64,000 nt of DNA, from assembly GCA_945883495.1 (NCBI GenBank), contig CAMCXS010000014.1, positions 1 through 64,000 of the forward strand, in the 5' to 3' direction. A program made the position numbers and the translations under genes. A model generated the notes under the pieces. That model did not search any database, was not told the DNA's origin, and saw only the letters and a program-made list of their open reading frames with translations. Of the stretch, positions 1-64,000 are shown piece after piece. This DNA comes from Akkermansia muciniphila (lineage in GTDB: Bacteria > Verrucomicrobiota > Verrucomicrobiia > Verrucomicrobiales > DEV007). Numbering within the stretch: position 1 is the stretch's first letter; the number at the start of each line of letters is the position of its first letter.

Positions 1-360
1 AAGACCATCAACCCGGCGATAGCCGCTGGTCACCAATGCCTTTCGGCGGGAGGGCACGAGGCCCCTCTTCATAGATGAAGGGGGCGCTGTCTGGGTCGTA
101 GGGGTCACCAATGCCTTTCGGCGGGAGGGCACGAGGCCCTTCTGGGATCAAGCCGATCCAAACACTGACACGAGCGGGTCACCAATGCCTTTCGGCGGGA
201 GGGCACGAGGCCCGCCGCCGCCCCCTCCACTCTGGTAGTGGACAGGTGGGGGTCACCAATGCCTTTCGGCGGGAGGGCACGAGGCCCGCCAGTCAAACCG
301 ATTGGAAGCTCGGGCTAAAGCCAAGTCACCAATGCCTTTCGGCGGGAGGGCACGAGGCCC
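1..360 (-). CRISPR. CRISPR array, partial, five identical 36-bp repeats
   Basis: Five identical 36-bp direct repeats lie at 29-64, 104-139, 178-213, 252-287 and 325-360. On the + strand each begins GTCACCAATGCC and ends GCACGAGGCCC. Spacers are 39, 38, 38 and 37 bp (65-103, 140-177, 214-251, 288-324) and all differ. Bases 1-28 look like part of a further spacer, so the array continues beyond the left edge. Transcription is inferred to be leftward because cas2 and cas1 lie on the minus strand to the right and the roughly 230-bp stretch between them and the first repeat would be the leader. Repeat orientation was not proven. The repeat lacks the common ATTGAAAC terminus, so the subtype cannot be read from it. 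Confidence 0.96.
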
Positions 361-590
361 CCTGGCCTCTGTAACTACCTGCAGGTAAGCAAGATACAAG
401 GCGAATTTTCGTAACCTTGTCCTCACCAAAGACTTTCTCCAACATCGGTTAGCGGCTCCCACCATCACCTCGACTGAAATCGCTCCTCCTCAGCACTTTG
501 CGCGTTTCGTAACCCCAAACGCCACGGATACGCCGTAAGCCAGATCCGTCTCCGACGGAAGGCGTCCTCACCCTTCCCACGTGGTGCGAA
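361..590 (-). promoter_or_regulatory. Putative CRISPR leader
   Basis: This 230-bp non-coding stretch separates the cas2 stop from the array. In leftward-transcribed arrays the leader holds the promoter and the spacer-integration signals, so this is its expected place. No clear promoter hexamers stand out. The assignment is by position only. Confidence 0.5.
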
Positions 591-878
591 TTACCAAATC
601 ATCACGGGATCTCCCTCAAGCGGCGCCTCGCGACCGATCCGATGGACCTTGAGGGTGCAGGTGCCGCACAGGGGATACACCCGAACGCTGTCTTCTGCTT
701 CGTCAATCCGCTCCGCGACCGCGGCGATCACGCTGCCCAGCTTCTGGGGATCAATGTCCAACTCAAACACCGACATCTGGACACGGAGACCGATCCCCTC
801 CAGGTATTTCGCAAGCTTGGCGCGGCGTCGATCTCCGCTTTTGGTGGACGGAATATCGTAGGAAACGAGGTGGAGCAT
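591..878 (-). CDS. cas2: CRISPR-associated endoribonuclease/integrase subunit Cas2
   Basis: A 95-residue protein starting MLHLVSYDIP, the Cas2 ferredoxin-like first strand with its conserved Asp (YDI). A basic segment (GDRRRAKLAKYLEG) and the QMSVFELDI strand follow, both typical of the family. Cas2 forms the central dimer of the Cas1-Cas2 complex that integrates new spacers. The ATG at 878 was chosen because the fold begins there. The frame stays open upstream only through an 8-bp tandem repeat. It lies just after cas1 and directly before the leader and array, so it belongs to this adaptation module. Confidence 0.93.
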   Translation of the reverse strand: MLHLVSYDIPSTKSGDRRRAKLAKYLEGIGLRVQMSVFELDIDPQKLGSVIAAVAERIDEAEDSVRVYPLCGTCTLKVHRIGREAPLEGDPVMIW

Positions 879-912
879 GTTGCCAGGTCGAGGCACGGTT
901 TTTGGTGGAGGG

Positions 913-964
913 TTGGAGTCTTGGAGTCTTGGAGTCTTGGAGTCTTGGAGTCTTGGAGTCTTGG
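913..964. repeat. 8-bp tandem repeat (TTGGAGTC x6) between cas1 and cas2
   Basis: Six perfect copies of TTGGAGTC run from 913 to 960, followed by a partial TTGG. They fill most of the gap between the cas1 stop (996) and the cas2 start (878). Because the unit is not a multiple of three, a change in copy number would shift the open frame upstream of cas2 and alter the spacing between the two genes. Confidence 0.95.
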
Positions 965-995
965 CCAATTTGCGATCGATCGGTGGAACCCTCGG

Positions 996-2024
996 TCAGC
1001 GCACTTCCTCGGGATCAAGGTAGAAAGGCCTGAAGTCCGCTAGCGTGCGAGCCGCGGCGTGTTTGGCGAATCTGGTCACTTCATCCATGAGGAGACTGCC
1101 GGGTGAAGGCAGGCCGGGGCCGAGATCGGCGTCGCAGTCTTGAACCCATTTCCCCAATTCCAGGAGTACCGCTTCCCTTCCCTCCCGGCTGATGCGAACG
1201 CCATTGTGCGGGCCGTCTGGGATGCCAAAGTGTTCTTCCCTCAAGATAGCAAGATTCAAGAGCCGCAACATGAGCCGATCGCCCAAGGCGGGGCGGAATG
1301 GTTCCAGGAGGTCGAGCACCAAGCTAGGACGGCGGCTCTCGGTGGAGTGGAGATAGCCGATGTAGGGGTCCAATCCTTCCGCTTCGACGCAGGCCAGGAG
1401 TTGGTGCGAGAGAACCGCGTAACTGTAGGAGAGCACGGCATTCCCCGGATCTTTGGGTGGTTGCCGGTTCCGGCCACTGAAGGTGAGCCAGTCCGTGCGC
1501 AACATCCGGCCGATGGCTTCAAACCAGATCCGGGCCGCCATGCCTTCCACGCCCATGAGGGATGGGATTGACTCCGTGCCGGGAACCGCATCCCGGAACC
1601 GGCGCAGTTCCTTTACGATTAGGGAGAGACGCTCGTCCCGGTAGTTGCTCAGATAGCGGCGGAGAACCGTGCCGCAATTCGCCAGCTTGGCATCGATCCA
1701 ACGTTGCGCGAGTTGGAAACGGAGTACGTCATCAAACCAAGCGTGCGCTTGGCCGAGTCGTCCGGCCGGATTCGGCCTCCAAGGCGCCACGAGCCGCGCC
1801 TGGACCCGCCCGCCTTTCCCAAGGAACGTCACCGGAGCGCCCATCGTCCCGAGACGATCCAGGGCGTTGCGAGTGATCTCGACTCCATGCTCCACGATGA
1901 CTTGGCCGATCATCGTCGGTGGAATCCGCCCAATCTGCCGGCCGTGGCTGCGCAGGGTGAAGTGGGAGGCGTTGACCGCCAACGTAGTCTTGGGATCACG
2001 AATATAGATGGTTTTGTCGAACAT
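996..2024 (-). CDS. cas1: CRISPR-associated endonuclease Cas1
   Basis: A 342-residue Cas1, normal length for the family. Cas1 is the metal-dependent integrase that, with Cas2, inserts protospacers at the leader end of the array. Expected catalytic residues are visible: Glu160 in GVEGMAARIW, His226 in YIGYLHS, and Asp238 in LVLDLLEPFRP. The N-terminal beta domain opens MFDKTIYIRDP. The ATG at 2024 lies about 20 bp after the stop of a small membrane-protein ORF and cas2 follows, so the genes look co-transcribed leftward. The subtype cannot be decided from Cas1 alone by eye. Confidence 0.95.
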   Translation of the reverse strand: MFDKTIYIRDPKTTLAVNASHFTLRSHGRQIGRIPPTMIGQVIVEHGVEITRNALDRLGTMGAPVTFLGKGGRVQARLVAPWRPNPAGRLGQAHAWFDDVLRFQLAQRWIDAKLANCGTVLRRYLSNYRDERLSLIVKELRRFRDAVPGTESIPSLMGVEGMAARIWFEAIGRMLRTDWLTFSGRNRQPPKDPGNAVLSYSYAVLSHQLLACVEAEGLDPYIGYLHSTESRRPSLVLDLLEPFRPALGDRLMLRLLNLAILREEHFGIPDGPHNGVRISREGREAVLLELGKWVQDCDADLGPGLPSPGSLLMDEVTRFAKHAAARTLADFRPFYLDPEEVR

Positions 2025-2045
2025 ATAGCGGAAGCGGAAAAAGCC

Positions 2046-2246
2046 TTAGCCGCGAGGCATGAAGGAACGGATCAGTCCGATCAGAATGATCAGTCCGAGC
2101 ACGCCAAGAGGTCCGTGCATCAGGGACGGAAAGAGGCAGAAAGCAAAGCCAAGCAGGACCAAACAGCCGCAGCCGTTGTCCGGCGGAGGGTCACGGTGGA
2201 TGACAACCCATTCGTCGTGATCGGCACGGATATGGCGGCGGCGCAC
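2046..2246 (-). CDS. Small membrane protein inside the cas operon
   Basis: A 66-residue ORF with a GTG start sits between the CARF gene (stop at 2303) and cas1 (start at 2024), with gaps of 56 and 21 bp on the same strand. The sequence has a polar head (DEWVVIHRDPPPDN), then GCGC and two hydrophobic stretches (LVLLGFAFCLFPSLM and LGVLGLIILIGLI), predicting a two-helix membrane hairpin with a short basic tail. I do not recognise a family. Position and orientation suggest co-expression with cas1 and the CARF gene. A short spurious ORF remains possible, but the helix pattern and tight packing argue for a real gene. Confidence 0.55.
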   Translation of the reverse strand: MRRRHIRADHDEWVVIHRDPPPDNGCGCLVLLGFAFCLFPSLMHGPLGVLGLIILIGLIRSFMPRG

Positions 2247-2302
2247 GAGGACAATATTGCGCCACGCGGGAACTTATGGCCACAGGACGGATATCCGCGG
2301 AT

Positions 2303-3421
2303 CTATTCTTCGGGAAAGCGAATCTCGAATCCAACGCGTGAGTTCCCTGGCTTGAAGAAACGGAGGTAATCCTCTAAGCGATGCTCCTTCAGTGCATTGC
2401 TGACGCCCAGAATACCATTGCTCACATCCCCACAATCGAACTCCTCCGGCTTTTTCAAGTTCCACTTGATGACAAGGAGACTGTTCCGCTGCCGCCACTC
2501 GGAAATCCAAGGTCGCCAATACTTCACCGCTTCCTCGCGGTCGATGAAAGGTTTGGCTCCGGATTTCGCATGTTCCCAAAGGAATCGTGCGATCAGCGCT
2601 ACCCTCCCGGTAGAAAGCTTGATCACCCTGCCGTTGATCGTCATCTCTGCCTTTTCGGCATTCACGGATACCACAGGGGGACCGGAGAACCGCCGAATCT
2701 CGGTGGAATAGCGCTGGATCAATCCGCCAAAAGTCCGGCGCGGTTCATCCAGTTCCCGAAAGCCATTGCGCAAGGGCACAAACGGGATGTCCGCCAGCTC
2801 GACCACGGCGGCCGCGGCCACAACGTCGATCAGTTTGTCTCCAGATCTGGCCTGCAGCACTTGCATTGGCTGATCCGGATAGAAGAACGACCGGCATTGA
2901 TCATAAGGATCGTTCACCAGTACATGGGTCACCCGATCCGATTCCCTCCCAATGAGGCTCATGGCGGCATAAAGCAAGGCCCCCATCGTTTTGCGTCCAC
3001 CCGCAATGCTGGCGATCACACGCTGATCCGAGGAATCCACAAACGGAGAGAGGGTTTGCAGGATGGCATCCGCGGCGTCCGCGTTGTCGCCGGGGGTGCG
3101 AACATCATCAGCCTCCCGCTTGACGCCCGTGTCGGGATTGGAGAGTTGGATGACACGGAGCGAAAGCTGCAATTGAGGGCTATTTGGGGCGAGCCCCTGA
3201 CGGGTAAAAATCGACTGCCGGAGGCAATCCCAAACGGAACGATTCCCCCACTCTGGACGCGGCGTGAGCAGATCCCGTTCAATGCTTTGGCGCCCCGGCA
3301 CCGTCGTGATCACGACCACCTCATCCGGAATCACCGCCGGTGTCTCCCGGGACAGGGCCCAGACGGTTTCCGTGATGATGGCTGGGGACATGCCGGAGAC
3401 GGTGATGAGGATGGTTTTCAT
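2303..3421 (-). CDS. CARF-domain protein, NE0113/Sso2081-like ring nuclease type
   Basis: About 372 residues from the ATG at 3421; the frame extends to 3541, but the Rossmann-type domain begins at MKTILITVSGMSP. This N-terminal motif and AGGRKTMGALL near residues 140-150 fit CRISPR-associated Rossmann (CARF) proteins of the Cas_NE0113 family, members of which bind and degrade cyclic oligoadenylate made by type III Cas10. The C-terminal third contains a segment resembling a winged helix (LSTGRVALIARFLWEHA). It is first in a leftward set with the small membrane protein, cas1 and cas2. If the family call is right, it implies a type III effector elsewhere, possibly left of the window. Whether it acts as a ring nuclease, sensor or effector is inference. 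Confidence 0.8.
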   Translation of the reverse strand: MKTILITVSGMSPAIITETVWALSRETPAVIPDEVVVITTVPGRQSIERDLLTPRPEWGNRSVWDCLRQSIFTRQGLAPNSPQLQLSLRVIQLSNPDTGVKREADDVRTPGDNADAADAILQTLSPFVDSSDQRVIASIAGGRKTMGALLYAAMSLIGRESDRVTHVLVNDPYDQCRSFFYPDQPMQVLQARSGDKLIDVVAAAAVVELADIPFVPLRNGFRELDEPRRTFGGLIQRYSTEIRRFSGPPVVSVNAEKAEMTINGRVIKLSTGRVALIARFLWEHAKSGAKPFIDREEAVKYWRPWISEWRQRNSLLVIKWNLKKPEEFDCGDVSNGILGVSNALKEHRLEDYLRFFKPGNSRVGFEIRFPEE

Positions 3422-3599
3422 GGTGCGTCGTTCTTGGCTCGATGGAAGCGGCTGGACTATGCGCTCAGCTCCCCTGCCCTGTCTTGTGCCTGGATATCCG
3501 CGGAGATCCGGAGATTGGCCGAGGGTGGGTTTGCGATGCAACTGTTCCCTTCACTCTTCACCACTCCCATTCACGAAGAACGAAGAACCATCAACAACA

Positions 3600-3794
3600 A
3601 TGCCGCCACTCCCGCCCATCGTCTGGATCGCCATCGCTCTGGTCATTCTCCTGCTCGGCGACGACTTCGGCGAAAAGGTCCTCGGACCTGACTCTGTGGT
3701 CGACAACGTGGTCTCGCCCGATCTGCAACTCATGATTTTCGGGATCACGCTGGCCCTCATCGCCGCCTACGTGATCAAAACCAAATCCAACTGA
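3600..3794 (+). CDS. Small two-helix membrane protein
   Basis: A 64-residue protein (ATG at 3600) with two hydrophobic helices, IVWIAIALVILLLG near the N-terminus and MIFGITLALIAAYVI near the C-terminus, linked by an acidic stretch. It is divergent from the CARF gene, with 178 bp between the starts, and is followed after 15 bp by a second membrane-protein gene, so the two probably form an operon. The family is not recognised. No strong Shine-Dalgarno sequence precedes the ATG. Confidence 0.55.
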   Translation: MPPLPPIVWIAIALVILLLGDDFGEKVLGPDSVVDNVVSPDLQLMIFGITLALIAAYVIKTKSN

Positions 3795-3809
3795 CTGAGA
3801 GCTCCCGCC

Positions 3810-4385
3810 ATGCCCGCCATCTTCCAGCGCTTCCTGGTCCTGGTCCTTGTTCTGATCGTCACCGGCTGTCAAGACATCGATTCCTCCCAGGCGGAACGTG
3901 CCATCCTCGAAGCTTTGCAGCAGAAGCAGTTCGATCTGATGCGGGACATGCGGATCACGATGGCGAACTCGTTCTTTCTCTGGTCAATGGTCGTTCTGGC
4001 CCAAACCTTCTTCGGCCCAGCCATCCTTGACGCCCTGCGCGGCTGGGGCGTCCACTGGTTCCAGCTTTCGATGCAAACCCAGAAGGAGTTGGCTCAGCTG
4101 GCCTATGGGCTGGCGATTGGACTTGCCTCACTCTTCACCTTGTTTCACCCCACGCTGGCCGAAGTCCGTCTCAGCATTTTCCTGCTCCTGGCTGGCACAG
4201 TTGTGCCCTTTACGAAGGATTACCTTCCCGGCATTCAAACCGGCGATCGCTTGCGCCGGAAATTGGCCATTGCCCAGATCACGAAACTCTTCGTCTGCGG
4301 CGCGATCTACTTCCTAATCTTGAAAGTGCTCAGCCCGGAAGGGATCAACGGCCTGACGGTGACGGCACCGGTGGGCTCGCTTTGA
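3810..4385 (+). CDS. Putative lipoprotein/integral membrane protein
   Basis: 191 residues. The N-terminus is a lipoprotein-like signal (VLVLVLIVTGC), placing a lipidated Cys near residue 20. A short helical segment follows, then about four hydrophobic helices, including FFLWSMVVLAQTFFGPAIL, AYGLAIGLASLFTLF, IFLLLAGTVVPF and LFVCGAIYFLILKVL. A lipobox ahead of several membrane helices is unusual; the first helix may instead be an uncleaved anchor. It is paired with the preceding small membrane protein. I recognise no family. Its place beside a CARF gene makes a defence-associated membrane role conceivable but unproven. Confidence 0.65.
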   Translation: MPAIFQRFLVLVLVLIVTGCQDIDSSQAERAILEALQQKQFDLMRDMRITMANSFFLWSMVVLAQTFFGPAILDALRGWGVHWFQLSMQTQKELAQLAYGLAIGLASLFTLFHPTLAEVRLSIFLLLAGTVVPFTKDYLPGIQTGDRLRRKLAIAQITKLFVCGAIYFLILKVLSPEGINGLTVTAPVGSL

Positions 4386-4533
4386 TGCCGTTTCAAAAAA
4401 ACACAAGTACTTCGAAACGCTTTACAGTCGATCGAAAACCAGGAGGCCCTTCGATCTCACGGCGCAGCCGCCAGAAGACCAAACCATCACGAAGCCTCAA
4501 CCAGGCGACAGCCCAGCCCCCGATGCCTTCCCC

Positions 4534-7215
4534 TCACGCGGACGACCGGGCCCAAACTTCTTGGCCGCTTCCCGGGGTAATCTCCAGAACCGTCGAGACT
4601 TGCTGCAAGAATTGATCCGCCTGATAGGGCTTGTGGATAAATCCGGCCGGTCGCGCCCCGGAGTCCAGGGCGAAGGCGTCAAAATCCATGAGGTAGGCGC
4701 TGACCACGATCACCGGGACAAAAGATCCCTCAGAGCGCACACTCCGGAACATCTCCGCGCCACTCATCCCGGGCATGTTGAGGTCGAGCACGATGAGCCG
4801 GATCCGGTCCCGGTACTGCCGGAACAGCGCTAAGCCCTCGTCGCCACTCCGGGCCCCGACCGAGGCGATGCCAGCGCGCTGCAGAATCGCCTGGTTGAGC
4901 CGGCGAATGCTGTCTTCATCGTCCACCACCAAAACGAACGGCACCTCAGGCACCGCCACGGGAATCGATCCTGGGGCCACCGGATCCACATGGCGCGCCT
5001 CGATCGGCTGGGAAGGATCTTCGACCACGACGGTGACGGGAAGTTCCGAGGCGGGAAGGTAAACCCGCATGCAGGTGCCCTGCCCTTCCTCCGAGGTGCA
5101 GGTGAGCCAGCCGCCATGCTGCCAAGCGATCCCCGAGACGACCGCCAAACCGAGGCCGTTGGAGCGCGAGTCCGTCGTGAAAAAGGGTTCGAAAATGCGG
5201 GGCCGAATGGGTTCGGGGATCCCATGTCCGTTGTCCAGCACGGTGAAACAAATGAACCGGCCCGCCTCCGGATCCGCCGCTTCCTGCTGCGGGTCACCTA
5301 GCTGCAATGGTTCCGCCGTAACCCGCAAGGTCCCGCCGCGAGGCATGGCGCGGATCGAGTTCGCGCACAGCTCCAGCAGCACCGAGCGAAGCCGGCCACG
5401 GTCCGCGGTGACGTGGAGATTTTTCTCGGGCAACTCGATTTGGATCTGATACTGGGGCCCCAGGCCGTCGGAAAGTTGATCCTTGAGCCAGGACAGAATG
5501 CCACGCACGCTGTTGACCCTCGCTTCCATGAGATGATGGCGCGAGTATCCCAACAAGCCACGGCAAATCGCCGACGCCTGACTAACGGCAGACCGGGCGT
5601 GCCCGATGGTTTGCGTGCGCTCCTCTGGATCCAGCTTTTGCTCCAATCCAGAGATGTCCGCGACGACTTGGGTGAGGATGCGGTTGAATTCATGCGCCAT
5701 CCCGGTGGTAAGATTCCCGATCAGCTCGGCCCGTTCCACATCGCGAGCCAGCCGCTGCAACCGCGCTTCCTCGGTGCGGTCCTCGAACCGCCAGATGAAT
5801 CCGAATGGCGTGCCATCCGCATGGTTCACTTTGAAGACAGAGACCCGGGCCGCGCCATCTTCCGGCTGCCGCAAGGCCCAGACCTGCGAAGTTAACTCTT
5901 GCGCCCGCTCGGCGGCCTGTTGCCACCACTCCAGGAAACGGCCCGAGTCCGCGAACTGCCACGCCACCCGCTGGATGATCTGACGGGCATCAAGCAGCTC
6001 CAAATCGTTCTCCGTGAATCGTCCAAACTGGGCAAACCTCCCGTTCCACCAGCAAACCCGCTGATCTTCCCCAGCCAACAGAAGAAAACCGTCCCGGCTC
6101 CCCTCCCCGGCGGCACGCGCCCGGATGGACTCCTGCTCCGCTCGATCTTCTACCCCTTGGAGACGCTGTTCGAGACGCTCCCGTTGGGCTTGTGAGTCCG
6201 CGAAAAACGCTTCCAGCTTCTTCGCCAACCCGTTGATCCGGCGATTCAGCCCCGACACCACTTCGGGTCCACTTTCCTTCACGCGCACCGCGAAGTCCCG
6301 CTGTTCCAGACGCGTCATCGCCTCCGCGGCGGCTTGGATCGGAGTTTGCAGCCAACGCGTCGTCAGCCAGGCAAGGCCCCCGGCCATTCCCAGCCCAGCC
6401 AAGGCGGCAAGCACGAGCACGCTCACCGCTTTGGATTGCAGCTTGGCCGCTTCCAGCTGCGGCAGACGCACCATCACCCGCCAGGGAGCCGTCAACCCAG
6501 GACCACTGGTCCGCACCGGCACTTCCAAGACCGTGCCCGCCGTCAAAGGCTCTCCAAACCGCCGCCCGATCCAGGCCGGATTGCGATGCGCCAGAACCTG
6601 ATCCCGATCATCCACCACGGCGACCTCTTCCGCCTGAATCCGCCCCACGGGCGCGGCCAGAGCTTCCGGCGACACATGAAATTCGAGGATCTCCGCCGCC
6701 CCACCGCCCCCGGGCAAAATCGCCAATGGCGCCATCAGCGACACTTCGGCCGCCGCCGCCGCCGCGGAATCGCTTGCCGCTCGATGCTCCACCGGCTGCA
6801 CCGCCGTCAGCACCCCGCCCGCGCCCAACCGCGCCCAGGTCGATGCGCTGGGATGCGACGCCTTGCCCGAGCGAGTCGATAGCGGCAAATTGGTGGCCCG
6901 GTGCAGCGTGATCCCGGCGAAGGGAGATTCGGCATCCGCGAACCGGCGCAAAGCTTCCAAGCGTTCCTCGTCGGTGCTCGCCGGACTGGCCACGACCTGA
7001 TCTTGAGCGATCGTTTTGACCGAGGCGATCCATTGATCCAGCAAGCCTCCGTAGATCGGTTCCACGCTGTCCGCGAGCGTCCGGACGCTGCCGAGCCGGA
7101 GATTTTCCGCTCCCTGCCGCAACATGGGCATGAGGGCCGTCCCCGCGAGGACAAGGGGAATAAGCACGGCGGCGCAAAGGCCAACAAAGAGACGGACGGA
7201 GAGGCGATTTCCCAT
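4534..7215 (-). CDS. Hybrid sensor histidine kinase with C-terminal receiver
   Basis: 893 residues. It has an N-terminal membrane helix (about 8-30), a periplasmic sensing region (about 31-260), a second helix (about 263-288), a HAMP-like linker and coiled coil (about 290-365), then a PAS-like domain (about 370-485). The phosphoacceptor helix carries His508 in GMAHEFNRIL. The ATPase domain shows an N box (LELCANSIRAM), DNGHGIPE and NGLGLAVVSGIAWQHGG. A receiver follows, with the phosphorylatable Asp in LIVLDLNMPGMSG near residue 830. The protein would autophosphorylate and pass phosphate to its own receiver. No partner regulator lies beside it, so the signal and targets are unknown. Confidence 0.92.
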   Translation of the reverse strand: MGNRLSVRLFVGLCAAVLIPLVLAGTALMPMLRQGAENLRLGSVRTLADSVEPIYGGLLDQWIASVKTIAQDQVVASPASTDEERLEALRRFADAESPFAGITLHRATNLPLSTRSGKASHPSASTWARLGAGGVLTAVQPVEHRAASDSAAAAAAEVSLMAPLAILPGGGGAAEILEFHVSPEALAAPVGRIQAEEVAVVDDRDQVLAHRNPAWIGRRFGEPLTAGTVLEVPVRTSGPGLTAPWRVMVRLPQLEAAKLQSKAVSVLVLAALAGLGMAGGLAWLTTRWLQTPIQAAAEAMTRLEQRDFAVRVKESGPEVVSGLNRRINGLAKKLEAFFADSQAQRERLEQRLQGVEDRAEQESIRARAAGEGSRDGFLLLAGEDQRVCWWNGRFAQFGRFTENDLELLDARQIIQRVAWQFADSGRFLEWWQQAAERAQELTSQVWALRQPEDGAARVSVFKVNHADGTPFGFIWRFEDRTEEARLQRLARDVERAELIGNLTTGMAHEFNRILTQVVADISGLEQKLDPEERTQTIGHARSAVSQASAICRGLLGYSRHHLMEARVNSVRGILSWLKDQLSDGLGPQYQIQIELPEKNLHVTADRGRLRSVLLELCANSIRAMPRGGTLRVTAEPLQLGDPQQEAADPEAGRFICFTVLDNGHGIPEPIRPRIFEPFFTTDSRSNGLGLAVVSGIAWQHGGWLTCTSEEGQGTCMRVYLPASELPVTVVVEDPSQPIEARHVDPVAPGSIPVAVPEVPFVLVVDDEDSIRRLNQAILQRAGIASVGARSGDEGLALFRQYRDRIRLIVLDLNMPGMSGAEMFRSVRSEGSFVPVIVVSAYLMDFDAFALDSGARPAGFIHKPYQADQFLQQVSTVLEITPGSGQEVWARSSA

Positions 7216-7280
7216 AAAGCGGGCCGCGGAATTCGGCTCCTGCCTCTCCTAATTCAGGGAATAGAAAAAATCAACAAATG

Positions 7281-8105
7281 TCAATTAAATCTCACGCGTG
7301 CGGCCCCGGCGTAGAGATTGAAGCCTCCGTCCCGCACAAATCCCGCCAGGGTCTGCCCGGACTCCTGCGCCAAATCGATCGCCAGACTGCTCGGTGCGGA
7401 GATGCCGGCGACCACCGGGATTCCGGCAGCGAGTGCTTTCTGCATCAGCTCAAACGAGATCCGTCCACTCACCAGAAGGATGCTATCCGAAAGCGGCAAA
7501 TGCCCATCGAGCAGCGCCCGGCCAATCACCTTGTCCAACGCATTGTGCCGGCCAGCGTCTTCGCGGAGGCATTGCAGATCTCCGTCCGCGGTAAAGATGG
7601 CGCTCGCATGAAGCCCGCCGGTGCGCTCAAACCCGGTTTGCGCCTCGCGAAGCCGCGGCGGCAGACTCCTCAGAAACTCCGCCGCCATCACCGGCCCGCC
7701 CACCACCGGCGGACAGGAGAGGAAGACGCTCTCAATCGTCGATTTCCCGCAGATTCCACAACTTGAGGCACTGAACACGTGCCTGGTAAGCCGATCCAAC
7801 TGCAGCGCATCCGGATCGCGCAAAAAGACATCGATGACATTGCCCCGGCTCTCCTCCGCGCCGCCGCAGGGCGTGATATCAAACAAATCAGCCGCCGAAC
7901 GAATAATCCCTTCCGTTACCAGAAATCCGGCCACCAATTCCTTGTCGTGACCCGGCGTGCGCATGACGACGGCCAGTCCGCGCCCTTCCACCCGGATCTC
8001 CAGCGGCTCCTCGACGGCCACGAAATCGCCTTGAGTCTCGGCGCTCCAGGCCGGGTCCCCGTGCCGGCAACGCAGCAGTTCGACTTCGCGGGCGGCCGGG
8101 TTCAC
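7281..8105 (-). CDS. fdhD: Formate dehydrogenase accessory sulfurtransferase FdhD
   Basis: About 274 residues from a GTG at 8105, close to the usual FdhD length; the start overlaps the hisH stop as GTGA. FdhD transfers sulfur from the cysteine desulfurase to the molybdenum cofactor of formate dehydrogenase. The key cysteine pair is present as SSCGICGK (Cys116 and Cys119 in this numbering). Family segments TPGHDKELVAGFLVTEGII, DAGRHNALDKVIG and LLVSGRISFELMQKAL are clear. The frame is open farther upstream to 8336, but that part only shadows hisH. No formate dehydrogenase structural gene is in the window, so its client is elsewhere. Confidence 0.92.
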   Translation of the reverse strand: MNPAAREVELLRCRHGDPAWSAETQGDFVAVEEPLEIRVEGRGLAVVMRTPGHDKELVAGFLVTEGIIRSAADLFDITPCGGAEESRGNVIDVFLRDPDALQLDRLTRHVFSASSCGICGKSTIESVFLSCPPVVGGPVMAAEFLRSLPPRLREAQTGFERTGGLHASAIFTADGDLQCLREDAGRHNALDKVIGRALLDGHLPLSDSILLVSGRISFELMQKALAAGIPVVAGISAPSSLAIDLAQESGQTLAGFVRDGGFNLYAGAARVRFN

Positions 8106-8734
8106 ACGCAAGGCGCGGCTGGCACCACGGAGGTGAAGAAATTGCGCAGCAAGCGCAGGCCCACGTCCTGGCTTTTCTCCGGGTGAAACTGCGTGGCCAC
8201 GATGTTCCCACGGCGCACTCCGCTGACGAATTCGAATCCGTAGTGCGTCCGGCAAGCCGCGTCCGAAGCCAACGCTGGGCGCGGGTAGAAGGAGTGGACG
8301 AAATAAACGTGCGGATGCGCCCCCAGCCCGCTCCAAAGCGGATCATTCCCATCCACCGGCGTGATTTCGTTCCACCCCATGTGCGGGACCTTGAGATCGG
8401 AAACCGGGAACCGGACCACGTCGCCCGGAAAGACATCGAGGCCGGAAACCCCTGGCGACTCCTCGCTGGTGGCGAAGAGCACTTGATAACCTAGGCAAAT
8501 GCCGAAATAGGGCCGGTCCGCCAGGATCCATTCACGGATCGCTTCACGCAGGCCTTGGTCCACCAAATGCCGGACGCAGTCGCCAAACGAGCCTTGCCCC
8601 GGCAACACCAGAGCGTCAATGCCTTCCATTTGTCCCGGCTCCGCGACCAGATGCGCGCTCACGCCAACCGATTCAATGGCCTTGTGCACGCTCCTCAGGT
8701 TGCCCGCTCCATAATCGATGATTCCGACCTTCAC
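8102..8734 (-). CDS. hisH: Imidazole glycerol phosphate synthase glutaminase subunit HisH
   Basis: 210 residues starting GTG (VGIIDYGAGNLRSV). HisH is the class I glutamine amidotransferase that feeds ammonia to HisF in histidine biosynthesis. The nucleophile Cys is in FGICLGYQVLF, and the catalytic His and Glu are in TQFHPEKSQ. The oxyanion-strand motif LPGQGSFGDCV is also present. It stands alone with respect to other his genes and overlaps fdhD by four bases, an unusual pairing that implies translational coupling. Confidence 0.95.
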   Translation of the reverse strand: MKVGIIDYGAGNLRSVHKAIESVGVSAHLVAEPGQMEGIDALVLPGQGSFGDCVRHLVDQGLREAIREWILADRPYFGICLGYQVLFATSEESPGVSGLDVFPGDVVRFPVSDLKVPHMGWNEITPVDGNDPLWSGLGAHPHVYFVHSFYPRPALASDAACRTHYGFEFVSGVRRGNIVATQFHPEKSQDVGLRLLRNFFTSVVPAAPCV

Positions 8735-8740
8735 CCCAGC

Positions 8741-8833
8741 ACCCTACATCGAACGCGGCTCCACGCAAAGGGTCGTAGCCGCGCCGCTTCCGGCGTGGTC
8801 CTTTTCCATCGATCGCGGCTCCGCGCAAAGGGT
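8741..8833. repeat. Dispersed GC-rich repeat, two copies upstream of hisH
   Basis: Bases 8741-8766 are identical over 26 nt to 9523-9548. A diverged copy of the core (CATCGA, then GCGGCTCC, then GCGCAAAGGGT) lies at 8807-8833. Such short repeated GC-rich modules resemble REP-type intergenic elements. The third copy forms the 3' end of the S9 peptidase gene. The function is unknown. Confidence 0.75.
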
Positions 8834-8898
8834 GGGAGCAGAACGGTGTCTGACGGAGCGATCGAAGGGGCACGCCTCCGGTCCATCACATGCAACCT

Positions 8899-9232
8899 TT
8901 ACGAGAGAACCAGAACGCTACTGGCCGGGTCGGCATCGAAGGCAAAGAGAGCGACGCATCGATCACGCAGTAACTGCGCGATCTGCGCAGTTGCACTGTT
9001 TCCGACCTTCAAAAAAAATCAACTTTGGAGGGTGGCCCAGCAATAGGCTGCGTTGATGAAAGTCTGCGTCTTTGGACACAATCACAAAGCCGTGCTGTTT
9101 GGCGAAGTCCCAGATGAGCGTGTCACTGCTGTGATCTAAGCCGTGCGACTTCACATGACTCGAGTCCGGATACAGATCGATGACCCGGGCGACGATGCGG
9201 TCGGAGAGGTTCTCGTCGAGCAGAAGCTTCAC
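8899..9232 (-). pseudogene. DUF5615 PIN-like toxin, frameshifted in a run of eight A/T
   Basis: The GTG at 9232 overlaps the upstream DUF433 stop. The reading frame gives KLLLDENLSDRIV and later IVSKDADFHQRS, typical of DUF5615 PIN-like nucleases partnered with DUF433 proteins. After PKLIFF the frame leaves the family and stops at 8963. Removing one T from the T8 run (A8 on the + strand, 9011-9018) restores KLIFLKVGNSATAQIAQLL and then RCVALFAFD to a stop at 8899, a standard-looking C-terminus. It is therefore a frameshifted gene, a slippage-controlled gene or a sequencing error. The intact protein would be a metal-dependent RNase-like toxin. Confidence 0.8.
9011..9018. repeat. A8 homopolymer at the toxin frameshift site
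   Basis: Eight consecutive A on the + strand, read as T8 in the toxin gene. One base fewer joins the N-terminal DUF5615 frame to its conserved C-terminal part. This is the likely site of slippage or of a sequencing indel. Confidence 0.9.
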
Positions 9233-9453
9233 GCGGCTGGGGTGAACAGCTTCCTTTCACGGTCAGCGGCGAAAGCCAAGCAGGCCTTGATGTCCGCTGA
9301 CGTCAACTCGGAGAAATCAGCCAGAATCTCCTCCTCGGTCATCCCAGAAGCGAGATACTCGAGAATGTCGTACACCGTGATACGCAGGCCTCGGATGCAC
9401 GGCTTGCCGCCCCGTTTGTCGGGCTCCATCGTGAGAATCTGCTGATAATCCAT
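9229..9453 (-). CDS. DUF433 antitoxin-like protein
   Basis: 74 residues with the DUF433 signature GGKPCIRGLRITVYDILEYL, then a short helical stretch (GMTEEEILADFSELTSADI). DUF433 proteins are small helix-turn-helix-like proteins usually encoded directly before DUF5615 PIN-like toxins and considered their antitoxins. The stop overlaps the toxin start as GTGA, so translation is coupled. Because the toxin gene beside it is frameshifted, this antitoxin may now be solitary. Confidence 0.88.
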   Translation of the reverse strand: MDYQQILTMEPDKRGGKPCIRGLRITVYDILEYLASGMTEEEILADFSELTSADIKACLAFAADRERKLFTPAA

Positions 9454-9525
9454 GGAAGCTTGAAAGTAGCGCCGACGAGGGGTAATGACAACCAGTTCTC
9501 CCCTCTCCTCCGCGATCCACTAACC

Positions 9526-11850
<2,325 letters not shown>

Positions 11851-12001
11851 ACTGTTCCCACCCGGACCGCCTCCAGCAAGCTCAGAGATGCCGGACAGAC
11901 GTCTACACGAGATTCTGAGCGGACCCGCCCCCGGAGAGAACGTGCGTTCCTTCGCTTATTCGCGCGCATTCTTCGTGGCCGTTGGCTAAACTCCCGGCCG
12001 A

Positions 12002-13477
12002 ATGAGCGAGGAGCACGGGATCGACGATGAACTTTTAGAAGGACCGGCCGGTTGGCGGCAACGGGTCGGACTGATCGCGGGCCTCGCCGTCCTGATCCTC
12101 GCGTTTGTTGTCCCGGCCCTCCCAAACTTGTCTCCGGAAGCCTCCCGGACCGCGTGGCTTGCCGTGGCCATGGCCATCTTCTGGATCACCGAGGCCTTGC
12201 CGATCCCCGCGACCGCCCTGCTGCCTCTCGTCCTGATTCCCGCACTGGGGATTACCAAGGGCAAGGACGCCATGCGCGAAGCTGCCGCGCCTTATGCCGA
12301 CCCGGTCATCTTCCTCTTCATGGGCGGTTTCATGCTCGCGTTGGCGATGGAACGTTGGAACCTCCACCGACGCCTTGCCCTCGCAATTGTGGCCCACGCC
12401 GGTACCAAACCTCGTTCCCTGGTGAAAGGCTTTCTCGCCGCCTCCGCATTCGTCAGCATGTGGACCAGCAACGCCGCCACCACGATGATGCTCATGCCGG
12501 TCGGCCTCTCCATTCACCGAATGATTCGCCGAGGTCCCGGCGCGCAGGCGTTCGGTGCGGCCCTGGTCCTCTCCATCGCCTACGGAGCGAACATCGGCGG
12601 CATGGGAACCCTCATCGGCACGCCGCCAAACAGCATTCTGAAGGGCTTCATGGAAGCGCGCGGGGTCGAGGTCGGGTTCGCTCAATGGATGCTCCTCGGC
12701 ATCCCGCTCGTCGTGGTTTCGTTGCCCTGCGTGTATTGGATTCTCACCCGGATCAGCTTTCAGATCGACAACACCGAGGTCCCCGGCGTCCGCGCCACGC
12801 TCCATGCGGAACGCGCCAAGCTGGGAAAGATGTCGGCTCCCGAATGGGCCGTCACCGGCGCGTTTCTCTTGGCCATCACCCTTTGGCTCACCCGGGAGCT
12901 TTGGAAAACCCGGGCGCCCGAAGTGACCGATGAAGCGATCGCCATGGGCTGCGCCACGCTTCTCTTCTTCATCCCGGCGGACTGGCGCAAAGGCGTGTTC
13001 GTGCTCGATTGGAAGGCACTTCGCAACATGCCGTGGGACGTCTTGATCCTTTTTGGGGGCGGACTGAGCTTGGCCAATGCCATTGAGAAAACCAAACTCG
13101 CCGCCGCCATGGCCGGAGCCATGCAGGGCATGCAGGATTGGCCGCCGTTTCTGATTCTCGTCGCCGTCTGCGCCGTGATGGTTTTGGCCACTGCCCTTAC
13201 CAGCAACACAGCCACCACCGCCGCATTCCTCCCGGTGATCGCGCCGATGGCGGAGGCGATGCATCAACCCGCCCTGCTGCTCTGCATTCCCGTCGCCCTC
13301 GCCGCCAGCGCCGACTTTGCCCTTCCCGTCGGCACGCCCCCCAACGCTATCGCCTTCGGCACCGGCCTGATCTCTCTTCCCCGCATGGCCAAAGCAGGAG
13401 TCCGGGTCGATCTTCTCTTCGTGATCCTGATTCCGGTTCTCATGTGGCTCATCGGCCGCTCGGTCTTTGGACGCTGA
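12002..13477 (+). CDS. SLC13/DASS family sodium:dicarboxylate-type transporter
   Basis: 491 residues with about eleven to twelve hydrophobic helices. Both Ser-Asn-Thr type substrate/sodium-binding motifs of the DASS family are visible, MWTSNAATTMMLMPV in the first half and ALTSNTATTAAFLPV in the second. Other family signatures are WITEALPIPATALLPLVLIP and ANIGGMGTLIGTPPNSIL, followed by the C-terminal repeat FALPVGTPPNAIAFGTG. Family members import di- and tricarboxylates such as succinate or citrate, or sulfate, with sodium. The substrate cannot be decided here. It appears monocistronic. Confidence 0.93.
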   Translation: MSEEHGIDDELLEGPAGWRQRVGLIAGLAVLILAFVVPALPNLSPEASRTAWLAVAMAIFWITEALPIPATALLPLVLIPALGITKGKDAMREAAAPYADPVIFLFMGGFMLALAMERWNLHRRLALAIVAHAGTKPRSLVKGFLAASAFVSMWTSNAATTMMLMPVGLSIHRMIRRGPGAQAFGAALVLSIAYGANIGGMGTLIGTPPNSILKGFMEARGVEVGFAQWMLLGIPLVVVSLPCVYWILTRISFQIDNTEVPGVRATLHAERAKLGKMSAPEWAVTGAFLLAITLWLTRELWKTRAPEVTDEAIAMGCATLLFFIPADWRKGVFVLDWKALRNMPWDVLILFGGGLSLANAIEKTKLAAAMAGAMQGMQDWPPFLILVAVCAVMVLATALTSNTATTAAFLPVIAPMAEAMHQPALLLCIPVALAASADFALPVGTPPNAIAFGTGLISLPRMAKAGVRVDLLFVILIPVLMWLIGRSVFGR

Positions 13478-13623
13478 CCGAAGCGTGGCTTCACCCGGCG
13501 AGCGGCGACCGGCACGCAGGGCCCTCCCCCGATCCCCGGGGCTGAGCAGGCGATGACTCATGCACGCTCGGCACAGAATCTGCAAAGCGGTAAACGATAT
13601 CAAACTTCACCTCCACAAAACGC

Positions 13624-13881
13624 ATGAGCACAACCACACGGCAAACTTCCAGCTTCAGCATTCCGTCCATCATCGCGGTGATCGCAGCGTTTTTCAGCTT
13701 CACCACGGGAGCCATTTGGGGGCTGATCTTGGCCCTGATCGCGATCGTGTTTGGCTTGATCGGAGTGGCCGTCGCGCTGTCCCCTAGCAAGCGGGGTGGT
13801 ATCGCCAGCACCATCGCGATGATCGCCGGGGCGGTTGGGATCGTCGCCGCCCTGATCAAAGCGATCGGTTGGCTGTTTTAG
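13624..13881 (+). CDS. Small two- to three-helix membrane protein
   Basis: 85 residues: a short polar start, then glycine-rich hydrophobic helices (SIIAVIAAFFSFTTG, LILALIAIVFGLIGVAVAL and STIAMIAGAVGIVAALIKAIG). It resembles the many small DUF4190/DUF308-like bacterial membrane proteins, but I cannot assign a family. It ends convergently against the next, minus-strand ORF with a four-base overlap. Confidence 0.65.
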   Translation: MSTTTRQTSSFSIPSIIAVIAAFFSFTTGAIWGLILALIAIVFGLIGVAVALSPSKRGGIASTIAMIAGAVGIVAALIKAIGWLF

Positions 13882-14117
13882 GCTCTTCTCCCTTTCGTTT
13901 CGCGCGGAGGCTCAGCGCCATCGCGAACGTGGGACACCCGGGGGGCGCCCTCATCCTGAGGTTCCTCGTAGGTGGTCCCCCGTTCGAAGTCCTCCCGTGG
14001 CTCAACGTCGCCAGCGCCGTCTCCTTCTTGGCGGGCCGTCAAGGCAACGATCGCCACCGCCGCCATGATCCCGAGGAGGATGACGAACACAATTGCTATT
14101 GGCCAATCGATAATCAT
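13878..14117 (-). CDS. Possible small single-pass membrane protein
   Basis: From an ATG at 14117 the frame gives 79 residues: one membrane helix (IAIVFVILLGIMAAVAIVAL), then a charged, acidic cytoplasmic-type tail. An alternative ATG lies at 14138, and the frame is open to 14315, but the upstream part is not protein-like. No strong ribosome-binding site is seen. The call rests on the helix-plus-tail pattern only. Confidence 0.45.
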   Translation of the reverse strand: MIIDWPIAIVFVILLGIMAAVAIVALTARQEGDGAGDVEPREDFERGTTYEEPQDEGAPRVSHVRDGAEPPRETKGRRA

Positions 14118-14335
14118 CTCAGTTCGCGTTGCAAGCATCGTGCCGCTTTGAACGCCCCAACCCCCAGGGCAATGCCAACCACGCTCGCTGACCCGGTCTG
14201 ACAAAACGCCCGCTGAGGCCATGCAACCTGCAAGCGGCCGGGCCCGGTTACCTCGTCCATCCCCCGGAAGATTCCCCGTGGCACGGATTTTGCGCCTCAC
14301 CACCAGACAGCCCACATGAGCTGACCCCCTTAAAC

Positions 14336-14617
14336 ATGGAAACCAAGCAACACGACATGAAACCTACAGGAATGTTCAAGCCTGTCGCCAGCAGTCTCGC
14401 GGCAGCAAGCCTTCTCTTGCTCCCGATCGCCACGACGACCACCTTCGCCCAGGCGACCAGCCCGGAAGGCGGCTCCATGGTGCAGCGGGAAATCGGCAAT
14501 GCCGGACTCTGGGGGCTTCTCGGACTGTTGGGTCTAGCGGGACTGATGCGACGCCGCTCGGAACACACCAGCACCTACGCCGCCCGCGAACAACAGCCAG
14601 GGATGCCGCGGCGGTAA
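14336..14617 (+). CDS. Small exported protein with WGxxGxxG-CTERM-like tail
   Basis: 93 residues. It has an N-terminal signal peptide (ASSLAAASLLLLPIATTTTF then AQA), a short mature region, and a C-terminal motif WGLLGLLGLAGLMRRR followed by a hydrophilic extension. The Trp-Gly-rich hydrophobic segment plus an Arg cluster matches the WGxxGxxG/MYXO-CTERM class of protein-sorting tails. Such proteins are thought to be membrane-anchored and processed at the tail. The role of the short mature part is unknown. Confidence 0.7.
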   Translation: METKQHDMKPTGMFKPVASSLAAASLLLLPIATTTTFAQATSPEGGSMVQREIGNAGLWGLLGLLGLAGLMRRRSEHTSTYAAREQQPGMPRR

Positions 14618-14661
14618 GCGAGCGGTCGCGCTGCGCGCGGGTTGAGGGGCGCCCCCCCCCG

Positions 14662-15375
14662 TCAATCCGCGCGATTCGCGCTCTCCCGGATGAACACAAA
14701 GAAGTGCTGAATGGGAAGAAAGTCCCGGGTCTCTTTCCAGGTCAATCCCACGGCGGCCATCTCGCGCTTCACTTGCCATTGGGTCATTTTATGAAGTGGC
14801 TTGATGGGCACCTGGGGATCTTCGCCGCGATATTCTAGCTGGATGAGCCGTCCGCCTGGCTTCAGTGCTTTGACGATGGATTCCATCATCTCCCGAGGGT
14901 GGGAGAATTCGTGATACGCATCCACCATAAGAGCGATGTCGATGCTGTTTTCCGGCAGCTTGGTGTCATTGATCTCGCCCTTATGAGAAATGACATTCGT
15001 GAGATTTACCGACGCCGCGCGGACTTGGATGAAGGTCAGCATCTCATCCTGGATATCGACGGCGTAAACCTTGCCTTGCGGCGCGAGTTTGGCGAGGCGT
15101 AGAGTAAAGTATCCGCTCCCGGCGCCGATGTCCGCGATCACATCGGTCGGCTTCACCTCCATGTTGCGAATGACCTCATCCGGCAACTCCTCCCCAACCC
15201 GCTCGGGCCGTTCCAGCCAAGTGATCGCCTGATGGCCCACCACGTGGGAAATTTCTCGCCCCATGTAGACTTTGCCGATCCCGCCAGGGCCCGGGGTTTT
15301 TTGGGAATAAACCGGTTCCTGGGCGGGCAGAAGGGAGAGAGTGGCCCAAGAGAGCAGGAGCAGGCAGCGCGTCAT
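14662..15375 (-). CDS. SAM-dependent methyltransferase-like protein with signal peptide
   Basis: About 237 residues from the ATG at 15375; upstream in-frame codons do not look coding. The class I methyltransferase fold is clear: motif I DVIADIGAGSGYFTLRLAKL, the acidic end of strand 2 in VYAVDIQ, and motif IV-like ALMVDAYHEF. A post-I segment LKPGGRLIQLEY is also present. The N-terminus (MTRCLLLLSWATLSLLPAQ) reads as a signal peptide, odd for an enzyme needing cytoplasmic SAM. The substrate is unknown. It could instead be membrane-tethered facing the cytoplasm. Confidence 0.8.
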   Translation of the reverse strand: MTRCLLLLSWATLSLLPAQEPVYSQKTPGPGGIGKVYMGREISHVVGHQAITWLERPERVGEELPDEVIRNMEVKPTDVIADIGAGSGYFTLRLAKLAPQGKVYAVDIQDEMLTFIQVRAASVNLTNVISHKGEINDTKLPENSIDIALMVDAYHEFSHPREMMESIVKALKPGGRLIQLEYRGEDPQVPIKPLHKMTQWQVKREMAAVGLTWKETRDFLPIQHFFVFIRESANRAD

Positions 15376-15419
15376 GGTGGCATTGAAGCAGATCTCGCCT
15401 CGGTGACTCAACCACCGAT

Positions 15420-15809
15420 TCAACGGCGCACGACCAACCCGCGCCACGCCTGGCGTTCCGCCCAGAGCAGATAGACCGCCAGGAAGCAAAGCACGACGAT
15501 CATCGGATCAAAAAGCCCGGCGCCCTTCAAGAGGAAGAGGTGGTAGGCCAAGATGTTCACGAGGATCGGCCCCAGGACCAGCAGGCCCAGGTTGCGCGTC
15601 CGCGGAATCATGACGAGCAGCCCGCCGAGCACTTCGCAAACCTTGACGAAGTTCATGTATCCCGTGGGCCCAAACGCTTCTTGAAAAGCACCAGCCGGAG
15701 TGTCCCGGGCCAATTCCGGAAGTGGAGCCATCTTCAGCAGCACCATGAGGCCAAACGCGACAAACGGCAGCCCAAGAAGAACCCCGGCGACTGAGGGCAG
15801 ATGTTTCAT
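15420..15809 (-). CDS. DoxX-like small membrane protein
   Basis: 129 residues from the ATG at 15809, with four hydrophobic helices. The arrangement VAGVLLGLPFVAFGLMVLL, then VCEVLGGLLVMIP, GLLVLGPILVNILAYHLFL and MIVVLCFLAVYLLWAE resembles DoxX/DUF4149-type membrane proteins. Functions in this group are poorly defined (respiratory or redox-linked in some members). It lies upstream of the methyltransferase-like gene on the same strand and may be co-transcribed with it. Confidence 0.7.
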   Translation of the reverse strand: MKHLPSVAGVLLGLPFVAFGLMVLLKMAPLPELARDTPAGAFQEAFGPTGYMNFVKVCEVLGGLLVMIPRTRNLGLLVLGPILVNILAYHLFLLKGAGLFDPMIVVLCFLAVYLLWAERQAWRGLVVRR

Positions 15810-15913
15810 CTGGCAACATCGCCGCACTGGCGCGACGTGCATCCCAAACTTGGCTTGGCTCTTGTGAATTTGTCGCTTGCCCCCGAAAGCACTCAAAGTG
15901 CTCACTCGAAGGA

Positions 15914-17035
15914 TCAATACTCTAACACAAGTTGCCGGGATTCGCCTGAACTCAACGCGTAAGGAACACCTTTGTAGTAGGAATCGAGAGCCGCCCCTAT
16001 GTTCTCACCGAGACGCCGTGCAAAAGCAACGGGAACCGCATTGCCAATTTGCATATGAAGAGAACGTTTCGTAGCCCCCGCAAAAACCCAGTCGTCTGGA
16101 AAAGTCTGTAACCGGGCATACTCGCGCTCAGTGAAGGCCCGCAGTCGGGAAGCCGAAACTCGCCAAAGCTTATGCTTTGCTTCTCGATTGCGGACAAATT
16201 TGGCTCGATTGCTACGATCAACGTCTAGTCGTTCAGCAGTAACATTCCCTTGGGCCCACCCCCAGATCGTCGCGGTGTCCACGGCAGGGAACGGTTGCTT
16301 CAAACACCGCACCGCATTCCCGTCAGATGCCGTCCTTGAGAATCTAACAGGAATTGGGGCCTCACTCTCATCAAACGGCTCACCGGTAGCCACATGCACC
16401 TGACTGGGAAAGGACCAGTTTGGATCATGATTGGGTAAGCAGAGCTCAGGGTTCATGATGATATCCCTAAGAAACGGTTCAGCGTGCTGCACTCCACAAG
16501 CTCCTGGCAACTGATATCCTTTCGGAGATCTACCTCTAAATGCGACAAGTACGAATCTTCGCCGAGTCTGGGGCACTCCGAATCCGCTCATTTTTAAAAA
16601 ATCACTCTCTACCTCATAGCCAATCTTCTCGAACTGTCCTGAAATCTCCTGAATGAAGGGTTTTCCAGAACCAGGAAGTCGCATATTCCTTAAATTCAGA
16701 ACGTTCTCAACGACGACCACCGGGGGACGAATCTTCTCGGCAACTCGAACAACTTGCCTGAAGAGTTGATTACGATCGTCGTCATCGCGTCGGTTACCAC
16801 CAAGAGAAAAACCTTGACACGGTATGCCCGCTAACAGGACGTCTACTTCACGATCCACGGGATCAAAGTCATGCACGTCAATGTGCGAAACCGACCAGTG
16901 AGGCCGATTTTGCCTTAGGGTGGCAACACAATCTGCATCCCAATCGGTTGAAAACCTATGGTCAAATCCGGCCAACTCGAATCCTAGATCAAGTCCGCCT
17001 CCACCGGAAAACATGCCGCCAAAACTGTAGCTCAT
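15914..17035 (-). CDS. DNA (cytosine-5-)-methyltransferase
   Basis: 373 residues with the ordered m5C motifs: motif I MFSGGGGLDLGFELAGF, motif IV GIPCQGFSLGG with the catalytic Cys, motif VI VVVVENVLNLR, motif VIII GVPQTRRRFVLVAF and motif X QIGNAVPVAFARR. The variable region between VIII and X reads DNA but its target cannot be deduced. Its ATG overlaps the stop of the upstream endonuclease gene (ATGA), so the pair is a translationally coupled type II restriction-modification system. By eye the base composition is more AT-rich than its neighbours, suggesting acquisition by transfer. Confidence 0.95.
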   Translation of the reverse strand: MSYSFGGMFSGGGGLDLGFELAGFDHRFSTDWDADCVATLRQNRPHWSVSHIDVHDFDPVDREVDVLLAGIPCQGFSLGGNRRDDDDRNQLFRQVVRVAEKIRPPVVVVENVLNLRNMRLPGSGKPFIQEISGQFEKIGYEVESDFLKMSGFGVPQTRRRFVLVAFRGRSPKGYQLPGACGVQHAEPFLRDIIMNPELCLPNHDPNWSFPSQVHVATGEPFDESEAPIPVRFSRTASDGNAVRCLKQPFPAVDTATIWGWAQGNVTAERLDVDRSNRAKFVRNREAKHKLWRVSASRLRAFTEREYARLQTFPDDWVFAGATKRSLHMQIGNAVPVAFARRLGENIGAALDSYYKGVPYALSSGESRQLVLEY

Positions 17036-17796
17036 GCGATGTATCCACGCATAGTAACTTTTTGCCCCGGCTGCCCCGCAACGCGGAACGCACTAAATTT
17101 GTGCACCCGTCCAGCGGTTGGGTTCGGCGCGGAATCAGCCTCAATCAAATTCGAAGAAAGGTCAAAACGGTAGGCGCAGACCAATCGCTCTGACTCTGCC
17201 CTTTCCAGACTTCCGACTCTCTCTAGCTTGTCGGAAAACGCACTTCCCTCTTGGTCGATTAACGTCACCTGCCGATGAACTCCATCCATGAGAGCAAAAG
17301 GTGTCGGAGCTACGTACATTTTGCGATCCCGGATCATAATATCTCCATACGAACCAAAACCCTTCACGTTCTTGTTTATATGTTCATAAGAGCTATCCGC
17401 ATTTAGAAAAGATCCATGACACATCACCAAGTCCAATACAGGAAATTCGTCACTATCGGTTTTCGAGGGATAACGAACAAATACATAATACACTGCCCGG
17501 CCATTGTGCATGCCTTTAGGAACTTGGCTATTGCAGTCGTAGTCAGCCTCGCGTCCCGGGTAACTCAGCCCCTTGAGTTCAAATCCTAGAGGTTGGCTAA
17601 CTAAACGAAAATCAGGATAGGTATTCCTTGCGGGAGGGTCAAACTTGAGTCGCTCCCCTTCGAGGCGAGGCCGAAACCAGTCCTGAAGATGATACTCCTT
17701 GTCCCTCGAACTCCGTCGGCCAATTGGCGCTCCGCTTCGAACCGCGTAGTCACAGGCGAGAAACACCCGCTCCACAACACCTAACATGCCCTCCAT
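17032..17796 (-). CDS. Putative type II restriction endonuclease, PD-(D/E)XK
   Basis: The conserved-looking part contains TYPDFRLVSQPLGFELKGL, a PD-x(n)-ELK catalytic motif, and it is coupled directly to an m5C methyltransferase, so it is most likely the cognate restriction enzyme. The first in-frame ATG within apparently native sequence is at 17796. However, protein-like sequence (EKLDEATRSICVKAIGDIV) extends upstream to about 17908, where it meets the end of the DinB-like gene with no obvious start codon (a GTG lies at 17850). The true start is therefore uncertain, or the gene has lost its 5' end. The open frame continues to 18264 only as an antisense-frame shadow of the DinB-like gene. Confidence 0.75.
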   Translation of the reverse strand: MEGMLGVVERVFLACDYAVRSGAPIGRRSSRDKEYHLQDWFRPRLEGERLKFDPPARNTYPDFRLVSQPLGFELKGLSYPGREADYDCNSQVPKGMHNGRAVYYVFVRYPSKTDSDEFPVLDLVMCHGSFLNADSSYEHINKNVKGFGSYGDIMIRDRKMYVAPTPFALMDGVHRQVTLIDQEGSAFSDKLERVGSLERAESERLVCAYRFDLSSNLIEADSAPNPTAGRVHKFSAFRVAGQPGQKVTMRGYIA

Positions 17797-17914
17797 CTCG
17801 GATATGGTGGGTGCAAAATCCGCACAGTCAAGCTCGCCGATGCTCCTCACGATATCGCCGATTGCCTTGACGCAGATCGAGCGGGTCGCTTCATCCAGTT
17901 TCTCGCCCTGCGGA

Positions 17915-18496
17915 TTACGATCCGGATCTATCCGCCAAACTTGGCTTGGACATGACGCGGACGACCTCCTCCGCTTGCCAAAAGTGAAGCTGCAGGTGAA
18001 GCCCGAACATGCAATGCCAACCGTGCGCATCCAACCAGCCGAACACCGGATGCTGCTTCCGCAATGTCCCACGCAGCTTCGGCAACGCCTCCACCACGGC
18101 GAAGTGACCCTCCACGGACTCCCGGAACGCCGTGATCTGCTCCGGGCCAGGGTTCGCCGAAGGCATAACATCACGCTTTGGATCGATCGCGCCCGCCCCT
18201 CCCGGCTCTTCCCCAACAGCAAGGCTCTGGACGATGGCGGTGATCGACCGATTGACGATAACATTGTGCTCCAAAATCATGAAGAGCGACCAGGACCGCA
18301 TCTCTTCATCGACCCCGATCATAGGCGGCACCGTAATCGGCAGCCGGGCCTCGTCCTCTCCGACCCCAGCGTAAAGGCCACGATAGTCGAGCAGGCAACG
18401 CTGAATTTGCCGGGAAGCCCGGGCCCGAGAGGTGAGCGCCATGCGAGTCCGAATCAGGCCGCAGATCAGAGCGTCTTTCATCCTCCCAACGGTCAT
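17915..18496 (-). CDS. DinB-like/DUF1569-type protein
   Basis: 193 residues of helical sequence ending with HPVFGWLDAHGWHCMFGLHLQLHFWQ (split here as HPVFGWLDAHGW and HLQLHFWQ). It resembles the C-terminal metal-binding His pattern of DinB/YfiT-like four-helix proteins. An earlier His in MILEHNVIVNRSI would be the matching first ligand. Such proteins bind a divalent metal and some act as thiol transferases, but the role here is unknown. The last few residues (SLADRSGS) end exactly where the endonuclease-like frame begins, so the C-terminus may have been altered by insertion of the restriction-modification genes. Confidence 0.65.
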   Translation of the reverse strand: MTVGRMKDALICGLIRTRMALTSRARASRQIQRCLLDYRGLYAGVGEDEARLPITVPPMIGVDEEMRSWSLFMILEHNVIVNRSITAIVQSLAVGEEPGGAGAIDPKRDVMPSANPGPEQITAFRESVEGHFAVVEALPKLRGTLRKQHPVFGWLDAHGWHCMFGLHLQLHFWQAEEVVRVMSKPSLADRSGS

Positions 18497-18497
18497 T

Positions 18498-18522
18498 CAT
18501 CGAAATCGAAATAGAAATAGAA
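18498..18522. repeat. Short GAAATC/GAAATA tandem repeat upstream of the DinB-like gene
   Basis: About four copies of a 6-bp unit (GAAATC or GAAATA) immediately upstream of the DinB-like start. The unit is a multiple of three and lies outside coding sequence. No function is evident. Confidence 0.6.
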
Positions 18523-18593
18523 ATCCGGAAGCATTTCCCGCCCCTCAACTATCAACCCTCAACCATCAACTCGCGCACGAGGGCGCGACGGAT

Positions 18594-18923
18594 TCAATCC
18601 GGCACGCCAATCCCGAGCCGGAGAACGCCGCACTTCCAACAGGATCCGAAGTTCGCCGGCACCGATTCCTGGCAACTCGGACAGGTCCAATCCCGTTCTT
18701 CCGTCACCGGGGCGTTTTCAATGTCCGCAAGAATGCCTTTGGCGCGTTCCTCATCCTCATCATTGAGCACGCAAAGGGCCGGGGAAAAGAAGGTGGATTT
18801 CCGGCTCGCCAGCGAGGTGCTGCCGTATTCGTCCCGGATGAAACAGGGGATCCCTGCCTCTTCGAGCACGGACTTGTAGAGACCGACCCGGGCGGGATCG
18901 CGGTGGACGAATACTTCTTTCAT
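18594..18923 (-). CDS. DUF2007-type protein with C-terminal zinc ribbon
   Basis: 109 residues. The N-terminal half (MKEVFVHRDPARVGLYKSVL, EEAGIPCFIRDE) matches the DUF2007 putative signal-transducing domain, a small alpha/beta module. The C-terminal part has a CPSC...CWKC zinc-ribbon pair (WTCPSCQES, SCWKCG). The gene starts 9 bp after the upstream exported-protein gene and is last in the WXG100/FtsK operon, though its role there is unknown. Confidence 0.8.
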   Translation of the reverse strand: MKEVFVHRDPARVGLYKSVLEEAGIPCFIRDEYGSTSLASRKSTFFSPALCVLNDEDEERAKGILADIENAPVTEERDWTCPSCQESVPANFGSCWKCGVLRLGIGVPD

Positions 18924-18932
18924 CGCTTCAGC

Positions 18933-19424
18933 TTACCATTCGTCGCCCTCGGATAGCTCCTGTTCCATGTTATCGGCGGTCTGGGCTACGGCATCAATCA
19001 CCGTAGTCAAGGAACCGACATCCGTATCAGCGGCGATTTGGGCAGAGAACACCGCTACAAAATCGTCGCCCATTTTGCGCATTTGCCAAGCGCCGATCTT
19101 GGTCTGGCAGTTTTGTTCGAGAAGTTGATTGGCCACATCGGCATTGAACGGGGTCGGCGATTTGAAGGCGATCGACCAGACTTCGCGGATTTCCAAATCG
19201 CGCAGCTCCGAAGTGTTGGATAGAATCCAGACCAGTTGACTCCGGCCATCCGCCACCTCGTTGTGCAGCCGAAAGTCGCCCTCGTCATCAATGCTGGACT
19301 TCAATCCAGCCTCGTCGAGCAGTCCGCTGACCCGGGGATCCCCCGTTTTTTTCTTTCCTACCTGGGCTTGGGTCGCAACCAACAATCCGCCCAGAATCAA
19401 CCCGGTGACCAGAATCGCCTTCAT
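18933..19424 (-). CDS. YbjN-like exported protein in the T7SS-like operon
   Basis: 163 residues with a signal peptide (ILVTGLILGGLLVATQAQ). The mature part (LLDEAGLKSSIDDEGDFRL, then VWILSNTSELRDLEIREVW) resembles the YbjN domain, a fold similar to type III secretion chaperones. The acidic tail ends SEGDEW. It begins 9 bp after the FtsK-like ATPase gene stops and almost abuts the DUF2007 gene, so it is part of that operon. A role in handling secreted substrates is only a suggestion. Confidence 0.65.
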   Translation of the reverse strand: MKAILVTGLILGGLLVATQAQVGKKKTGDPRVSGLLDEAGLKSSIDDEGDFRLHNEVADGRSQLVWILSNTSELRDLEIREVWSIAFKSPTPFNADVANQLLEQNCQTKIGAWQMRKMGDDFVAVFSAQIAADTDVGSLTTVIDAVAQTADNMEQELSEGDEW

Positions 19425-19433
19425 CGCCCCCTT

Positions 19434-22400
19434 TTAGCGAAACCACGCGGCTTCTGGCAAGGCATACGGCCGGAACGTTTCCACCGAGCCCTCTTGTTCG
19501 TGGTGCAGCAGGGCGCGATGCATCCCCAGGGAAGCCGCTCTCGGAGAATCAATCAGGGCGGCGGAATCGTTCGCGCTCATTTGGAAGACAATGCGGAGAT
19601 CGATCTCCCCGAGCGCCTTGCGGGACAAAGCGCGCTTCAGATTATTGTAGGTATCGCAGTGGATCACGAGGTGAATCCCCACGGCAGCGCCCTCTTCGAT
19701 CAACGTGGCCAAGTCATCCGAGGGCTTGGCAGCCGCGCTGGAGGAAGAGAAGCTGAAGTCCTCCTCGTAGCGCAGCTTTTTGAAGCGCTGCAATCCGAGG
19801 ATGAAGACGAACACGGGCGGATACGCCGTTCCATCTTGGTTCGCGGACCGTTTCCGGACTTCCGTCGCCAGCTCCGCGAAGCTCGCCTCGATCTCCGCCG
19901 CGCCGATCCGCGATGCCGTGCCGCGGGATTGTGCAATCGCCCGATCTAAAACCTCCCGCTCCGCCGTTTCCGGCGCGGAGGCATCAAGGACCACGGAGCG
20001 CAGTCCCGCCGCGGGAGCTTGAGCGGCTAAGGTCACCAGCCCGATGGCCGTAAGCGCCAGCACGGTCTCCTCCTGCTGGCCAGCCAGGAGCAAGTGGCTG
20101 CCGCTCTGGGGCTTGAAGACGGCGACGGCTGGCCCCTTGATCGCGTTCGGAGCCCCAAGGAACAGGTGGAGGCCACCCGGCAACGGCCCAGGTTGCGCCA
20201 AAAGCCGCTGCAGCGCCCCGTTCTCGCGCACGTCCGCCGCCATGTTCCCCTCGAAGACAAACGGCGCAAAATCGGTGAGCCCCGCCGCATCGGCCCGGGC
20301 CCGCACGTCAGCCAAGTGGCCTTCACGGACCTCGTCGGGCAACCAAACCACCTGGAACGGGTTGTTCCCCTCGATCGCCCCGGCTTGGTCGTTGTAGATT
20401 CCCTCCCCCGGGCGGGAAAGCAGACGGGCCGCCGGATTGCTGTCATCGAGAATGAGGTAGGAGTCCGCCTCGTTGCACTGCAACGCGATCCGCACCGCCA
20501 TCTGCCCGAGCGTCGCCCGCGCCAAGGTGAAGGCGCCGCCCAAGGTTTGCGAACCGAGGATCACGTGCATCCCGAACGCCCGGCCCTGGCGGACAATCCG
20601 GTCGAGCAACAACGCGGCGTTCTGCGCCACCCGGTCGTCCTCGGTGAAGAACTCCTGGAACTCGTCGATCAACAGCAAGCAGCGCGGCATCGGCTCACGG
20701 CCCCCGGCCCGCGAATATCCCGCGAGGTCCTGGGCGCCCTTCTCGCGGAACAAATCCCCGCGGCGGCGCAACTCTTCATCAAGCCGCTGCAACACGCTCA
20801 GGCCAAACTCGCGGTCGCTCTCGATCGCCACCACCCGCGCATGCGGCAGCCGCCCCTGGGCGTAGCACTTGAACTCGACGCCTTTTTTGAAGTCAATGAG
20901 GTAGAACTCGACCTGACTCGGGTCCGCCCAGAGTGCCAAGTTCGTGATGATGACGTGGAACAGGGTCGACTTCCCGGAACCGGTTTTCCCCGCGATGAGG
21001 ACATGCTGCCGCGTGCCTTTGCCCAAGGCAAGGTGCTGGAGCTTGCTCGCTCCGGTCCGGCCGATCGGCACCCGCAGCTCGTTGATCGTCTCTTGGCTCC
21101 AGATCGATGGTTCGGGAGGAGCGATGTGGGCAAACGGCACCTCGACGCGATTGCTGTCGATACTGGCCTTGCCCACACGATCGAGGAACGCGCTGGCCAG
21201 CTCCGCCGTCGGGGGAGTATCGAGCCGCAAGGTCGAGCCCTCGGGTTGCCCTAGCATCACGAACCCGTCGCCCGAGCCGGCCAGGGAGATGGCGTGTTGC
21301 CGGAGATCGTCCTCCTTGAGCCCCGCCGGAGTGGGTTCGCGACGATCCCAATGCAGCAAAACGTAAACCCCACAACGAGGCCCCGCCGTCGCGATGGAGA
21401 GGAGCCGCTGGACGGCGGAGGTGGAAAAACCATGAGGAAAATCCGCCACGGCGAGGAAACGATACTTTTCCGCAATGTTTCCCGCCTGGGCATTGTATTC
21501 GGCGATCGTGGGGAACTCGCTGCGGAGGTACATCTGGATGACCTTCTCCATGTGCTCATTCAGCTCCGCGAGGCGCCGCTCGATCTGCTCCGGTTGCGTC
21601 CAAATCTTGCTGTTGATCAGGCTCTCTTCGGAATCGGCCAGACGCATCAGGCTGGAAAACGATTCGCCCAAGCCCACGGGATCGATCAGCGTGAAATTAA
21701 CCCGGCCGGGCGGCTGGCTCGCGAGGAGCCGGTAGATCGCCAAATTCAAAATGCCCAACGCGGCAGGGCGGCCGGTGCTTTTGGTCTCGATCACCAGCGA
21801 GGCTTGGTCCGGAATGCGGAGGCAAACCGGTACCGCGAACGTCTGCCGGGGCAAGGCAAGGCGCTGAGATTGTGGCAGCACGCCAGCCATCGCCGCCACC
21901 TCCCCTTCAACCGCACCAAGCGGAACCGAGGCGCTCCCAAAAGCGGGCGGCTGCCAGTCGCGCAGGGCGTCTCCGTCCCACGAAGCGGACCGTTCCGCGC
22001 AAAGGGCGGCGGCGTGCTCCAATCCCAGAAATTTGGCGGGCAAGTTCGCGTTCCACCCCTGGATCAATGCCTCCCAATCCTGCTCGTAACGCACTTCCAG
22101 ATTCCCCATCAGGTCGTTGAGCGAGGCCGTGATCGCCTTCTCGCGGGCCGCGGCCTCCTCTCGCACCTTCGCCAAGTTGGCTTGGTGAGACCGGACGAGC
22201 CGGGCGGCCTTGGCGATCCCGAGACGGTCGTGCCGTTCCTGAGCGCGGCGCAAACGGGTGGCCAACTCCACTGGCGCCGTGGATCGGAGTTGCTCCGCCT
22301 GATCCATGAGCCGCTTAAAATTTCCCTGCAACTCGGCCATGCCCCGACGGTGCCGGGCTTCGATGCGTCCGAACTCCGCCTCCTCCTCGCGTTCAATCTC

Positions 22401-23288
22401 GCGGGCGGCCGCCGTGACATCGGCACGCGCCTCGGCCAAGCCAGTGCGGATCTTGGTCACCAACGGCCGGGCCTGCCAACCTCCGGCGAAGTGCAGCAAG
22501 ATCGACAGTACCACGAATCCGGCGGCAGACATTCCGGTGGCAGCCACCTGTTGCCCCCCCAGTTCCGGCGGGAGCAGAAAGTAGGCCGCTGCATGCGCCC
22601 CGAGAATGAGGATCAACCCAACCGAGAACGGCACGAAACGGAACAAAGCCGCCAAAGGCAGTTCCTCCAGCTCCTCCAACGCATCCTCGGCCCGGTCGAG
22701 CTCCTTCTTGGTGCTCTCCAGCAAACCATCGACGTCCCGGCCGCCCGCCGGATCCGCCGTCAGGCTCAAGGTGTGGTGCAGCCGGCGCGCAAACTGCCCG
22801 AACCCACTCACCGCACGTCGCGCCCGCTTTTCCACGTCTGATTGACGGCGCTGGGATTCCCCCAAAATCACCCGCAGCTCGTCGTAAAAGGTCCTCGCTT
22901 GCGCGGATTCATCGTCTCGCTGCCGATCGACCAAAATCAACGTTTTCTGCCGGTCATACTGCGCCTGCCCCTCCAGCGAGCGGATCTTCTCATCAATGGC
23001 GGTGCGGGCGGTCCGATGCGCCCGGTCCAGCCAGGTCCGCCGCCGCCGGTGACGTTCGGCGAGCGCATCCGCCGCCACGCCGCGAGCCGTTTCCGCCGCC
23101 GCCAAATCGGCCTCCATCTGCCGTTTGGATTCCACCAGCGCCTCTTCGGCATCCCCGCGGCGCCGGGATTGATTGAGACGGCGCCCCTGGTTGATGGTCT
23201 CCTCCCGCTTGGCGGTGACGCGGACCAGTTCCCCGATGGAACGCAATTGGGCGAGGACCTCGCCGGCGGAAGGCAGTTCGTTATTCAC
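19434..23288 (-). CDS. EccC-like FtsK/SpoIIIE ATPase, type VII secretion-type motor
   Basis: About 1284 residues from a GTG at 23288 that overlaps the upstream small gene by 8 bp. The order is a long charged coiled coil (about 1-200), two membrane helices (about 216-265), a second helical stretch, then ATPase domains. The first FtsK domain has Walker A AGKTGSGKSTLFHV near residue 767 and Walker B CLLLIDEFQEFF near 874, followed by RQGRAFGMHVILGSQ. A later domain is degenerate (LLLAGQQEETVLAL in the Walker A position), as is common for the distal ATPases of EccC. With WXG100 genes just upstream, it most likely drives secretion of WXG100-type proteins. Confidence 0.88.
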   Translation of the reverse strand: MNNELPSAGEVLAQLRSIGELVRVTAKREETINQGRRLNQSRRRGDAEEALVESKRQMEADLAAAETARGVAADALAERHRRRRTWLDRAHRTARTAIDEKIRSLEGQAQYDRQKTLILVDRQRDDESAQARTFYDELRVILGESQRRQSDVEKRARRAVSGFGQFARRLHHTLSLTADPAGGRDVDGLLESTKKELDRAEDALEELEELPLAALFRFVPFSVGLILILGAHAAAYFLLPPELGGQQVAATGMSAAGFVVLSILLHFAGGWQARPLVTKIRTGLAEARADVTAAAREIEREEEAEFGRIEARHRRGMAELQGNFKRLMDQAEQLRSTAPVELATRLRRAQERHDRLGIAKAARLVRSHQANLAKVREEAAAREKAITASLNDLMGNLEVRYEQDWEALIQGWNANLPAKFLGLEHAAALCAERSASWDGDALRDWQPPAFGSASVPLGAVEGEVAAMAGVLPQSQRLALPRQTFAVPVCLRIPDQASLVIETKSTGRPAALGILNLAIYRLLASQPPGRVNFTLIDPVGLGESFSSLMRLADSEESLINSKIWTQPEQIERRLAELNEHMEKVIQMYLRSEFPTIAEYNAQAGNIAEKYRFLAVADFPHGFSTSAVQRLLSIATAGPRCGVYVLLHWDRREPTPAGLKEDDLRQHAISLAGSGDGFVMLGQPEGSTLRLDTPPTAELASAFLDRVGKASIDSNRVEVPFAHIAPPEPSIWSQETINELRVPIGRTGASKLQHLALGKGTRQHVLIAGKTGSGKSTLFHVIITNLALWADPSQVEFYLIDFKKGVEFKCYAQGRLPHARVVAIESDREFGLSVLQRLDEELRRRGDLFREKGAQDLAGYSRAGGREPMPRCLLLIDEFQEFFTEDDRVAQNAALLLDRIVRQGRAFGMHVILGSQTLGGAFTLARATLGQMAVRIALQCNEADSYLILDDSNPAARLLSRPGEGIYNDQAGAIEGNNPFQVVWLPDEVREGHLADVRARADAAGLTDFAPFVFEGNMAADVRENGALQRLLAQPGPLPGGLHLFLGAPNAIKGPAVAVFKPQSGSHLLLAGQQEETVLALTAIGLVTLAAQAPAAGLRSVVLDASAPETAEREVLDRAIAQSRGTASRIGAAEIEASFAELATEVRKRSANQDGTAYPPVFVFILGLQRFKKLRYEEDFSFSSSSAAAKPSDDLATLIEEGAAVGIHLVIHCDTYNNLKRALSRKALGEIDLRIVFQMSANDSAALIDSPRAASLGMHRALLHHEQEGSVETFRPYALPEAAWFR

Positions 23289-23493
23289 AGTCTTCGCGAA
23301 CTTGGCTGATGGCCCGGTCGAGCTTGTCCGCCACGACGGCCAGAGATTGCACCGCATCCGAGATGGGCAAGAGATAGGTTTGCGCGAATTCCTGCGCTTT
23401 GGCATCGCGCCAGGACGCACTTGTCTCGTCCCAGGCTCGCATCAGCTCCTTGGTCATACCGGCCAGTCCGGCGGCGGAAGTATTGATGTTCAT
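23281..23493 (-). CDS. Small WXG100-like helical protein
   Basis: 70 residues predicted to be two helices around SASWRDAKAQEF, where the Trp plus polar turn resembles the WXG hairpin (Gly replaced). It overlaps the preceding gene (ATGA) and the FtsK-like gene. Size, position and Trp turn suggest a shortened WXG100-family partner or substrate, but the match is weaker than for the first gene of the operon. Confidence 0.7.
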   Translation of the reverse strand: MNINTSAAGLAGMTKELMRAWDETSASWRDAKAQEFAQTYLLPISDAVQSLAVVADKLDRAISQVREDCE

Positions 23494-23993
23494 GAGGGCG
23501 GCGGGGCAATGTCTCCAGGCGGCCGGACTTCGGCGTAGTCTTCCAAAGCCTGGATCATCTGACTGAGCGCAAGGATGGCGCGCGGCAACTCGTCATCGAC
23601 CAAAAGCCGGAGATTGTCCACATGCTTGGCGAGCGGGCCAACGGCGGCGTCGAAATTCTGATCCCACTTCTTGGCGAGCCGCAGTTTCTCCTCCGCCTCC
23701 CGCATTGCCTCCCGGCAGCGGAGGACTTGCCGTTTCTCGTCCCCGGCGGTGTCGCGGAACGACGAGATCTCCGCGCTGAAGAGACGTTGCTGCGCGTCTT
23801 CCAGAAGCCGGGTGCGCCTGCGCAGCTCGTGGTTCCAGTGAGGCAACCGGTCCTGCTGCACCCAGTGCCGCGTGCGGCGCACTTCATCGCCCATTTCATG
23901 CAAAGCCGCCGCCGCCCGCTCCTGATACTTGATCAGAGCGATGCGAAATCGATCCAGAGCTTCGCTAGAGGTGATGTGCGCCCGATCCGCCAT
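23490..23993 (-). CDS. Helical coiled-coil protein of the T7SS-like operon
   Basis: 167 residues, almost entirely helical and charged (EALDRFRIALIKYQERAAA, REAEEKLRLAKKWDQNF), ending with a proline-rich tail (RPPGDIAPPPS). It starts 12 bp after the WXG100 gene and overlaps the next small gene. No family is recognised. A larger WXG-type substrate, a chaperone or a structural coiled-coil factor are all possible. Confidence 0.75.
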   Translation of the reverse strand: MADRAHITSSEALDRFRIALIKYQERAAAALHEMGDEVRRTRHWVQQDRLPHWNHELRRRTRLLEDAQQRLFSAEISSFRDTAGDEKRQVLRCREAMREAEEKLRLAKKWDQNFDAAVGPLAKHVDNLRLLVDDELPRAILALSQMIQALEDYAEVRPPGDIAPPPS

Positions 23994-24005
23994 GCTCGCG
24001 TTGGC

Positions 24006-24278
24006 TCAACGCTGGTTCAGGTACTCCTCGATCTTCTGAGCTTTGCGCATCAGATACGGGGCGTGCCGGTCCGATGTCTCCAGGAAGCGCCTCAGTATTT
24101 TGGTGGCTTCGGCGAACTCCTCGGAGAATTTCGCCTGCTCCTGGTCTTGCCAACTTTCCCCCAGCCCCGCAAACCGGGCTTGCAGCGAGCCGAGGCGGTT
24201 CTGCAGCTCGGAGTTGAAGCGGTGCAATTCTTCCGCGAACCGCCGCAGTTCCTCTGGATCAACGATTGCCTGAGCCAT
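24006..24278 (-). CDS. WXG100 family protein (ESAT-6-like)
   Basis: 90 residues, the standard WXG100 length, with two long helices and a central turn GLGESWQDQEQAKF containing the W-x-D/G element near residue 43. The ATG at 24278 starts the homologous part; the frame open to 25049 upstream is a shadow of other genes. WXG100 proteins are small helical-hairpin substrates of type VII secretion, moved by FtsK/EccC-like ATPases. It heads a six-gene leftward operon including such an ATPase. The classical C-terminal YxxxD/E export motif is not evident. Confidence 0.88.
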   Translation of the reverse strand: MAQAIVDPEELRRFAEELHRFNSELQNRLGSLQARFAGLGESWQDQEQAKFSEEFAEATKILRRFLETSDRHAPYLMRKAQKIEEYLNQR

Positions 24279-24407
24279 GATGCCCGAGTCTAGCAGGGTG
24301 CGGAGCGAAAGACTACCAGGAGTCACGCAAAAAGAAAAACGCTCCGTCAGCAGCAAGAGGAAAAATTCCACTTTCCATATTGATAAAATTTGCCATGCTT
24401 GAGTCTC

Positions 24408-24947
24408 ATGCGTGACATTCGCCTCTCCCGCCTCCTCGCGTTCAGCTGCTTGTGTCTCGGCGTCGCCGCCCAGTCCCCCGCCGAAGCGCCGCCCCGATCG
24501 ATCCCTCTCCTCATGACCGAATCCGGTCACAATTACGTGGACGTGGAGATCCTCAAATTCGCCCCCGAGGGGCCGATCTTCCGGCACCGCGACGGAATGG
24601 CCAACCTTCCCTACGGCCAAATCAAGGAGAAGACTCGCAAATTGTTGGGCTACCCGATGCCCCAACCCAAGCAGGAGCCCAAAGCCCCCGCCGCCGCCCC
24701 GGCCGCTCCCCAGCAAGCCGCGCTGACGCTGATCCCGGTGCGCATCACCACGCATTGGACGCTCTACCAACCGGAGCCGGCCCCGTTTCCCGCGCTCCCT
24801 TGCCACCGGCCACTGCATCCATGGTATCATCACCAAGCGGCGTGGCCGTTTGAGGATCCGTTCCGCCCCTTCGCCGCCGTGGATTTCATGGTCGTCGGAG
24901 GCGTGGTTCCCCACCCCGGTTGGCCTGGCCCGAACTGGATTTGGTAA
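24408..24947 (+). CDS. Exported proline-rich protein of unknown function
   Basis: 179 residues, divergent from the WXG100 operon. The signal peptide is RLLAFSCLCLGVAAQ. The mature part starts with a short beta-like region (SGHNYVDVEILKFAPEG, LPYGQIKEKTRKLLGY), then an Ala/Pro/Gln-rich linker and a C-terminus rich in Pro, His and Trp (HPGWPGPNWIW). I recognise no family. The small N-terminal module is reminiscent of verrucomicrobial SLA1-homology-like secreted proteins, but weakly. Confidence 0.7.
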   Translation: MRDIRLSRLLAFSCLCLGVAAQSPAEAPPRSIPLLMTESGHNYVDVEILKFAPEGPIFRHRDGMANLPYGQIKEKTRKLLGYPMPQPKQEPKAPAAAPAAPQQAALTLIPVRITTHWTLYQPEPAPFPALPCHRPLHPWYHHQAAWPFEDPFRPFAAVDFMVVGGVVPHPGWPGPNWIW

Positions 24948-24993
24948 GCCTCTTTTCCCTGGACGGCCCTGCGGCTCCCGCCGAAGCTCGGCC

Positions 24994-25488
24994 ATGGCCA
25001 GTCTCCCGCCGACCCTGGCGGAAATCGTCACTTTCTTCGACGGCCTCACCGAGGTGCAACGCCGGGACGCGCTGTTGTCCTACGCGGCGGAAGCCCCACG
25101 CCATGCCCCGTGCGAAGAAGAGACCTACGTCGCGGTGGATGATCGGGAGCATCCGGGTTGCGTCGATACCGTCATTCTCTGCATGGCCGTGACGCCAACT
25201 GGCGGCATCCGGTTGCGAGCCGGCCTGGGGCCCGAAGTGCAGACCTTGACCCGGGCGCTGGTGGCGATTCTCTGCCGAGGGCTTGAAGGATGCCCGCTGC
25301 AAGCCGTGGCCAACTTGCCAGACGACTTTATCCCGGCCATTGTGGGGGAGCAATTGATGAGATCCCGCGCCCGAAGCGTGTATCACGTGCTCCGCCGCCT
25401 GCGGGAATCGGCGTCGGGCCTGCTGGAACCCTCGAAGTCAAGCTCACGAATTGATCCCAATGTCCGAAGAAGCAGCCACGCCGGATGA
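24994..25488 (+). CDS. SufE family Fe-S cluster assembly protein
   Basis: 164 residues starting MASLPPTLAEIVTFFDGL. SufE accepts sulfur from the cysteine desulfurase SufS and passes it to the Fe-S scaffold. The acceptor Cys is recognisable in DDREHPGCVDTVIL, followed by the family helix-strand pattern (LTRALVAILCRGLEG). The C-terminal tail after LRRLRESASG is atypical and may be lineage-specific. No other suf genes are adjacent. Confidence 0.85.
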   Translation: MASLPPTLAEIVTFFDGLTEVQRRDALLSYAAEAPRHAPCEEETYVAVDDREHPGCVDTVILCMAVTPTGGIRLRAGLGPEVQTLTRALVAILCRGLEGCPLQAVANLPDDFIPAIVGEQLMRSRARSVYHVLRRLRESASGLLEPSKSSSRIDPNVRRSSHAG

Positions 25489-25711
25489 TCACGACTCCTC
25501 TCGCGACGCAGAGGGCGATTCCCGTGCCTTTGCGGTGGCTCACCGCATCGTGGAGCTCCTCAAGCGCATCTTTTTCTCGTTCCTCCCCGTTCTCCTCTTC
25601 TGGCAAGCGGCGGGATGGAGCCTCCCGGCGGCCCTTGCCGGCGGCATCGCAGTTGGATACGCGTTGGAAGCCTTGGGCAAACGGCTCCTGGCCGAGGATG
25701 ACGACGATTGA
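25460..25711 (+). CDS. Small membrane protein with charged termini
   Basis: 83 residues from the ATG at 25460 (an ATG at 25451 is also in frame). It has an acidic start, two hydrophobic stretches (IFFSFLPVLLFWQAAGW, LAGGIAVGYALEALG) and a terminal Asp run. It overlaps the end of sufE by about 29 bp, so translation may be coupled. The family is not recognised. Confidence 0.6.
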   Translation: MSEEAATPDDHDSSRDAEGDSRAFAVAHRIVELLKRIFFSFLPVLLFWQAAGWSLPAALAGGIAVGYALEALGKRLLAEDDDD

Positions 25712-25720
25712 TCTCTCGAC

Positions 25721-27133
25721 TCACTCGGCCGGGTGGATCCCGTAGGCCCGTAGCTTTTCCCGGAGGGTCAGCCGGGAAACCCCTAGCCAACGCGCGGCCT
25801 TCGCTTGGTTGCCGCCGGAGCGGGAGATCGCTTGGCTGTAGACCTCCCGTTCAAAACCGCTCTCCAACTCCGGCAACGCTGCCTCCAACTCCCCTTCGAT
25901 GACCCGCGTTAGCGTGGCGCGGACCCACTCGCGCAGGCTCGGGGACTCGACGGAACCGAGATCGCTTTCCTCCAAAATCGCGCGGCAATCTTGCCAGCCG
26001 ATCGTATAGCCCCTGGAGAGAAGGAGCGCCCGCCGGATCACGTTTTGCAACTGCCGGATGTTCCCTGGCCAATCCTGCCGCTCCAGGAATTCCACCGCCG
26101 CCGGAGCGATCGATGGCCCTTCAAACTTGTACTCGATCCCATAGCGATGCAGGAAGTAATCCACCAAGAGCGGAATGTCGTCACGACGATCCCGGAGCGG
26201 CGGAATGAGAATCGACGCTACGTTGAGCCGATAAAACAAATCCTCCCGGAACTCCCCGGCCCGGACCATTTGCTCCAAATTGCGGTGCGTGGCGGCGATA
26301 ACGCGGACATCGACCGGGATCTCGCGATCGCCACCGACGCGGTGGATGATCTTTTCCTGCAAAACGCGAAGCAATTTGACCTGAAGAGAGGCATTCAAAT
26401 CGCCGATCTCGTCAAGAAATAGAGTACCGCCGTGGGCTTGCTCAAACCGGCCGATCCGGACCCGATCGGCCCCGGTGAACGCCCCCTTCTCGTGGCCGAA
26501 CAGCTCGCTCTCCAACAGGGCCTCCGGAATCGCGGCGCAGTTCACCGCCACGAACGGCTTGTGCGCCCGATGCCCATGCTGAAAAATGGCACGGGCGATC
26601 AACTCTTTGCCGGTCCCGGTTTCCCCGCGGATGAGAACGGTTACGGGCTGGGCGCTGATCCGCCCGAGCTGTTTGTAGATTTCCCGCATCTCCCGGCTCC
26701 GGCCCACGATGGTGTCTTGCTCCGGGTAGACTTCGCCGATCTCCACCGGCTTGGAGGTCCGCCTCGCGTCCTCACATGCCTTGCCCGCCGCCGCCGCCAC
26801 TTCCGCCGGATCCGCCGGCTTAAGAAAGAAGTCGTAAGCGCCCGCCTTGATGGTTTCGATCGCGAAATTGCTGTCGGCGCACTCGCTGAGGCAAATCACT
26901 GGGATGCGCTGTTGAGCATCCTTCAATTCGCGAAGCAACACGAATCCGGCCGACGCGGAATCCGGGGCGTCGCACACCACCACGTCAAAACTCCCGCTCA
27001 GAGCCATGGAACGGCCCTGCGCAACGGCGCGGCACCACTCCACGGCAAGACCTGGTGCGCGAAGCCGGTCAGCAAAGTCTTCGGCGAAAGCATCGCCATC
27101 GATGAGCAGAAGATGAACGGCCCGGGAATTCAT
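25721..27133 (-). CDS. Sigma-54-dependent NtrC-family response regulator
   Basis: 470 residues: receiver (1-120), AAA+ sigma-54 activator (about 143-375) and Fis-type HTH (about 430-470). The receiver keeps an acidic pocket (LLIDGDA), an Asp in VVVCDAPDS and a Lys in FLKPAD, though the sequence after the Asp is unusual. The AAA+ part has Walker [15 protein letters not shown], the sigma-54 contact loop GAFTGAD and Walker [13 protein letters not shown]. The HTH is [22 protein letters not shown]. It activates sigma-54 promoters on phosphorylation. No kinase gene is adjacent. Its own leader contains a terminator-like hairpin. Confidence 0.94.
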
Positions 27134-27174
27134 GCTCGCGGGCTGACCACAGCAGAATATTTGCCTGGGACAAG

Positions 27175-27204
27175 AAAAAACCAGGCCCGACGTATCGGGC
27201 CTGG
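27175..27204 (-). terminator. Rho-independent terminator in the leader of the NtrC-family gene
   Basis: A perfect 10-bp stem (CCAGGCCCGA) with a 4-base loop lies at 27181-27204. On the minus strand it is followed by six T (27180-27175). It lies between a predicted promoter and the regulator start (27133), so it ends a short leader RNA or attenuates the regulator. Confidence 0.85.
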
Positions 27205-27260
27205 CTGAAACCTAGAAACATGAAACACAAACAACTAGCTAGCTGCGCGAGGCAGCTACA
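27175..27260 (-). ncRNA. Predicted small RNA or attenuator leader of about 86 nt
   Basis: Starting about 7 nt after a minus-strand promoter, the RNA would carry a 5' stem-loop (27240-27258, stem TAGCTGC/GCAGCTA, 5-nt loop), a roughly 35-nt single-stranded linker, and the strong terminator at 27181-27204. This stem, linker and terminator plan is typical of small RNAs and of transcription attenuators. A short ORF starting inside the linker (MFLGFSQARY...) runs through the hairpin. Existence of the transcript is inferred from signals only. Confidence 0.5.
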
Positions 27261-27266
27261 CTTGTA

Positions 27267-27294
27267 GTATTAACACGTCTTAATTGTTGGTCAA
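27267..27294 (-). promoter_or_regulatory. Predicted sigma-70-type promoter, leftward
   Basis: The -35 box TTGACC lies at 27289-27294 and the -10 box TAATAC at 27267-27272, separated by 16 bp, in an AT-rich stretch. It points to the stem-loop/terminator RNA and the NtrC-family gene. Confidence 0.55.
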
Positions 27295-27398
27295 TCAAGA
27301 AAATCGGATTTCTGATACTTTTTCTCTAGCATTCATCATCAATGCCCCGCTCCAGCGGTTTGACAGAGAGAATCTCCCGAAGGAAGGTGGGCCCCGCC

Positions 27399-28085
27399 AT
27401 GATGCTCTCCCTCGCTCGCCGTTTGGCTCTTTTTCTGGCCGCCGCGCTCACGCTCGGCCTTGTCAGTTGCTCGTCCGTCCCGAGCAAACCCTACGACTGC
27501 AAAGCCTACCGGCCGGCCAATCCATCGGCGGTCCAGATCAAAGTGAGCCTCTCGAACAGCATGGTGTACGTGGTGGAAGGCAATCGCCTTCTCCTCGCTA
27601 CCGCGACTACGATCGGCACGCCGGAGAACCCGACGCCCAAAGGTCATTTCAAGGTATTCCAGAAGATCGCGGATAAGCGCTCCAACACCTATGGTTTCCA
27701 CGCCAGCTCGGATGCGATCCGCCCTGGGACTCGCGCTCAGACTCCTTCCGGCTCCCGCTACGTCGGGTATCCCATGCCATATTGGGTGGAATTCTCCCCC
27801 GGCTACGGATTCCACGCAGGCTGCGTCTGGCCCATGCCTCGCTCGCACGGCTGCCTGCGGATCCACAAGAACGTCGCTCCCAAGTTCTTCGAGCTGGCCC
27901 GCGAAGGAACCCCGGTCTACATTGCCGATCACCAGCCTGAGGACCAAACTGCCGGACGCAACGTGCCCCGCCCCACGGATTACGCCGATCCCGACCCTCC
28001 GGCCTCATTCTTGATCAGCGACCAGTATTTCGCGCAGTTGCCGCGCGCCTTCTTTGAAGAGGCTCCGGCGCCACTGCTCCCTTGA
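27399..28085 (+). CDS. L,D-transpeptidase (YkuD family) lipoprotein
   Basis: About 228 residues from the ATG at 27399 (an in-frame ATG also lies at 27342). A lipoprotein signal LFLAAALTLGLVSC predicts membrane anchoring. The YkuD domain is evident: VQIKVSLSNSMVYVVEGN, then GTPENPTPKGHFKV, and the catalytic His/Cys motif SHGCLRIHKNVAPKFFEL. These enzymes form 3-3 cross-links in peptidoglycan or attach proteins to it. It is divergent from the regulator RNA region and separated from ispH by only about 37 bp, so the two may be co-transcribed. Confidence 0.92.
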   Translation: MMLSLARRLALFLAAALTLGLVSCSSVPSKPYDCKAYRPANPSAVQIKVSLSNSMVYVVEGNRLLLATATTIGTPENPTPKGHFKVFQKIADKRSNTYGFHASSDAIRPGTRAQTPSGSRYVGYPMPYWVEFSPGYGFHAGCVWPMPRSHGCLRIHKNVAPKFFELAREGTPVYIADHQPEDQTAGRNVPRPTDYADPDPPASFLISDQYFAQLPRAFFEEAPAPLLP

Positions 28086-28122
28086 CCATCCGCCGGGCAT
28101 CCGGCCAGCCCCCATTTGCCGC

Positions 28123-29352
28123 ATGAGTTCGTCTTCTTCCCCCGCCCGGCCCGCACGCGTGAACCTTCGCCGACCCGAGGTGATGGAGGTGGTGCAAGCC
28201 GAGGTGGAGAATCACTACCGCAGCACGGTGGTGGACAAGGTCAAAGTGCAGCAGGGGAAGCTCACCATCGGCAACACGACGGTCCGGCTCGCTCAGGCTT
28301 TCGGATTCTGTTATGGGGTCGAACGGGCTATTGATCTCGCCTACGCCGCCCGCCGCGTGTTCGAGGATCGTGAAATTTACCTAATCGGTGAAATCATCCA
28401 CAACCCGGAGGTGAACCGCCAGCTTCAGGAGATGGGCATCAAAAACGTAGATGGCCCCACCCCAGACAAGGAGATCAGCGACCTGACTCCGGACGATGTG
28501 GTGATCGTCCCCGCCTTCGGCACGACAACGGAAATGATGGCCAAGCTCCAAGAACGGGGCTGCCAGGTCATCGACACCACCTGCGGCGACGTGATGACCG
28601 TTTGGAAACGCGTCCGCAAGTATGCCGATGAAGGAGTGACCTCCATCATTCACGGCAAGGCTTACCACGAGGAAACCAAGGCAACCGCCTCCCGCTCCAT
28701 GGGCGCCGACGGCCGCGGACACTATTTGGTCGTGCTCGATTTGCACGAGACGGACTACGTCTGCCGCTACATCGAGCACGGCGGCGATCGGGAGGAGTTC
28801 CTCCGCAAGTTCGCTCATGCCTATTCCGAAGGATTCGATCCAGACCGGGATTTGGGGCGCATCGGCGTGGCGAACCAGACCACGATGCTGAAGTCCGAAA
28901 CCGAGGAGATGCAGCGCCGCCTTGGAGCCGCCGTGCAACGCCGCGACCATGGCTCCACGGAAAACTTCCGGCTGTTCGAAACGATCTGCGGCGCCACCCA
29001 GGAACGCCAAGATGCCCTCTTCGAAATGCTCAAGGATCCAATGGACCTCTTGCTGGTCGTCGGCGGATACAACTCTTCGAACACCAGCCAACTCGTGAAG
29101 ATTGGTGGCAAGCATCTTCCAAGCTTTTTCATCCGGGACGCCGATTGCCTCCGCTCGCTTGAGGAGATCATCCACTTCGACTTGGCGAGCAAGAAGGAAG
29201 TAACAAGCTACTCGTCCATCCTGCTTGGAGACGGCCCAGTCACGGTCGGCATCACCGCTGGTGCCTCCTGCCCGAACAATCTCATCGAGCAAACCATCCT
29301 CAAAGTGTTCGCGCTCAGGGGCATCGCTCCTGAAGCGGTCACCGTCGGCTAA
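28123..29352 (+). CDS. ispH: 4-hydroxy-3-methylbut-2-enyl diphosphate reductase, plant/cyanobacterial type
   Basis: 409 residues. IspH is the [4Fe-4S] enzyme making IPP and DMAPP in the last MEP-pathway step. The three cluster cysteines are visible in AFGFCYGVERAI, VIDTTCGDVMTVWK and TAGASCPNNLIEQ. The protein is about 90 residues longer than the E. coli form and has the long-form segments GKAYHEETKATASRS, SEGFDPDRDLGRIGVANQ and GATQERQDALFEML, as in cyanobacteria and plastids. The ATG at 28123 was chosen because the homologous N-terminal extension begins soon after. Confidence 0.95.
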   Translation: MSSSSSPARPARVNLRRPEVMEVVQAEVENHYRSTVVDKVKVQQGKLTIGNTTVRLAQAFGFCYGVERAIDLAYAARRVFEDREIYLIGEIIHNPEVNRQLQEMGIKNVDGPTPDKEISDLTPDDVVIVPAFGTTTEMMAKLQERGCQVIDTTCGDVMTVWKRVRKYADEGVTSIIHGKAYHEETKATASRSMGADGRGHYLVVLDLHETDYVCRYIEHGGDREEFLRKFAHAYSEGFDPDRDLGRIGVANQTTMLKSETEEMQRRLGAAVQRRDHGSTENFRLFETICGATQERQDALFEMLKDPMDLLLVVGGYNSSNTSQLVKIGGKHLPSFFIRDADCLRSLEEIIHFDLASKKEVTSYSSILLGDGPVTVGITAGASCPNNLIEQTILKVFALRGIAPEAVTVG

Positions 29353-29412
29353 GGCCAGCACCGTCTCGCCGTCGCCGACTCAGCCTGCGCATCGCCGGAA
29401 GGAGCGCACCAC

Positions 29413-29444
29413 AAAAAAAGGAGGATGGAATCGCTCCATCCTCC
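29413..29444 (-). terminator. Rho-independent terminator of the nrd operon
   Basis: The stem GGAGGATGGA/TCCATCCTCC with a 5-nt loop lies at 29420-29444. On the minus strand it is followed by seven T (29419-29413). It lies 34 bp beyond the nrdA stop and ends leftward transcription between nrdA and the convergent ispH. Confidence 0.88.
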
Positions 29445-29477
29445 CTCTAAAAATCAGGCTACCGGGGAATGTCCGGA

Positions 29478-32400
29478 TCAAGTGCAGCTGACGCACTCTT
29501 CCCCAGAGGCTGCGGCGTCAATCCGGCAAACCTTGGCGGCTTCCGAATCGCTGCTTTCCGCATCACGGGCCGGTGCCTCTTCAGCCGCATTCCCCTCCCC
29601 AGCCACGACACCTCGGAGTTTTTTGGAGGTGTCCACGCTGATCTTGTCGATCCCAGAAGCGCCCAGCGTACGGAGGTAGTAGGTCGTCTTCAAGCCCTTG
29701 CGCCAAGCCGCTCGATACATGTGCGAAAGCAGCTTCATGTCTGGACGCGCCAGGAATAGGTTCACTGACTGGGACTGATCGATCCACTTCTGGCGTCGAG
29801 CCGCAGCGTCGATCACGAACTCATACGGGATGGCGAATGCCGTGGCATACTTCTCCTTGATGTTCGCCGGGATGCCGACGATTTCGCTCAACTCGCCGTC
29901 GTGGTACTTCAGGCGGTCGGTCATCGCTTGATTCCAGAGGCCGAGCTTCTGGAGATCGCGGACGAGGAACGGGTTGAGCACGGTGAACTCGCCGCCCAGG
30001 TTGGACTTGCTGAAGAGGTTCTTGTAGAGCGGCTCGATGCACGGTGTGCTCCCCATGATGTTGGAGATCGTCGCCGTGGGCGCGATGGCGATAACGTTGG
30101 AATTGCGCATCCCCTGACGAGCAATCTTCTCGCGCAACGGAGCCCAGTCCATCCGCCCGCCACGGGGCACGTCGATCGGCAATCCGCGCTCCTCTTCCAA
30201 CAAATCCAAGGTGTCTTGAGGCAGCAGCCCGCGTTCCCATTTGGAGCCTTTGTAGGACGAATAGGTGCCCTTTTCGGCGGCCAAATCGCTGGAGGCCTCA
30301 TACGCAAAGAATGCGATCGCCTCCATCATCTCGTCGTTGAAATCGACGGCCGCCTGGGAAGCAAAAGACACGTCCCGGAGATAGAGGACGTTTTGCAGTC
30401 CCATCACGCCCAAACCGATTGGACGGTGCCGCATGTTCGCGGTTTCCGCTGCCTTGGTGGGGTAGAAGTTGATATCGATGACGTTGTCCAGGGCGCGCAC
30501 CGCGATCCGGATCGTTTCCCGCAGCATCGCAAGGTCGAGCTTGCCGTGCTCATCGACGTGTTGATCCAAGACGACCGAGCCGAGGTTGCAGACCGCCGTT
30601 TCGTCCGCGCCGGTGTTCAGGGTGATCTCGGTGCAGAGATTAGAGCTGTGGATGACGCCCACATGATCCTGCGGACTGCGGACGTTGCATGGGTCCTTGA
30701 AAGTGATCCAGGGATGCCCGGTCTCGAAGAGGTTGCGGAGCATCGACTTCCAAAGATCGATCGCCGGCATCGAGTGTCCGAAGATCTCGCCACGGCGGGC
30801 CATGGCCTCATACTGAAGATAACGGGACTCGAATTCCTTACCGTAGGTTTCGTGCAGATCCGGCACTTCATTGGCGCGGAAGAGCGTCCAATTCGCGCGA
30901 TCTTCCATCCGCTTCATGAACAGGTCGGGAACCCAGTTCGCGGTGTTCATGTCGTGCGTCCGGCGGCGATCGTCACCAACGTTGCGGCGAAGCTCGAGGA
31001 AGTCGAGGATGTCGTTGTGCCAAGTCTCCAGGTAGGCGCAGCCGGAGCCCTTGCGCTTGCCACCCTGGTTCACCGCCACGAGCTGGTCGTTGTGCAGCTT
31101 GAGGAAGGGAATCACCCCTTGGCTCTCGCCGTTGGTGCCTTTGATGTAGCTGCCAGTGCCCCGCACGGACGTCCAGCTCCCGCCAAGACCGCCGGCCCAC
31201 TTTGACAAGCTGGCGTTCTCGGCTACCCCGCGCAGCATGATCGACTCCAAGCTGTCGTCCACCTTGTAGAGGTAGCAAGAGGAGAGCTGGGAATGAATGG
31301 TGCCCGCATTGAAGAGCGTCGGCGTTGACGAACAGAAGCGGCGGCTCTTGTAGAGGCCGTAAAGCTCCAGCACGCGCTGGCTGCTGTTCTGTTCGTGGCA
31401 GAAGATGCCCATGGCTACGCGCATCCAGAAAAACTGCGGCGTCTCCAAACGGCAATGCGGCGTTACCGTTTTGTCGACCAGAAGGTAACGATCATAGAGG
31501 GACTGAATGCCCAGGTAATCGAACTCCAAATCCGCCGCCGGATCGAGTTGTTCCGCCAAGGCGTCCACATCCATTCTTGCCAGAGCGGGATTGAGGCGCT
31601 CGATCGCAATGGCACGCTCCAAGTTGCGGCGGAACGCTTCCCGATGGAAGCGGGCGATTTCGTCCGGTCCGTCGGTGACGATGTTCCATCCGAGCACTTC
31701 CTCGTAGATGAAGGTGCAGAGAATCCGTCCGGCAAAGCGCGAGAAATCCGCGTCTTTTTCGATCAGGCTCTTGGCGTTGAGGATGATCGTCTTGTCGAGG
31801 TCCTCCTGGCTCATCTCGGGGAACACCGAGCGGCGCAACTCAAACTCGATCTCGTCGTTGCGCAGATTCAGGGACAGGCCCCGTCGAGCAAACGCGATCC
31901 GGCGGCGAAGGTCCGTTCCATCCCAGAGGTAAGTCGCTCCGTCGGAACGCTTGACGAGAACGAGCTCTTCCTGAGCGGAGTCCTCGAACAAGCTGGGCTG
32001 CTCCGGCTCTTCCTCGTGAGTCCGGAGTTCGCGCCGGTGCCGCCGGAACAGAATGTAGCTTTCAGCCGCCTTGTAGTGGCCCTGGCGCATCAGTTCTTCT
32101 TGAACCCGGTCCTGGACATCTTCGATTTCAATGAACTCCGGACGCAGATCCCCGATTTTCCGCGTGACCGCCTCGGCGATGTCACGGGCCGCTGACGAAT
32201 CACTGGGCACCGCCAGGAACGCCTTGCGCACCGCGTGCTCAATCTTCTCCTGATTCCACGCGACGATGTCCCCATTGCGGCGGATCACCCGGGTCGCGAT
32301 CTGCGGCACGCGTCCCCCATGCGGATTGACTTGGGCTTTCGTGGTTCCAAGGCGGAGGTTCTGCTGAATGATGAAGCTCCGTGCCACATCGTAAGCGTGA

Positions 32401-32792
32401 TGCTTTTCCAAAGCGGATTCAATCGTATGGATCAATTCTTCTTCCGTGAGCACAATGCTCCCATCAGGACCCGGCGCCTTGCGCTCGAGAAGATGCCCGA
32501 CCACCGCCCCGGTCACCCGGGCCACCAAACTACGGTTGGACTCGGAAAAAATGTCATCCCGGTTTTGTGAGAGATACAAATCGGTGACTGCGGAACCCAC
32601 GGTATCGGCGATATCGCCCTGACCCAAGTCGCGCACTCCCTGCTGCCCCTTGATGCGGATGGGGAGTCCAGAGGAGGCATCGACAGCGGCCTTGGCCACG
32701 CGGCGCCAATCAAAGCGAGGCTTGTGATCGGCCGGCTGAGCGGCGAAGTGCTTCAACGCCAGGTCTTCTTCGTAGAGATTCCTACCAGTCAT
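29478..32792 (-). CDS. nrdA: Ribonucleoside-diphosphate reductase large subunit, multi-ATP-cone
   Basis: 1104 residues, far longer than the roughly 760 of E. coli NrdA. The extra N-terminus contains ATP-cone modules: a canonical one starting VIRRNGDIVAWNQEKIEHAV, another at LVKRSDGATYLWDGTDLRRR, and a degenerate one before them, giving apparently three, as in chlamydial NrdA. The catalytic barrel follows, with SSCYLYKVDDSLESI and ETAVCNLGSVVLDQH. The C-terminal redox cysteines are in GEECVSCT. The enzyme reduces ribonucleoside diphosphates using the radical generated by NrdB, encoded just upstream. ATP-cones mediate allosteric control by dATP/ATP. Confidence 0.95.
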   Translation of the reverse strand: MTGRNLYEEDLALKHFAAQPADHKPRFDWRRVAKAAVDASSGLPIRIKGQQGVRDLGQGDIADTVGSAVTDLYLSQNRDDIFSESNRSLVARVTGAVVGHLLERKAPGPDGSIVLTEEELIHTIESALEKHHAYDVARSFIIQQNLRLGTTKAQVNPHGGRVPQIATRVIRRNGDIVAWNQEKIEHAVRKAFLAVPSDSSAARDIAEAVTRKIGDLRPEFIEIEDVQDRVQEELMRQGHYKAAESYILFRRHRRELRTHEEEPEQPSLFEDSAQEELVLVKRSDGATYLWDGTDLRRRIAFARRGLSLNLRNDEIEFELRRSVFPEMSQEDLDKTIILNAKSLIEKDADFSRFAGRILCTFIYEEVLGWNIVTDGPDEIARFHREAFRRNLERAIAIERLNPALARMDVDALAEQLDPAADLEFDYLGIQSLYDRYLLVDKTVTPHCRLETPQFFWMRVAMGIFCHEQNSSQRVLELYGLYKSRRFCSSTPTLFNAGTIHSQLSSCYLYKVDDSLESIMLRGVAENASLSKWAGGLGGSWTSVRGTGSYIKGTNGESQGVIPFLKLHNDQLVAVNQGGKRKGSGCAYLETWHNDILDFLELRRNVGDDRRRTHDMNTANWVPDLFMKRMEDRANWTLFRANEVPDLHETYGKEFESRYLQYEAMARRGEIFGHSMPAIDLWKSMLRNLFETGHPWITFKDPCNVRSPQDHVGVIHSSNLCTEITLNTGADETAVCNLGSVVLDQHVDEHGKLDLAMLRETIRIAVRALDNVIDINFYPTKAAETANMRHRPIGLGVMGLQNVLYLRDVSFASQAAVDFNDEMMEAIAFFAYEASSDLAAEKGTYSSYKGSKWERGLLPQDTLDLLEEERGLPIDVPRGGRMDWAPLREKIARQGMRNSNVIAIAPTATISNIMGSTPCIEPLYKNLFSKSNLGGEFTVLNPFLVRDLQKLGLWNQAMTDRLKYHDGELSEIVGIPANIKEKYATAFAIPYEFVIDAAARRQKWIDQSQSVNLFLARPDMKLLSHMYRAAWRKGLKTTYYLRTLGASGIDKISVDTSKKLRGVVAGEGNAAEEAPARDAESSDSEAAKVCRIDAAASGEECVSCT

Positions 32793-32875
32793 TGTGTGTG
32801 ATTACTTGAGTGCGTGTGGTTATTATCAGAAACGAAGCGCAACTTCCCGTGGGGGGAGATTGCACGTTGGCTGGA

Positions 32876-33961
32876 TCAGAGCTCGGAGTCGTCCACGACC
32901 TCGAGTGAGGAGGCCTTTTGATACTCCGTGACCCGGCCTTCGAAGAAGTTCTGCTCCTTCTTGATGTCCATCATCTCCGCCAACCAAGGGAACGGATTGG
33001 AGATCCCCGGGTTCAGCGGCGCCAGGCCGACACCAGTCAGGCGGCGGTCAGCGATGTAATCGATGTATTGGATGAAATCCGCAGCGCTCAGACCGATGGA
33101 GTTAACCGGGAGGCAGTCTTGAATGAACTCCTTTTCCAGCTCGACCGCCTCCACCATGAGAGCGGTCAACTCGTCCTTGAACGCTGGAGTCCAAACCGCC
33201 GGATTCTCCTCGACGAGATCCATGAGAAGATTACGGAAGACCTCGATGTGATTCGACTCGTCCCGCAGCGTGTAGCGGAACATTTGCCCAATGCCCGGGA
33301 ACTTGTTGTTCCTGTAAAGGCTCAAAATCATTCCAAAAAGCCCGTAGAATTGGGTCCCTTCCATGCACTGGCCGAAGACGAAGATGTTCTTGGCCAAAAG
33401 CTGCTTGTTCTCCAGCTTGGTCATGTCGAGATCTCGGCGCAGGCTGTGAGAGATCCGGGTCACGAACTCGTTTTTGCGGCGGACGGTATCGATCTGCTCA
33501 AACATCGCCTCGCACTCGTGGGGGTTGATCCCCAGGCTCGAGATCATGTAGAGGAGGCTGTCCGCGTGAATGTTTTCCTCATGGGCGTGACGGCCCAGGA
33601 CCAGCTTCAGTTCGGGAGCCGTGACCAATTCCCGGACAACGTGTTGGATGTTGTCCCCCACGATGCCTTCGGCGGCCGAGAAATACCCGATCCCCATGCG
33701 GATAATCCAACGCTCGTTGTCTGAAACCTCGGTCGTAGAACGCCACTGCTCGAGGTCCTTGCCCATCGGGATGTCTTCGGGCTCCCAATGGTTCGCCTTC
33801 ATGGTCCGGTAGAGATCATAGGCCCACTGATACCGCAGCGGAAGAAGGTTGAAGGCCATTGAGGGACGGCCATTGATCACGCGCTTTCCGGCAAACGCCT
33901 CCTCAGCTTTTTTTTGGTCCAGCACAAATGAGCGGCCCCCGATCTCGAAGGTTTTTTCCAT
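32876..33961 (-). CDS. nrdB: Ribonucleotide reductase small subunit, class Ic-like (no radical tyrosine)
   Basis: 361 residues. The six metal ligands are recognisable as Glu98 (FSAAEGIVG), Glu129 and His132 (HEENIHADS), Glu201 (QCMEGTQ), and Glu235 and His238 (RDESNHIEV). The position that holds the radical Tyr in E. coli NrdB is Leu136 (IHADSLLY), as in the class Ic group where Chlamydia has Phe127; Tyr138 matches chlamydial Tyr129. Glu98 in place of the usual Asp also fits class Ic. Such enzymes use a Mn/Fe centre instead of a tyrosyl radical. nrdB is first in the operon, 83 bp before nrdA. Confidence 0.93.
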   Translation of the reverse strand: MEKTFEIGGRSFVLDQKKAEEAFAGKRVINGRPSMAFNLLPLRYQWAYDLYRTMKANHWEPEDIPMGKDLEQWRSTTEVSDNERWIIRMGIGYFSAAEGIVGDNIQHVVRELVTAPELKLVLGRHAHEENIHADSLLYMISSLGINPHECEAMFEQIDTVRRKNEFVTRISHSLRRDLDMTKLENKQLLAKNIFVFGQCMEGTQFYGLFGMILSLYRNNKFPGIGQMFRYTLRDESNHIEVFRNLLMDLVEENPAVWTPAFKDELTALMVEAVELEKEFIQDCLPVNSIGLSAADFIQYIDYIADRRLTGVGLAPLNPGISNPFPWLAEMMDIKKEQNFFEGRVTEYQKASSLEVVDDSEL

Positions 33962-34483
33962 GGGTAAACAGCGAAAATGTTAATTAACTAAACTTAGAAG
34001 TTGACTTGAGTGATTCGACTTTCCCACCAATTCGGACGCGTTTCTCATTCGAATTCGAGGGCGTTTTTCAATGCGAACAGACTTGTCTGATCCCTAGTAC
34101 TTCCCCTTAGATTTCTTCTCCGCCCAACACCATATGTGGTGGCCCGGTGCGAGAAGTAGCCCAACATATAGTATCCAAGCAAGCTGAAATTCTCTGTTTG
34201 TGTGGCGTTACGGGGCACCAAGCCCCAGAAAAGCCATTGAGAATCAAAGCTGCGAACCGGCGCGCCGACTTGCTGTTGACTTGAGGAGCAAAAATGATTT
34301 ATTTCCCAAATATTCAACATGACTAAATCAAAGTTGGAAGTGTTAGGACCGTTTTAGACCCAACCCGAGTACGGCCATTGCGCAAGTCCGGATCGCATCA
34401 GTTTTTTTTGTCGGGGGTTGCCAAGACGCCCAGACGGGCCCATGTTCCCATCCTCCCGCCCCTGCTGGCGGGTTCTGGAGAAA
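33962..34483. other. AT-rich intergenic region upstream of nrdB
   Basis: 522 bp with no convincing gene. A minus-strand ORF at 34045-34320 has no recognisable features and is not annotated. It must hold the nrdB promoter. An inverted repeat CACCA-TATG-TGGTG lies at 34128-34141. A GC stem (CCCGCC...GGCGGG, about 34456-34473) lies just before the tRNA gene. Confidence 0.7.
34126..34176 (-). promoter_or_regulatory. Possible NrdR-type operator boxes upstream of nrdB
   Basis: An inverted repeat centred at about 34134 (ACACCATATGTGGTGG) and a weaker AT-rich half-match centred at about 34168 (CAACATATAGTATCC) are spaced about 33 bp apart. NrdR boxes usually occur as two such sites roughly three helical turns apart near nrd promoters. 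The second box fits poorly. Confidence 0.3.
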
Positions 34484-34572
34484 GGAAGGATGGCTGAGCT
34501 TGGTTGAAGGCGCTCGACTCGAAATCGAGTTTGCGGGGAACCGCAACGTGGGTTCGAATCCCACTCCTTCCG
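34484..34572 (+). tRNA. tRNA-Ser(CGA)
   Basis: An 89-nt cloverleaf with acceptor stem GGAAGGA/TCCTTCC and discriminator G. The anticodon stem is CTCGA/TCGAG with loop CTCGAAA, giving anticodon CGA at 34520-34522. A long variable arm (GCGGGGAACCGC) and T-arm GTTCGAATC are present. The long variable arm and anticodon define a serine tRNA reading UCG. CCA is not encoded. Confidence 0.96.
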
Positions 34573-34699
34573 CTCCTCCTCCGGGCGCCGCTTCCCCCGG
34601 ATCCTCCCCGCCCTCTCCCTTGAGGGCGTCTCGAATTTCCCGCCTCGCACAATTGCCGCTGGCGCCCGGCGGTGGCTGTGTTAGGGTGCAAGCTCGCCC

Positions 34700-35263
34700 A
34701 TGGATTTGCATCCGCTCGATCAACCTTTGCTCGCCGTGCTCGAACAGGCAGGCTCGCGTGGCGAGTTGACGCCCGGAACCCTCCGCACCCGGCTCTCGAA
34801 GTCTTTGGGAGGAGCCGCCCCTTCCGCCACTGAAGTGCAGAGCCGCATTCACGCGCTCTGGAAAGCGGGGCAGCTCGCCATCGAACCGCCGGCCCCAGGA
34901 CGTCGCGAGATCCGCGTTTGGCCCACGAAGACCGACGTGACGCCAACGCCGAAGCCAAGCCCGGCGCCGCAACCTCAAGCGCCCAGCCACGAAGCGCTGA
35001 TTCAAATCTGCGGCCAACTGGCCTCGGCGTATCACCAGTCGGACCACCCCGGCACCAAAGAAGAACTCGCCCGCCTCCTCTTCAATCTCGGCGTGGTCCG
35101 CAGCGAGACCGAAGGCGCGACCACCAGCTTCCTCGGCCGCCGCCACCTTTGCCCCAAACCACTCCTGCCCGGTGACCGGGTCAAAGTGGTGGAAAGCGGC
35201 TGGCTTTTGCGCAACTGCCCGGGTGACCATCTCCTTTCCAAGTCCCGGGTGATTCCCGCCTGA
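34700..35263 (+). CDS. Unknown protein paired with an actin-like ATPase
   Basis: 187 residues. The N-terminal half looks like a small helical, possibly winged-helix, domain (LLAVLEQAGSRGELTPGTL, VQSRIHALWKAGQLAIEPP). A Pro-rich linker (PTPKPSPAPQPQAP) and a second helical domain (EELARLLFNLGVV) follow. No family is recognised. It lies 12 bp upstream of the actin-like gene on the same strand, so the two likely act together, as adaptor and filament-forming proteins do in plasmid segregation, but that is inference. Confidence 0.7.
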   Translation: MDLHPLDQPLLAVLEQAGSRGELTPGTLRTRLSKSLGGAAPSATEVQSRIHALWKAGQLAIEPPAPGRREIRVWPTKTDVTPTPKPSPAPQPQAPSHEALIQICGQLASAYHQSDHPGTKEELARLLFNLGVVRSETEGATTSFLGRRHLCPKPLLPGDRVKVVESGWLLRNCPGDHLLSKSRVIPA

Positions 35264-35275
35264 TCCCATTTCTTG

Positions 35276-36637
35276 ATGACTTACGACCCCTGCCTCTCGA
35301 TCGATTTCGGAAATGCCTTCACCAAGGTGGCAGTGCGCCCTGCGGCGCCAAGCCAGACCACCGCCGTGTCGCACCCGGATCTTCAGTTTGACCGCGGCCT
35401 CAACGTCTGCATCCCCACCATGGCCGTAAAGGTCGGAACCGGCGGCATCGCCCAGTGGTACTTCGGTGCCGATGCCATGGACGTCCCTTTCAATCGTCCG
35501 GGCTGCCACTTCTTCCACGATTGGAAGCACGACTTCTTCCAGCCAGCGGAACGGAACAACGAAGGCGTCGTGATCGGCGCCGCCACCTGGGTGACTCACT
35601 CCGCCCAGGTCCGCAGTTCAGCCATCTCTCCGGACGAATTGGATCGGGTCGCCCGCGGCTTCTTCGAATGGCTGCGCCTGTTTCTCGACGATCGGCTCGC
35701 GGAACGCAGCCTCCCAGCCGTCCGGGACTGCATCACCCGCATCGCCATCCCTGCCTTCGCGATCGACAGCGAGCCCGAATCCCGTTTGCTGGCGATCATG
35801 GGAGAAGCCGGATTCCGGACTGCTTACTCCCAGCCGACGCTCCCTGAACCGCTCGCGAACGCGATTGGGATTTTCACGAGCGGGAGAAACGGAACCGCGC
35901 AAGGCGAGCTCGACCACGCCGCGCTTTTTGAAGGCACCCGGATGGTGGAAGCGATGCGCGCCCGCGCCCTGCACCGCTCCGGTCCACTCACGTTTTGGAC
36001 GCTGGCGGCGGATTTGGGCGCATACACCCTGGATATGGCCGTGATTGGCTTCAGCACCAGCGATCCTTCCCGGAGCTTAATGGATACGTATTACGGCAAA
36101 GAGCGATTTGCCCTCTGTTCCGAGCCGCTCGGCATCTCCGACCTCACCCAGCGCATCCGTGCCGTGCTAGAGCCAGCGAACCGGAGTGCGTTTGACGCCA
36201 TCATCCGGGGTTCCGATCCCGGGGAGTTGCACCTTCTTCAAGATAATCTCTTCCATTGGCGCCGCCCGTATCTTCCACGAGGCGGATCGCAGGCGATTGG
36301 GGAAGGACGCGAGGGCGAGCGCATTCACCACGAGGTGGATCAATTCGCGGAAGAAGCCGGGGCCATTTTGCGCCATTTCCTCAAGCGATACCAATACAAC
36401 CGGATCGACGAAGTGGTACTTACCGGCGGCGGCATGTACATTCCTGCAATGCGCGACTCATTGTTCCGCGTCACGGAAAAGCTCGGGGCCACCCATGCTT
36501 ACGTGCCCGCGCGGGCCGGAGACCAGCCCCCGCACCACATCTACACGCCACTTTCAGGTCTCCAGGTCCGCGCTGGCACCGCGACCGGCGGAGCCTCCGT
36601 GTTTTTCGAGATGGCTCCGGAAATCCTGAACCGCTAG
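35276..36637 (+). CDS. Actin/Hsp70-superfamily ATPase
   Basis: 453 residues from the ATG at 35276. The actin-fold nucleotide-binding motifs are present: phosphate-1 CLSIDFGNAFTKVAV, phosphate-2 TLAADLGAYTLDMAVIGF and adenosine motif VVLTGGGMYIPAM. These place it in the actin/Hsp70 superfamily. The lack of Hsp70 substrate-binding sequence and the size suggest an actin-like filament protein or a ParM/FtsA-type ATPase. It follows an unknown 187-residue gene with 12 bp between. It converges on a HAD hydrolase gene with a four-base overlap of stops. Confidence 0.8.
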   Translation: MTYDPCLSIDFGNAFTKVAVRPAAPSQTTAVSHPDLQFDRGLNVCIPTMAVKVGTGGIAQWYFGADAMDVPFNRPGCHFFHDWKHDFFQPAERNNEGVVIGAATWVTHSAQVRSSAISPDELDRVARGFFEWLRLFLDDRLAERSLPAVRDCITRIAIPAFAIDSEPESRLLAIMGEAGFRTAYSQPTLPEPLANAIGIFTSGRNGTAQGELDHAALFEGTRMVEAMRARALHRSGPLTFWTLAADLGAYTLDMAVIGFSTSDPSRSLMDTYYGKERFALCSEPLGISDLTQRIRAVLEPANRSAFDAIIRGSDPGELHLLQDNLFHWRRPYLPRGGSQAIGEGREGERIHHEVDQFAEEAGAILRHFLKRYQYNRIDEVVLTGGGMYIPAMRDSLFRVTEKLGATHAYVPARAGDQPPHHIYTPLSGLQVRAGTATGGASVFFEMAPEILNR

Positions 36638-37305
36638 CCAGGATAGCCGCCTAAACCGCGGTTTAACAGCGCGGGGAGCTCCGCGACCGACCGGACGACG
36701 AGGTCCGCCGGGACGCTGCATTCATGGTGGGCCGAGAGCCGGACCCAACAGGTCCGCATGCCCACGGCGGCGGCACCCTCAATGTCGTTCACCGGATTGT
36801 CGCCCACGAACAGAATCTGCTCCGGCGCAACGCTGAAAACTCCCGCGAGCCGAGCAAAGGCCCGCGCATCCGGCTTGTCATGGCCAATCTCTCCGGTGAC
36901 GATTACCCGCTCTGGCGCAAAGCAAGCGCTCAGACGCAGACATTCTAGTTTGCGACGCTGAAAACCGCCTCCATTTGTGAGAACTGCGACCGGATAGCGC
37001 GCCGCCAAACTCTCGACTGCACTTTGGATGGCGAGATCTTCCGCAATGAGCGTCAGAGCTTCTCGCTGATACCGCGCTTCCACGTCCCGCCAGTCCTTGG
37101 CCCAATCCACCCGCTCGGCGAGCCAAGCGTAGAACTCATGACGAGGAACGAATCCGCTGTTGTCCGTTTCGAGTGCTTCTCTCAGCAATGCGCCTCCTTC
37201 CGGGAACAACCTCGTGAGCCATGCCTTCATTGCGGCGTCGCGAGCATACAGGGTGTTATCGAGATCGAACCCGATCGCCGCGATACCCTGGAGGGGAGAA
37301 GTCAT
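36634..37305 (-). CDS. HAD-superfamily hydrolase
   Basis: 223 residues with all HAD motifs: motif I GFDLDNTLY with both Asp, motif II VAVLTNGG, motif III Lys in GHDKPDARAF, and motif IV FVGDNPVNDIEGA. The cap between motifs I and II is helical (C1-type), as in phosphoglycolate phosphatase-like or YjjG-like enzymes. The substrate is unknown. Confidence 0.92.
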   Translation of the reverse strand: MTSPLQGIAAIGFDLDNTLYARDAAMKAWLTRLFPEGGALLREALETDNSGFVPRHEFYAWLAERVDWAKDWRDVEARYQREALTLIAEDLAIQSAVESLAARYPVAVLTNGGGFQRRKLECLRLSACFAPERVIVTGEIGHDKPDARAFARLAGVFSVAPEQILFVGDNPVNDIEGAAAVGMRTCWVRLSAHHECSVPADLVVRSVAELPALLNRGLGGYPG

Positions 37306-37540
37306 GCGCGCAAAGGATCAAATCGCCAGAATCGCAGACCTGTGGACCAAACGCCAAACGAGGCTCTGTGCAAGCAATTCCCGAATCAGGAAACGAAGCA
37401 GCAACGGGCAAAATTGAATGGCAATTATAGTTTTTAATATTTTCGATTGTCATTTCCGAGAGGTCGCTCATATTTGATTCAGAAGTTAAACAACCATTGC
37501 TTCCAGGATTTACTAGAACCAGACCGCAACCCATCTCTAC

Positions 37541-38095
37541 ATGATCAAGCTCCTTACCCTCCTGGCCACCGCCACCTTGACGACCGCCGCTGTGGCGACC
37601 GCAGAGACCAACCTTCGCGACGTGATCAAGCCCGGCGATGTGCTGTCTCTAGTCGTTTTCGACGAACCAGATCTCTCGTTCTCTGAACAGCGAGTGGACC
37701 AAGAAGGCAGCGTGACGGTCGCCCTTCTGGGCCGCCTCCAATTAGCCGGAAAGAGCGTCCAGCAAGCAAATGCAGAAATCACCAACGCGTTCGCCAAGGA
37801 CTACTTGGTCAACCCGGGCGTCACCTTGAACATCGTCAGCTATGGGGAATATCAAACGATTTGGGTCAAAGGGCTCGTGAGTCAACCCGGCACCGTTAGC
37901 TTCCCCAAGGGAGAGTGGATCGACGCCCTTCGCGCCATCGAACGCGCTGGCGGATTGACACATCCGGAAGGACGCACTCTGATTTTGAAGCGCGAGGGAG
38001 CCCCTGACCTTCAGGCAGACATCCGTCTGATCCGGACCGGCAAACAGTCCCGTATGACCCTCCGCGATGGCGATACCTTGGTGGTAGGCGAATAA
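37541..38095 (+). CDS. Polysaccharide biosynthesis/export protein (short Wza-like)
   Basis: 184 residues with a signal peptide (LLTLLATATLTTAAVATA). The polysaccharide-export domain (IKPGDVLSLVVFDEPDLS, DQEGSVTVALLGRLQLAGK) is followed by one SLBB-like domain (IWVKGLVSQPGTVSFPKGE). It lacks a lipobox Cys and the C-terminal helix of full Wza, so it is probably a periplasmic partner of the export machinery. It is divergent from the HAD gene and convergent with the second export-protein gene. Confidence 0.88.
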   Translation: MIKLLTLLATATLTTAAVATAETNLRDVIKPGDVLSLVVFDEPDLSFSEQRVDQEGSVTVALLGRLQLAGKSVQQANAEITNAFAKDYLVNPGVTLNIVSYGEYQTIWVKGLVSQPGTVSFPKGEWIDALRAIERAGGLTHPEGRTLILKREGAPDLQADIRLIRTGKQSRMTLRDGDTLVVGE

Positions 38096-38124
38096 CCATC
38101 ACCGCCCACCTCTCCGAAGACTGG

Positions 38125-39306
38125 TCAATTGTTCGTAACGGCCGCGGCGGTAGCAAACGCTGCGGCTACTCCCAGTACGGGAATGACGTTCTCCGTGGCA
38201 CGCTGCCACTGAGCCGTCGGAGCCTCGCTGATGTATACCACATCGTTTGGCATCAACTCGAAGCTTTGCGCCAAAAACACACCATTCGGCTTAGATACGT
38301 CAATGCCGTATACTAGGTTTCCGCCCTTGCCGTCCGCACGGAATATGAAAACCCCTCGCGCATCCGATTTCCCGGCTTCCAATCCTTCAGCCATTGAGAG
38401 AGCATCCATGACGGTAGAATGTTCCCCAGGAAACGGATACCGCCCGGGCTTCCCGATAACTCCGGTCACCTGAAACGCTAGGGATGGATTCTCCTCAACC
38501 TTGATTACATCTGCATCCTGAGCCAGGACCCGTTCCTCGGCAAGCGATGTTACATTTGTCCGATACGCTGCACCATCTCGATGCAACACGTAGGTGAAGA
38601 GATGCGGAGGCCCGGAGGGCCCTCCCGAAGAAGCCAGGGCCTCGAGCAGAGTGTAATCCTCGCGATCAATGACCGCTCCCCCTGCTTCGTTGACTTCGCC
38701 ATAAACAAAGACACGCTTTTCGAGCCGTCCGGTGCGGCGCACGGTCGCTTCCGCACTCGGCGACACCTCGCGAGCTGCCTCCGTCACCTCCAACGAAAGA
38801 TCGCTGAGACTTTTCCCTAGAGCGCGAATATCCCGAAGATAAGGCAGCCGCAGAATCCCCTCTCGATCAACCTCCACGGGGCCCACAATGAAACCGGTGC
38901 GCCCTCCTTTCTCAGAAGTTGTCTGATAGAAAGGACTGTTAACATCCACGTCGTTGATCGAGATCTCCAGTTCATCCCGAACACTCACCAGATCCGTGTA
39001 TATACGATTTTCATCAGCCGGCGGAATCGCATCTCCTGAACGCATCGCAAACGGAGGAGGCAGGCGCGACGTGTCGCAGACATCAATGTATTGAAAGCCC
39101 TCTCGGGACGGATTGTGCGCTCGAAGACGAAACGGGTTGGATATTTTACCGCCCGAAACGCCCTGCGCCCCCGAATAGTTGCCCAAGGCGGCTGCTGATG
39201 TGCCGCTGACGGGTCGGAGTTCGCGTCGCTGAGGACCGGGCGACGAATTGCTGCAGGCCGAGACCAGGATGGCGGGAGCCAAAACGAGAGCAAGCTTCTT
39301 GAACAC
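38125..39306 (-). CDS. Wza-type polysaccharide export lipoprotein
   Basis: 393 residues from a GTG at 39306, with lipobox LAPAILVSAC. The polysaccharide-export domain (NDVDVNSPFYQTT, VDREGILRLPYLRDIRALG) is followed by at least two SLBB domains (VFVYGEVNEAGGAVIDRED and FQVTGVIGKPGRYPFPGEH). The C-terminal hydrophobic helix (VIPVLGVAAAFATAAAV) resembles the outer-membrane-spanning helix of Wza. It would form the outer-membrane channel for exopolysaccharide. It is divergent from the BY-kinase gene, sharing a 189-bp AT-rich promoter region. Confidence 0.9.
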   Translation of the reverse strand: MFKKLALVLAPAILVSACSNSSPGPQRRELRPVSGTSAAALGNYSGAQGVSGGKISNPFRLRAHNPSREGFQYIDVCDTSRLPPPFAMRSGDAIPPADENRIYTDLVSVRDELEISINDVDVNSPFYQTTSEKGGRTGFIVGPVEVDREGILRLPYLRDIRALGKSLSDLSLEVTEAAREVSPSAEATVRRTGRLEKRVFVYGEVNEAGGAVIDREDYTLLEALASSGGPSGPPHLFTYVLHRDGAAYRTNVTSLAEERVLAQDADVIKVEENPSLAFQVTGVIGKPGRYPFPGEHSTVMDALSMAEGLEAGKSDARGVFIFRADGKGGNLVYGIDVSKPNGVFLAQSFELMPNDVVYISEAPTAQWQRATENVIPVLGVAAAFATAAAVTNN

Positions 39307-39495
39307 ACACCTAATTAGCCCTAATAATCAATACCTTCAAACTATTTTTCTCTTTAAGGCTTTTTCCCTCTGTCCCCAGTGTCTTTCACTTGAGTGCAAC
39401 CCTCCCTTCCGACTGATATAATAAATGAGAATAATTATTTTGGCCTAGACCAATTAGAATATGGAGTGTAAATTTCATATAAAGAGTCAAGTCCT

Positions 39496-41496
39496 ATGAG
39501 TTCGAATCTCTCACCCCTCTCCCCTTCCGAATCGCTCCCTGATTCGGCCTCCGATTCGAATCGCGACGGAGAAATCGACCTCTCGGCACTGTGGAGGGTG
39601 ATTTGGAAGCACAGAGCCCTGGTTGCCGGGATTAGCGGAGCGACTATGGCCGCCGCACTTGTTTTCCTAAAGGTGGCCACACCCCAGTATCAGGCCATCG
39701 CCACCCTAGAGGCCCGCCCTTTTTCTCCTGAGGCCAAGGACGATGATCTCTTCGGGAAAGTGATCACGGATGGTTCCGTCAACGTGCTCACCGAAGAGGA
39801 TATCACTACGACCGCCGCAAAGCTCCTTCGCCACGAGTTCCTCTCCAAGGTAGCAGCGGACAAGAACCTTCAGAAGGCACTTCAACCGGAGTTAGCAAAG
39901 GAAGCCCGCCGTCTCCCTCCTGGCAAAGCCCTCCCCCTGGAAGCAGCAATCATCGAGTTCCTGAAGCAGTCGGTCTCCGTAGAACCTGTCAAAAAGACCC
40001 GCCTCATTGATATCGCTGCCCTCCACCCCGATCCCGCCGTCGCCACCCTTACTGCCGACACGTTCGTCAACGTGGTAATCACCGACGGGATTTCAAGCCG
40101 GGCCGCCTTTGCCGGCAAAAAAATTGAAGATCTCGAGGGGGACTTTCGCGAAGTAAATAACCGGATGGTAGAATCGCAACGGAGAATCGCCCTCTACACC
40201 CGCCCGGAAGAGCTGCGAGCAGCTCTGACAACCTCTCGGAACGAGGTAAAAACGCTAGCTGGACGCTATAAAGACAAGCATCCCAAAATGATCGAGGCCA
40301 CGGAAGTGGTCACTAGACAGGAGGAGGCACTCTCGCAGGAGTTCGAAAAAATTCGCTACAACCCGATCGACAGCGCCTACTGGCAAGAAGCCCTGGGTGG
40401 CACCAAGCCGGAAGAGATCTCACGCTCGCAGATCGAGAACCTGCTAGCGGGACGCTACCTCTTTTTGAGTTCTGAGTTGGAAGGTATGCGCAGCCTGCAC
40501 ACGAGCCTTAGCGTCCGGTTGAACGAGGTAAGGATTGCAAACAACTCGCCCGAGCTCGACCTCCGTCTTTTCCAAGGCGCCGTTCTTCCCCGGCTCGACG
40601 AAGCAGTCTTCCCCAACAAGCCTCTGGTGATTGCAGCCGCCATCATCTTTGGACTCTTCTTTGGCGCCATCGCCGCCCTGCTGTTAGCACTGGTTCGCCC
40701 GCGTTTGGAAAGCATCGCTGATTGGCAAGCCGTGACCTCCATTCCTCTTCTGGGAATGATCAACGAGTTTCCGTCACCGGAGACCACGCCCTACGAAATG
40801 GTGGAATCTAGCAAAGGTTTCAACCCACTCATGGAACAGATCCGCAACCTGCGAATCCGCCTTGGCTGCCCTCATGCCGGAACATCCGGAGCACTGCTCA
40901 TTACCAGCGCCCTTCCGCAGGAGGGCAAAACCTCTGTTGCCTCCGCCCTCGCCCTTTCCATGGTGCGTGGCAACCAAGGCTCCGTGGTACTCGTCGATCT
41001 AGACCTGCAACGCCCCTCCGTTCATCGTGATTTGCGTCTCGCCAACGATCTGGGCGTCTCTGATATCCTCCTCGGAAAGTGCTCTATCGAAGATGCCCTC
41101 ATTGAAACCGATGGCCTTTTGGTCCTGACCGCCGGCAGTTCCGCCTTCCAGGCGCACGAACGGCTCAGCAGCCAAGGTCTCGCATCGCTCATCTATGAAC
41201 TAAAGAACCGGTTCCCCAAAGTCATTATCGATAGTGCACCGGTACTCCCAGCTGCGGACACTCTCCTCATCGGGGCTCTTTGTGATGAGGTGCTTCTTCT
41301 GGCGAATACCCGCTCCACCCCAACGCATGCCTTCCTCCAGGCGGAAAAGGATCTCACTGCGGCTGGAGCGAAGCTTCGTGGCGGAATTCTGAATCAACTG
41401 CCGACGCGCAATCACAAGGCTTCGCCGCAGTATAAATACCTAGTTAAGGCGTATGACCAGCTGTCGCGGAGATTGATCCCCCACACTCCCCGATGA
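39496..41496 (+). CDS. Wzz/BY-kinase fusion (polysaccharide co-polymerase tyrosine autokinase)
   Basis: 666 residues. The N-terminus has a Wzz domain with a membrane helix (LVAGISGATMAAALVFL) and a long periplasmic coiled coil. A second helix (VIAAAIIFGLFFGAIAALLLA, near 380) leads to a cytoplasmic kinase with Walker A ALPQEGKTSVASALA, Walker A' VVLVDLDLQRPS and Walker B KVIIDSAPVL. A few C-terminal tyrosines (PQYKYLVKAYDQL) could be autophosphorylation sites, though the Tyr cluster is short. It controls chain length and export of exopolysaccharide together with the Wza-type proteins nearby. Confidence 0.93.
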   Translation: MSSNLSPLSPSESLPDSASDSNRDGEIDLSALWRVIWKHRALVAGISGATMAAALVFLKVATPQYQAIATLEARPFSPEAKDDDLFGKVITDGSVNVLTEEDITTTAAKLLRHEFLSKVAADKNLQKALQPELAKEARRLPPGKALPLEAAIIEFLKQSVSVEPVKKTRLIDIAALHPDPAVATLTADTFVNVVITDGISSRAAFAGKKIEDLEGDFREVNNRMVESQRRIALYTRPEELRAALTTSRNEVKTLAGRYKDKHPKMIEATEVVTRQEEALSQEFEKIRYNPIDSAYWQEALGGTKPEEISRSQIENLLAGRYLFLSSELEGMRSLHTSLSVRLNEVRIANNSPELDLRLFQGAVLPRLDEAVFPNKPLVIAAAIIFGLFFGAIAALLLALVRPRLESIADWQAVTSIPLLGMINEFPSPETTPYEMVESSKGFNPLMEQIRNLRIRLGCPHAGTSGALLITSALPQEGKTSVASALALSMVRGNQGSVVLVDLDLQRPSVHRDLRLANDLGVSDILLGKCSIEDALIETDGLLVLTAGSSAFQAHERLSSQGLASLIYELKNRFPKVIIDSAPVLPAADTLLIGALCDEVLLLANTRSTPTHAFLQAEKDLTAAGAKLRGGILNQLPTRNHKASPQYKYLVKAYDQLSRRLIPHTPR

Positions 41497-41556
41497 TCCT
41501 TCCAATTCTGTCCCGAAGGCGGTCAAAATTTACGCGGACGGCCCTTCAGTAGTTGA

Positions 41557-41581
41557 GTAAGCGTTTGACGCCTCACCATCG
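41557..41581 (+). repeat. Left terminal inverted repeat of IS66 remnant
   Basis: Starts GTAAGCGTTTGACGCCTCAC and matches the reverse complement of 42938-42962 with a 1-base gap and a few mismatches. Confidence 0.75.
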
Positions 41582-41599
41582 AACGCCACTTGACCAGCC

Positions 41600-42206
41600 G
41601 CAACCTGCGCGCCTCAAGGCAGCCACCGCAAATAGGCTCGCGAATTGATCCCTCGGCGCAGCCGACTGTAGAGCGTGGCCGAACGTTGTCCCGCCCCGAC
41701 GTCGCCGATCAAGAGATAGTTCTTTTTTCCCAGAGCGCACGGCCGGATCGCGTTCTCCACGCTGTTGGCCGGACCTTCTCGAGAGTCTTGACGATCCTGC
41801 GCTTCAGGCCACGGACCACCCGCCCGGCACGTCGCCGCCGCAGTTCTTGGCGCCGACTAAACAGCAGGTTGTTGTCCCGGCCGATTCCCTCAATCCGGTA
41901 GAGCACGTTGATGATCTTTAGCAGTCTGGCGCTAATCGCGCATCCGGAGCGCGCGGCCTCGAAAAATTTGCGTCGTACATGCGCCCAACACCCGGCGCGC
42001 AGAATCGGCGGCGGCTTCCGAGCGCATGTTTGCCTCCGGCCAAAATGCAAGCAATCTCGCTTCCGCCGTCGCACTGCAGGATACCGCGAAACCAGTCCAG
42101 CACGATCCGTTCCGCGACGATCGCTTCATTGCTGCGGTCCCACACATACGCTACTATGCACGGCCTGCGACGCCGTACAAGCGAAAAACTCCAAAAGGCG
42201 GTTCTG
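41600..42206 (-). pseudogene. Truncated, frameshifted IS66 transposase (tnpC) remnant
   Basis: Two minus-strand frames carry adjoining parts of an IS66 DDE transposase. One has VAYVWDRSNEAIVAERIVLD and GILQCDGG (near the first catalytic Asp); the next frame has RAGCWAHVRRKFFEA and IINVLYRIEGIGR. A frameshift in between and the loss of the N-terminal and C-terminal portions make it non-functional. Confidence 0.8.
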
Positions 42207-42581
42207 TCAGGGCTCGACGCTTGAATCGGTCGTCGTTGGATCTTCATACCACGGCCGCAAGCGAGCGCCCTTGAGATCAATTCCGGCCAAGAGCATCTCC
42301 AAGGCTTCAGGGCGCAGCCGCATCTTCGTCGCTCCGTCCGGAATCCGCGGCCAAACAAAGGTGCCTTGCTCCAAGCGCTTGGTCATCACCCACAACCCGG
42401 CGCCGTCCCAATACAGAACGCGGACGCGATCACGCCGCCGGTTTCTGAAAACAAACAGCTGGCTGGAGCGCTCGTCCTCGCGCAACGACTCCCGGACCAA
42501 CGTGGCCAAACCTTCGCCACCCCGGCGCAGATCGGCAGGTTCGACGGCCAGACAGAAGCGCAGGCCTCGTGTAAAGATCAT
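42207..42581 (-). CDS. tnpB: IS66 family accessory protein TnpB (IS66 Orf2)
   Basis: 124 residues with the family pattern: MIFTRGLRFCLAVEPADLRR, then GLATLVRESLREDE, LFVFRNRRRDRVRVLYWDGA and GLWVMTKRLEQGTFVWPR. Full length, but embedded in an element whose tnpA and tnpC are broken, so mobility requires help from elsewhere. The exact biochemical role of IS66 TnpB is unsettled. Confidence 0.9.
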   Translation of the reverse strand: MIFTRGLRFCLAVEPADLRRGGEGLATLVRESLREDERSSQLFVFRNRRRDRVRVLYWDGAGLWVMTKRLEQGTFVWPRIPDGATKMRLRPEALEMLLAGIDLKGARLRPWYEDPTTTDSSVEP

Positions 42582-42896
42582 CCTCGGCCTCCCGCAACTG
42601 AGTCGTGGTCATTCGCGTAGATGCGCGGGAGGATGCTGCCCGGAAGCAACATTTCCGCGGCCAAACGCTGGGGATGGGCCTCCGTGATGGACGCAGTAGA
42701 ACAGGGACTCGGAGCGTGTCCGTGGGAACCAGTTCCATGGCAGGATCTGGCACGGCGCCGAGCCGCACCTTCGCCAAGCGGCCACCGAGCTATACACCAG
42801 ACTACGACCCCGGCAGAACTCGGCCATGGAGAGACCGCTCTCTTCCAGTTTGGGGAGCAAAGCATCGTGTCGGTCGGGGGCGATGTCAGATCGCAT
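42578..42896 (-). pseudogene. Frameshifted IS66 tnpA remnant
   Basis: The minus-strand N-terminal part LPKLEESGLSMAEFCRGRS then VYSSVAAWRR matches the helix-turn-helix start of IS66 TnpA. The rest is spread over other frames (for example MELVPTDTLRVPVLL and PQRLAAEMLLPGSI), implying at least one frameshift. Confidence 0.7.
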
Positions 42897-42937
42897 GCCC
42901 TACGATGCCTGACGGAAATCGCCGCGCAGCGTGAAAC

Positions 42938-42962
42938 CGACGGTGGTGCGTCAAAGGCTACC
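42938..42962 (-). repeat. Right terminal inverted repeat of IS66 remnant
   Basis: On the minus strand reads GGTAGCCTTTGACGCACCAC, pairing with the left end at 41557-41581. Confidence 0.75.
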
Positions 42963-43070
42963 TTTCTGTTCCAGCTTCGGCTTAGATCGTCGTCATCAAA
43001 CCTTCTAATCTCGATGTTTGCGTTTCACAGCGTAGGAGCCAGATAGCCCCCCCCCTGCCGTTTACCCCTG

Positions 43071-43097
43071 AAAAGAAAAACCTCTCAATTCGAGAGG
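43071..43097 (-). terminator. Rho-independent terminator after the UDP-sugar genes
   Basis: The stem CCTCTC/GAGAGG with a 5-nt loop lies at 43081-43097. On the minus strand it is followed by TTTTTCTTTT (43080-43071). It sits about 35 bp past the stop of the UDP-glucose dehydrogenase gene. Confidence 0.8.
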
Positions 43098-43131
43098 CCC
43101 TTCTGTTCGAGGAGACATAGAGAGAGGTTCT

Positions 43132-44493
43132 TCACTTCCCAATCCCGTATGCACGGAATCCGATAGCACGCAATCTTTCGAGATCGAGGATGTTGCGACC
43201 GTCGAAAAAGAACGCCGGTTTGGGCATCGTCTCAAAGATCGCGGCAAAATCCATTCCACAAAACTCGTCCCACTCAGTCACCACGGCAATTGCGTGAGCC
43301 CCGGAGCATGCTTCCACGGCAGTTCGGGCCACCGACAAGCGAGGGTTGCGGGGGTTGGTTCCGAACAAGTCGGCCACGATCTGTTCCTCCCCCACTTTTG
43401 GATCGTAAACAACTACATTCGCATGTTCGGACAACAAATCACGACATACCTGTATAGCCGCAGATTCCCGGGTATCGTTGGTATCTTTCTTAAATGCAAA
43501 GCCCAGAACCGCAATCCGCTTGTCTGCCACGGTGTTGTACAGAGTTTTCACGATGGTGCCAGCGAAGCGAGTCTTCTGCCAGTCATTCATCCTGATCACA
43601 CTATCCCAGTAGTCGGCAACCTCTCGCAGCCCAAAGTGCTCGCACAGGTACACTAGGTTGAGGACGTCCTTTTGAAAGCACGACCCTCCAAAGCCAACCG
43701 ACGCCTTCAGGAATTTCGGCCCAATCCGGCCGTCGCGCCCGATCGCATGCGCCACTTCATCGACGTCCGCCCCTGTGGCCTCACACAGAGCGGAAATCGC
43801 ATTGATGGACGAAATCCGCTGCGCCAGAAACGCGTTGGCCACCAGTTTCGAGAGCTCCGATGACCACAGATTTGTCGTGATAATCCGCTCCCGAGGCACC
43901 CATCGAGCATACACGCTCACCAACGCCTCAATTGCCCTGGCCCCCTCCGGTGTGCGTTCCCCACCTATCAACACACGATCGGGATTCAGCAAATCCGCCA
44001 CGGCCGTTCCCTCGGCAAGGAATTCAGGATTTGACAGAACTTGGCACTTTGCAGCGGATGGATGGGCCTCCAGAATTTCTTGGATCGTCGTGGCCGTGCG
44101 TACGGGCACGGTGGACTTCTCCACAATGATTTTGGGAGTCGTTGCCACTTCCGCGATCGTCCGGGCCACCGACTCCACGTATCGCAAATCCGCCGCCCGG
44201 CCCGCACCAATTCCATTTATCTTCGTAGGGGTGTTCACCGAGACAAAAATGATGTCCGCTTCGCGAATTCCCCCGCTTACGTCGGTCGAAAAGAAGAGAT
44301 TTCTGCCTCTGGCCTCGGCCACCAACTCGTCCAAACCAGGCTCATAGACCGGAAGTTTGTCGGAATTCCACGCGGCGATTCTCTTCGCGTTGAGATCCAC
44401 GACGGTGACCTGGACGTCCGGCGCCTTGCTGGCGATCATCGCCATCGTAGGCCCACCGACATAGCCAGCTCCGATACAACAAATTTTGGTCAT
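43132..44493 (-). CDS. ugd: UDP-glucose 6-dehydrogenase
   Basis: 453 residues, close to the eukaryote-like long form. It oxidises UDP-glucose to UDP-glucuronate with two NAD+. The NAD site is [17 protein letters not shown], the substrate region includes [16 protein letters not shown] and [10 protein letters not shown], and the catalytic Cys is in [14 protein letters not shown]. The C-terminal domain has [17 protein letters not shown]. It is 14 bp downstream of the UDP-xylose synthase gene, so the pair makes UDP-glucuronate and then UDP-xylose for the exopolysaccharide. Confidence 0.95.
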
Positions 44494-44507
44494 GATTGTC
44501 TGGAAAA

Positions 44508-45437
44508 TCAGATCTGCGTCTTAAAGTAGGCAATCGTCCGGCGGAGGCCTTCCTCCAAGGGAATGGATGGGGTCCACCCGTCGAGGTAAGTCTTCGCCAC
44601 CGTGATGTCTGGCCTGCGTTGCTTCGGGTCGTCCCCCGGCAGCGGACGATGGGTGATCTTGGATCGACTGCCAGTCAAACGGATTGTGAGTTCGGCAAGC
44701 TCCAACATGGTGAACTCATCGGGGTTCCCGATGTTCACGGGACCAATCGTCCCGGATTGGTTCATGGTTCGGGTCATCGCCTCCAGAAGGTCATCAACGA
44801 AGCAGAAAGAACGAGTCTGCGTCCCGTCTCCGTAGATCGTGATATCATCGCCTTTCAAGGCTTGGACGATGAAATTGGAGACCACCCGTCCATCATTGGG
44901 ATGCATTCTAGGGCCATAGGTGTTGAAGATTCGCACAATCCGAATGTCCACCCCGTTCTGACGGTGATAATCCATGAAAAGCGTTTCAGCCACCCGCTTG
45001 CCTTCGTCATAGCAGGACCGAATCCCAATCGGATTCACGTTGCCCCAGTAGCCCTCCGTTTGCGGATGCACCGCCGGGTCACCGTAAACCTCGGACGTAC
45101 TCGCCTGGAGAATTCGCGCTCGTATCCGCTTCGCAAGACCAAGGGAGTTGATAGCCCCCATCACGGAGGTTTTCACCGTCTTTATCGCATTAAACTGGTA
45201 ATGAGGCGGAGACGCGGGACAGGCTAAGTTGTAGATCTGGTCCACCTCGCATTTAAAGGGATCTATGATGTCGTGACGCACCAGTTCAAAGTCTGGTCGT
45301 CCGAGGAGGTGGGCAATGTTACTCTTCCGGCCAGTGAAGAAATTGTCGAGACAGATCACCTCGTGCCCTTCACCTAGAAGACGATCGCAAAGATGAGAAC
45401 CAAGGAATCCGGCGCCGCCGGTAACAAGAATACGCAT
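44508..45437 (-). CDS. UDP-glucuronate decarboxylase (UDP-xylose synthase)
   Basis: 309 residues, extended SDR family. The NAD site is [19 protein letters not shown] and the catalytic Tyr-Lys motif is [13 protein letters not shown], preceded by a catalytic-Thr-type [10 protein letters not shown]. Sequence such as [20 protein letters not shown] and [18 protein letters not shown] is characteristic of UXS enzymes that convert UDP-glucuronate to UDP-xylose. Next to the dehydrogenase gene, this supports a xylose-containing polysaccharide. Confidence 0.92.
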
Positions 45438-45558
45438 AAAACTACTGGTTGCCCCACTTTAATCGTCAAGTCTCAGAGAAATTCAACACATTTCGAGGAC
45501 AAGTTCACCTTGCCCCGATCGCCTCCAAAAGACTCTGGCCGGTTCCCCAACTCGGAAC

Positions 45559-46965
45559 TCAATAGGCTCGTTCGGACGGAACAATCGCCTCCTTCACGGT
45601 CAGAAAGATGATGCTAATGTCTAACAAGATCGACCACTGCCGGATGTAAGCGATGTCCCAACGCACTCGATTCCGAACGTCGCGCGGATGAATCGCCTCG
45701 CCTCTACATCCTTTGATCTGAGCCAAACCCGTAATGCCCGGCTTCGCGAAACGGCGGACCGGATAGTTCGCACTCACACTCGTGAATAACTCATCGTGAC
45801 TGGGCAGATGCGGTCGAGGTCCCACTACACTCATGTCCCCCACAAGCACATTGTAGAACTGAGGGATCTCATCCAGACTAAATCGCCTCAAAAAGGCACC
45901 TCCTTTGAAGATACGAGGATCATGCTTCCGCGCTTGGATAGACTCATCACGAGGATCCGCCGTCATCGTCCGAAACTTCACGATAGGGAAGAACCGCCCC
46001 CCTCTTCCAGTGCGACGTTGAATGAAGAACAACGGCCCAGGTGAATGCAGCCGGTGAATGATGGCGACAAGCAGAGCAACAGGAGGAAAAACAAACGCAA
46101 GGGCGATCAGCGCTATCACAATATCCAAAACTCTCTTCATCATCTGGTTCACCGGATTCTCCAATGGCTCAGGCATCGTGAAGACAAGATCGCTGGCGCC
46201 AAGCGAATGCGGCACCAGGCGTCGGCCGTAACGTCCCGTCAAATCCTCAAACAACATGAAGCGAATCGAACGGTGATCACAGAACTGCGAGAGAGCGAGA
46301 ACTATGTCGTCGTGACAGTGCGCATTCACCACGATAATACCCTCAACTTCTTGTTCTGCGCAGATCGCATCCAGATCACCAATTGTCCCCAATTTTCGAA
46401 TCTCACAGTCCTCGGAATTGCACTGCCCAAAATCAGCATACCCCACAACACGAATCCCGAGAAACTCTCCTTTCCTCACCCGCAGCCGGAAGCGCCGTGC
46501 ATCGCGCGCATCTGCGATCAAAAGCACCGGCGCCGCGTCCGCACGATTTGTGGAATAAAACCATTTAGCCAACAAACCCGGCATCTGCGCATTAGACCAG
46601 AACACCCACGCACCATAGATTACGAACCAACCGATCAGCAAGCTACGAGGAAGATCTGGCTCCCGAAAGAGAAACAGAGCTCCTAGTACAGCTACCAACG
46701 GCAATGCAATCTGCTTCTGACTCAGAGAAAACTTTCTCCTCTCCGCAAGCGCAAATAAATTTCCCTGTTCTCCGGATCTCGTTACATACTCCAGAACCAT
46801 CCCGCCAACAAAAATCGCCGCGTAGCGCAAGCACAGCAGGAAATCCCCCCCCCATGGATGAAGCAGCCGGAATCCAGCAAACACAATCCCCATTAGCAGC
46901 AAGGTGATAACACATTGCAGAATCAAGTGAACCCTTAACAAACCATTTGGACGTTCAATGAACAT
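45559..46965 (-). CDS. Undecaprenyl-phosphate sugar phosphotransferase (WcaJ/WbaP-like)
   Basis: 468 residues. The N-terminal half has four membrane helices (for example LILQCVITLLLMGIVFAGF) and a CoA-binding-like cytosolic domain. The C-terminal bacterial sugar-transferase domain begins at RVLDIVIALIALAFVFPPV and contains GPLFFIQRRTGRGGRFFPI, KFRTM, LRRFSLDEIPQFYNVL and DMSVVGPRPHLP. It would load the first sugar-1-phosphate onto undecaprenyl phosphate, starting repeat-unit synthesis for the exopolysaccharide. Confidence 0.94.
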   Translation of the reverse strand: MFIERPNGLLRVHLILQCVITLLLMGIVFAGFRLLHPWGGDFLLCLRYAAIFVGGMVLEYVTRSGEQGNLFALAERRKFSLSQKQIALPLVAVLGALFLFREPDLPRSLLIGWFVIYGAWVFWSNAQMPGLLAKWFYSTNRADAAPVLLIADARDARRFRLRVRKGEFLGIRVVGYADFGQCNSEDCEIRKLGTIGDLDAICAEQEVEGIIVVNAHCHDDIVLALSQFCDHRSIRFMLFEDLTGRYGRRLVPHSLGASDLVFTMPEPLENPVNQMMKRVLDIVIALIALAFVFPPVALLVAIIHRLHSPGPLFFIQRRTGRGGRFFPIVKFRTMTADPRDESIQARKHDPRIFKGGAFLRRFSLDEIPQFYNVLVGDMSVVGPRPHLPSHDELFTSVSANYPVRRFAKPGITGLAQIKGCRGEAIHPRDVRNRVRWDIAYIRQWSILLDISIIFLTVKEAIVPSERAY

Positions 46966-47001
46966 TGTAAGAACTTATTTAAGTTTCTCTACGACAAGAC
47001 C

Positions 47002-50000
47002 TCAGCGAGGCACGATCTCCACAACCCCAATCTCGGCATCTCCATCATTGAAGTAGCCACTCAGCAAATTCTGCTCTCGAAAGTAGATCGCCCGAATGAC
47101 CAGATTCCGCCCATTGTGATCAGTCACACTCCAATTCAGTAAGCCAGTGACTGGATCAAACACACCGACTGTTGGCGATGCGCCTAATGTTATTGAATTA
47201 CCCGCCACCGTTCCCTGCTCTTTGATGTCTATCATCCGACTATGCAGCCCGACAACAACCTCCCCCGTCTTTAATTGCCCCTGCAAACTATCGCTCGTAT
47301 ATCGAGAGCCAATCGCAGGCAACCTTACCGGCTCTTCAAGTCCCTCAATCTTCCAGGATAGAACGCCATCTAGTTCGCTGATTCCAGGGTTGGTCACCCA
47401 AGTTATGGTTCCAGTCAGCCGTTCACCAGAGGACGGAAGCGTTCCGCCAGTGTTAATCTCCAGCTGACGGTTTACGACTTGGACCTCTTGCCGGAAGACC
47501 GCACCATTCCCCATTGTGACTTCGAGCTGCCCCCTCAACTGTGCATCCAACACCAGAAGCGCATATCCGTTCCCGATCCCCAAAACTCCTTCGGGCGCAG
47601 GAAACAAGATTGTGTACTGTCCAGCGCCTGTGCTTACGGACGAAGCGGGGAATAGGTCCGTATTGTCGCCTGCGCCATCACCATCAGTGTCGGCACTTTC
47701 ACCCGGATCGGAAGGAAACCTATCTAGATGGTCAGGCACGCCATCGCGATCGCTGTCTGGCGAAGAACCCATCAAACTAGCAGGAGCTGGAAGTGAGGCC
47801 AGCACAGGAGCATGCTTGAATACCGACAACCCGCTGAGCTTCGCCTGTCCCACTACGGACGCAAACTGCATCACAAGGCCTCCCGCCTGATTCGGCCTTT
47901 GTGTAAACGCCCTCACCACTACACGACCTGCACCTGCGGCCGCATAGACATCGAAATTATCCATTACAAGCTTGCCATTGATTCGGACGTCGAAAGCCCG
48001 TTTGCCAGCCCTGGTGTGGACCAATTCAGCGAAATATAGCTCGACGCGGTAATACGCGGTTTCATCCAAACCGGTCAGCGTGTAGGTGAAGTTTCCATAG
48101 CGCTCGGAGTTGAATATTGGTGCAGCAACCCCAGCAGGAACGCCGCTGACCTTCCCTCGGAGCGTTGACGTACGCCCTCCGCTGAAGCCAGAGTCAGCCA
48201 CAAACGGCCCCGTTGCGCCGCCCCCGGAGTTTATCGACCTCACCCGCGTCAATGCACCCAAGACAGTGTTATCACCGACTCCGTTGCGGTCCGTATCTCG
48301 CCATTCCAAAGGATCCAGAGGAAATGCGTCACCATTGTCCCCAAAGCCGTCAGAGTCGGTATCCTTCCACTCTGTCGGCAGTGTGGGGAATGCGTCTTCT
48401 GCATTTTTCACTCCGTCGCCATCGCCATCCAGCGAAGTTATGGCAAGTTGCTTATAGATACTTAATCCATCCAATTTAGCGGAGTCAATGACCGAAGCGA
48501 AGCGAAGTGACACCTTCCCAGCGCCATTTGCCCTCACAAAAAGGCTCCTCGCAACCCCTTTCTTGGCACCACCAGCCGAAGCAAAGATGTCGAAATCATT
48601 TAGAGCAAGCTTGCCATTGGCGATCACGTCAAACTTTCGCTTTCCCGGAGCAGTCCAGTATGTTTCCGAGAAGTGAAGTTCCACTTTGTGATATGCAAAC
48701 GGCATCAATCCCGCAAAATGGTAACTGAAATCACCAGATCTTCTTGATCGGTAGATCTCCGCAGGGACTCCGACAACCGGTGCAATAGCGGCAGTAGACT
48801 TGCTCGCTGTTCCCCCGGAAAAACCAGAGTCGGCCCGATAGCTGCCTGTAGCCCCCCCCCCGACATTAATGCTCCGGATCAGTTGTGCCGCGCCGAGCGT
48901 GACATTATCTCCTACCCCGTCACGATTAGAGTCTTTCCAGTCCACCGGATCAGCCGGGAAGGCGTCTGTATTGTCTCCATGACCATCTCCATCCGTGTCT
49001 TTCCATTCTTGAGGGTCGCTCGGGAAGAGATCTTGCTCATTAGCAACGCCATCACCGTCGCTGTCGAATATCGTGATTGCCCTTTGCTTGTATAGAGTCA
49101 TTGCGTTCAGCGTGGCCTGCCCAATAATAGATGCAAACTGAATCGTCGCACGGCCCCTGGCATCGCTTCGGAAGATTACGATCTTCCGCAACGCCTTGTT
49201 CATTCCGCCCGCTTGTCTAAAAATATCCAAGTCATTAATCATTAGGACGTTATTGATCAACACATCAAACTTACGCCTACCAGGTTGATTCCAAGTAGTC
49301 TCTTGAAAATGGAAGTCCACACGATGATAGGCGGAAGGCATCAGGCCCGTAAGGGTGTAGCTGAAGTTGCCCGATCGTGACGTGCGGTAAATCGCCGAAG
49401 GCACTCCGGCCGGAACTCCCGAGACAGGGGCGTTCCGCTCGCTTTTCCCAGTTCCTCCGGAGAAGCCATCGTCTGCGGAGAAGGAACCAACGGCCCCGCC
49501 ACCAGAATTGATGCTCCGAATCAACTGAGCTGAGCCCAAAATCACATTGTCACCAACACCATCTCCATTGGAGTCCTTCCACTCCGACGGATCAGCCGGA
49601 TACTTATCCACTGCGTTTGTCACGCCGTCCCCATCGGAGTCTGTCGGTGAAACCGCCAGATGCTTCACCAGAGTAATCGCGTTTACCTTCGCCTCGCCCA
49701 CCACGCCCGTAAATTGAATCATAATCTCACCCGACTCACTAGGCTTTAGCGTCATGGCCTTGGAGTAGGCTTTGTTCGCACCACCCGCCACGGTGAAAAG
49801 ATCAATATCGTCCAGCAAAAGTCTTCCGTTGACAGCAACATCAAACTTTCGCTTACCCGACGAACTCCAAGCGGTCTCGACGAAGTGCAATTCCACCCGG
49901 TAAAACAATGCAGGAATTAGCCCCCGAAAAGTATAGCTAAAGCCCCCATGGCGCTCGGTCTGATACACCGCTTCCGGTAGCTCGCTAGGGATGCCTGTCA

Positions 50001-53000
50001 CCGCGCCATTTACCGCAGCCGACTCCCCACCAGTGAAGAAGGCGTCTGCAGCCAGTGAACCAACTGCGGCACCGCCAGCATTGACACCGGCCACCCACAG
50101 CTTAGGACCGAGAACCGTATGATCTCCAATTCCGTCACCATCTGTGTCCGTCGTCTCGGTTGGATCGAACGGAAAAGCGTCCGAATTGTCACCAAGCCCA
50201 TCCCCATCACTATCTCTTGACTCAAATGGATCGTTCGGGAAAGCATCTTGATCATCGGAGACCCCGTCCCCATCAGAGTCGCCGCCGGAGCTGCCCAGTC
50301 CGTTTATCCAGGAAGTCAGAAGGCTCACATACTGATTATCTACCACCGTGGTGCCGAGTGGCGGCATCTGGACTAGAGGATCCCGGCTCTTGTCCCGATA
50401 CGCAAACACGGAATTCGCGGCATCGCCCGGCTTGATGAGCTTAGAACCAACAAGCCCAACATCATCGGCCTTATGTGACTCATTGATCAATTTTGCTAGA
50501 TTCAGCGGCGTCGTCAGGCGCGCATCAAAAGTTGCTCGGCCAGCTACTGCACCAGGCATGTGACAATGCGAGCAGTTCATATCAATGTACGAACGTACAC
50601 GATGCTCGACGCTAGAACTAGCGTCACTTAACCCCTTCGCAGTGACAAAGCTTGCAAGTGTCGAAAGATCAAGTGATTCGGTGAACACCCCTGTGGCATT
50701 TAAGTATGCTAACTGGTTCTGGGCAGGATGGTCCGAATAGCCATATGTCCAATTGAGCGATCTTGTTTTTAGACCGAGCACTCGGCCAGACGCACTCTGA
50801 TGGCAATCCATGCAGGCCGCTTGGCTTGGAAACTGCCAAACCTGAGCCACTTGGTTTCCCTGCTCGTTGGCAACCTGAATTGTCGCGGAAGAACCAGCGT
50901 TCGCCAGGAACGCCTCGGTTCCCTCATCGTTCCATTTGTAGGTAAATGCGTAGTAACCGTCCTCACTGTGCACAAGAAATCTAGTTTCAAGCCGATAAAC
51001 ACTCGAAGGGTCCGCGGCACTCACCGGCAGTTCAAAATGCTTCACAAACACAGAACCGATCGGGAAGCTCCAAGGGTCATTCTCAGAAAAGACGATCTTT
51101 TCCGAAGGCTCATTCCTTACCCCGTCATTAGGGATCACCATCCAGCGATGCTTGGACGCGTTGTCGCTCCAGAGCGGCGATGCCGGGGCAACCGGAATCA
51201 TACCGGGAGATGGCGTCAGAGTGGTCAGATTCGTAAACACGCCAGTGTCAGACAGCCGGGCAGGAGGCTGGGGATTTGGAAGAGCCACACTCTGAAGCTT
51301 GTAGACCTCTCCTGAATTGTAATAGACTACGTAAATCGATTCTTTGTCTGAACTGGCATCAATCCCAGAAACTCCACCGTCGCCATCCAGTAGCACAGTG
51401 GCCGTCTTTGTTGGCCCTGAGGGTTCGAGCGCCCAAATCTTCCCTGAGGTGAAGTCGGCAAAGACCATTTTACCGTAAAGGCCAGGAAGGCTGGATCCGC
51501 GATACAACTCACCATCCGCGATCGCATTCCCGTTGCCGTTTAGGTGATCGTAATGCCAGTAATCAGTCGGCCCAACGAACGCCCCAGCTGGTGGTTCCAC
51601 TCCAGTTTCATAGGTTTTGGCAATGGGTCCTTCCCAATACGGCCACCCGTAGTGCGTGCCTGATTGTAGCAAGTTGACCTCTTCGTATTTTGGATCCGCG
51701 TTGGAACCTGCATCAAACATATACAGCTCTTTCGTCTCGGCATCCTGAGTCATGTTCCAGGGGTTGCGGACACCTTTGGCAAAATGTTCTTTCAACACTT
51801 TGTTAAAAGATAGCCCATTGTCCTCGGCATCGAACGAACCGTCACCATCCTCGTCATTGTATGGATTCGACTGAGGGATAAAGTAGCCAATCCCTGAAAA
51901 GTTCCCCGGGTCCACATACCGTCCCGCGGTAAGACTTTTGGTAGTCTGGATGCCATTGACTAAGCCGCCCTGCAACGTTCGGGATGGAGGGAAGCTTTTT
52001 GCTGGATCTTTATTGACATCAATTCGGATGACCGAGCACATGAACATACTTCCTAAGTCTAGCGCCTCGACATATTCCTCATCCGTCCACTCAAGATCGC
52101 CGATCGCCAGAACAAGGAAGCCCTCCGCATCGAAGCACATAGCGCCTCCGGTGTGGTCAAAAGGAGGCAGATCCTTCTGCTGGATCATGACCAACTCGGA
52201 CGAATTAGTCACCACTCCCGTCGATGGATCTCGTGTAAACCGGGATAGCCTGTTGTAAAGCACTGTGTTCTGGATGGTCTGGTACCAAACGTAGATGTAG
52301 TCCTTATTTGGAGATCCAGCTAGATTGAACTCAGGATGGAATGCCAGGCTACTGATTCCGCCATTGCCTTGAGTGGACACCAGACTCGATATGTCCATAA
52401 AGACCTTTATGTCGCCAGGAGTCACTGCCGGATTTTCAGGACATATACTAACCACACCCCCTCGCTCGCGAAGTATCATTTGAGGAGGACTTGTGTTCGG
52501 AACAATATCTATGTCCATCAGCTCTTGGAACTGGCCTGCCAGCTTTGGAAATGCAGGAACGACTGCCCACCCTTCGGATCCCGACAGCTGGGAGGGATTG
52601 AGCGCGGGCAGCTTGCCATTCATGAACGCTCCAACCGCAGCATCACTACCTTTGCCCGGCTGGAGAGCTCCGGTAGCTTTGTAGTTCCCCGTGTATAGCG
52701 GAAGAATTTCGATCGCACTTAGCTTGGCTTGATCCAGAACAGTCGCGAACTCAACCGTCACCTCTCCCGACGCATTGGCCGTTGTCGCAAACTTCTCGAC
52801 GATCGCTTTAGCCGGCCCGGCTTCGGCCACGATATCGTAGTCGGCTAAAACCTTCTTTCCGTTGATGGACACATCGAAGAGTCGCTTTCCTGGCTCCTTC
52901 CAGTAGATTTCAGCAAAGTGTAGCCGTATCTCGAACGGGGCGCCCGCAGGCAACGTCGTGAAGGTGTAAAAAAAGTTTCCGAAGCGCTCGGTTTGGTAGA

Positions 53001-53220
53001 CCGCTTCTGGAGCTTCCACCGCTCCTGCAACACTCACCCCCGGTTCCTCGTGCAAGAATCCGTTCGTAAATCCATTGTCGGATTCGGCGGATAGTTCCGT
53101 ATCGGCCGTAAAGCCGCCCACCGATGTCCCCCCGGCATTAAATCTGATCTGCCCGGGGGAGGAGCCGCCAGATAGCAACGCCGCGATGATAAACAACTGG
53201 AGGAAGGATTGTAGTTTCAT
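47002..53220 (-). CDS. Giant secreted malectin / sorbosone dehydrogenase / dihaem cytochrome protein
   Basis: About 2072 residues from the ATG at 53220, with a signal peptide (FLQLFIIAALLSGGSS). Order: malectin domain (about 25-180), a glucose/sorbosone dehydrogenase-like beta-propeller (about 200-650), and a cytochrome region with two haem c sites, CMDCH (803-807) and CSHCH (883-887). Then come thrombospondin type 3 repeats (DSDGDGVSDDQDAFPNDP) alternating with four more malectin-like domains (each with NxGGGAxGSFxAD and FDVxxNG patterns), and a beta-rich C-terminal domain of about 230 residues. The propeller-cytochrome part resembles the TIGR03806 family. A carbohydrate-binding periplasmic or surface oxidoreductase is inferred. 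By eye it is more AT-rich than its neighbours. Confidence 0.88.
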   Translation of the reverse strand: MKLQSFLQLFIIAALLSGGSSPGQIRFNAGGTSVGGFTADTELSAESDNGFTNGFLHEEPGVSVAGAVEAPEAVYQTERFGNFFYTFTTLPAGAPFEIRLHFAEIYWKEPGKRLFDVSINGKKVLADYDIVAEAGPAKAIVEKFATTANASGEVTVEFATVLDQAKLSAIEILPLYTGNYKATGALQPGKGSDAAVGAFMNGKLPALNPSQLSGSEGWAVVPAFPKLAGQFQELMDIDIVPNTSPPQMILRERGGVVSICPENPAVTPGDIKVFMDISSLVSTQGNGGISSLAFHPEFNLAGSPNKDYIYVWYQTIQNTVLYNRLSRFTRDPSTGVVTNSSELVMIQQKDLPPFDHTGGAMCFDAEGFLVLAIGDLEWTDEEYVEALDLGSMFMCSVIRIDVNKDPAKSFPPSRTLQGGLVNGIQTTKSLTAGRYVDPGNFSGIGYFIPQSNPYNDEDGDGSFDAEDNGLSFNKVLKEHFAKGVRNPWNMTQDAETKELYMFDAGSNADPKYEEVNLLQSGTHYGWPYWEGPIAKTYETGVEPPAGAFVGPTDYWHYDHLNGNGNAIADGELYRGSSLPGLYGKMVFADFTSGKIWALEPSGPTKTATVLLDGDGGVSGIDASSDKESIYVVYYNSGEVYKLQSVALPNPQPPARLSDTGVFTNLTTLTPSPGMIPVAPASPLWSDNASKHRWMVIPNDGVRNEPSEKIVFSENDPWSFPIGSVFVKHFELPVSAADPSSVYRLETRFLVHSEDGYYAFTYKWNDEGTEAFLANAGSSATIQVANEQGNQVAQVWQFPSQAACMDCHQSASGRVLGLKTRSLNWTYGYSDHPAQNQLAYLNATGVFTESLDLSTLASFVTAKGLSDASSSVEHRVRSYIDMNCSHCHMPGAVAGRATFDARLTTPLNLAKLINESHKADDVGLVGSKLIKPGDAANSVFAYRDKSRDPLVQMPPLGTTVVDNQYVSLLTSWINGLGSSGGDSDGDGVSDDQDAFPNDPFESRDSDGDGLGDNSDAFPFDPTETTDTDGDGIGDHTVLGPKLWVAGVNAGGAAVGSLAADAFFTGGESAAVNGAVTGIPSELPEAVYQTERHGGFSYTFRGLIPALFYRVELHFVETAWSSSGKRKFDVAVNGRLLLDDIDLFTVAGGANKAYSKAMTLKPSESGEIMIQFTGVVGEAKVNAITLVKHLAVSPTDSDGDGVTNAVDKYPADPSEWKDSNGDGVGDNVILGSAQLIRSINSGGGAVGSFSADDGFSGGTGKSERNAPVSGVPAGVPSAIYRTSRSGNFSYTLTGLMPSAYHRVDFHFQETTWNQPGRRKFDVLINNVLMINDLDIFRQAGGMNKALRKIVIFRSDARGRATIQFASIIGQATLNAMTLYKQRAITIFDSDGDGVANEQDLFPSDPQEWKDTDGDGHGDNTDAFPADPVDWKDSNRDGVGDNVTLGAAQLIRSINVGGGATGSYRADSGFSGGTASKSTAAIAPVVGVPAEIYRSRRSGDFSYHFAGLMPFAYHKVELHFSETYWTAPGKRKFDVIANGKLALNDFDIFASAGGAKKGVARSLFVRANGAGKVSLRFASVIDSAKLDGLSIYKQLAITSLDGDGDGVKNAEDAFPTLPTEWKDTDSDGFGDNGDAFPLDPLEWRDTDRNGVGDNTVLGALTRVRSINSGGGATGPFVADSGFSGGRTSTLRGKVSGVPAGVAAPIFNSERYGNFTYTLTGLDETAYYRVELYFAELVHTRAGKRAFDVRINGKLVMDNFDVYAAAGAGRVVVRAFTQRPNQAGGLVMQFASVVGQAKLSGLSVFKHAPVLASLPAPASLMGSSPDSDRDGVPDHLDRFPSDPGESADTDGDGAGDNTDLFPASSVSTGAGQYTILFPAPEGVLGIGNGYALLVLDAQLRGQLEVTMGNGAVFRQEVQVVNRQLEINTGGTLPSSGERLTGTITWVTNPGISELDGVLSWKIEGLEEPVRLPAIGSRYTSDSLQGQLKTGEVVVGLHSRMIDIKEQGTVAGNSITLGASPTVGVFDPVTGLLNWSVTDHNGRNLVIRAIYFREQNLLSGYFNDGDAEIGVVEIVPR

Positions 53221-53518
53221 GGAAGCAGGAGTTCGCGACATCATTCGCCGTCAATGACGGCAGAACAGTCCAATAAGAGAATTTTCATAAAGATTACTCT
53301 GAATTTCCAGAATTCAAGAGACCATGGCGAATCTTTTGTAATTTCTGATATTTTTTCTCCATTTTCCATGAAATTGTTTTTCCGATGTTGAATTCGAGCA
53401 TTCCAGAGAGATTCGCTGCCTCATCATCCGCTCGCTGTGCCGCTGCTCATTTCCCAGTTCGGCCTCCTGACAGGGTGATCACTTGACGTATTGAACCGTA
53501 CGGGCATGAGTGCCGCCA

Positions 53519-54271
53519 ATGCACGCCACCAGTGGTCCATTCACCCGTAAAGTCGGCCGCCCGTCGCACCTTGCCCCCTCGCTCCCGAGCACCCTCCTCG
53601 TATTCCTCGTCGTAGCCTTGAGTCAAAGGGTCTCGGCCGACGTCGGAGACCATCGGGGCACCAAGATTTTTGTCTGGCCCGCGAAAGCCCCTACTGACCT
53701 CGAAGCTCGCAAAAAGGCGCTCGGCGAACAGATCAGCCAATACTCACGGCTAGCCGGCCACATGAAAAATGCGCCCCGCAGCGCATCAGATCCTTTTTGG
53801 GCCGAGCGCAAGAAGCTGATTGCCTCCATTTGGCCTTCTGACTGCAACGGAGTCCGCAGAACTCTCATCGACACGCTTTTCAAAAAGCCGATGGACGGCT
53901 ACTACCAGTATGGAAACTGCGGCGAAGGAGCCATCATCACGATCTGTCTGGCCAAGCACTACGGCTTCGCCAAGTCCGATGTGCTCCATTGCCAAAACCG
54001 TTACAAGTCCACGGATCCCACGAAGCCGCCGCGCCTAAAACATCAGTTCGGAGTCTTGCGCATCGGCGATTCTTGGTACTTGCTCGACCGGTGGAACCGT
54101 TTCCAAGGGGGGCTGAAGCTCGAACCGATCATCCGGGACGGCAAACACGCCCGGGCCAAATGGGATCCGACGCGCAAGCTCTACAAGCTCACGACGCCCA
54201 GCGGAGGCAACTTCTTCGCGGGGGCCCGGGTCAGCGAGGAGATCGAGGCCAAGGAGCCGACCTACTGGTGA
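53519..54271 (+). CDS. Secreted Cys-His-Asp (transglutaminase-like) protein
   Basis: 250 residues from the ATG at 53519 (a GTG at 53510 is in frame). A signal segment (LLVFLVVALSQRVSA) predicts export. The mature part has a Cys in YGNCGEGAIITICLA, a His in LKHQFGVLRIG and an Asp in SWYLLDRWNRFQG, in the order and spacing of a transglutaminase/papain-like triad. The stop overlaps the start of dus (GTGA). The substrate is unknown; protein cross-linking or peptidase activity is possible. Confidence 0.7.
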   Translation: MHATSGPFTRKVGRPSHLAPSLPSTLLVFLVVALSQRVSADVGDHRGTKIFVWPAKAPTDLEARKKALGEQISQYSRLAGHMKNAPRSASDPFWAERKKLIASIWPSDCNGVRRTLIDTLFKKPMDGYYQYGNCGEGAIITICLAKHYGFAKSDVLHCQNRYKSTDPTKPPRLKHQFGVLRIGDSWYLLDRWNRFQGGLKLEPIIRDGKHARAKWDPTRKLYKLTTPSGGNFFAGARVSEEIEAKEPTYW

Positions 54272-55323
54272 GCGATGCCCCGGCTCGGTTGAAGCTTCCG
54301 CTTCCCTCCCGGTTGCCCCTGCTCGCCTTAGCGCCGATGCAGGAAGTGACCGACCTTGAGTTCATGCGGGTGCTTCACGGTTATGGCAATCCCGATCTCT
54401 ATTTCACGGAGTATTTCCGAGTCCACGCTCATTCTCGCCCGGACCGTTATATTCTCCGCTCGATCATCGAGAATCCAACAGGCAGGCCGATCGTGGCGCA
54501 GATGATCGGGGACGATATCGATCGCTTAGTGGCCAACGCCGAAGAACTCCAACGCTATCCAGTGGCGGGGATCGACCTCAATTTGGGTTGTCCAGCCCCC
54601 TGCGTCTGCAGCAAGAATTCCGGTGGCGGGCTGCTCCGGAATCCGGCCAAAGTGGATGCTATTCTGTCGGCGTTGCGCTCTTGTGTGCATGTGGCCTTCA
54701 CCGTGAAAACGAGAATCGGCTTTGAGAGTCCGGATGAATTCGATCGGCTCATTGATATCTTCGGACAGCACGAAATTGATCTGCTCTCCGTCCATGGCCG
54801 GACCGTAGCGGAACGTTACAACACCGCGATTCATTACGATAAGATCCGCTTGGCCGTGCAGCGGCTCCCCTGCCCCGTGCTGGCCAATGGAAACGTGGTC
54901 TCGCTCCGCACCGCCTTGCTCACCCTGAAACAGACGGGAGCCGCAGGTTTGATGATCGGTCGCGGCGCGATTCGTCATCCCTGGATCTTCGCGCATCTGC
55001 GGCATTACTTCGAACACGGCACCGAGCTTCCGGCCCCTGATTTGCGGGATCTGCGGGGCTATATTGAGCTGCTTTACCGCGAGACCCGCAACGAAGAAGC
55101 CACCACGTTGCAGCATATCACCCGGATGAAACGATATCTCAATTTCATCGCACCTGGGCTGGGCGCGGATGAGCGCTTTCTTTACGAGATCAGGCGGGTC
55201 CGCGAAGAGGCGGAGTTCTTCGCCATCTGCGACCGGCATCTCAAAGAGGGAGCTGCGGTTCCGGCCGAGCCTCCGCCGGAGTCCGTATTCGCGGGACTCG
55301 CCGGGCTGGATTCCGTCGCGTGA
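54268..55323 (+). CDS. tRNA-dihydrouridine synthase
   Basis: 351 residues from the GTG at 54268. It reduces uridines in tRNA using FMN and NADPH. Signatures: LLALAPMQEVTDLEFMRV, IDLNLGCPAPCVCSKNSGG with the active-site Cys, FTVKTRIGFE, LLSVHGRTVAERYN, PVLANGNVVS and GLMIGRGAIRHPWIF. The family is clear, but which Dus subfamily and which tRNA position cannot be told. The start is coupled to the preceding secreted-protein gene, an odd functional pairing. Confidence 0.93.
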   Translation: MSDAPARLKLPLPSRLPLLALAPMQEVTDLEFMRVLHGYGNPDLYFTEYFRVHAHSRPDRYILRSIIENPTGRPIVAQMIGDDIDRLVANAEELQRYPVAGIDLNLGCPAPCVCSKNSGGGLLRNPAKVDAILSALRSCVHVAFTVKTRIGFESPDEFDRLIDIFGQHEIDLLSVHGRTVAERYNTAIHYDKIRLAVQRLPCPVLANGNVVSLRTALLTLKQTGAAGLMIGRGAIRHPWIFAHLRHYFEHGTELPAPDLRDLRGYIELLYRETRNEEATTLQHITRMKRYLNFIAPGLGADERFLYEIRRVREEAEFFAICDRHLKEGAAVPAEPPPESVFAGLAGLDSVA

Positions 55324-55341
55324 CTCTGGCAAAGTGCCGGA

Positions 55342-56310
55342 ATGAAGACGCAATTGACGATCCTGCTCCTCCTAACCCTGGTATGCCTGTGCCTGCAAGC
55401 TCAGGAAGCGATCCGACGCGAAATCTTCACGAACTTCGCGCCAGCCGAAGTTCTCAAGCCTGCGATCCAAGGTGCCCTCTCCCCAGAAGGCTGTTTCGTT
55501 CTTCTTCCGGAAAAAGGCACCGTGCTCGTCATTGACCAGGCAGATCACATTGCGGCGGCGGAAAAGGCGATCGCGGACCTGAACACTCCTGAGCCGGGGC
55601 TGGAACTGCACGTCGGCGTTCGCACCGGCGGAGTTTTGCCCCTACCGCCATCGCCAGTGGCGGATCCCTTCGTGGGAAGCCGCGACTTCCTCGTGCCAAC
55701 CGAATTCGCGCCGGCAAGGATCATCACGCAAGCGGACGGAAACTACGTCGTCATCCCGGCCACGCCGACGCGATTCGGGCGGCGCAGCGTGGGAACAACG
55801 TTGGAATCCACCGCGATTGCGAACGCGGACGGAACCGTTCAAGTCAATCTCAACTACCAAGACGTCAAATTCGTCGGCTTTATCCCGTATGGCTCTCCGG
55901 TGCTGCCATTTGACACGGCGTCCGCGATCCCGATGCAAGAGCGTCTCCCCCGCCCCATGGTGATGGGAACCTTCCTGAGGAGCGTCCTTCCCGAATTGCC
56001 CATTTTCGAGACCACTCGGATCTCCACGTCGATTCTGGTCTATCCGCAACGGACGGCCGCCACGGTACAGCTGGAGCTGCTGCCGCAAGTCACCGTCCCA
56101 GTAGAAGACGGGGCCCAAGACCACACCCATCTTTTTCGGGAGTACAAGACCAAACTCGTTTTAAAACACGGTGAAGTCGCCTCGCTTCGCGGATTTCGCA
56201 ATGCTCCAGATGCCTTCAATGAAGCCTTCTTTGGCGACGAGGAAAACCCCACCGGCAAAACAGAACTCGTTCTCAAAGGTTGTATCGTTCCCGCCACTCG
56301 ACCAAAGTAG
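55342..56310 (+). CDS. Secretin-like exported protein, no pore domain seen
   Basis: 322 residues with a signal peptide (ILLLLTLVCLCLQAQ). The N-terminal part (NFAPAEVLKPAIQGALSPEG, VLVIDQADHIAAAEKAIADL) is like the N-domain of type II/III secretins. The rest is beta-rich with a repeat-like VYPQRTAATVQLELLPQVTV and KTKLVLKHGEVASLRGF. It lacks a full secretin pore, so it may be a stand-alone secretin-N domain protein. It lies 18 bp after dus. Confidence 0.7.
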   Translation: MKTQLTILLLLTLVCLCLQAQEAIRREIFTNFAPAEVLKPAIQGALSPEGCFVLLPEKGTVLVIDQADHIAAAEKAIADLNTPEPGLELHVGVRTGGVLPLPPSPVADPFVGSRDFLVPTEFAPARIITQADGNYVVIPATPTRFGRRSVGTTLESTAIANADGTVQVNLNYQDVKFVGFIPYGSPVLPFDTASAIPMQERLPRPMVMGTFLRSVLPELPIFETTRISTSILVYPQRTAATVQLELLPQVTVPVEDGAQDHTHLFREYKTKLVLKHGEVASLRGFRNAPDAFNEAFFGDEENPTGKTELVLKGCIVPATRPK

Positions 56311-56561
56311 TCTCCGACGTCAACCGCGCCTCTGCTCTCAGGCAACTAAACGAACATTAGGCTCACTTTTCATTCCGACCGCTTGATTTCTTCTTCGAGC
56401 CTCGGGTCACAGGAATGAATCGAAAACCAAGCATCGACGCACTCAAGGGGCGCGTTCCTTCTGCGCATGATACAAGATTACCCTCTTGCCTTCAAGAATT
56501 CTGAATAAGCTTTGGTCGAGCGAGAGGGTTCCAGGTTCCTCTCGGATTTGGGCGGTAAAGA

Positions 56562-56777
56562 CTACGTCGGACGGCTGCGGAGCGAATGGATCAGCTGCAA
56601 CAGAGGTCTCCTCATGGATAAATCGGGCGACAATCCGGACAAACCGAATTTCACTGGTCCCATTTCAATCAGTCTCACCGATTTCACTTCGGCGCTCACC
56701 GACGGCGATAACATCGGCCATGCCAACCATAGGAGGCAGCATCGGAGAGCTATGAACTCGGAACACCTCCTCCTCAT
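56562..56777 (-). CDS. Possible remnant or small secreted protein
   Basis: 71 residues starting MRRRCSEFIALRCCLLWLAW. The first 29 residues form a convincing signal peptide ending SPSVSA, and the mature part is short (EVKSVRLIEMGPVKFGLSG). In another frame about 60 bp upstream a perfect AGGAGG lies before an ATG (about 56823) whose frame stops after nine codons, hinting at a frameshifted or truncated gene. The family is not recognised. Confidence 0.35.
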   Translation of the reverse strand: MRRRCSEFIALRCCLLWLAWPMLSPSVSAEVKSVRLIEMGPVKFGLSGLSPDLSMRRPLLQLIHSLRSRPT

Positions 56778-56875
56778 GAGTAGATTCCAACGCCATCATG
56801 GCCACCAGAATAAAGAACCACGCATGTTTCCTCCTTTTATTGGTGCTCTGACTGCCTTTGCCAAGCGATGCAGCC

Positions 56876-56899
56876 CCAGCCGAATCCCTTATCGGCTGG
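56876..56899 (-). terminator. Hairpin immediately after panB, without a clear T-tract
   Basis: The stem CCAGCCGA/TCGGCTGG with an 8-nt loop starts right after the panB stop. On the minus strand the following bases are GGGCTGCATC, not T-rich, so this may stabilise the mRNA end rather than terminate intrinsically. Confidence 0.35.
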
Positions 56900-57718
56900 T
56901 CAACTCTCAATCCTCCCGACGGAGCGGACGAACTCGTCGAGCAACGCGCCGTCCATTTCCACAAAATGGCTCCGTTCCGGAAAGCGGCCTTCTTTGACGT
57001 CAGCGATATACTCGGAAAACGCCGCGATCCGTTCCCGCTGCAAACGGCGTTTCTCCTCCAGGAAATTGCGATACGCTTTGGCGTGACGCGGCAAGCGCTC
57101 TTCATAATCGCCCAAGATATCATCCGAGAAGAGGAATTGCGTATCGCAACCGCCACCGGAACCGAGCGACATCAGAATCATGCTGGTGCGGGCACAGAGA
57201 AAGCTGGCCAGATTGTGAGGCACGACCTCAAGCTCAGCGGCATAGGCCCCAGCGCTCTCCAGCGTCTTCATCTTGCGATATAAATCCTGCGCTTCCTCCA
57301 CGGTTTTGCCGATGGCGCGATATCCGGTCCAAGTCACATGACGCGGTACCATACCCAAATGGCCTACCACTGGAATCCCCTCCCGGGCCATGGCTTCGAC
57401 GATCATCGGACTGGCAGAGCAGTAGACGGAACTGGCGCCAGCCTCCAGCGCGCGAAAGGCCACCCGAATTGCGTCCTCGGCCGACGCCAAACCGTGCGGC
57501 GTCGCACCCGATAGAAAGCTGTTCGGCGCCGCCGCCACCAGCAACGGGAAGCGGGCTTGAGATTCCGGCGTATCGTAGCTGCAACTCATGAGGTCCACAC
57601 CCGCCGCTTCCGCCGCCGCGGCTTCCTCGGGGGACTTCACGTGGATATGGGTCAGGCAACGCTTGCCTTTGAGCTGCCGGAGATCGTAAACGGTGTATTT
57701 CTTGCGCGGACGGAGCAT
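56900..57718 (-). CDS. panB: 3-methyl-2-oxobutanoate hydroxymethyltransferase (PanB-like)
   Basis: 272 residues of the PEP mutase/isocitrate lyase superfamily. PanB makes ketopantoate from ketoisovalerate and methylene-THF in pantothenate synthesis. Family sequences: GIPVVGHLGMVPRHV, ELEVVPHNLASFLC, LGSGGGCDTQFLFSDDILG (usual form IGIGAGxxCDGQ), and a substrate-site Asp in GVDLMSCSYDT. The active-site segments are more diverged than in E. coli PanB, so a related C-C bond enzyme is possible. Confidence 0.82.
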   Translation of the reverse strand: MLRPRKKYTVYDLRQLKGKRCLTHIHVKSPEEAAAAEAAGVDLMSCSYDTPESQARFPLLVAAAPNSFLSGATPHGLASAEDAIRVAFRALEAGASSVYCSASPMIVEAMAREGIPVVGHLGMVPRHVTWTGYRAIGKTVEEAQDLYRKMKTLESAGAYAAELEVVPHNLASFLCARTSMILMSLGSGGGCDTQFLFSDDILGDYEERLPRHAKAYRNFLEEKRRLQRERIAAFSEYIADVKEGRFPERSHFVEMDGALLDEFVRSVGRIES

Positions 57719-57769
57719 CGGTCTGCGCGCAGCATTGCGGAGGCGAAGGCTGCTGGCAAGCTCCGTCGC

Positions 57770-58714
57770 TCAGCGTTTCCGCGTCCGGCGGGAAGCCGCT
57801 TTTCCATTCCGCTGGCGGCGGCGCCGGGTGAGGAACTTCCAAAGCGCTTCTTCCAAGGGGCGGTCGGTGGTGAGCGTCACCCAATCAATCCGGTTCTCCC
57901 GGGCGGCCCGGCGCACCGCCTTCTCGTGGGCGGCAAAGCGTTGCCGGTAACGCTCTCCGGCTTCGGCTGGATCGACGAACATCTCCCGGCCGGTTTCCAC
58001 GTCCTGAAAATGCCCGGCCTTCTCAAACGCGAAGGTAACCTCCACCGGATCGAGCACGCGGAAGAGCACTACGTCGTGCCCCGCTGCTCGCAAGGACCTC
58101 AGCCCGGCCGCGATCTCCTCCGCCGGCACCAGGAAATCAGAGACCACCACGATGAGACCACGCTTTCGGCAGAGAAATGGAATCCGGCGCAGCATCTCCG
58201 CCAGCCCAGTACCCGTCCCATGGCAATCCCGGTGCAACATCGCCATAAAGCGGCGCAAATGCCCCGGCCGGGAACGCGGCGGCAACTGTTCTGCGATCCG
58301 CTCGTGAAAGGTGGTCAACCCAATGGCGTCCCCTTGTTTGGATAAGAAATATCCCAAGCTCGCGGCGAGCGTGTTTGCATAATCGACTTTGCGGACCGGT
58401 CCGGCTCCAAAGGTCATGGAGCGGCTCTGATCCACGAAGAAGTGGGCCCGCAGGCTGGTTTCGTCTTCGTATTTCTTGATAAAGTGCCGGTCGCTCCGCG
58501 CCAGGACCTTCCAATCCATATAACGAGGGTCATCGCCCTGGGTGTATTGGCGATACTCGCTAAATTCGACGGAAAATCCGTGAAACGGACTGCGATGCAG
58601 CCCGCGCCAAAACCCTTCCACCACCGCCCGGGCGCGCAGCTCCAAGGACCGGATCCGCATCAAGGTCGCGGGATCGAGAAATCGCGTCGAATCTGGAGCC
58701 GTCGAAGTCTTCAA
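57770..58714 (-). CDS. DUF58 domain protein (vWA-like)
   Basis: 314 residues from a TTG at 58714 that overlaps the moxR stop (TTGA). The N-terminal FLDPATLMRIRSLELRARAVV and the DUF58 core GDDPRYMDWKVLARSDR with a vWA-type DQSRSM are clear. DUF58 proteins are partners of MoxR AAA+ ATPases, probably in assembly or maturation of membrane/periplasmic complexes. The downstream ATG at 58660 would remove conserved residues, so the rarer TTG is preferred. Confidence 0.88.
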   Translation of the reverse strand: MKTSTAPDSTRFLDPATLMRIRSLELRARAVVEGFWRGLHRSPFHGFSVEFSEYRQYTQGDDPRYMDWKVLARSDRHFIKKYEDETSLRAHFFVDQSRSMTFGAGPVRKVDYANTLAASLGYFLSKQGDAIGLTTFHERIAEQLPPRSRPGHLRRFMAMLHRDCHGTGTGLAEMLRRIPFLCRKRGLIVVVSDFLVPAEEIAAGLRSLRAAGHDVVLFRVLDPVEVTFAFEKAGHFQDVETGREMFVDPAEAGERYRQRFAAHEKAVRRAARENRIDWVTLTTDRPLEEALWKFLTRRRRQRNGKAASRRTRKR

Positions 58715-59691
58715 GCGGCCAGGAGATGATCAATCACTTGGGACACCGTCACGCCTTCGGCCTCGGCCCGGAAGTTCACCAGGATGCGATGCCGCAGCAC
58801 AGGCAAGGCCAACGCCCGGACATCCTCCTCCGTAACGTGCGCCCGGCCTTCCAGCAGTGCGCGGGCTTTTCCGGCCAGAATGAGATTTTGCGCGGCCCGG
58901 GTTCCGGCGCCCCACTCCACCCATTCGTTGACGAAGGAAGACGTGCCTTCCCGGTGAGGGCGCGACGCCGCCACAAGCCGGACGGCGAAGCGCGCCACAT
59001 CCTCGGAGACGGGAACGCGACGCACCACTTGGTGGAAGTTCAAGACGTCCGCTCCGTTGAAGAGCCGGCGCGGCGATTCCCCCGGCATCCCGGTGGTTTT
59101 GCGGACAACGGCGACTTCTTCATCCTCGCTTAAATAGTCGATGATGACGTTGAACATAAACCGGTCGAGCTGCGCCTCGGGCAAGGGATACGTGCCCTCC
59201 ATTTCGATCGGATTTTGCGTCGCCAATACGAAGAACGGTTCCTCCAGCCTCAGCGACCGTCCGGCCACGGAAACTTGGTGCTCCTGCATCGCTTCGAGCA
59301 GCGCACTCTGCGTTTTGGGCGGCGTCCGGTTGATTTCATCCGCCAAGATGAGGTTCGCAAAAATCGGTCCTTTCTGGAACTCGAGGGAACGCGCTCCCGC
59401 CGCCGATTCCGTGAGGATCTCGGTCCCGGTGATATCCGACGGCATCAAGTCCGGGGTGAACTGAATCCGGTGGAAGGAGAGATCGAAGACATCCGCCAGC
59501 GTCCGAATCAGCAACGTCTTGGCCAAGCCCGGCGCCCCGGTCAGCAAGCAATGCCCACCACTCAAGAGCGCGATCAGCAACTGACCGATGACGTCTTTCT
59601 GGCCGACAACGACTTTGGCGAGTTCCGCCTCGATTTGTTGCCGGGCCTGGGCGAGCCGCTCGGCGGTCTCCTTTTCAAGTGCGTAATCCAT
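58711..59691 (-). CDS. MoxR family AAA+ ATPase
   Basis: 326 residues. Walker A LLTGAPGLAKTLLIRTLAD, Walker B LILADEINRTPPKTQSALL, sensor-1-like VLATQNPIEMEGTYPLPEAQ, and sensor-2 and lid in the C-terminus. MoxR ATPases act as chaperones with vWA proteins. It is translationally coupled to the DUF58 gene and follows the DUF4159 gene by 12 bp. Confidence 0.94.
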   Translation of the reverse strand: MDYALEKETAERLAQARQQIEAELAKVVVGQKDVIGQLLIALLSGGHCLLTGAPGLAKTLLIRTLADVFDLSFHRIQFTPDLMPSDITGTEILTESAAGARSLEFQKGPIFANLILADEINRTPPKTQSALLEAMQEHQVSVAGRSLRLEEPFFVLATQNPIEMEGTYPLPEAQLDRFMFNVIIDYLSEDEEVAVVRKTTGMPGESPRRLFNGADVLNFHQVVRRVPVSEDVARFAVRLVAASRPHREGTSSFVNEWVEWGAGTRAAQNLILAGKARALLEGRAHVTEEDVRALALPVLRHRILVNFRAEAEGVTVSQVIDHLLAA

Positions 59692-59703
59692 AGAGAGCCG
59701 TGG

Positions 59704-60531
59704 TCAGTGGGTCAGAGCGTAAAAGACGATATTGATGCCCATGGGGAATGATTTCTTTTCGGAGAATTCGCGAAAATACCACTCGTTCTCCCCTTCCCGC
59801 TCCCAGCCATCGCCGAGATCGGTGTTGTGACAGATGATCATCATCATGCGTCCGTCGTCATCAAATACGCCACGGAAATGCGGAGTCTCAGCGCCTTCCT
59901 TGTACCACTCGTAGGTGACGCCGAGCCCGGAATCCCGCGCCTCCAGCGCCGTGCCGATCGCGGGGATTTGCGGCTTTTCCTTGAGGTCGAAGACGCAGTG
60001 AAACACCTCGTGCGAGAGCGGCAGTTCCTCGGGTTCGCGATTGGGGAAAATCATCTTGAAGGCCCGGTAGAAGCCTTCCCACTCCTCGGTTCCCCAGAAA
60101 TCATCGACCATCAGGAAACCGCCATTGAGAAGATACTCGCGGAGCACGGTGGCTTCCTCCTCGGTGAGGTCGATGTTCCCCGGCTCCACCATATAGATGA
60201 AGGGATACGGCTTGATTTGTTCCGCATCGATCTCTACGACGACCGGATCCGGATGCACGCGCAAGGAGGTGAGCGATTGCAGGCGCCAGGAGAAATTCAG
60301 TTCCGCTTCGGGATAGTCAGTTTGCCATTTCCCAAAACGCCGGCCGGATCGCTCGCTCCAGGAGTCATATCGAATCCGGGCAAAGCGGAAGGTGTCCTGC
60401 GGCATCTCCTTGCTCGCCTCCCAGTCGGGAAAATCCCCGTAGCCGCGGACCTGCAAACGCGGATTGTTCCTTCCCTGGGCAACGAAGCTCCCCAGAGCGA
60501 AGAGAATGGCGATCAAGGTCCGGACCGTCAT
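59704..60531 (-). CDS. DUF4159 domain exported protein
   Basis: 275 residues from an ATG at 60531 that overlaps the upstream gene stop (ATGA). The signal peptide is LIAILFALGSFVAQG. The domain carries FRFARIRYDSWSERSGRRFG, YPFIYMVEPGNIDLTEEEA and GGFLMVDDFWGTEEW, a glutamine amidotransferase-like fold found in DUF4159 proteins of PVC bacteria and others. It likely acts with the MoxR/DUF58 pair in the cell envelope. Confidence 0.85.
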   Translation of the reverse strand: MTVRTLIAILFALGSFVAQGRNNPRLQVRGYGDFPDWEASKEMPQDTFRFARIRYDSWSERSGRRFGKWQTDYPEAELNFSWRLQSLTSLRVHPDPVVVEIDAEQIKPYPFIYMVEPGNIDLTEEEATVLREYLLNGGFLMVDDFWGTEEWEGFYRAFKMIFPNREPEELPLSHEVFHCVFDLKEKPQIPAIGTALEARDSGLGVTYEWYKEGAETPHFRGVFDDDGRMMMIICHNTDLGDGWEREGENEWYFREFSEKKSFPMGINIVFYALTH

Positions 60532-63083
60532 GAGGATTTCTTGCGTTGCAATTCGACGAGCAACCGGTGCGCTTCCAAATAGCGAGGCGCCTCCACCAAT
60601 GCTTCGAGGACGTGCCGCCGGGCCAGTTCGACGTCGCTGGAAGCAAGAAGCTGCCCCAACCGGAAATGAATTTCGGCCGCGTTCTCCGGTTTGAGCAGCA
60701 GCAACGTCCGAAACGCTTCCACCGCGCTGGCGGCATCCCCGGCCACTTCCGCCCCGCGTCCCAGCGCATAGTGCGGCGGCTTGAGGAACGGATTGATGGC
60801 TAGTTGCCTTCGCGCAGATTCCCGGACGCCTTCCCAGTTTCCCGATCTCTGGTCCAGTTCGATCAAACGCAAGCACGCCGCGGAGGCCGTCGCGCTCTGT
60901 TGCGTCCAAACTCGTAGAGCCGCCGCCTCCGCCGTATCATCCCCGAGAGCCCGCGCCGCCCGGGCCAAGAGGTCGTGGCCGTTGTCCTCGCCGGTATACC
61001 CGGGAAATAGGTCGATCTGGGCCTTCGCCGAGGCGGCTGCTTCTTCCCAGCGCGATTCTCCCAGCAGCTTCAGCGTGTGCGCCTGGCGGATCCAATAGTT
61101 CCGGGGATACTCGCGCAAGGGCTCCTCGATGGGGAAAAGTTCATCGGGACGGGTCCAATCGATCCCGCCGCCGTAGGCTTCCGCTTGGGCGCGAGCGTAG
61201 GTTTGGAATTTCGTTTCCAGCTCATCGATTGCTCCATAAGTCCCGGCCAGGGCATCGTTGATTGCCTGCCCCTCGGCCAATCCGGCGAGCAATTCGCGAA
61301 AACGGGCTTCGCCGTGAGTCGCGACGAGGAAATCAACGACCAGGGACGATTGGAAATAGGCAAACATCAGGTCCTCCGGCTTGTCCGCCCCGCGAAAGGC
61401 GCCGCTGAGCTCGCTGATCGGAGTCAGCCCGTCATCGCGCAAAATCCGGGCGCGCCACTGAGGAGTCATCGACTGCCCCCAGTTGGGATCGCGAAGCCGT
61501 TCTTCGTGGACGGAGATTCCTTCGCTGAGCCAGCGCGGCATCCGGTTGCGAGTCGCGGTCAAGGTCACCACGTGACAAAACTCGTGCCAAAGGGTGGCCT
61601 CCCAATTCGTCGTGCCGCTGGCGTGGGAACCGGGACTGTTCACCGTGATGACGGTGCCGAAACAGACGCCCAGATAACCCGCGCCTCCGAGTTCCCCGAA
61701 GGTCCGGATCGCGAAATCTTGCTGTTCGGCAAAGATCTCCACGAGCGTCGGCCCTCCCAGCGTCACGCCGTATTTGCCGAGAAAGCGGGTTCGGGCTTCT
61801 TCCAGCAGTGCCTCGACGCGGTCGCCGTAGATTTTCATCTCGTCCGGGCGCATCCGCAGGGTGAAGTGCGGCGTTTGCTGGGTCTCGTAGGCGGCCAGTT
61901 GATCCTTGAGTTTGAGGTAGTTGAAGGCAAGCACGTTGTAGGGGTCCGCCTTGGCAACCTCGACCGACAGACTCCAAGCCCCCTCTTCGTCCCCCAGCCG
62001 GAGCAGGTCCGAGGCCAGCTGCACCTTGGCCGCGAGAAAACCTGGATCCCACTCCAAAGCTTTCCGCTGCTCCGCCGCGCCTTCCGCGAAGCGGTAATGA
62101 CGGGAAAGGCCCCGGCCCACCACATGCGGCACTTCCGGATTGCGGCCCCAAAGCTGAAGGGCTTGGTCCACTGTTTGGCGGGCCAGATCCTCGTCGTTGT
62201 CCCGGAGAATCGCGATCAATGACCGCATTGCCCAGGCCACCGGATGCGCGGCGTTCACCTCCACCACGCGTTGCAACAGCGGCTCCGCATCGGTGTAGCG
62301 CTCCGCATCAAGCAGCTGCTCCGCCTGCAACAAGAGCGCGCCGGCATGCGAAGGATTTACCTCCAAGGTCCGTTGCGCGTTGGCCACGGCCTCTTCGCGG
62401 TCACTCGGCCAAAAGGCCCGGGCGAGGCCGAAGCGGAGATTTGGATCCCGAGGCGAAATCTGTAATCCTCCGCGAAATTCAGTGGCGGCGCGGGCGAAAT
62501 CGGACTTGGCGAGCGCCAGTTCCCCAGCCGCCAGAAACGCCTCGGGCGATTTGGGGTCCTTCGACTTGGCCGCCCCATAAAACTGCTTGAGGACGCGTTC
62601 CGGATCCGCGCTCATGGCTGCGGCGATGCGCCCCAAGGCCACCAACTCGACCGCGTCACGCTCCTTCAGGGGGAGGCGCCGCGCCTCCTCGTTGGCACTT
62701 TGCAGAACGCTCTTGGCCTCGTCCGCCTGCCCAAGAACGAGAAACAGCCGATACGCCTCCGCAAGGAACTCCACCTCCCGCCCGTAGAGCTTGACCAAGC
62801 CCGGCAATTCCTCCCGCGCCTGCTCCCAACGACCCAACGCCTCCAGCCCGCGCAACCGCAAGATCTGCCATTTCCAAGGCGACGCGGACCGGGGCAAGGC
62901 TTGGCCGGCGGCTTCCACGATCATGTCGTAGTGCCCTTCGTCGAGCACCTGGGTCATTCGGGGCAGATAATGCTCGTCGAATTGGCGCTGCGATTCGTCG
63001 CGGTCCTCGAAATGCTGCGCGGAGGCGGCCAGGGCCAGCATCAGGCAAGCCATGAAACCGAGAAACCGGATCCGGAGAGGCAT
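60528..63083 (-). CDS. TPR-repeat protein with peptidase MA-type (HExxH) domain
   Basis: About 851 residues from the ATG at 63083, with a signal peptide (FMACLMLALAASAQ). The N-terminal half is TPR-like (ELALAKSDFARAATEFRGG, LRFGLARAFWPSDREEAVA). A central gluzincin-like segment has the zinc motif LWHEFCHVVTLTA, then LSEGISVHEE with the third ligand. A second TPR block follows (LIELDQRSGNWEGVRESA). It heads the DUF4159-MoxR-DUF58 operon and is probably a periplasmic metallopeptidase or scaffold. Confidence 0.85.
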   Translation of the reverse strand: MPLRIRFLGFMACLMLALAASAQHFEDRDESQRQFDEHYLPRMTQVLDEGHYDMIVEAAGQALPRSASPWKWQILRLRGLEALGRWEQAREELPGLVKLYGREVEFLAEAYRLFLVLGQADEAKSVLQSANEEARRLPLKERDAVELVALGRIAAAMSADPERVLKQFYGAAKSKDPKSPEAFLAAGELALAKSDFARAATEFRGGLQISPRDPNLRFGLARAFWPSDREEAVANAQRTLEVNPSHAGALLLQAEQLLDAERYTDAEPLLQRVVEVNAAHPVAWAMRSLIAILRDNDEDLARQTVDQALQLWGRNPEVPHVVGRGLSRHYRFAEGAAEQRKALEWDPGFLAAKVQLASDLLRLGDEEGAWSLSVEVAKADPYNVLAFNYLKLKDQLAAYETQQTPHFTLRMRPDEMKIYGDRVEALLEEARTRFLGKYGVTLGGPTLVEIFAEQQDFAIRTFGELGGAGYLGVCFGTVITVNSPGSHASGTTNWEATLWHEFCHVVTLTATRNRMPRWLSEGISVHEERLRDPNWGQSMTPQWRARILRDDGLTPISELSGAFRGADKPEDLMFAYFQSSLVVDFLVATHGEARFRELLAGLAEGQAINDALAGTYGAIDELETKFQTYARAQAEAYGGGIDWTRPDELFPIEEPLREYPRNYWIRQAHTLKLLGESRWEEAAASAKAQIDLFPGYTGEDNGHDLLARAARALGDDTAEAAALRVWTQQSATASAACLRLIELDQRSGNWEGVRESARRQLAINPFLKPPHYALGRGAEVAGDAASAVEAFRTLLLLKPENAAEIHFRLGQLLASSDVELARRHVLEALVEAPRYLEAHRLLVELQRKKSS

Positions 63084-63282
63084 AAGGAGGCAAGATGGCG
63101 AATGGCGGCGCAAAAGTCAGCAGAAAACGCCCTTGATTTCTCGATGGCTCAGGGCAACCTACCGGTCCCGTTTTCCGCCAAAAACGAAATCAACCGCGAA
63201 GGGGTCTTTCTGGACCAAACGGAACCTCGGTGGAACTTCGCAACATCACTCGCCGTCTTGATTCAAAGCGGCACCAAATCAC

Positions 63283-63966
63283 ATGTCTCAGGAACTTCTC
63301 GTCGAACTCGTCGAAGCTGGCGTTCACTTCGGTCACCAAAGCCGCAAGTGGAACCCGAAGATGAAGCCCTTCATTCTGGAGGAGCGCAGCAATATCCACA
63401 TCATCAACTTGGAGGCTACCGTCGGCCAAATCGATCGCGCCGCCGATTACCTCGCCGACCTCTTTGAAGGCGGCAAGCGCCTCCTCTTCGTCGGGTGCAA
63501 ACGCCAAGCTCAGGAAGCCGTCCGTGAAGCGGCGGAAGCTTGCGACCAGTTCTTCGTCAACCATCGCTGGCTCGGCGGCACTCTCACCAACCTGGAAACG
63601 ATCCGCAAGAGCGTGAAGCGCCTCGACTACTTGGAAGGGATTGAGAAGTCCCCCGAATTCAAGAAGATGAGCAAGAAGGAACTCGCCGCCCTCGGCCGCG
63701 AGCGCGCCAAGCTCCAGAAGAACCTCAACGGGATCCGCAAAATGGAGCGTTATCCCGACGCCCTCGTCATCGTCGATTCCGCTCGCGAGACCATCGCCGT
63801 CGCCGAAGCCCGCCGTTTGGGCATTCCAATCGTCGCCATCGTCGATAGCAATGGCGACCCGGATTTGATCGATTACCCGATCGCCGCGAACGACGACGCG
63901 ATCCGTTCCATCCGCTTGATCCTGCAACGCTTGATCGCCCCGATTCTCAACATCAAGGGCCGTTAA
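63283..63966 (+). CDS. rpsB: 30S ribosomal protein S2
   Basis: 227 residues. Signatures of the family: [55 protein letters not shown] and [19 protein letters not shown]. Slightly shorter than E. coli S2 (241). In most bacteria rpsB is followed by tsf; that gene would lie past the right edge. Confidence 0.97.
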
Positions 63967-64000
63967 TAGCCCGGCCCGTTTTTCAACGAACTTCAACCTC

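What the first reader, a model, noticed from the sequence alone, without database searches (positions are those of the whole stretch)
18594..24278. Type VII secretion-like operon: WXG100 protein plus EccC-like FtsK ATPase
Six tightly packed, partly overlapping genes encode a WXG100 protein, two small helical proteins, a roughly 1284-residue FtsK/SpoIIIE ATPase with a long coiled coil and two membrane helices, a YbjN-like exported protein and a DUF2007/zinc-ribbon protein. The ATPase has one intact (GKTGSGKS) and at least one degenerate ATPase domain, as EccC does. No EccB, EccD, EccE or EssA/EsaA genes are visible. In a Gram-negative-type envelope, how WXG100 proteins would leave the cell is unclear. 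The gene content looks like a reduced or divergent T7SS whose accessory proteins are not described in the classical systems. Presence of the families is seen in sequence; the secretion function is inference.
Basis: partly seen in the sequence, partly recalled or inferred. Interest (0 to 1): 0.85.

Follow-up and report, generated by a model that had tools for sequence, protein, structure and literature searches.

The report
Compact type VII-like cassette, Verrucomicrobiota
Bacteria of the phylum Verrucomicrobiota, which have two membranes, carry a stable four-gene set related to the type VII protein-export machine of tuberculosis and staphylococcal bacteria; it lacks the other known parts of that machine that were looked for, and what it moves and where is unknown.

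Summary
The core observation is real, but it covers four genes, not six. WXG100 protein, 167-aa helical hairpin, 70-aa WXG-like protein and a 1284-aa EccC-type ATPase form a unit found intact in 86 of 92 loci with upstream sequence, almost all Verrucomicrobiota. No neighbour recurs. The exported protein called 'YbjN-like' hits no family, and it and the DUF2007 protein are conserved only within the genus. The ATPase groups with EccC/YukB rather than FtsK (tree 100/100; profiles; the genome's own FtsK as control). It has three FtsK-type domains, only the middle one with a P-loop. WXG100 and ATPase co-occur in 20 of 24 positive genomes among 388. YukD, YukC/EssB and EccB were not found in 13 positive genomes. 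The 'WXG' turn is invariably WxD, and the YxxxD/E export signal is absent. Zhang et al. 2012 mention the kind in a table footnote (solo WXG plus three-domain ATPase, verrucomicrobia included). The invariant cassette, WxD signature, second WXG-like partner and toxin-less hairpin slot were not found described in the papers read. Distant relatives carry a nuclease toxin in the hairpin's slot. Best reading: a minimal inner-membrane type VII-like exporter. Export is inferred, not shown.

The parts
24006..24278 (-). Gene 1: WXG100-family protein, 90 aa (P0001), with a WQD turn instead of WxG and C-terminus YLNQR
   Evidence: PF06013 E 5.2e-10 above cut-off; only WXG100 in the genome; median pairwise identity 67% across the phylum, the highest of the four; WxD in all 81 proteins in which the turn was read
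23490..23993 (-). Gene 2: 167-aa protein (P0002), predicted long helical hairpin (H8-76, H80-156)
   Evidence: No convincing family in Pfam, NCBIfam, PADLOC or PHROGs; AlphaFold2 pLDDT 91.7; conserved in 88 cassettes; one copy in each of 13 genomes searched
23281..23493 (-). Gene 3: 70-aa truncated WXG100-like protein (P0003) with a W-x-D turn and usually a C-terminal D-C-E
   Evidence: Its family profile retrieves 82 of 89 gene-1 proteins among 8,353 ORFs and one ORF of neither family (E 0.039); TIGR03930 E 0.017, below cut-off
19434..23288 (-). Gene 4: 1284-aa EccC-type ATPase (P0004), GTG start overlapping the end of gene 3 by 8 bases
   Evidence: EccCa profile 110.7 bits vs FtsK 29.5; closest solved chain TcEccC 4nh0; tree with EccC to the exclusion of FtsK, 100/100
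22479..22664 (-). Gene 4: transmembrane hairpin (residues ~209-270) between two long coiled-coil stretches; almost nothing on the outer side
   Evidence: Hydropathy: two TM segments in 74 of 99 homologues, loop of 1-21 residues
21189..21791 (-). Gene 4: first FtsK-type domain (residues ~500-700), no P-loop
   Evidence: hmmsearch hits without P-loop; AlphaFold2 model of residues 481-1284, pLDDT 92.3, pTM 0.86
20334..21086 (-). Gene 4: middle FtsK-type domain (residues ~735-985), the only one with a Walker A (20967-20990) and a DE Walker B (20661-20681)
   Evidence: GxTGSGKS and DEFQE conserved in all 99 homologues; PF01580 E 1.9e-33
19437..20156 (-). Gene 4: third FtsK-type domain (residues ~1045-1284), no P-loop
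18933..19424 (-).
   Evidence: Starts 9 bp after the ATPase; found beside the cassette in only 1 of 2 congeners and in no other locus
18594..18923 (-). ADJACENT, judged NOT part of the unit: 109-aa DUF2007 plus zinc-ribbon protein
   Evidence: PF09413 E 3.8e-14; found beside the cassette only in the same genus

Best explanation
Genes 1-4 form a compact type VII-like export module. [quoted passage not shown] Inferred: the WXG100 protein and the 70-aa WXG-like protein pair as EsxA/EsxB do and dock on the ATPase. The 167-aa hairpin is the cargo or a carrier for cargo. The ATPase assembles into a ring and drives these helical proteins through the inner membrane at its TM hairpins. With no periplasmic or outer-membrane part, the likely endpoint is the periplasm, or the surface via a general pathway of the cell. 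In distant relatives the hairpin's gene slot holds nuclease toxins, so the module probably descends from, or shares an ancestor with, toxin-exporting systems; in Verrucomicrobiota the slot holds a toxin-free hairpin.
For: ATPase kinship with EccC/YukB rather than FtsK: profiles 110.7 vs 29.5 bits, the opposite for the genome's own FtsK, 430 for FtsK vs 106 for the best type VII profile; tree split 100/100; whole-length Foldseek best match to TcEccC, E 7e-31. WXG100 profile hit. Second WXG-like partner by reciprocal profile hits. Four-gene unit in 86 of 92 loci with upstream sequence and no recurrent neighbour. Co-occurrence 20 both, 3 ATPase only, 1 WXG only, of 388 genomes. Related ATPase + WXG100 loci carry a helical protein ending in a WHH nuclease followed by a SUKH immunity-type protein on a Helicobacter plasmid, and one with an ExK-type C-terminus, seen by inspection only, in Caballeronia and two Verrucomicrobiota loci. 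All four genes under purifying selection.
Against: No secretion data exist. YukD, YukC/EssB and EccB are not found in 13 positive genomes (EccB model checked on an ESX plasmid). YxxxD/E is absent from all 86 gene-1 proteins and the WxG motif is WxD. The ATPase stays far below the curated EccC equivalog cut-off (110.7 vs 509) and has three domains, not four. Homology of the hairpin to the toxin N-termini is not shown (hhalign probability about 1%), and its fold matches are generic coiled coils. A Caballeronia relative sits among CARF-nuclease, kinase and phosphatase genes, which also fits a non-secretory role.
Confidence: 0.6

Rival explanations
1. An intracellular conflict or defence machine, not an exporter: WXG100-like proteins act as adaptors that position an ATP-driven FtsK/HerA-type motor on DNA or on a nuclease partner inside the cell, as HerA-type motors do in several anti-phage systems.
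For: Relatives sit with CARF-PDDEXK, kinase, PP2C and VWA genes; P0004 has partial hits to SspH, mad8 and HerA defence models over its FtsK domain; structural matches include HerA-SIR2 and DndH; an R-M-like pair lies next door at 15914-18264; no outer-envelope component.
Against: The ATPase is TM-anchored in most homologues; the tree puts it with EccC; the Verrucomicrobiota cassette has no nuclease and no recurrent defence neighbour; the defence hits cover mainly the generic motor domain.
Confidence: 0.2
2. A classical T7SSa or T7SSb whose other components lie elsewhere in the genome.
For: WXG100 + EccC-type ATPase is the shared core of all T7SS (PMC11217815).
Against: YukD, YukC and EccB not found in 13 positive genomes; WxD instead of WxG; no YxxxD/E; three ATPase domains; EccD, EccE, EssA and EsaA were not searched.
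Confidence: 0.04
3. A DNA translocase (FtsK/SpoIIIE or conjugative coupling type) with chance small neighbours.
For: VIA-align Z is highest for FtsK motor domains on the single middle domain (31.3, 280 residues, rmsd 2.6).
Against: Profiles, tree and whole-length match favour EccC; the genome has its own FtsK; the small genes are inseparable from the ATPase.
Confidence: 0.04
4. A six-gene operon in which the exported 163-aa protein and the DUF2007 protein are working parts, for example a periplasmic receiver and a regulator.
For: Nine-base gaps on the same strand; kept in part in congeners.
Against: Absent beside the cassette in the other loci examined.
Confidence: 0.08

Closest known systems
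'Solo WXG' systems with a three-domain YueA-like ATPase (Zhang et al. 2012, PMC3482391, Table 1 footnote 6; Gram-negative WXG100-FtsK pairs also credited to Sutcliffe 2011 and Unnikrishnan 2017 in PMC10765036)
   Same: Verrucomicrobia named; WXG protein plus ATPase with three HerA/FtsK domains, only the middle one active.
   Different: Here the WXG is not solo: a second WXG-like 70-aa protein and a conserved helical hairpin accompany it; the turn is WxD; the Verrucomicrobiota copies are stable cassettes rather than visibly mobile.
T7SSa / ESX (EccC, EsxA/EsxB)
   Same: WXG100 protein, a second small WXG-like protein, membrane-anchored EccC-clade ATPase with tandem FtsK domains.
   Different: EccB not found; YxxxD/E absent; WxG replaced by WxD; three ATPase domains with only the middle one carrying a P-loop; N-terminal coiled coil before the TM hairpin.
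T7SSb (YukB/EssC) and T7SSc-j (PMC11217815)
   Same: Single WXG100 gene beside the ATPase; some lack FHA domains.
   Different: Those are Bacillota/Actinomycetota systems with four NTPase domains and usually a YukD-like protein; no YukD or YukC/EssB found here.
WXG100-nuclease-SUKH-ATPase locus of Helicobacter sp. plasmid NZ_AP024820 and the Caballeronia SBC2 plasmid locus NZ_CP049321
   Same: ATPase on the same side of the tree, outside FtsK, and a WxD WXG100 protein.
   Different: The hairpin's slot holds a larger, toxin-like protein with an immunity-type or small partner gene; the ATPase is shorter (about 820-930 aa).

Membership tests
Type VII secretion system (T7SSa-j) | WXG100-family protein | tested here: met
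   PF06013 above curated cut-off; TIGR03930 below its cut-off (35 vs 44.85 bits)
Type VII secretion system (T7SSa-j) | W-x-G in the helix-turn-helix | tested here: not met
   WxD in all 81 gene-1 proteins where the turn was read, WxG in none
Type VII secretion system (T7SSa-j) | C-terminal YxxxD/E export signal on an Esx partner | tested here: not met
   0 of 86 gene-1, 12 of 88 gene-2 and 4 of 90 gene-3 proteins
Type VII secretion system (T7SSa-j) | Membrane-anchored EccC/EssC-clade ATPase | tested here: met
   but below the equivalog cut-offs and with three FtsK-type domains instead of four
Type VII secretion system (T7SSa-j) | System membrane components and YukD-type ubiquitin-like protein | tested here: not met
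   No YukD, YukC/EssB or EccB in 13 positive genomes; EccD, EccE, EssA, EsaA not searched
Type VII secretion system (T7SSa-j) | ATPase-dependent export of the WXG100 protein | not testable with these tools
   Needs an experiment
Solo-WXG three-domain ATPase group (Zhang et al. 2012, footnote 6) | ATPase with three FtsK/HerA domains, only the middle active | tested here: met
Solo-WXG three-domain ATPase group (Zhang et al. 2012, footnote 6) | Single WXG protein | tested here: inconclusive
   One Pfam-level WXG100 in most genomes, but gene 3 is WXG-like as well
Solo-WXG three-domain ATPase group (Zhang et al. 2012, footnote 6) | Mobile | tested here: inconclusive
   Patchy (23 of 388 genomes) with varied neighbours, yet no close relative on plasmids or phages and cassette G+C close to its flanks (mean +1.4 points)
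FtsK/SpoIIIE DNA translocases | Groups with FtsK by profile and tree | tested here: not met
YbjN family (for the 163-aa gene) | Family profile hit | tested here: not met
   No Pfam or NCBIfam match at E<=1
Polymorphic toxin / LXG-type effector (for gene 2) | Conserved helical N-terminus fused to variable C-terminal toxins | tested here: not met
   ORF lengths 155-232 and one of 301, at most 76 residues beyond the domain among the rows listed; one copy in each of 13 genomes

The most novel reading that the evidence does not exclude
A distinct WxD-type subclass of type VII machines, defined by WxD100 proteins and a three-domain ATPase with only the middle motor intact, works across phyla with two-membrane envelopes. 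In Verrucomicrobiota it has been domesticated into a four-gene, toxin-free exporter of helical proteins to the periplasm or surface.
Probability: 0.35. Interest if true: 0.72.

Novelty: new variant of a known kind. Interest (0 to 1): 0.52.

Why it matters
Type VII systems are mostly studied in Bacillota and Actinomycetota, and whether WXG100 export exists behind a Gram-negative-type outer membrane has been open since WXG100-FtsK pairs were noted there (cited in PMC10765036, not confirmed functionally). A four-gene unit with one intact motor, invariant partners and single-copy genes is a very small setting in which that could be tested. It would also show which parts of a type VII system are dispensable, and whether the WxD turn and the YLxQR tail replace the known export signals.

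Tried and rejected
Six-gene operon: rejected, since the 163-aa and DUF2007 genes are conserved only in the genus. YbjN: no profile support. DNA translocase: rejected by profile, tree and own-FtsK control. Gene 2 as homologue of the toxin N-termini: hhalign probability about 1%, weak HMM scores on coiled coil only, so not claimed. Fold search with the gene-2 model: only generic long-helix matches (YscO, HlyD, Vipp1, Smc arms); no WXG/LXG chain stood out. A hidden fifth component beside the cassette: no recurrent neighbour. Cargo elsewhere carrying the gene-2 domain: none in 13 genomes. Phage origin: no relatives in viral contigs and only partial matches (at most 39% of the query among those listed) in phage records. 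EccB absence was first uninformative because no control rang; a plasmid positive control was added.

Full report
WHAT IS THERE. Gene 1 (24006-24278, 90 aa) is a WXG100-family protein (PF06013 E 5e-10, above cut-off). Gene 2 (23490-23993, 167 aa) and gene 3 (23281-23493, 70 aa) have no Pfam family. Gene 4 (19434-23288, 1284 aa, GTG start) is an FtsK/SpoIIIE-family ATPase. The junctions are 12 bp, 4-bp overlap and 8-bp overlap. Behind it lie a 163-aa protein with a signal-peptide-like N-terminus and no family match (not YbjN by profile) and a DUF2007/zinc-ribbon protein.

THE UNIT IS FOUR GENES. A search of 388 genomes of the phylum found 23 with an ATPase homologue, and a scan of GTDB contigs found at least 484 relatives, of which the best 80 were kept; almost all are Verrucomicrobiota by title. 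Of 99 loci with a close ATPase homologue, seven start at a contig edge; of the other 92, 86 have genes 1-2-3-4 contiguous and in that order (a few loci are the same genome fetched twice). Sizes are nearly constant at about 90, 155-200, 70 and 1215-1360 aa. No other neighbour recurs: the next cluster occurs in 10 of 101 loci and at scattered positions, and downstream genes are mostly unrelated to each other. The 163-aa and DUF2007 genes are found beside the cassette only in the two congeners (DUF2007 in both, the 163-aa protein in one). All four genes evolve under purifying selection between congeners.

CO-OCCURRENCE. Over the same 388 genomes, WXG100 above cut-off occurs in 21. Twenty genomes have both, three have ATPase only (one of these has a sub-threshold WXG100 about 3 kb away), and one has WXG100 only. 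Fisher p is about 2e-29, uncorrected for ancestry. In most, the cassette's WXG100 is the only one in the genome.

THE ATPASE. P0004 scores 110.7 bits with the EccCa model and 29.5 with FtsK. The genome's own FtsK, used as control, does the opposite (430 for FtsK, 106 and 89 for the type VII models). In a tree of 42 motor domains the cassette ATPases, their distant relatives and EccC/YukB are separated from FtsK by a long branch with 100/100 support; long branches are present, so finer placement is unsure. AlphaFold2 of residues 481-1284 (pLDDT 92.3, pTM 0.86) matches the three-domain cytoplasmic part of T. curvata EccC over its whole length (Foldseek E 7e-31; VIA-align Z 27.6, 717 residues aligned, rmsd 12.4, so relative domain positions differ). 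Single-domain VIA-align scores are highest for FtsK motors, as expected for the intact middle domain. Only the middle of three FtsK-type domains has a P-loop; GxTGSGKS and DEFQE are conserved in all 99 homologues. Two TM segments with a 1-21-residue loop lie between long coiled coils, so almost nothing reaches the periplasm.

THE SMALL PROTEINS. Gene 1 is the most conserved of the four (median pairwise identity 67% vs 46% for the ATPase). Its 'WXG' turn is WxD in all 81 proteins in which it was read, and its C-terminus is YLx-Q-[RHK]; YxxxD/E is absent from all 86. By eye, the distant relatives also read WxD: Caballeronia WQD, Helicobacter WGD, Rhodococcus WKD, Deinococcus WQD, and both copies in genome G051 WAD/WRD. 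Gene 3 is a shortened WXG-like protein: its profile pulls 82 of 89 gene-1 proteins out of 8,353 ORFs, and it too reads W-x-D in nearly all rows where legible. Gene 2 is predicted as two 69-77-residue helices in a hairpin (pLDDT 91.7); fold matches are generic coiled coils. It occurs once in each of 13 positive genomes and has no toxin-sized extension.

RELATIVES WITH CARGO. Related ATPase + WxD100 loci on plasmids and in two Verrucomicrobiota genomes (L048, L049) have a larger helical protein where gene 2 sits. On a Helicobacter plasmid it ends in a WHH nuclease domain (PF14414 E 1e-11) and is followed by a SUKH immunity-type protein. In Caballeronia, L048 and L049 it ends in a region with an ExK-type motif by inspection, with no Pfam or NCBIfam hit for the two scanned. 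Sequence homology between gene 2 and these N-termini was tested and is not significant, so the correspondence is positional.

WHAT IS MISSING. YukD, YukC/EssB and EccB were not found in 13 cassette-bearing genomes. The YukD and YukC models rang in B. subtilis; the EccB model found EccB on an ESX plasmid. EccD, EccE, EssA and EsaA were not searched.

LIKELY MECHANISM. Shown: the parts, their order, the ATPase's clade, the single intact motor, the TM anchor, the components not found. Inferred: genes 1 and 3 pair like EsxA/EsxB, dock on the ATPase, and together with the gene-2 hairpin are moved through the inner membrane. Without an outer-membrane part the endpoint is probably the periplasm. The main rival is an intracellular conflict role, favoured by the CARF-nuclease, kinase, PP2C and VWA genes around the Caballeronia relative.

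COMPARISON WITH THE KNOWN. Zhang et al. [quoted passage not shown] This locus fits that. A 2023 review (PMC10765036) says Gram-negative WXG100-FtsK pairs are not confirmed as secretion systems. The 2024 survey of T7SS variants (PMC11217815) covers Gram-positives only. The seven paper searches found no description of the four-gene cassette, the WxD signature or genes 2-3; most subscription papers are not in that library. Because WxG, YxxxD/E and accessory components were tested and not met, this is not filed as a classical T7SSa/b; it is a variant of the three-domain group that may work like a T7SS.

VERDICT. Real, conserved, and of a kind briefly noted before; new in its anatomy and signature. 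Interest 0.52.

Noticed in passing
L132 (Helicobacter sp. NHP19-012 plasmid NZ_AP024820), 6749-11151: WXG100-type protein, WHH-nuclease protein, SUKH immunity-type protein, 77-aa protein and a short ATPase of the same branch in one run: a candidate type VII-like toxin-immunity locus in an epsilonproteobacterium.
   Followed up: partly
L130 (Caballeronia sp. SBC2 plasmid NZ_CP049321), 5693-19572: VWA, WXG100, 436-aa helical protein with ExK-type C-terminus, ATPase, CARF-PDDEXK nuclease, VWA, PP2C, Ser/Thr kinase and a MkoA-like AAA protein in one run; looks like a regulated defence or conflict operon built on a WXG100-ATPase core. L048 and L049 carry a related layout.
   Followed up: partly
L134 (genome G051), 5995-10063: A divergent version with two adjacent 97-aa WxD proteins, a separate 316-aa coiled-coil membrane protein and an 836-aa ATPase: the membrane anchor appears split from the motor.
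   Followed up: partly
L131 (Rhodococcus sp. AH-ZY2 plasmid NZ_CP126457), 7594-13024: Sister of the cassette ATPase (98/89 in the tree) with a 314-aa protein whose N-terminus weakly matches the gene-2 profile (E 0.0013) and whose C-terminus looks ParB-like by eye; a possible link between gene 2 and effectors.
   Followed up: partly
window 15914-18264, minus strand: Adjacent DNA cytosine methyltransferase-like gene (373 aa) and a probable restriction-endonuclease-like gene (both named by eye); G+C 53% against 59% for the window and 64% for the cassette, so possibly recently acquired.
   Followed up: no
G380 contig C115, about 9932-10529 (locus L135): Two tandem WXG100-family proteins without a P0004 homologue at the threshold used; a different WXG100 system or contamination.
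   Followed up: no
window 23281-23300 and homologues: Gene 3 usually ends D-C-E (Cys in 96% of rows) where the ATPase start codon overlaps it; the overlap may not explain the Cys conservation.
   Followed up: no
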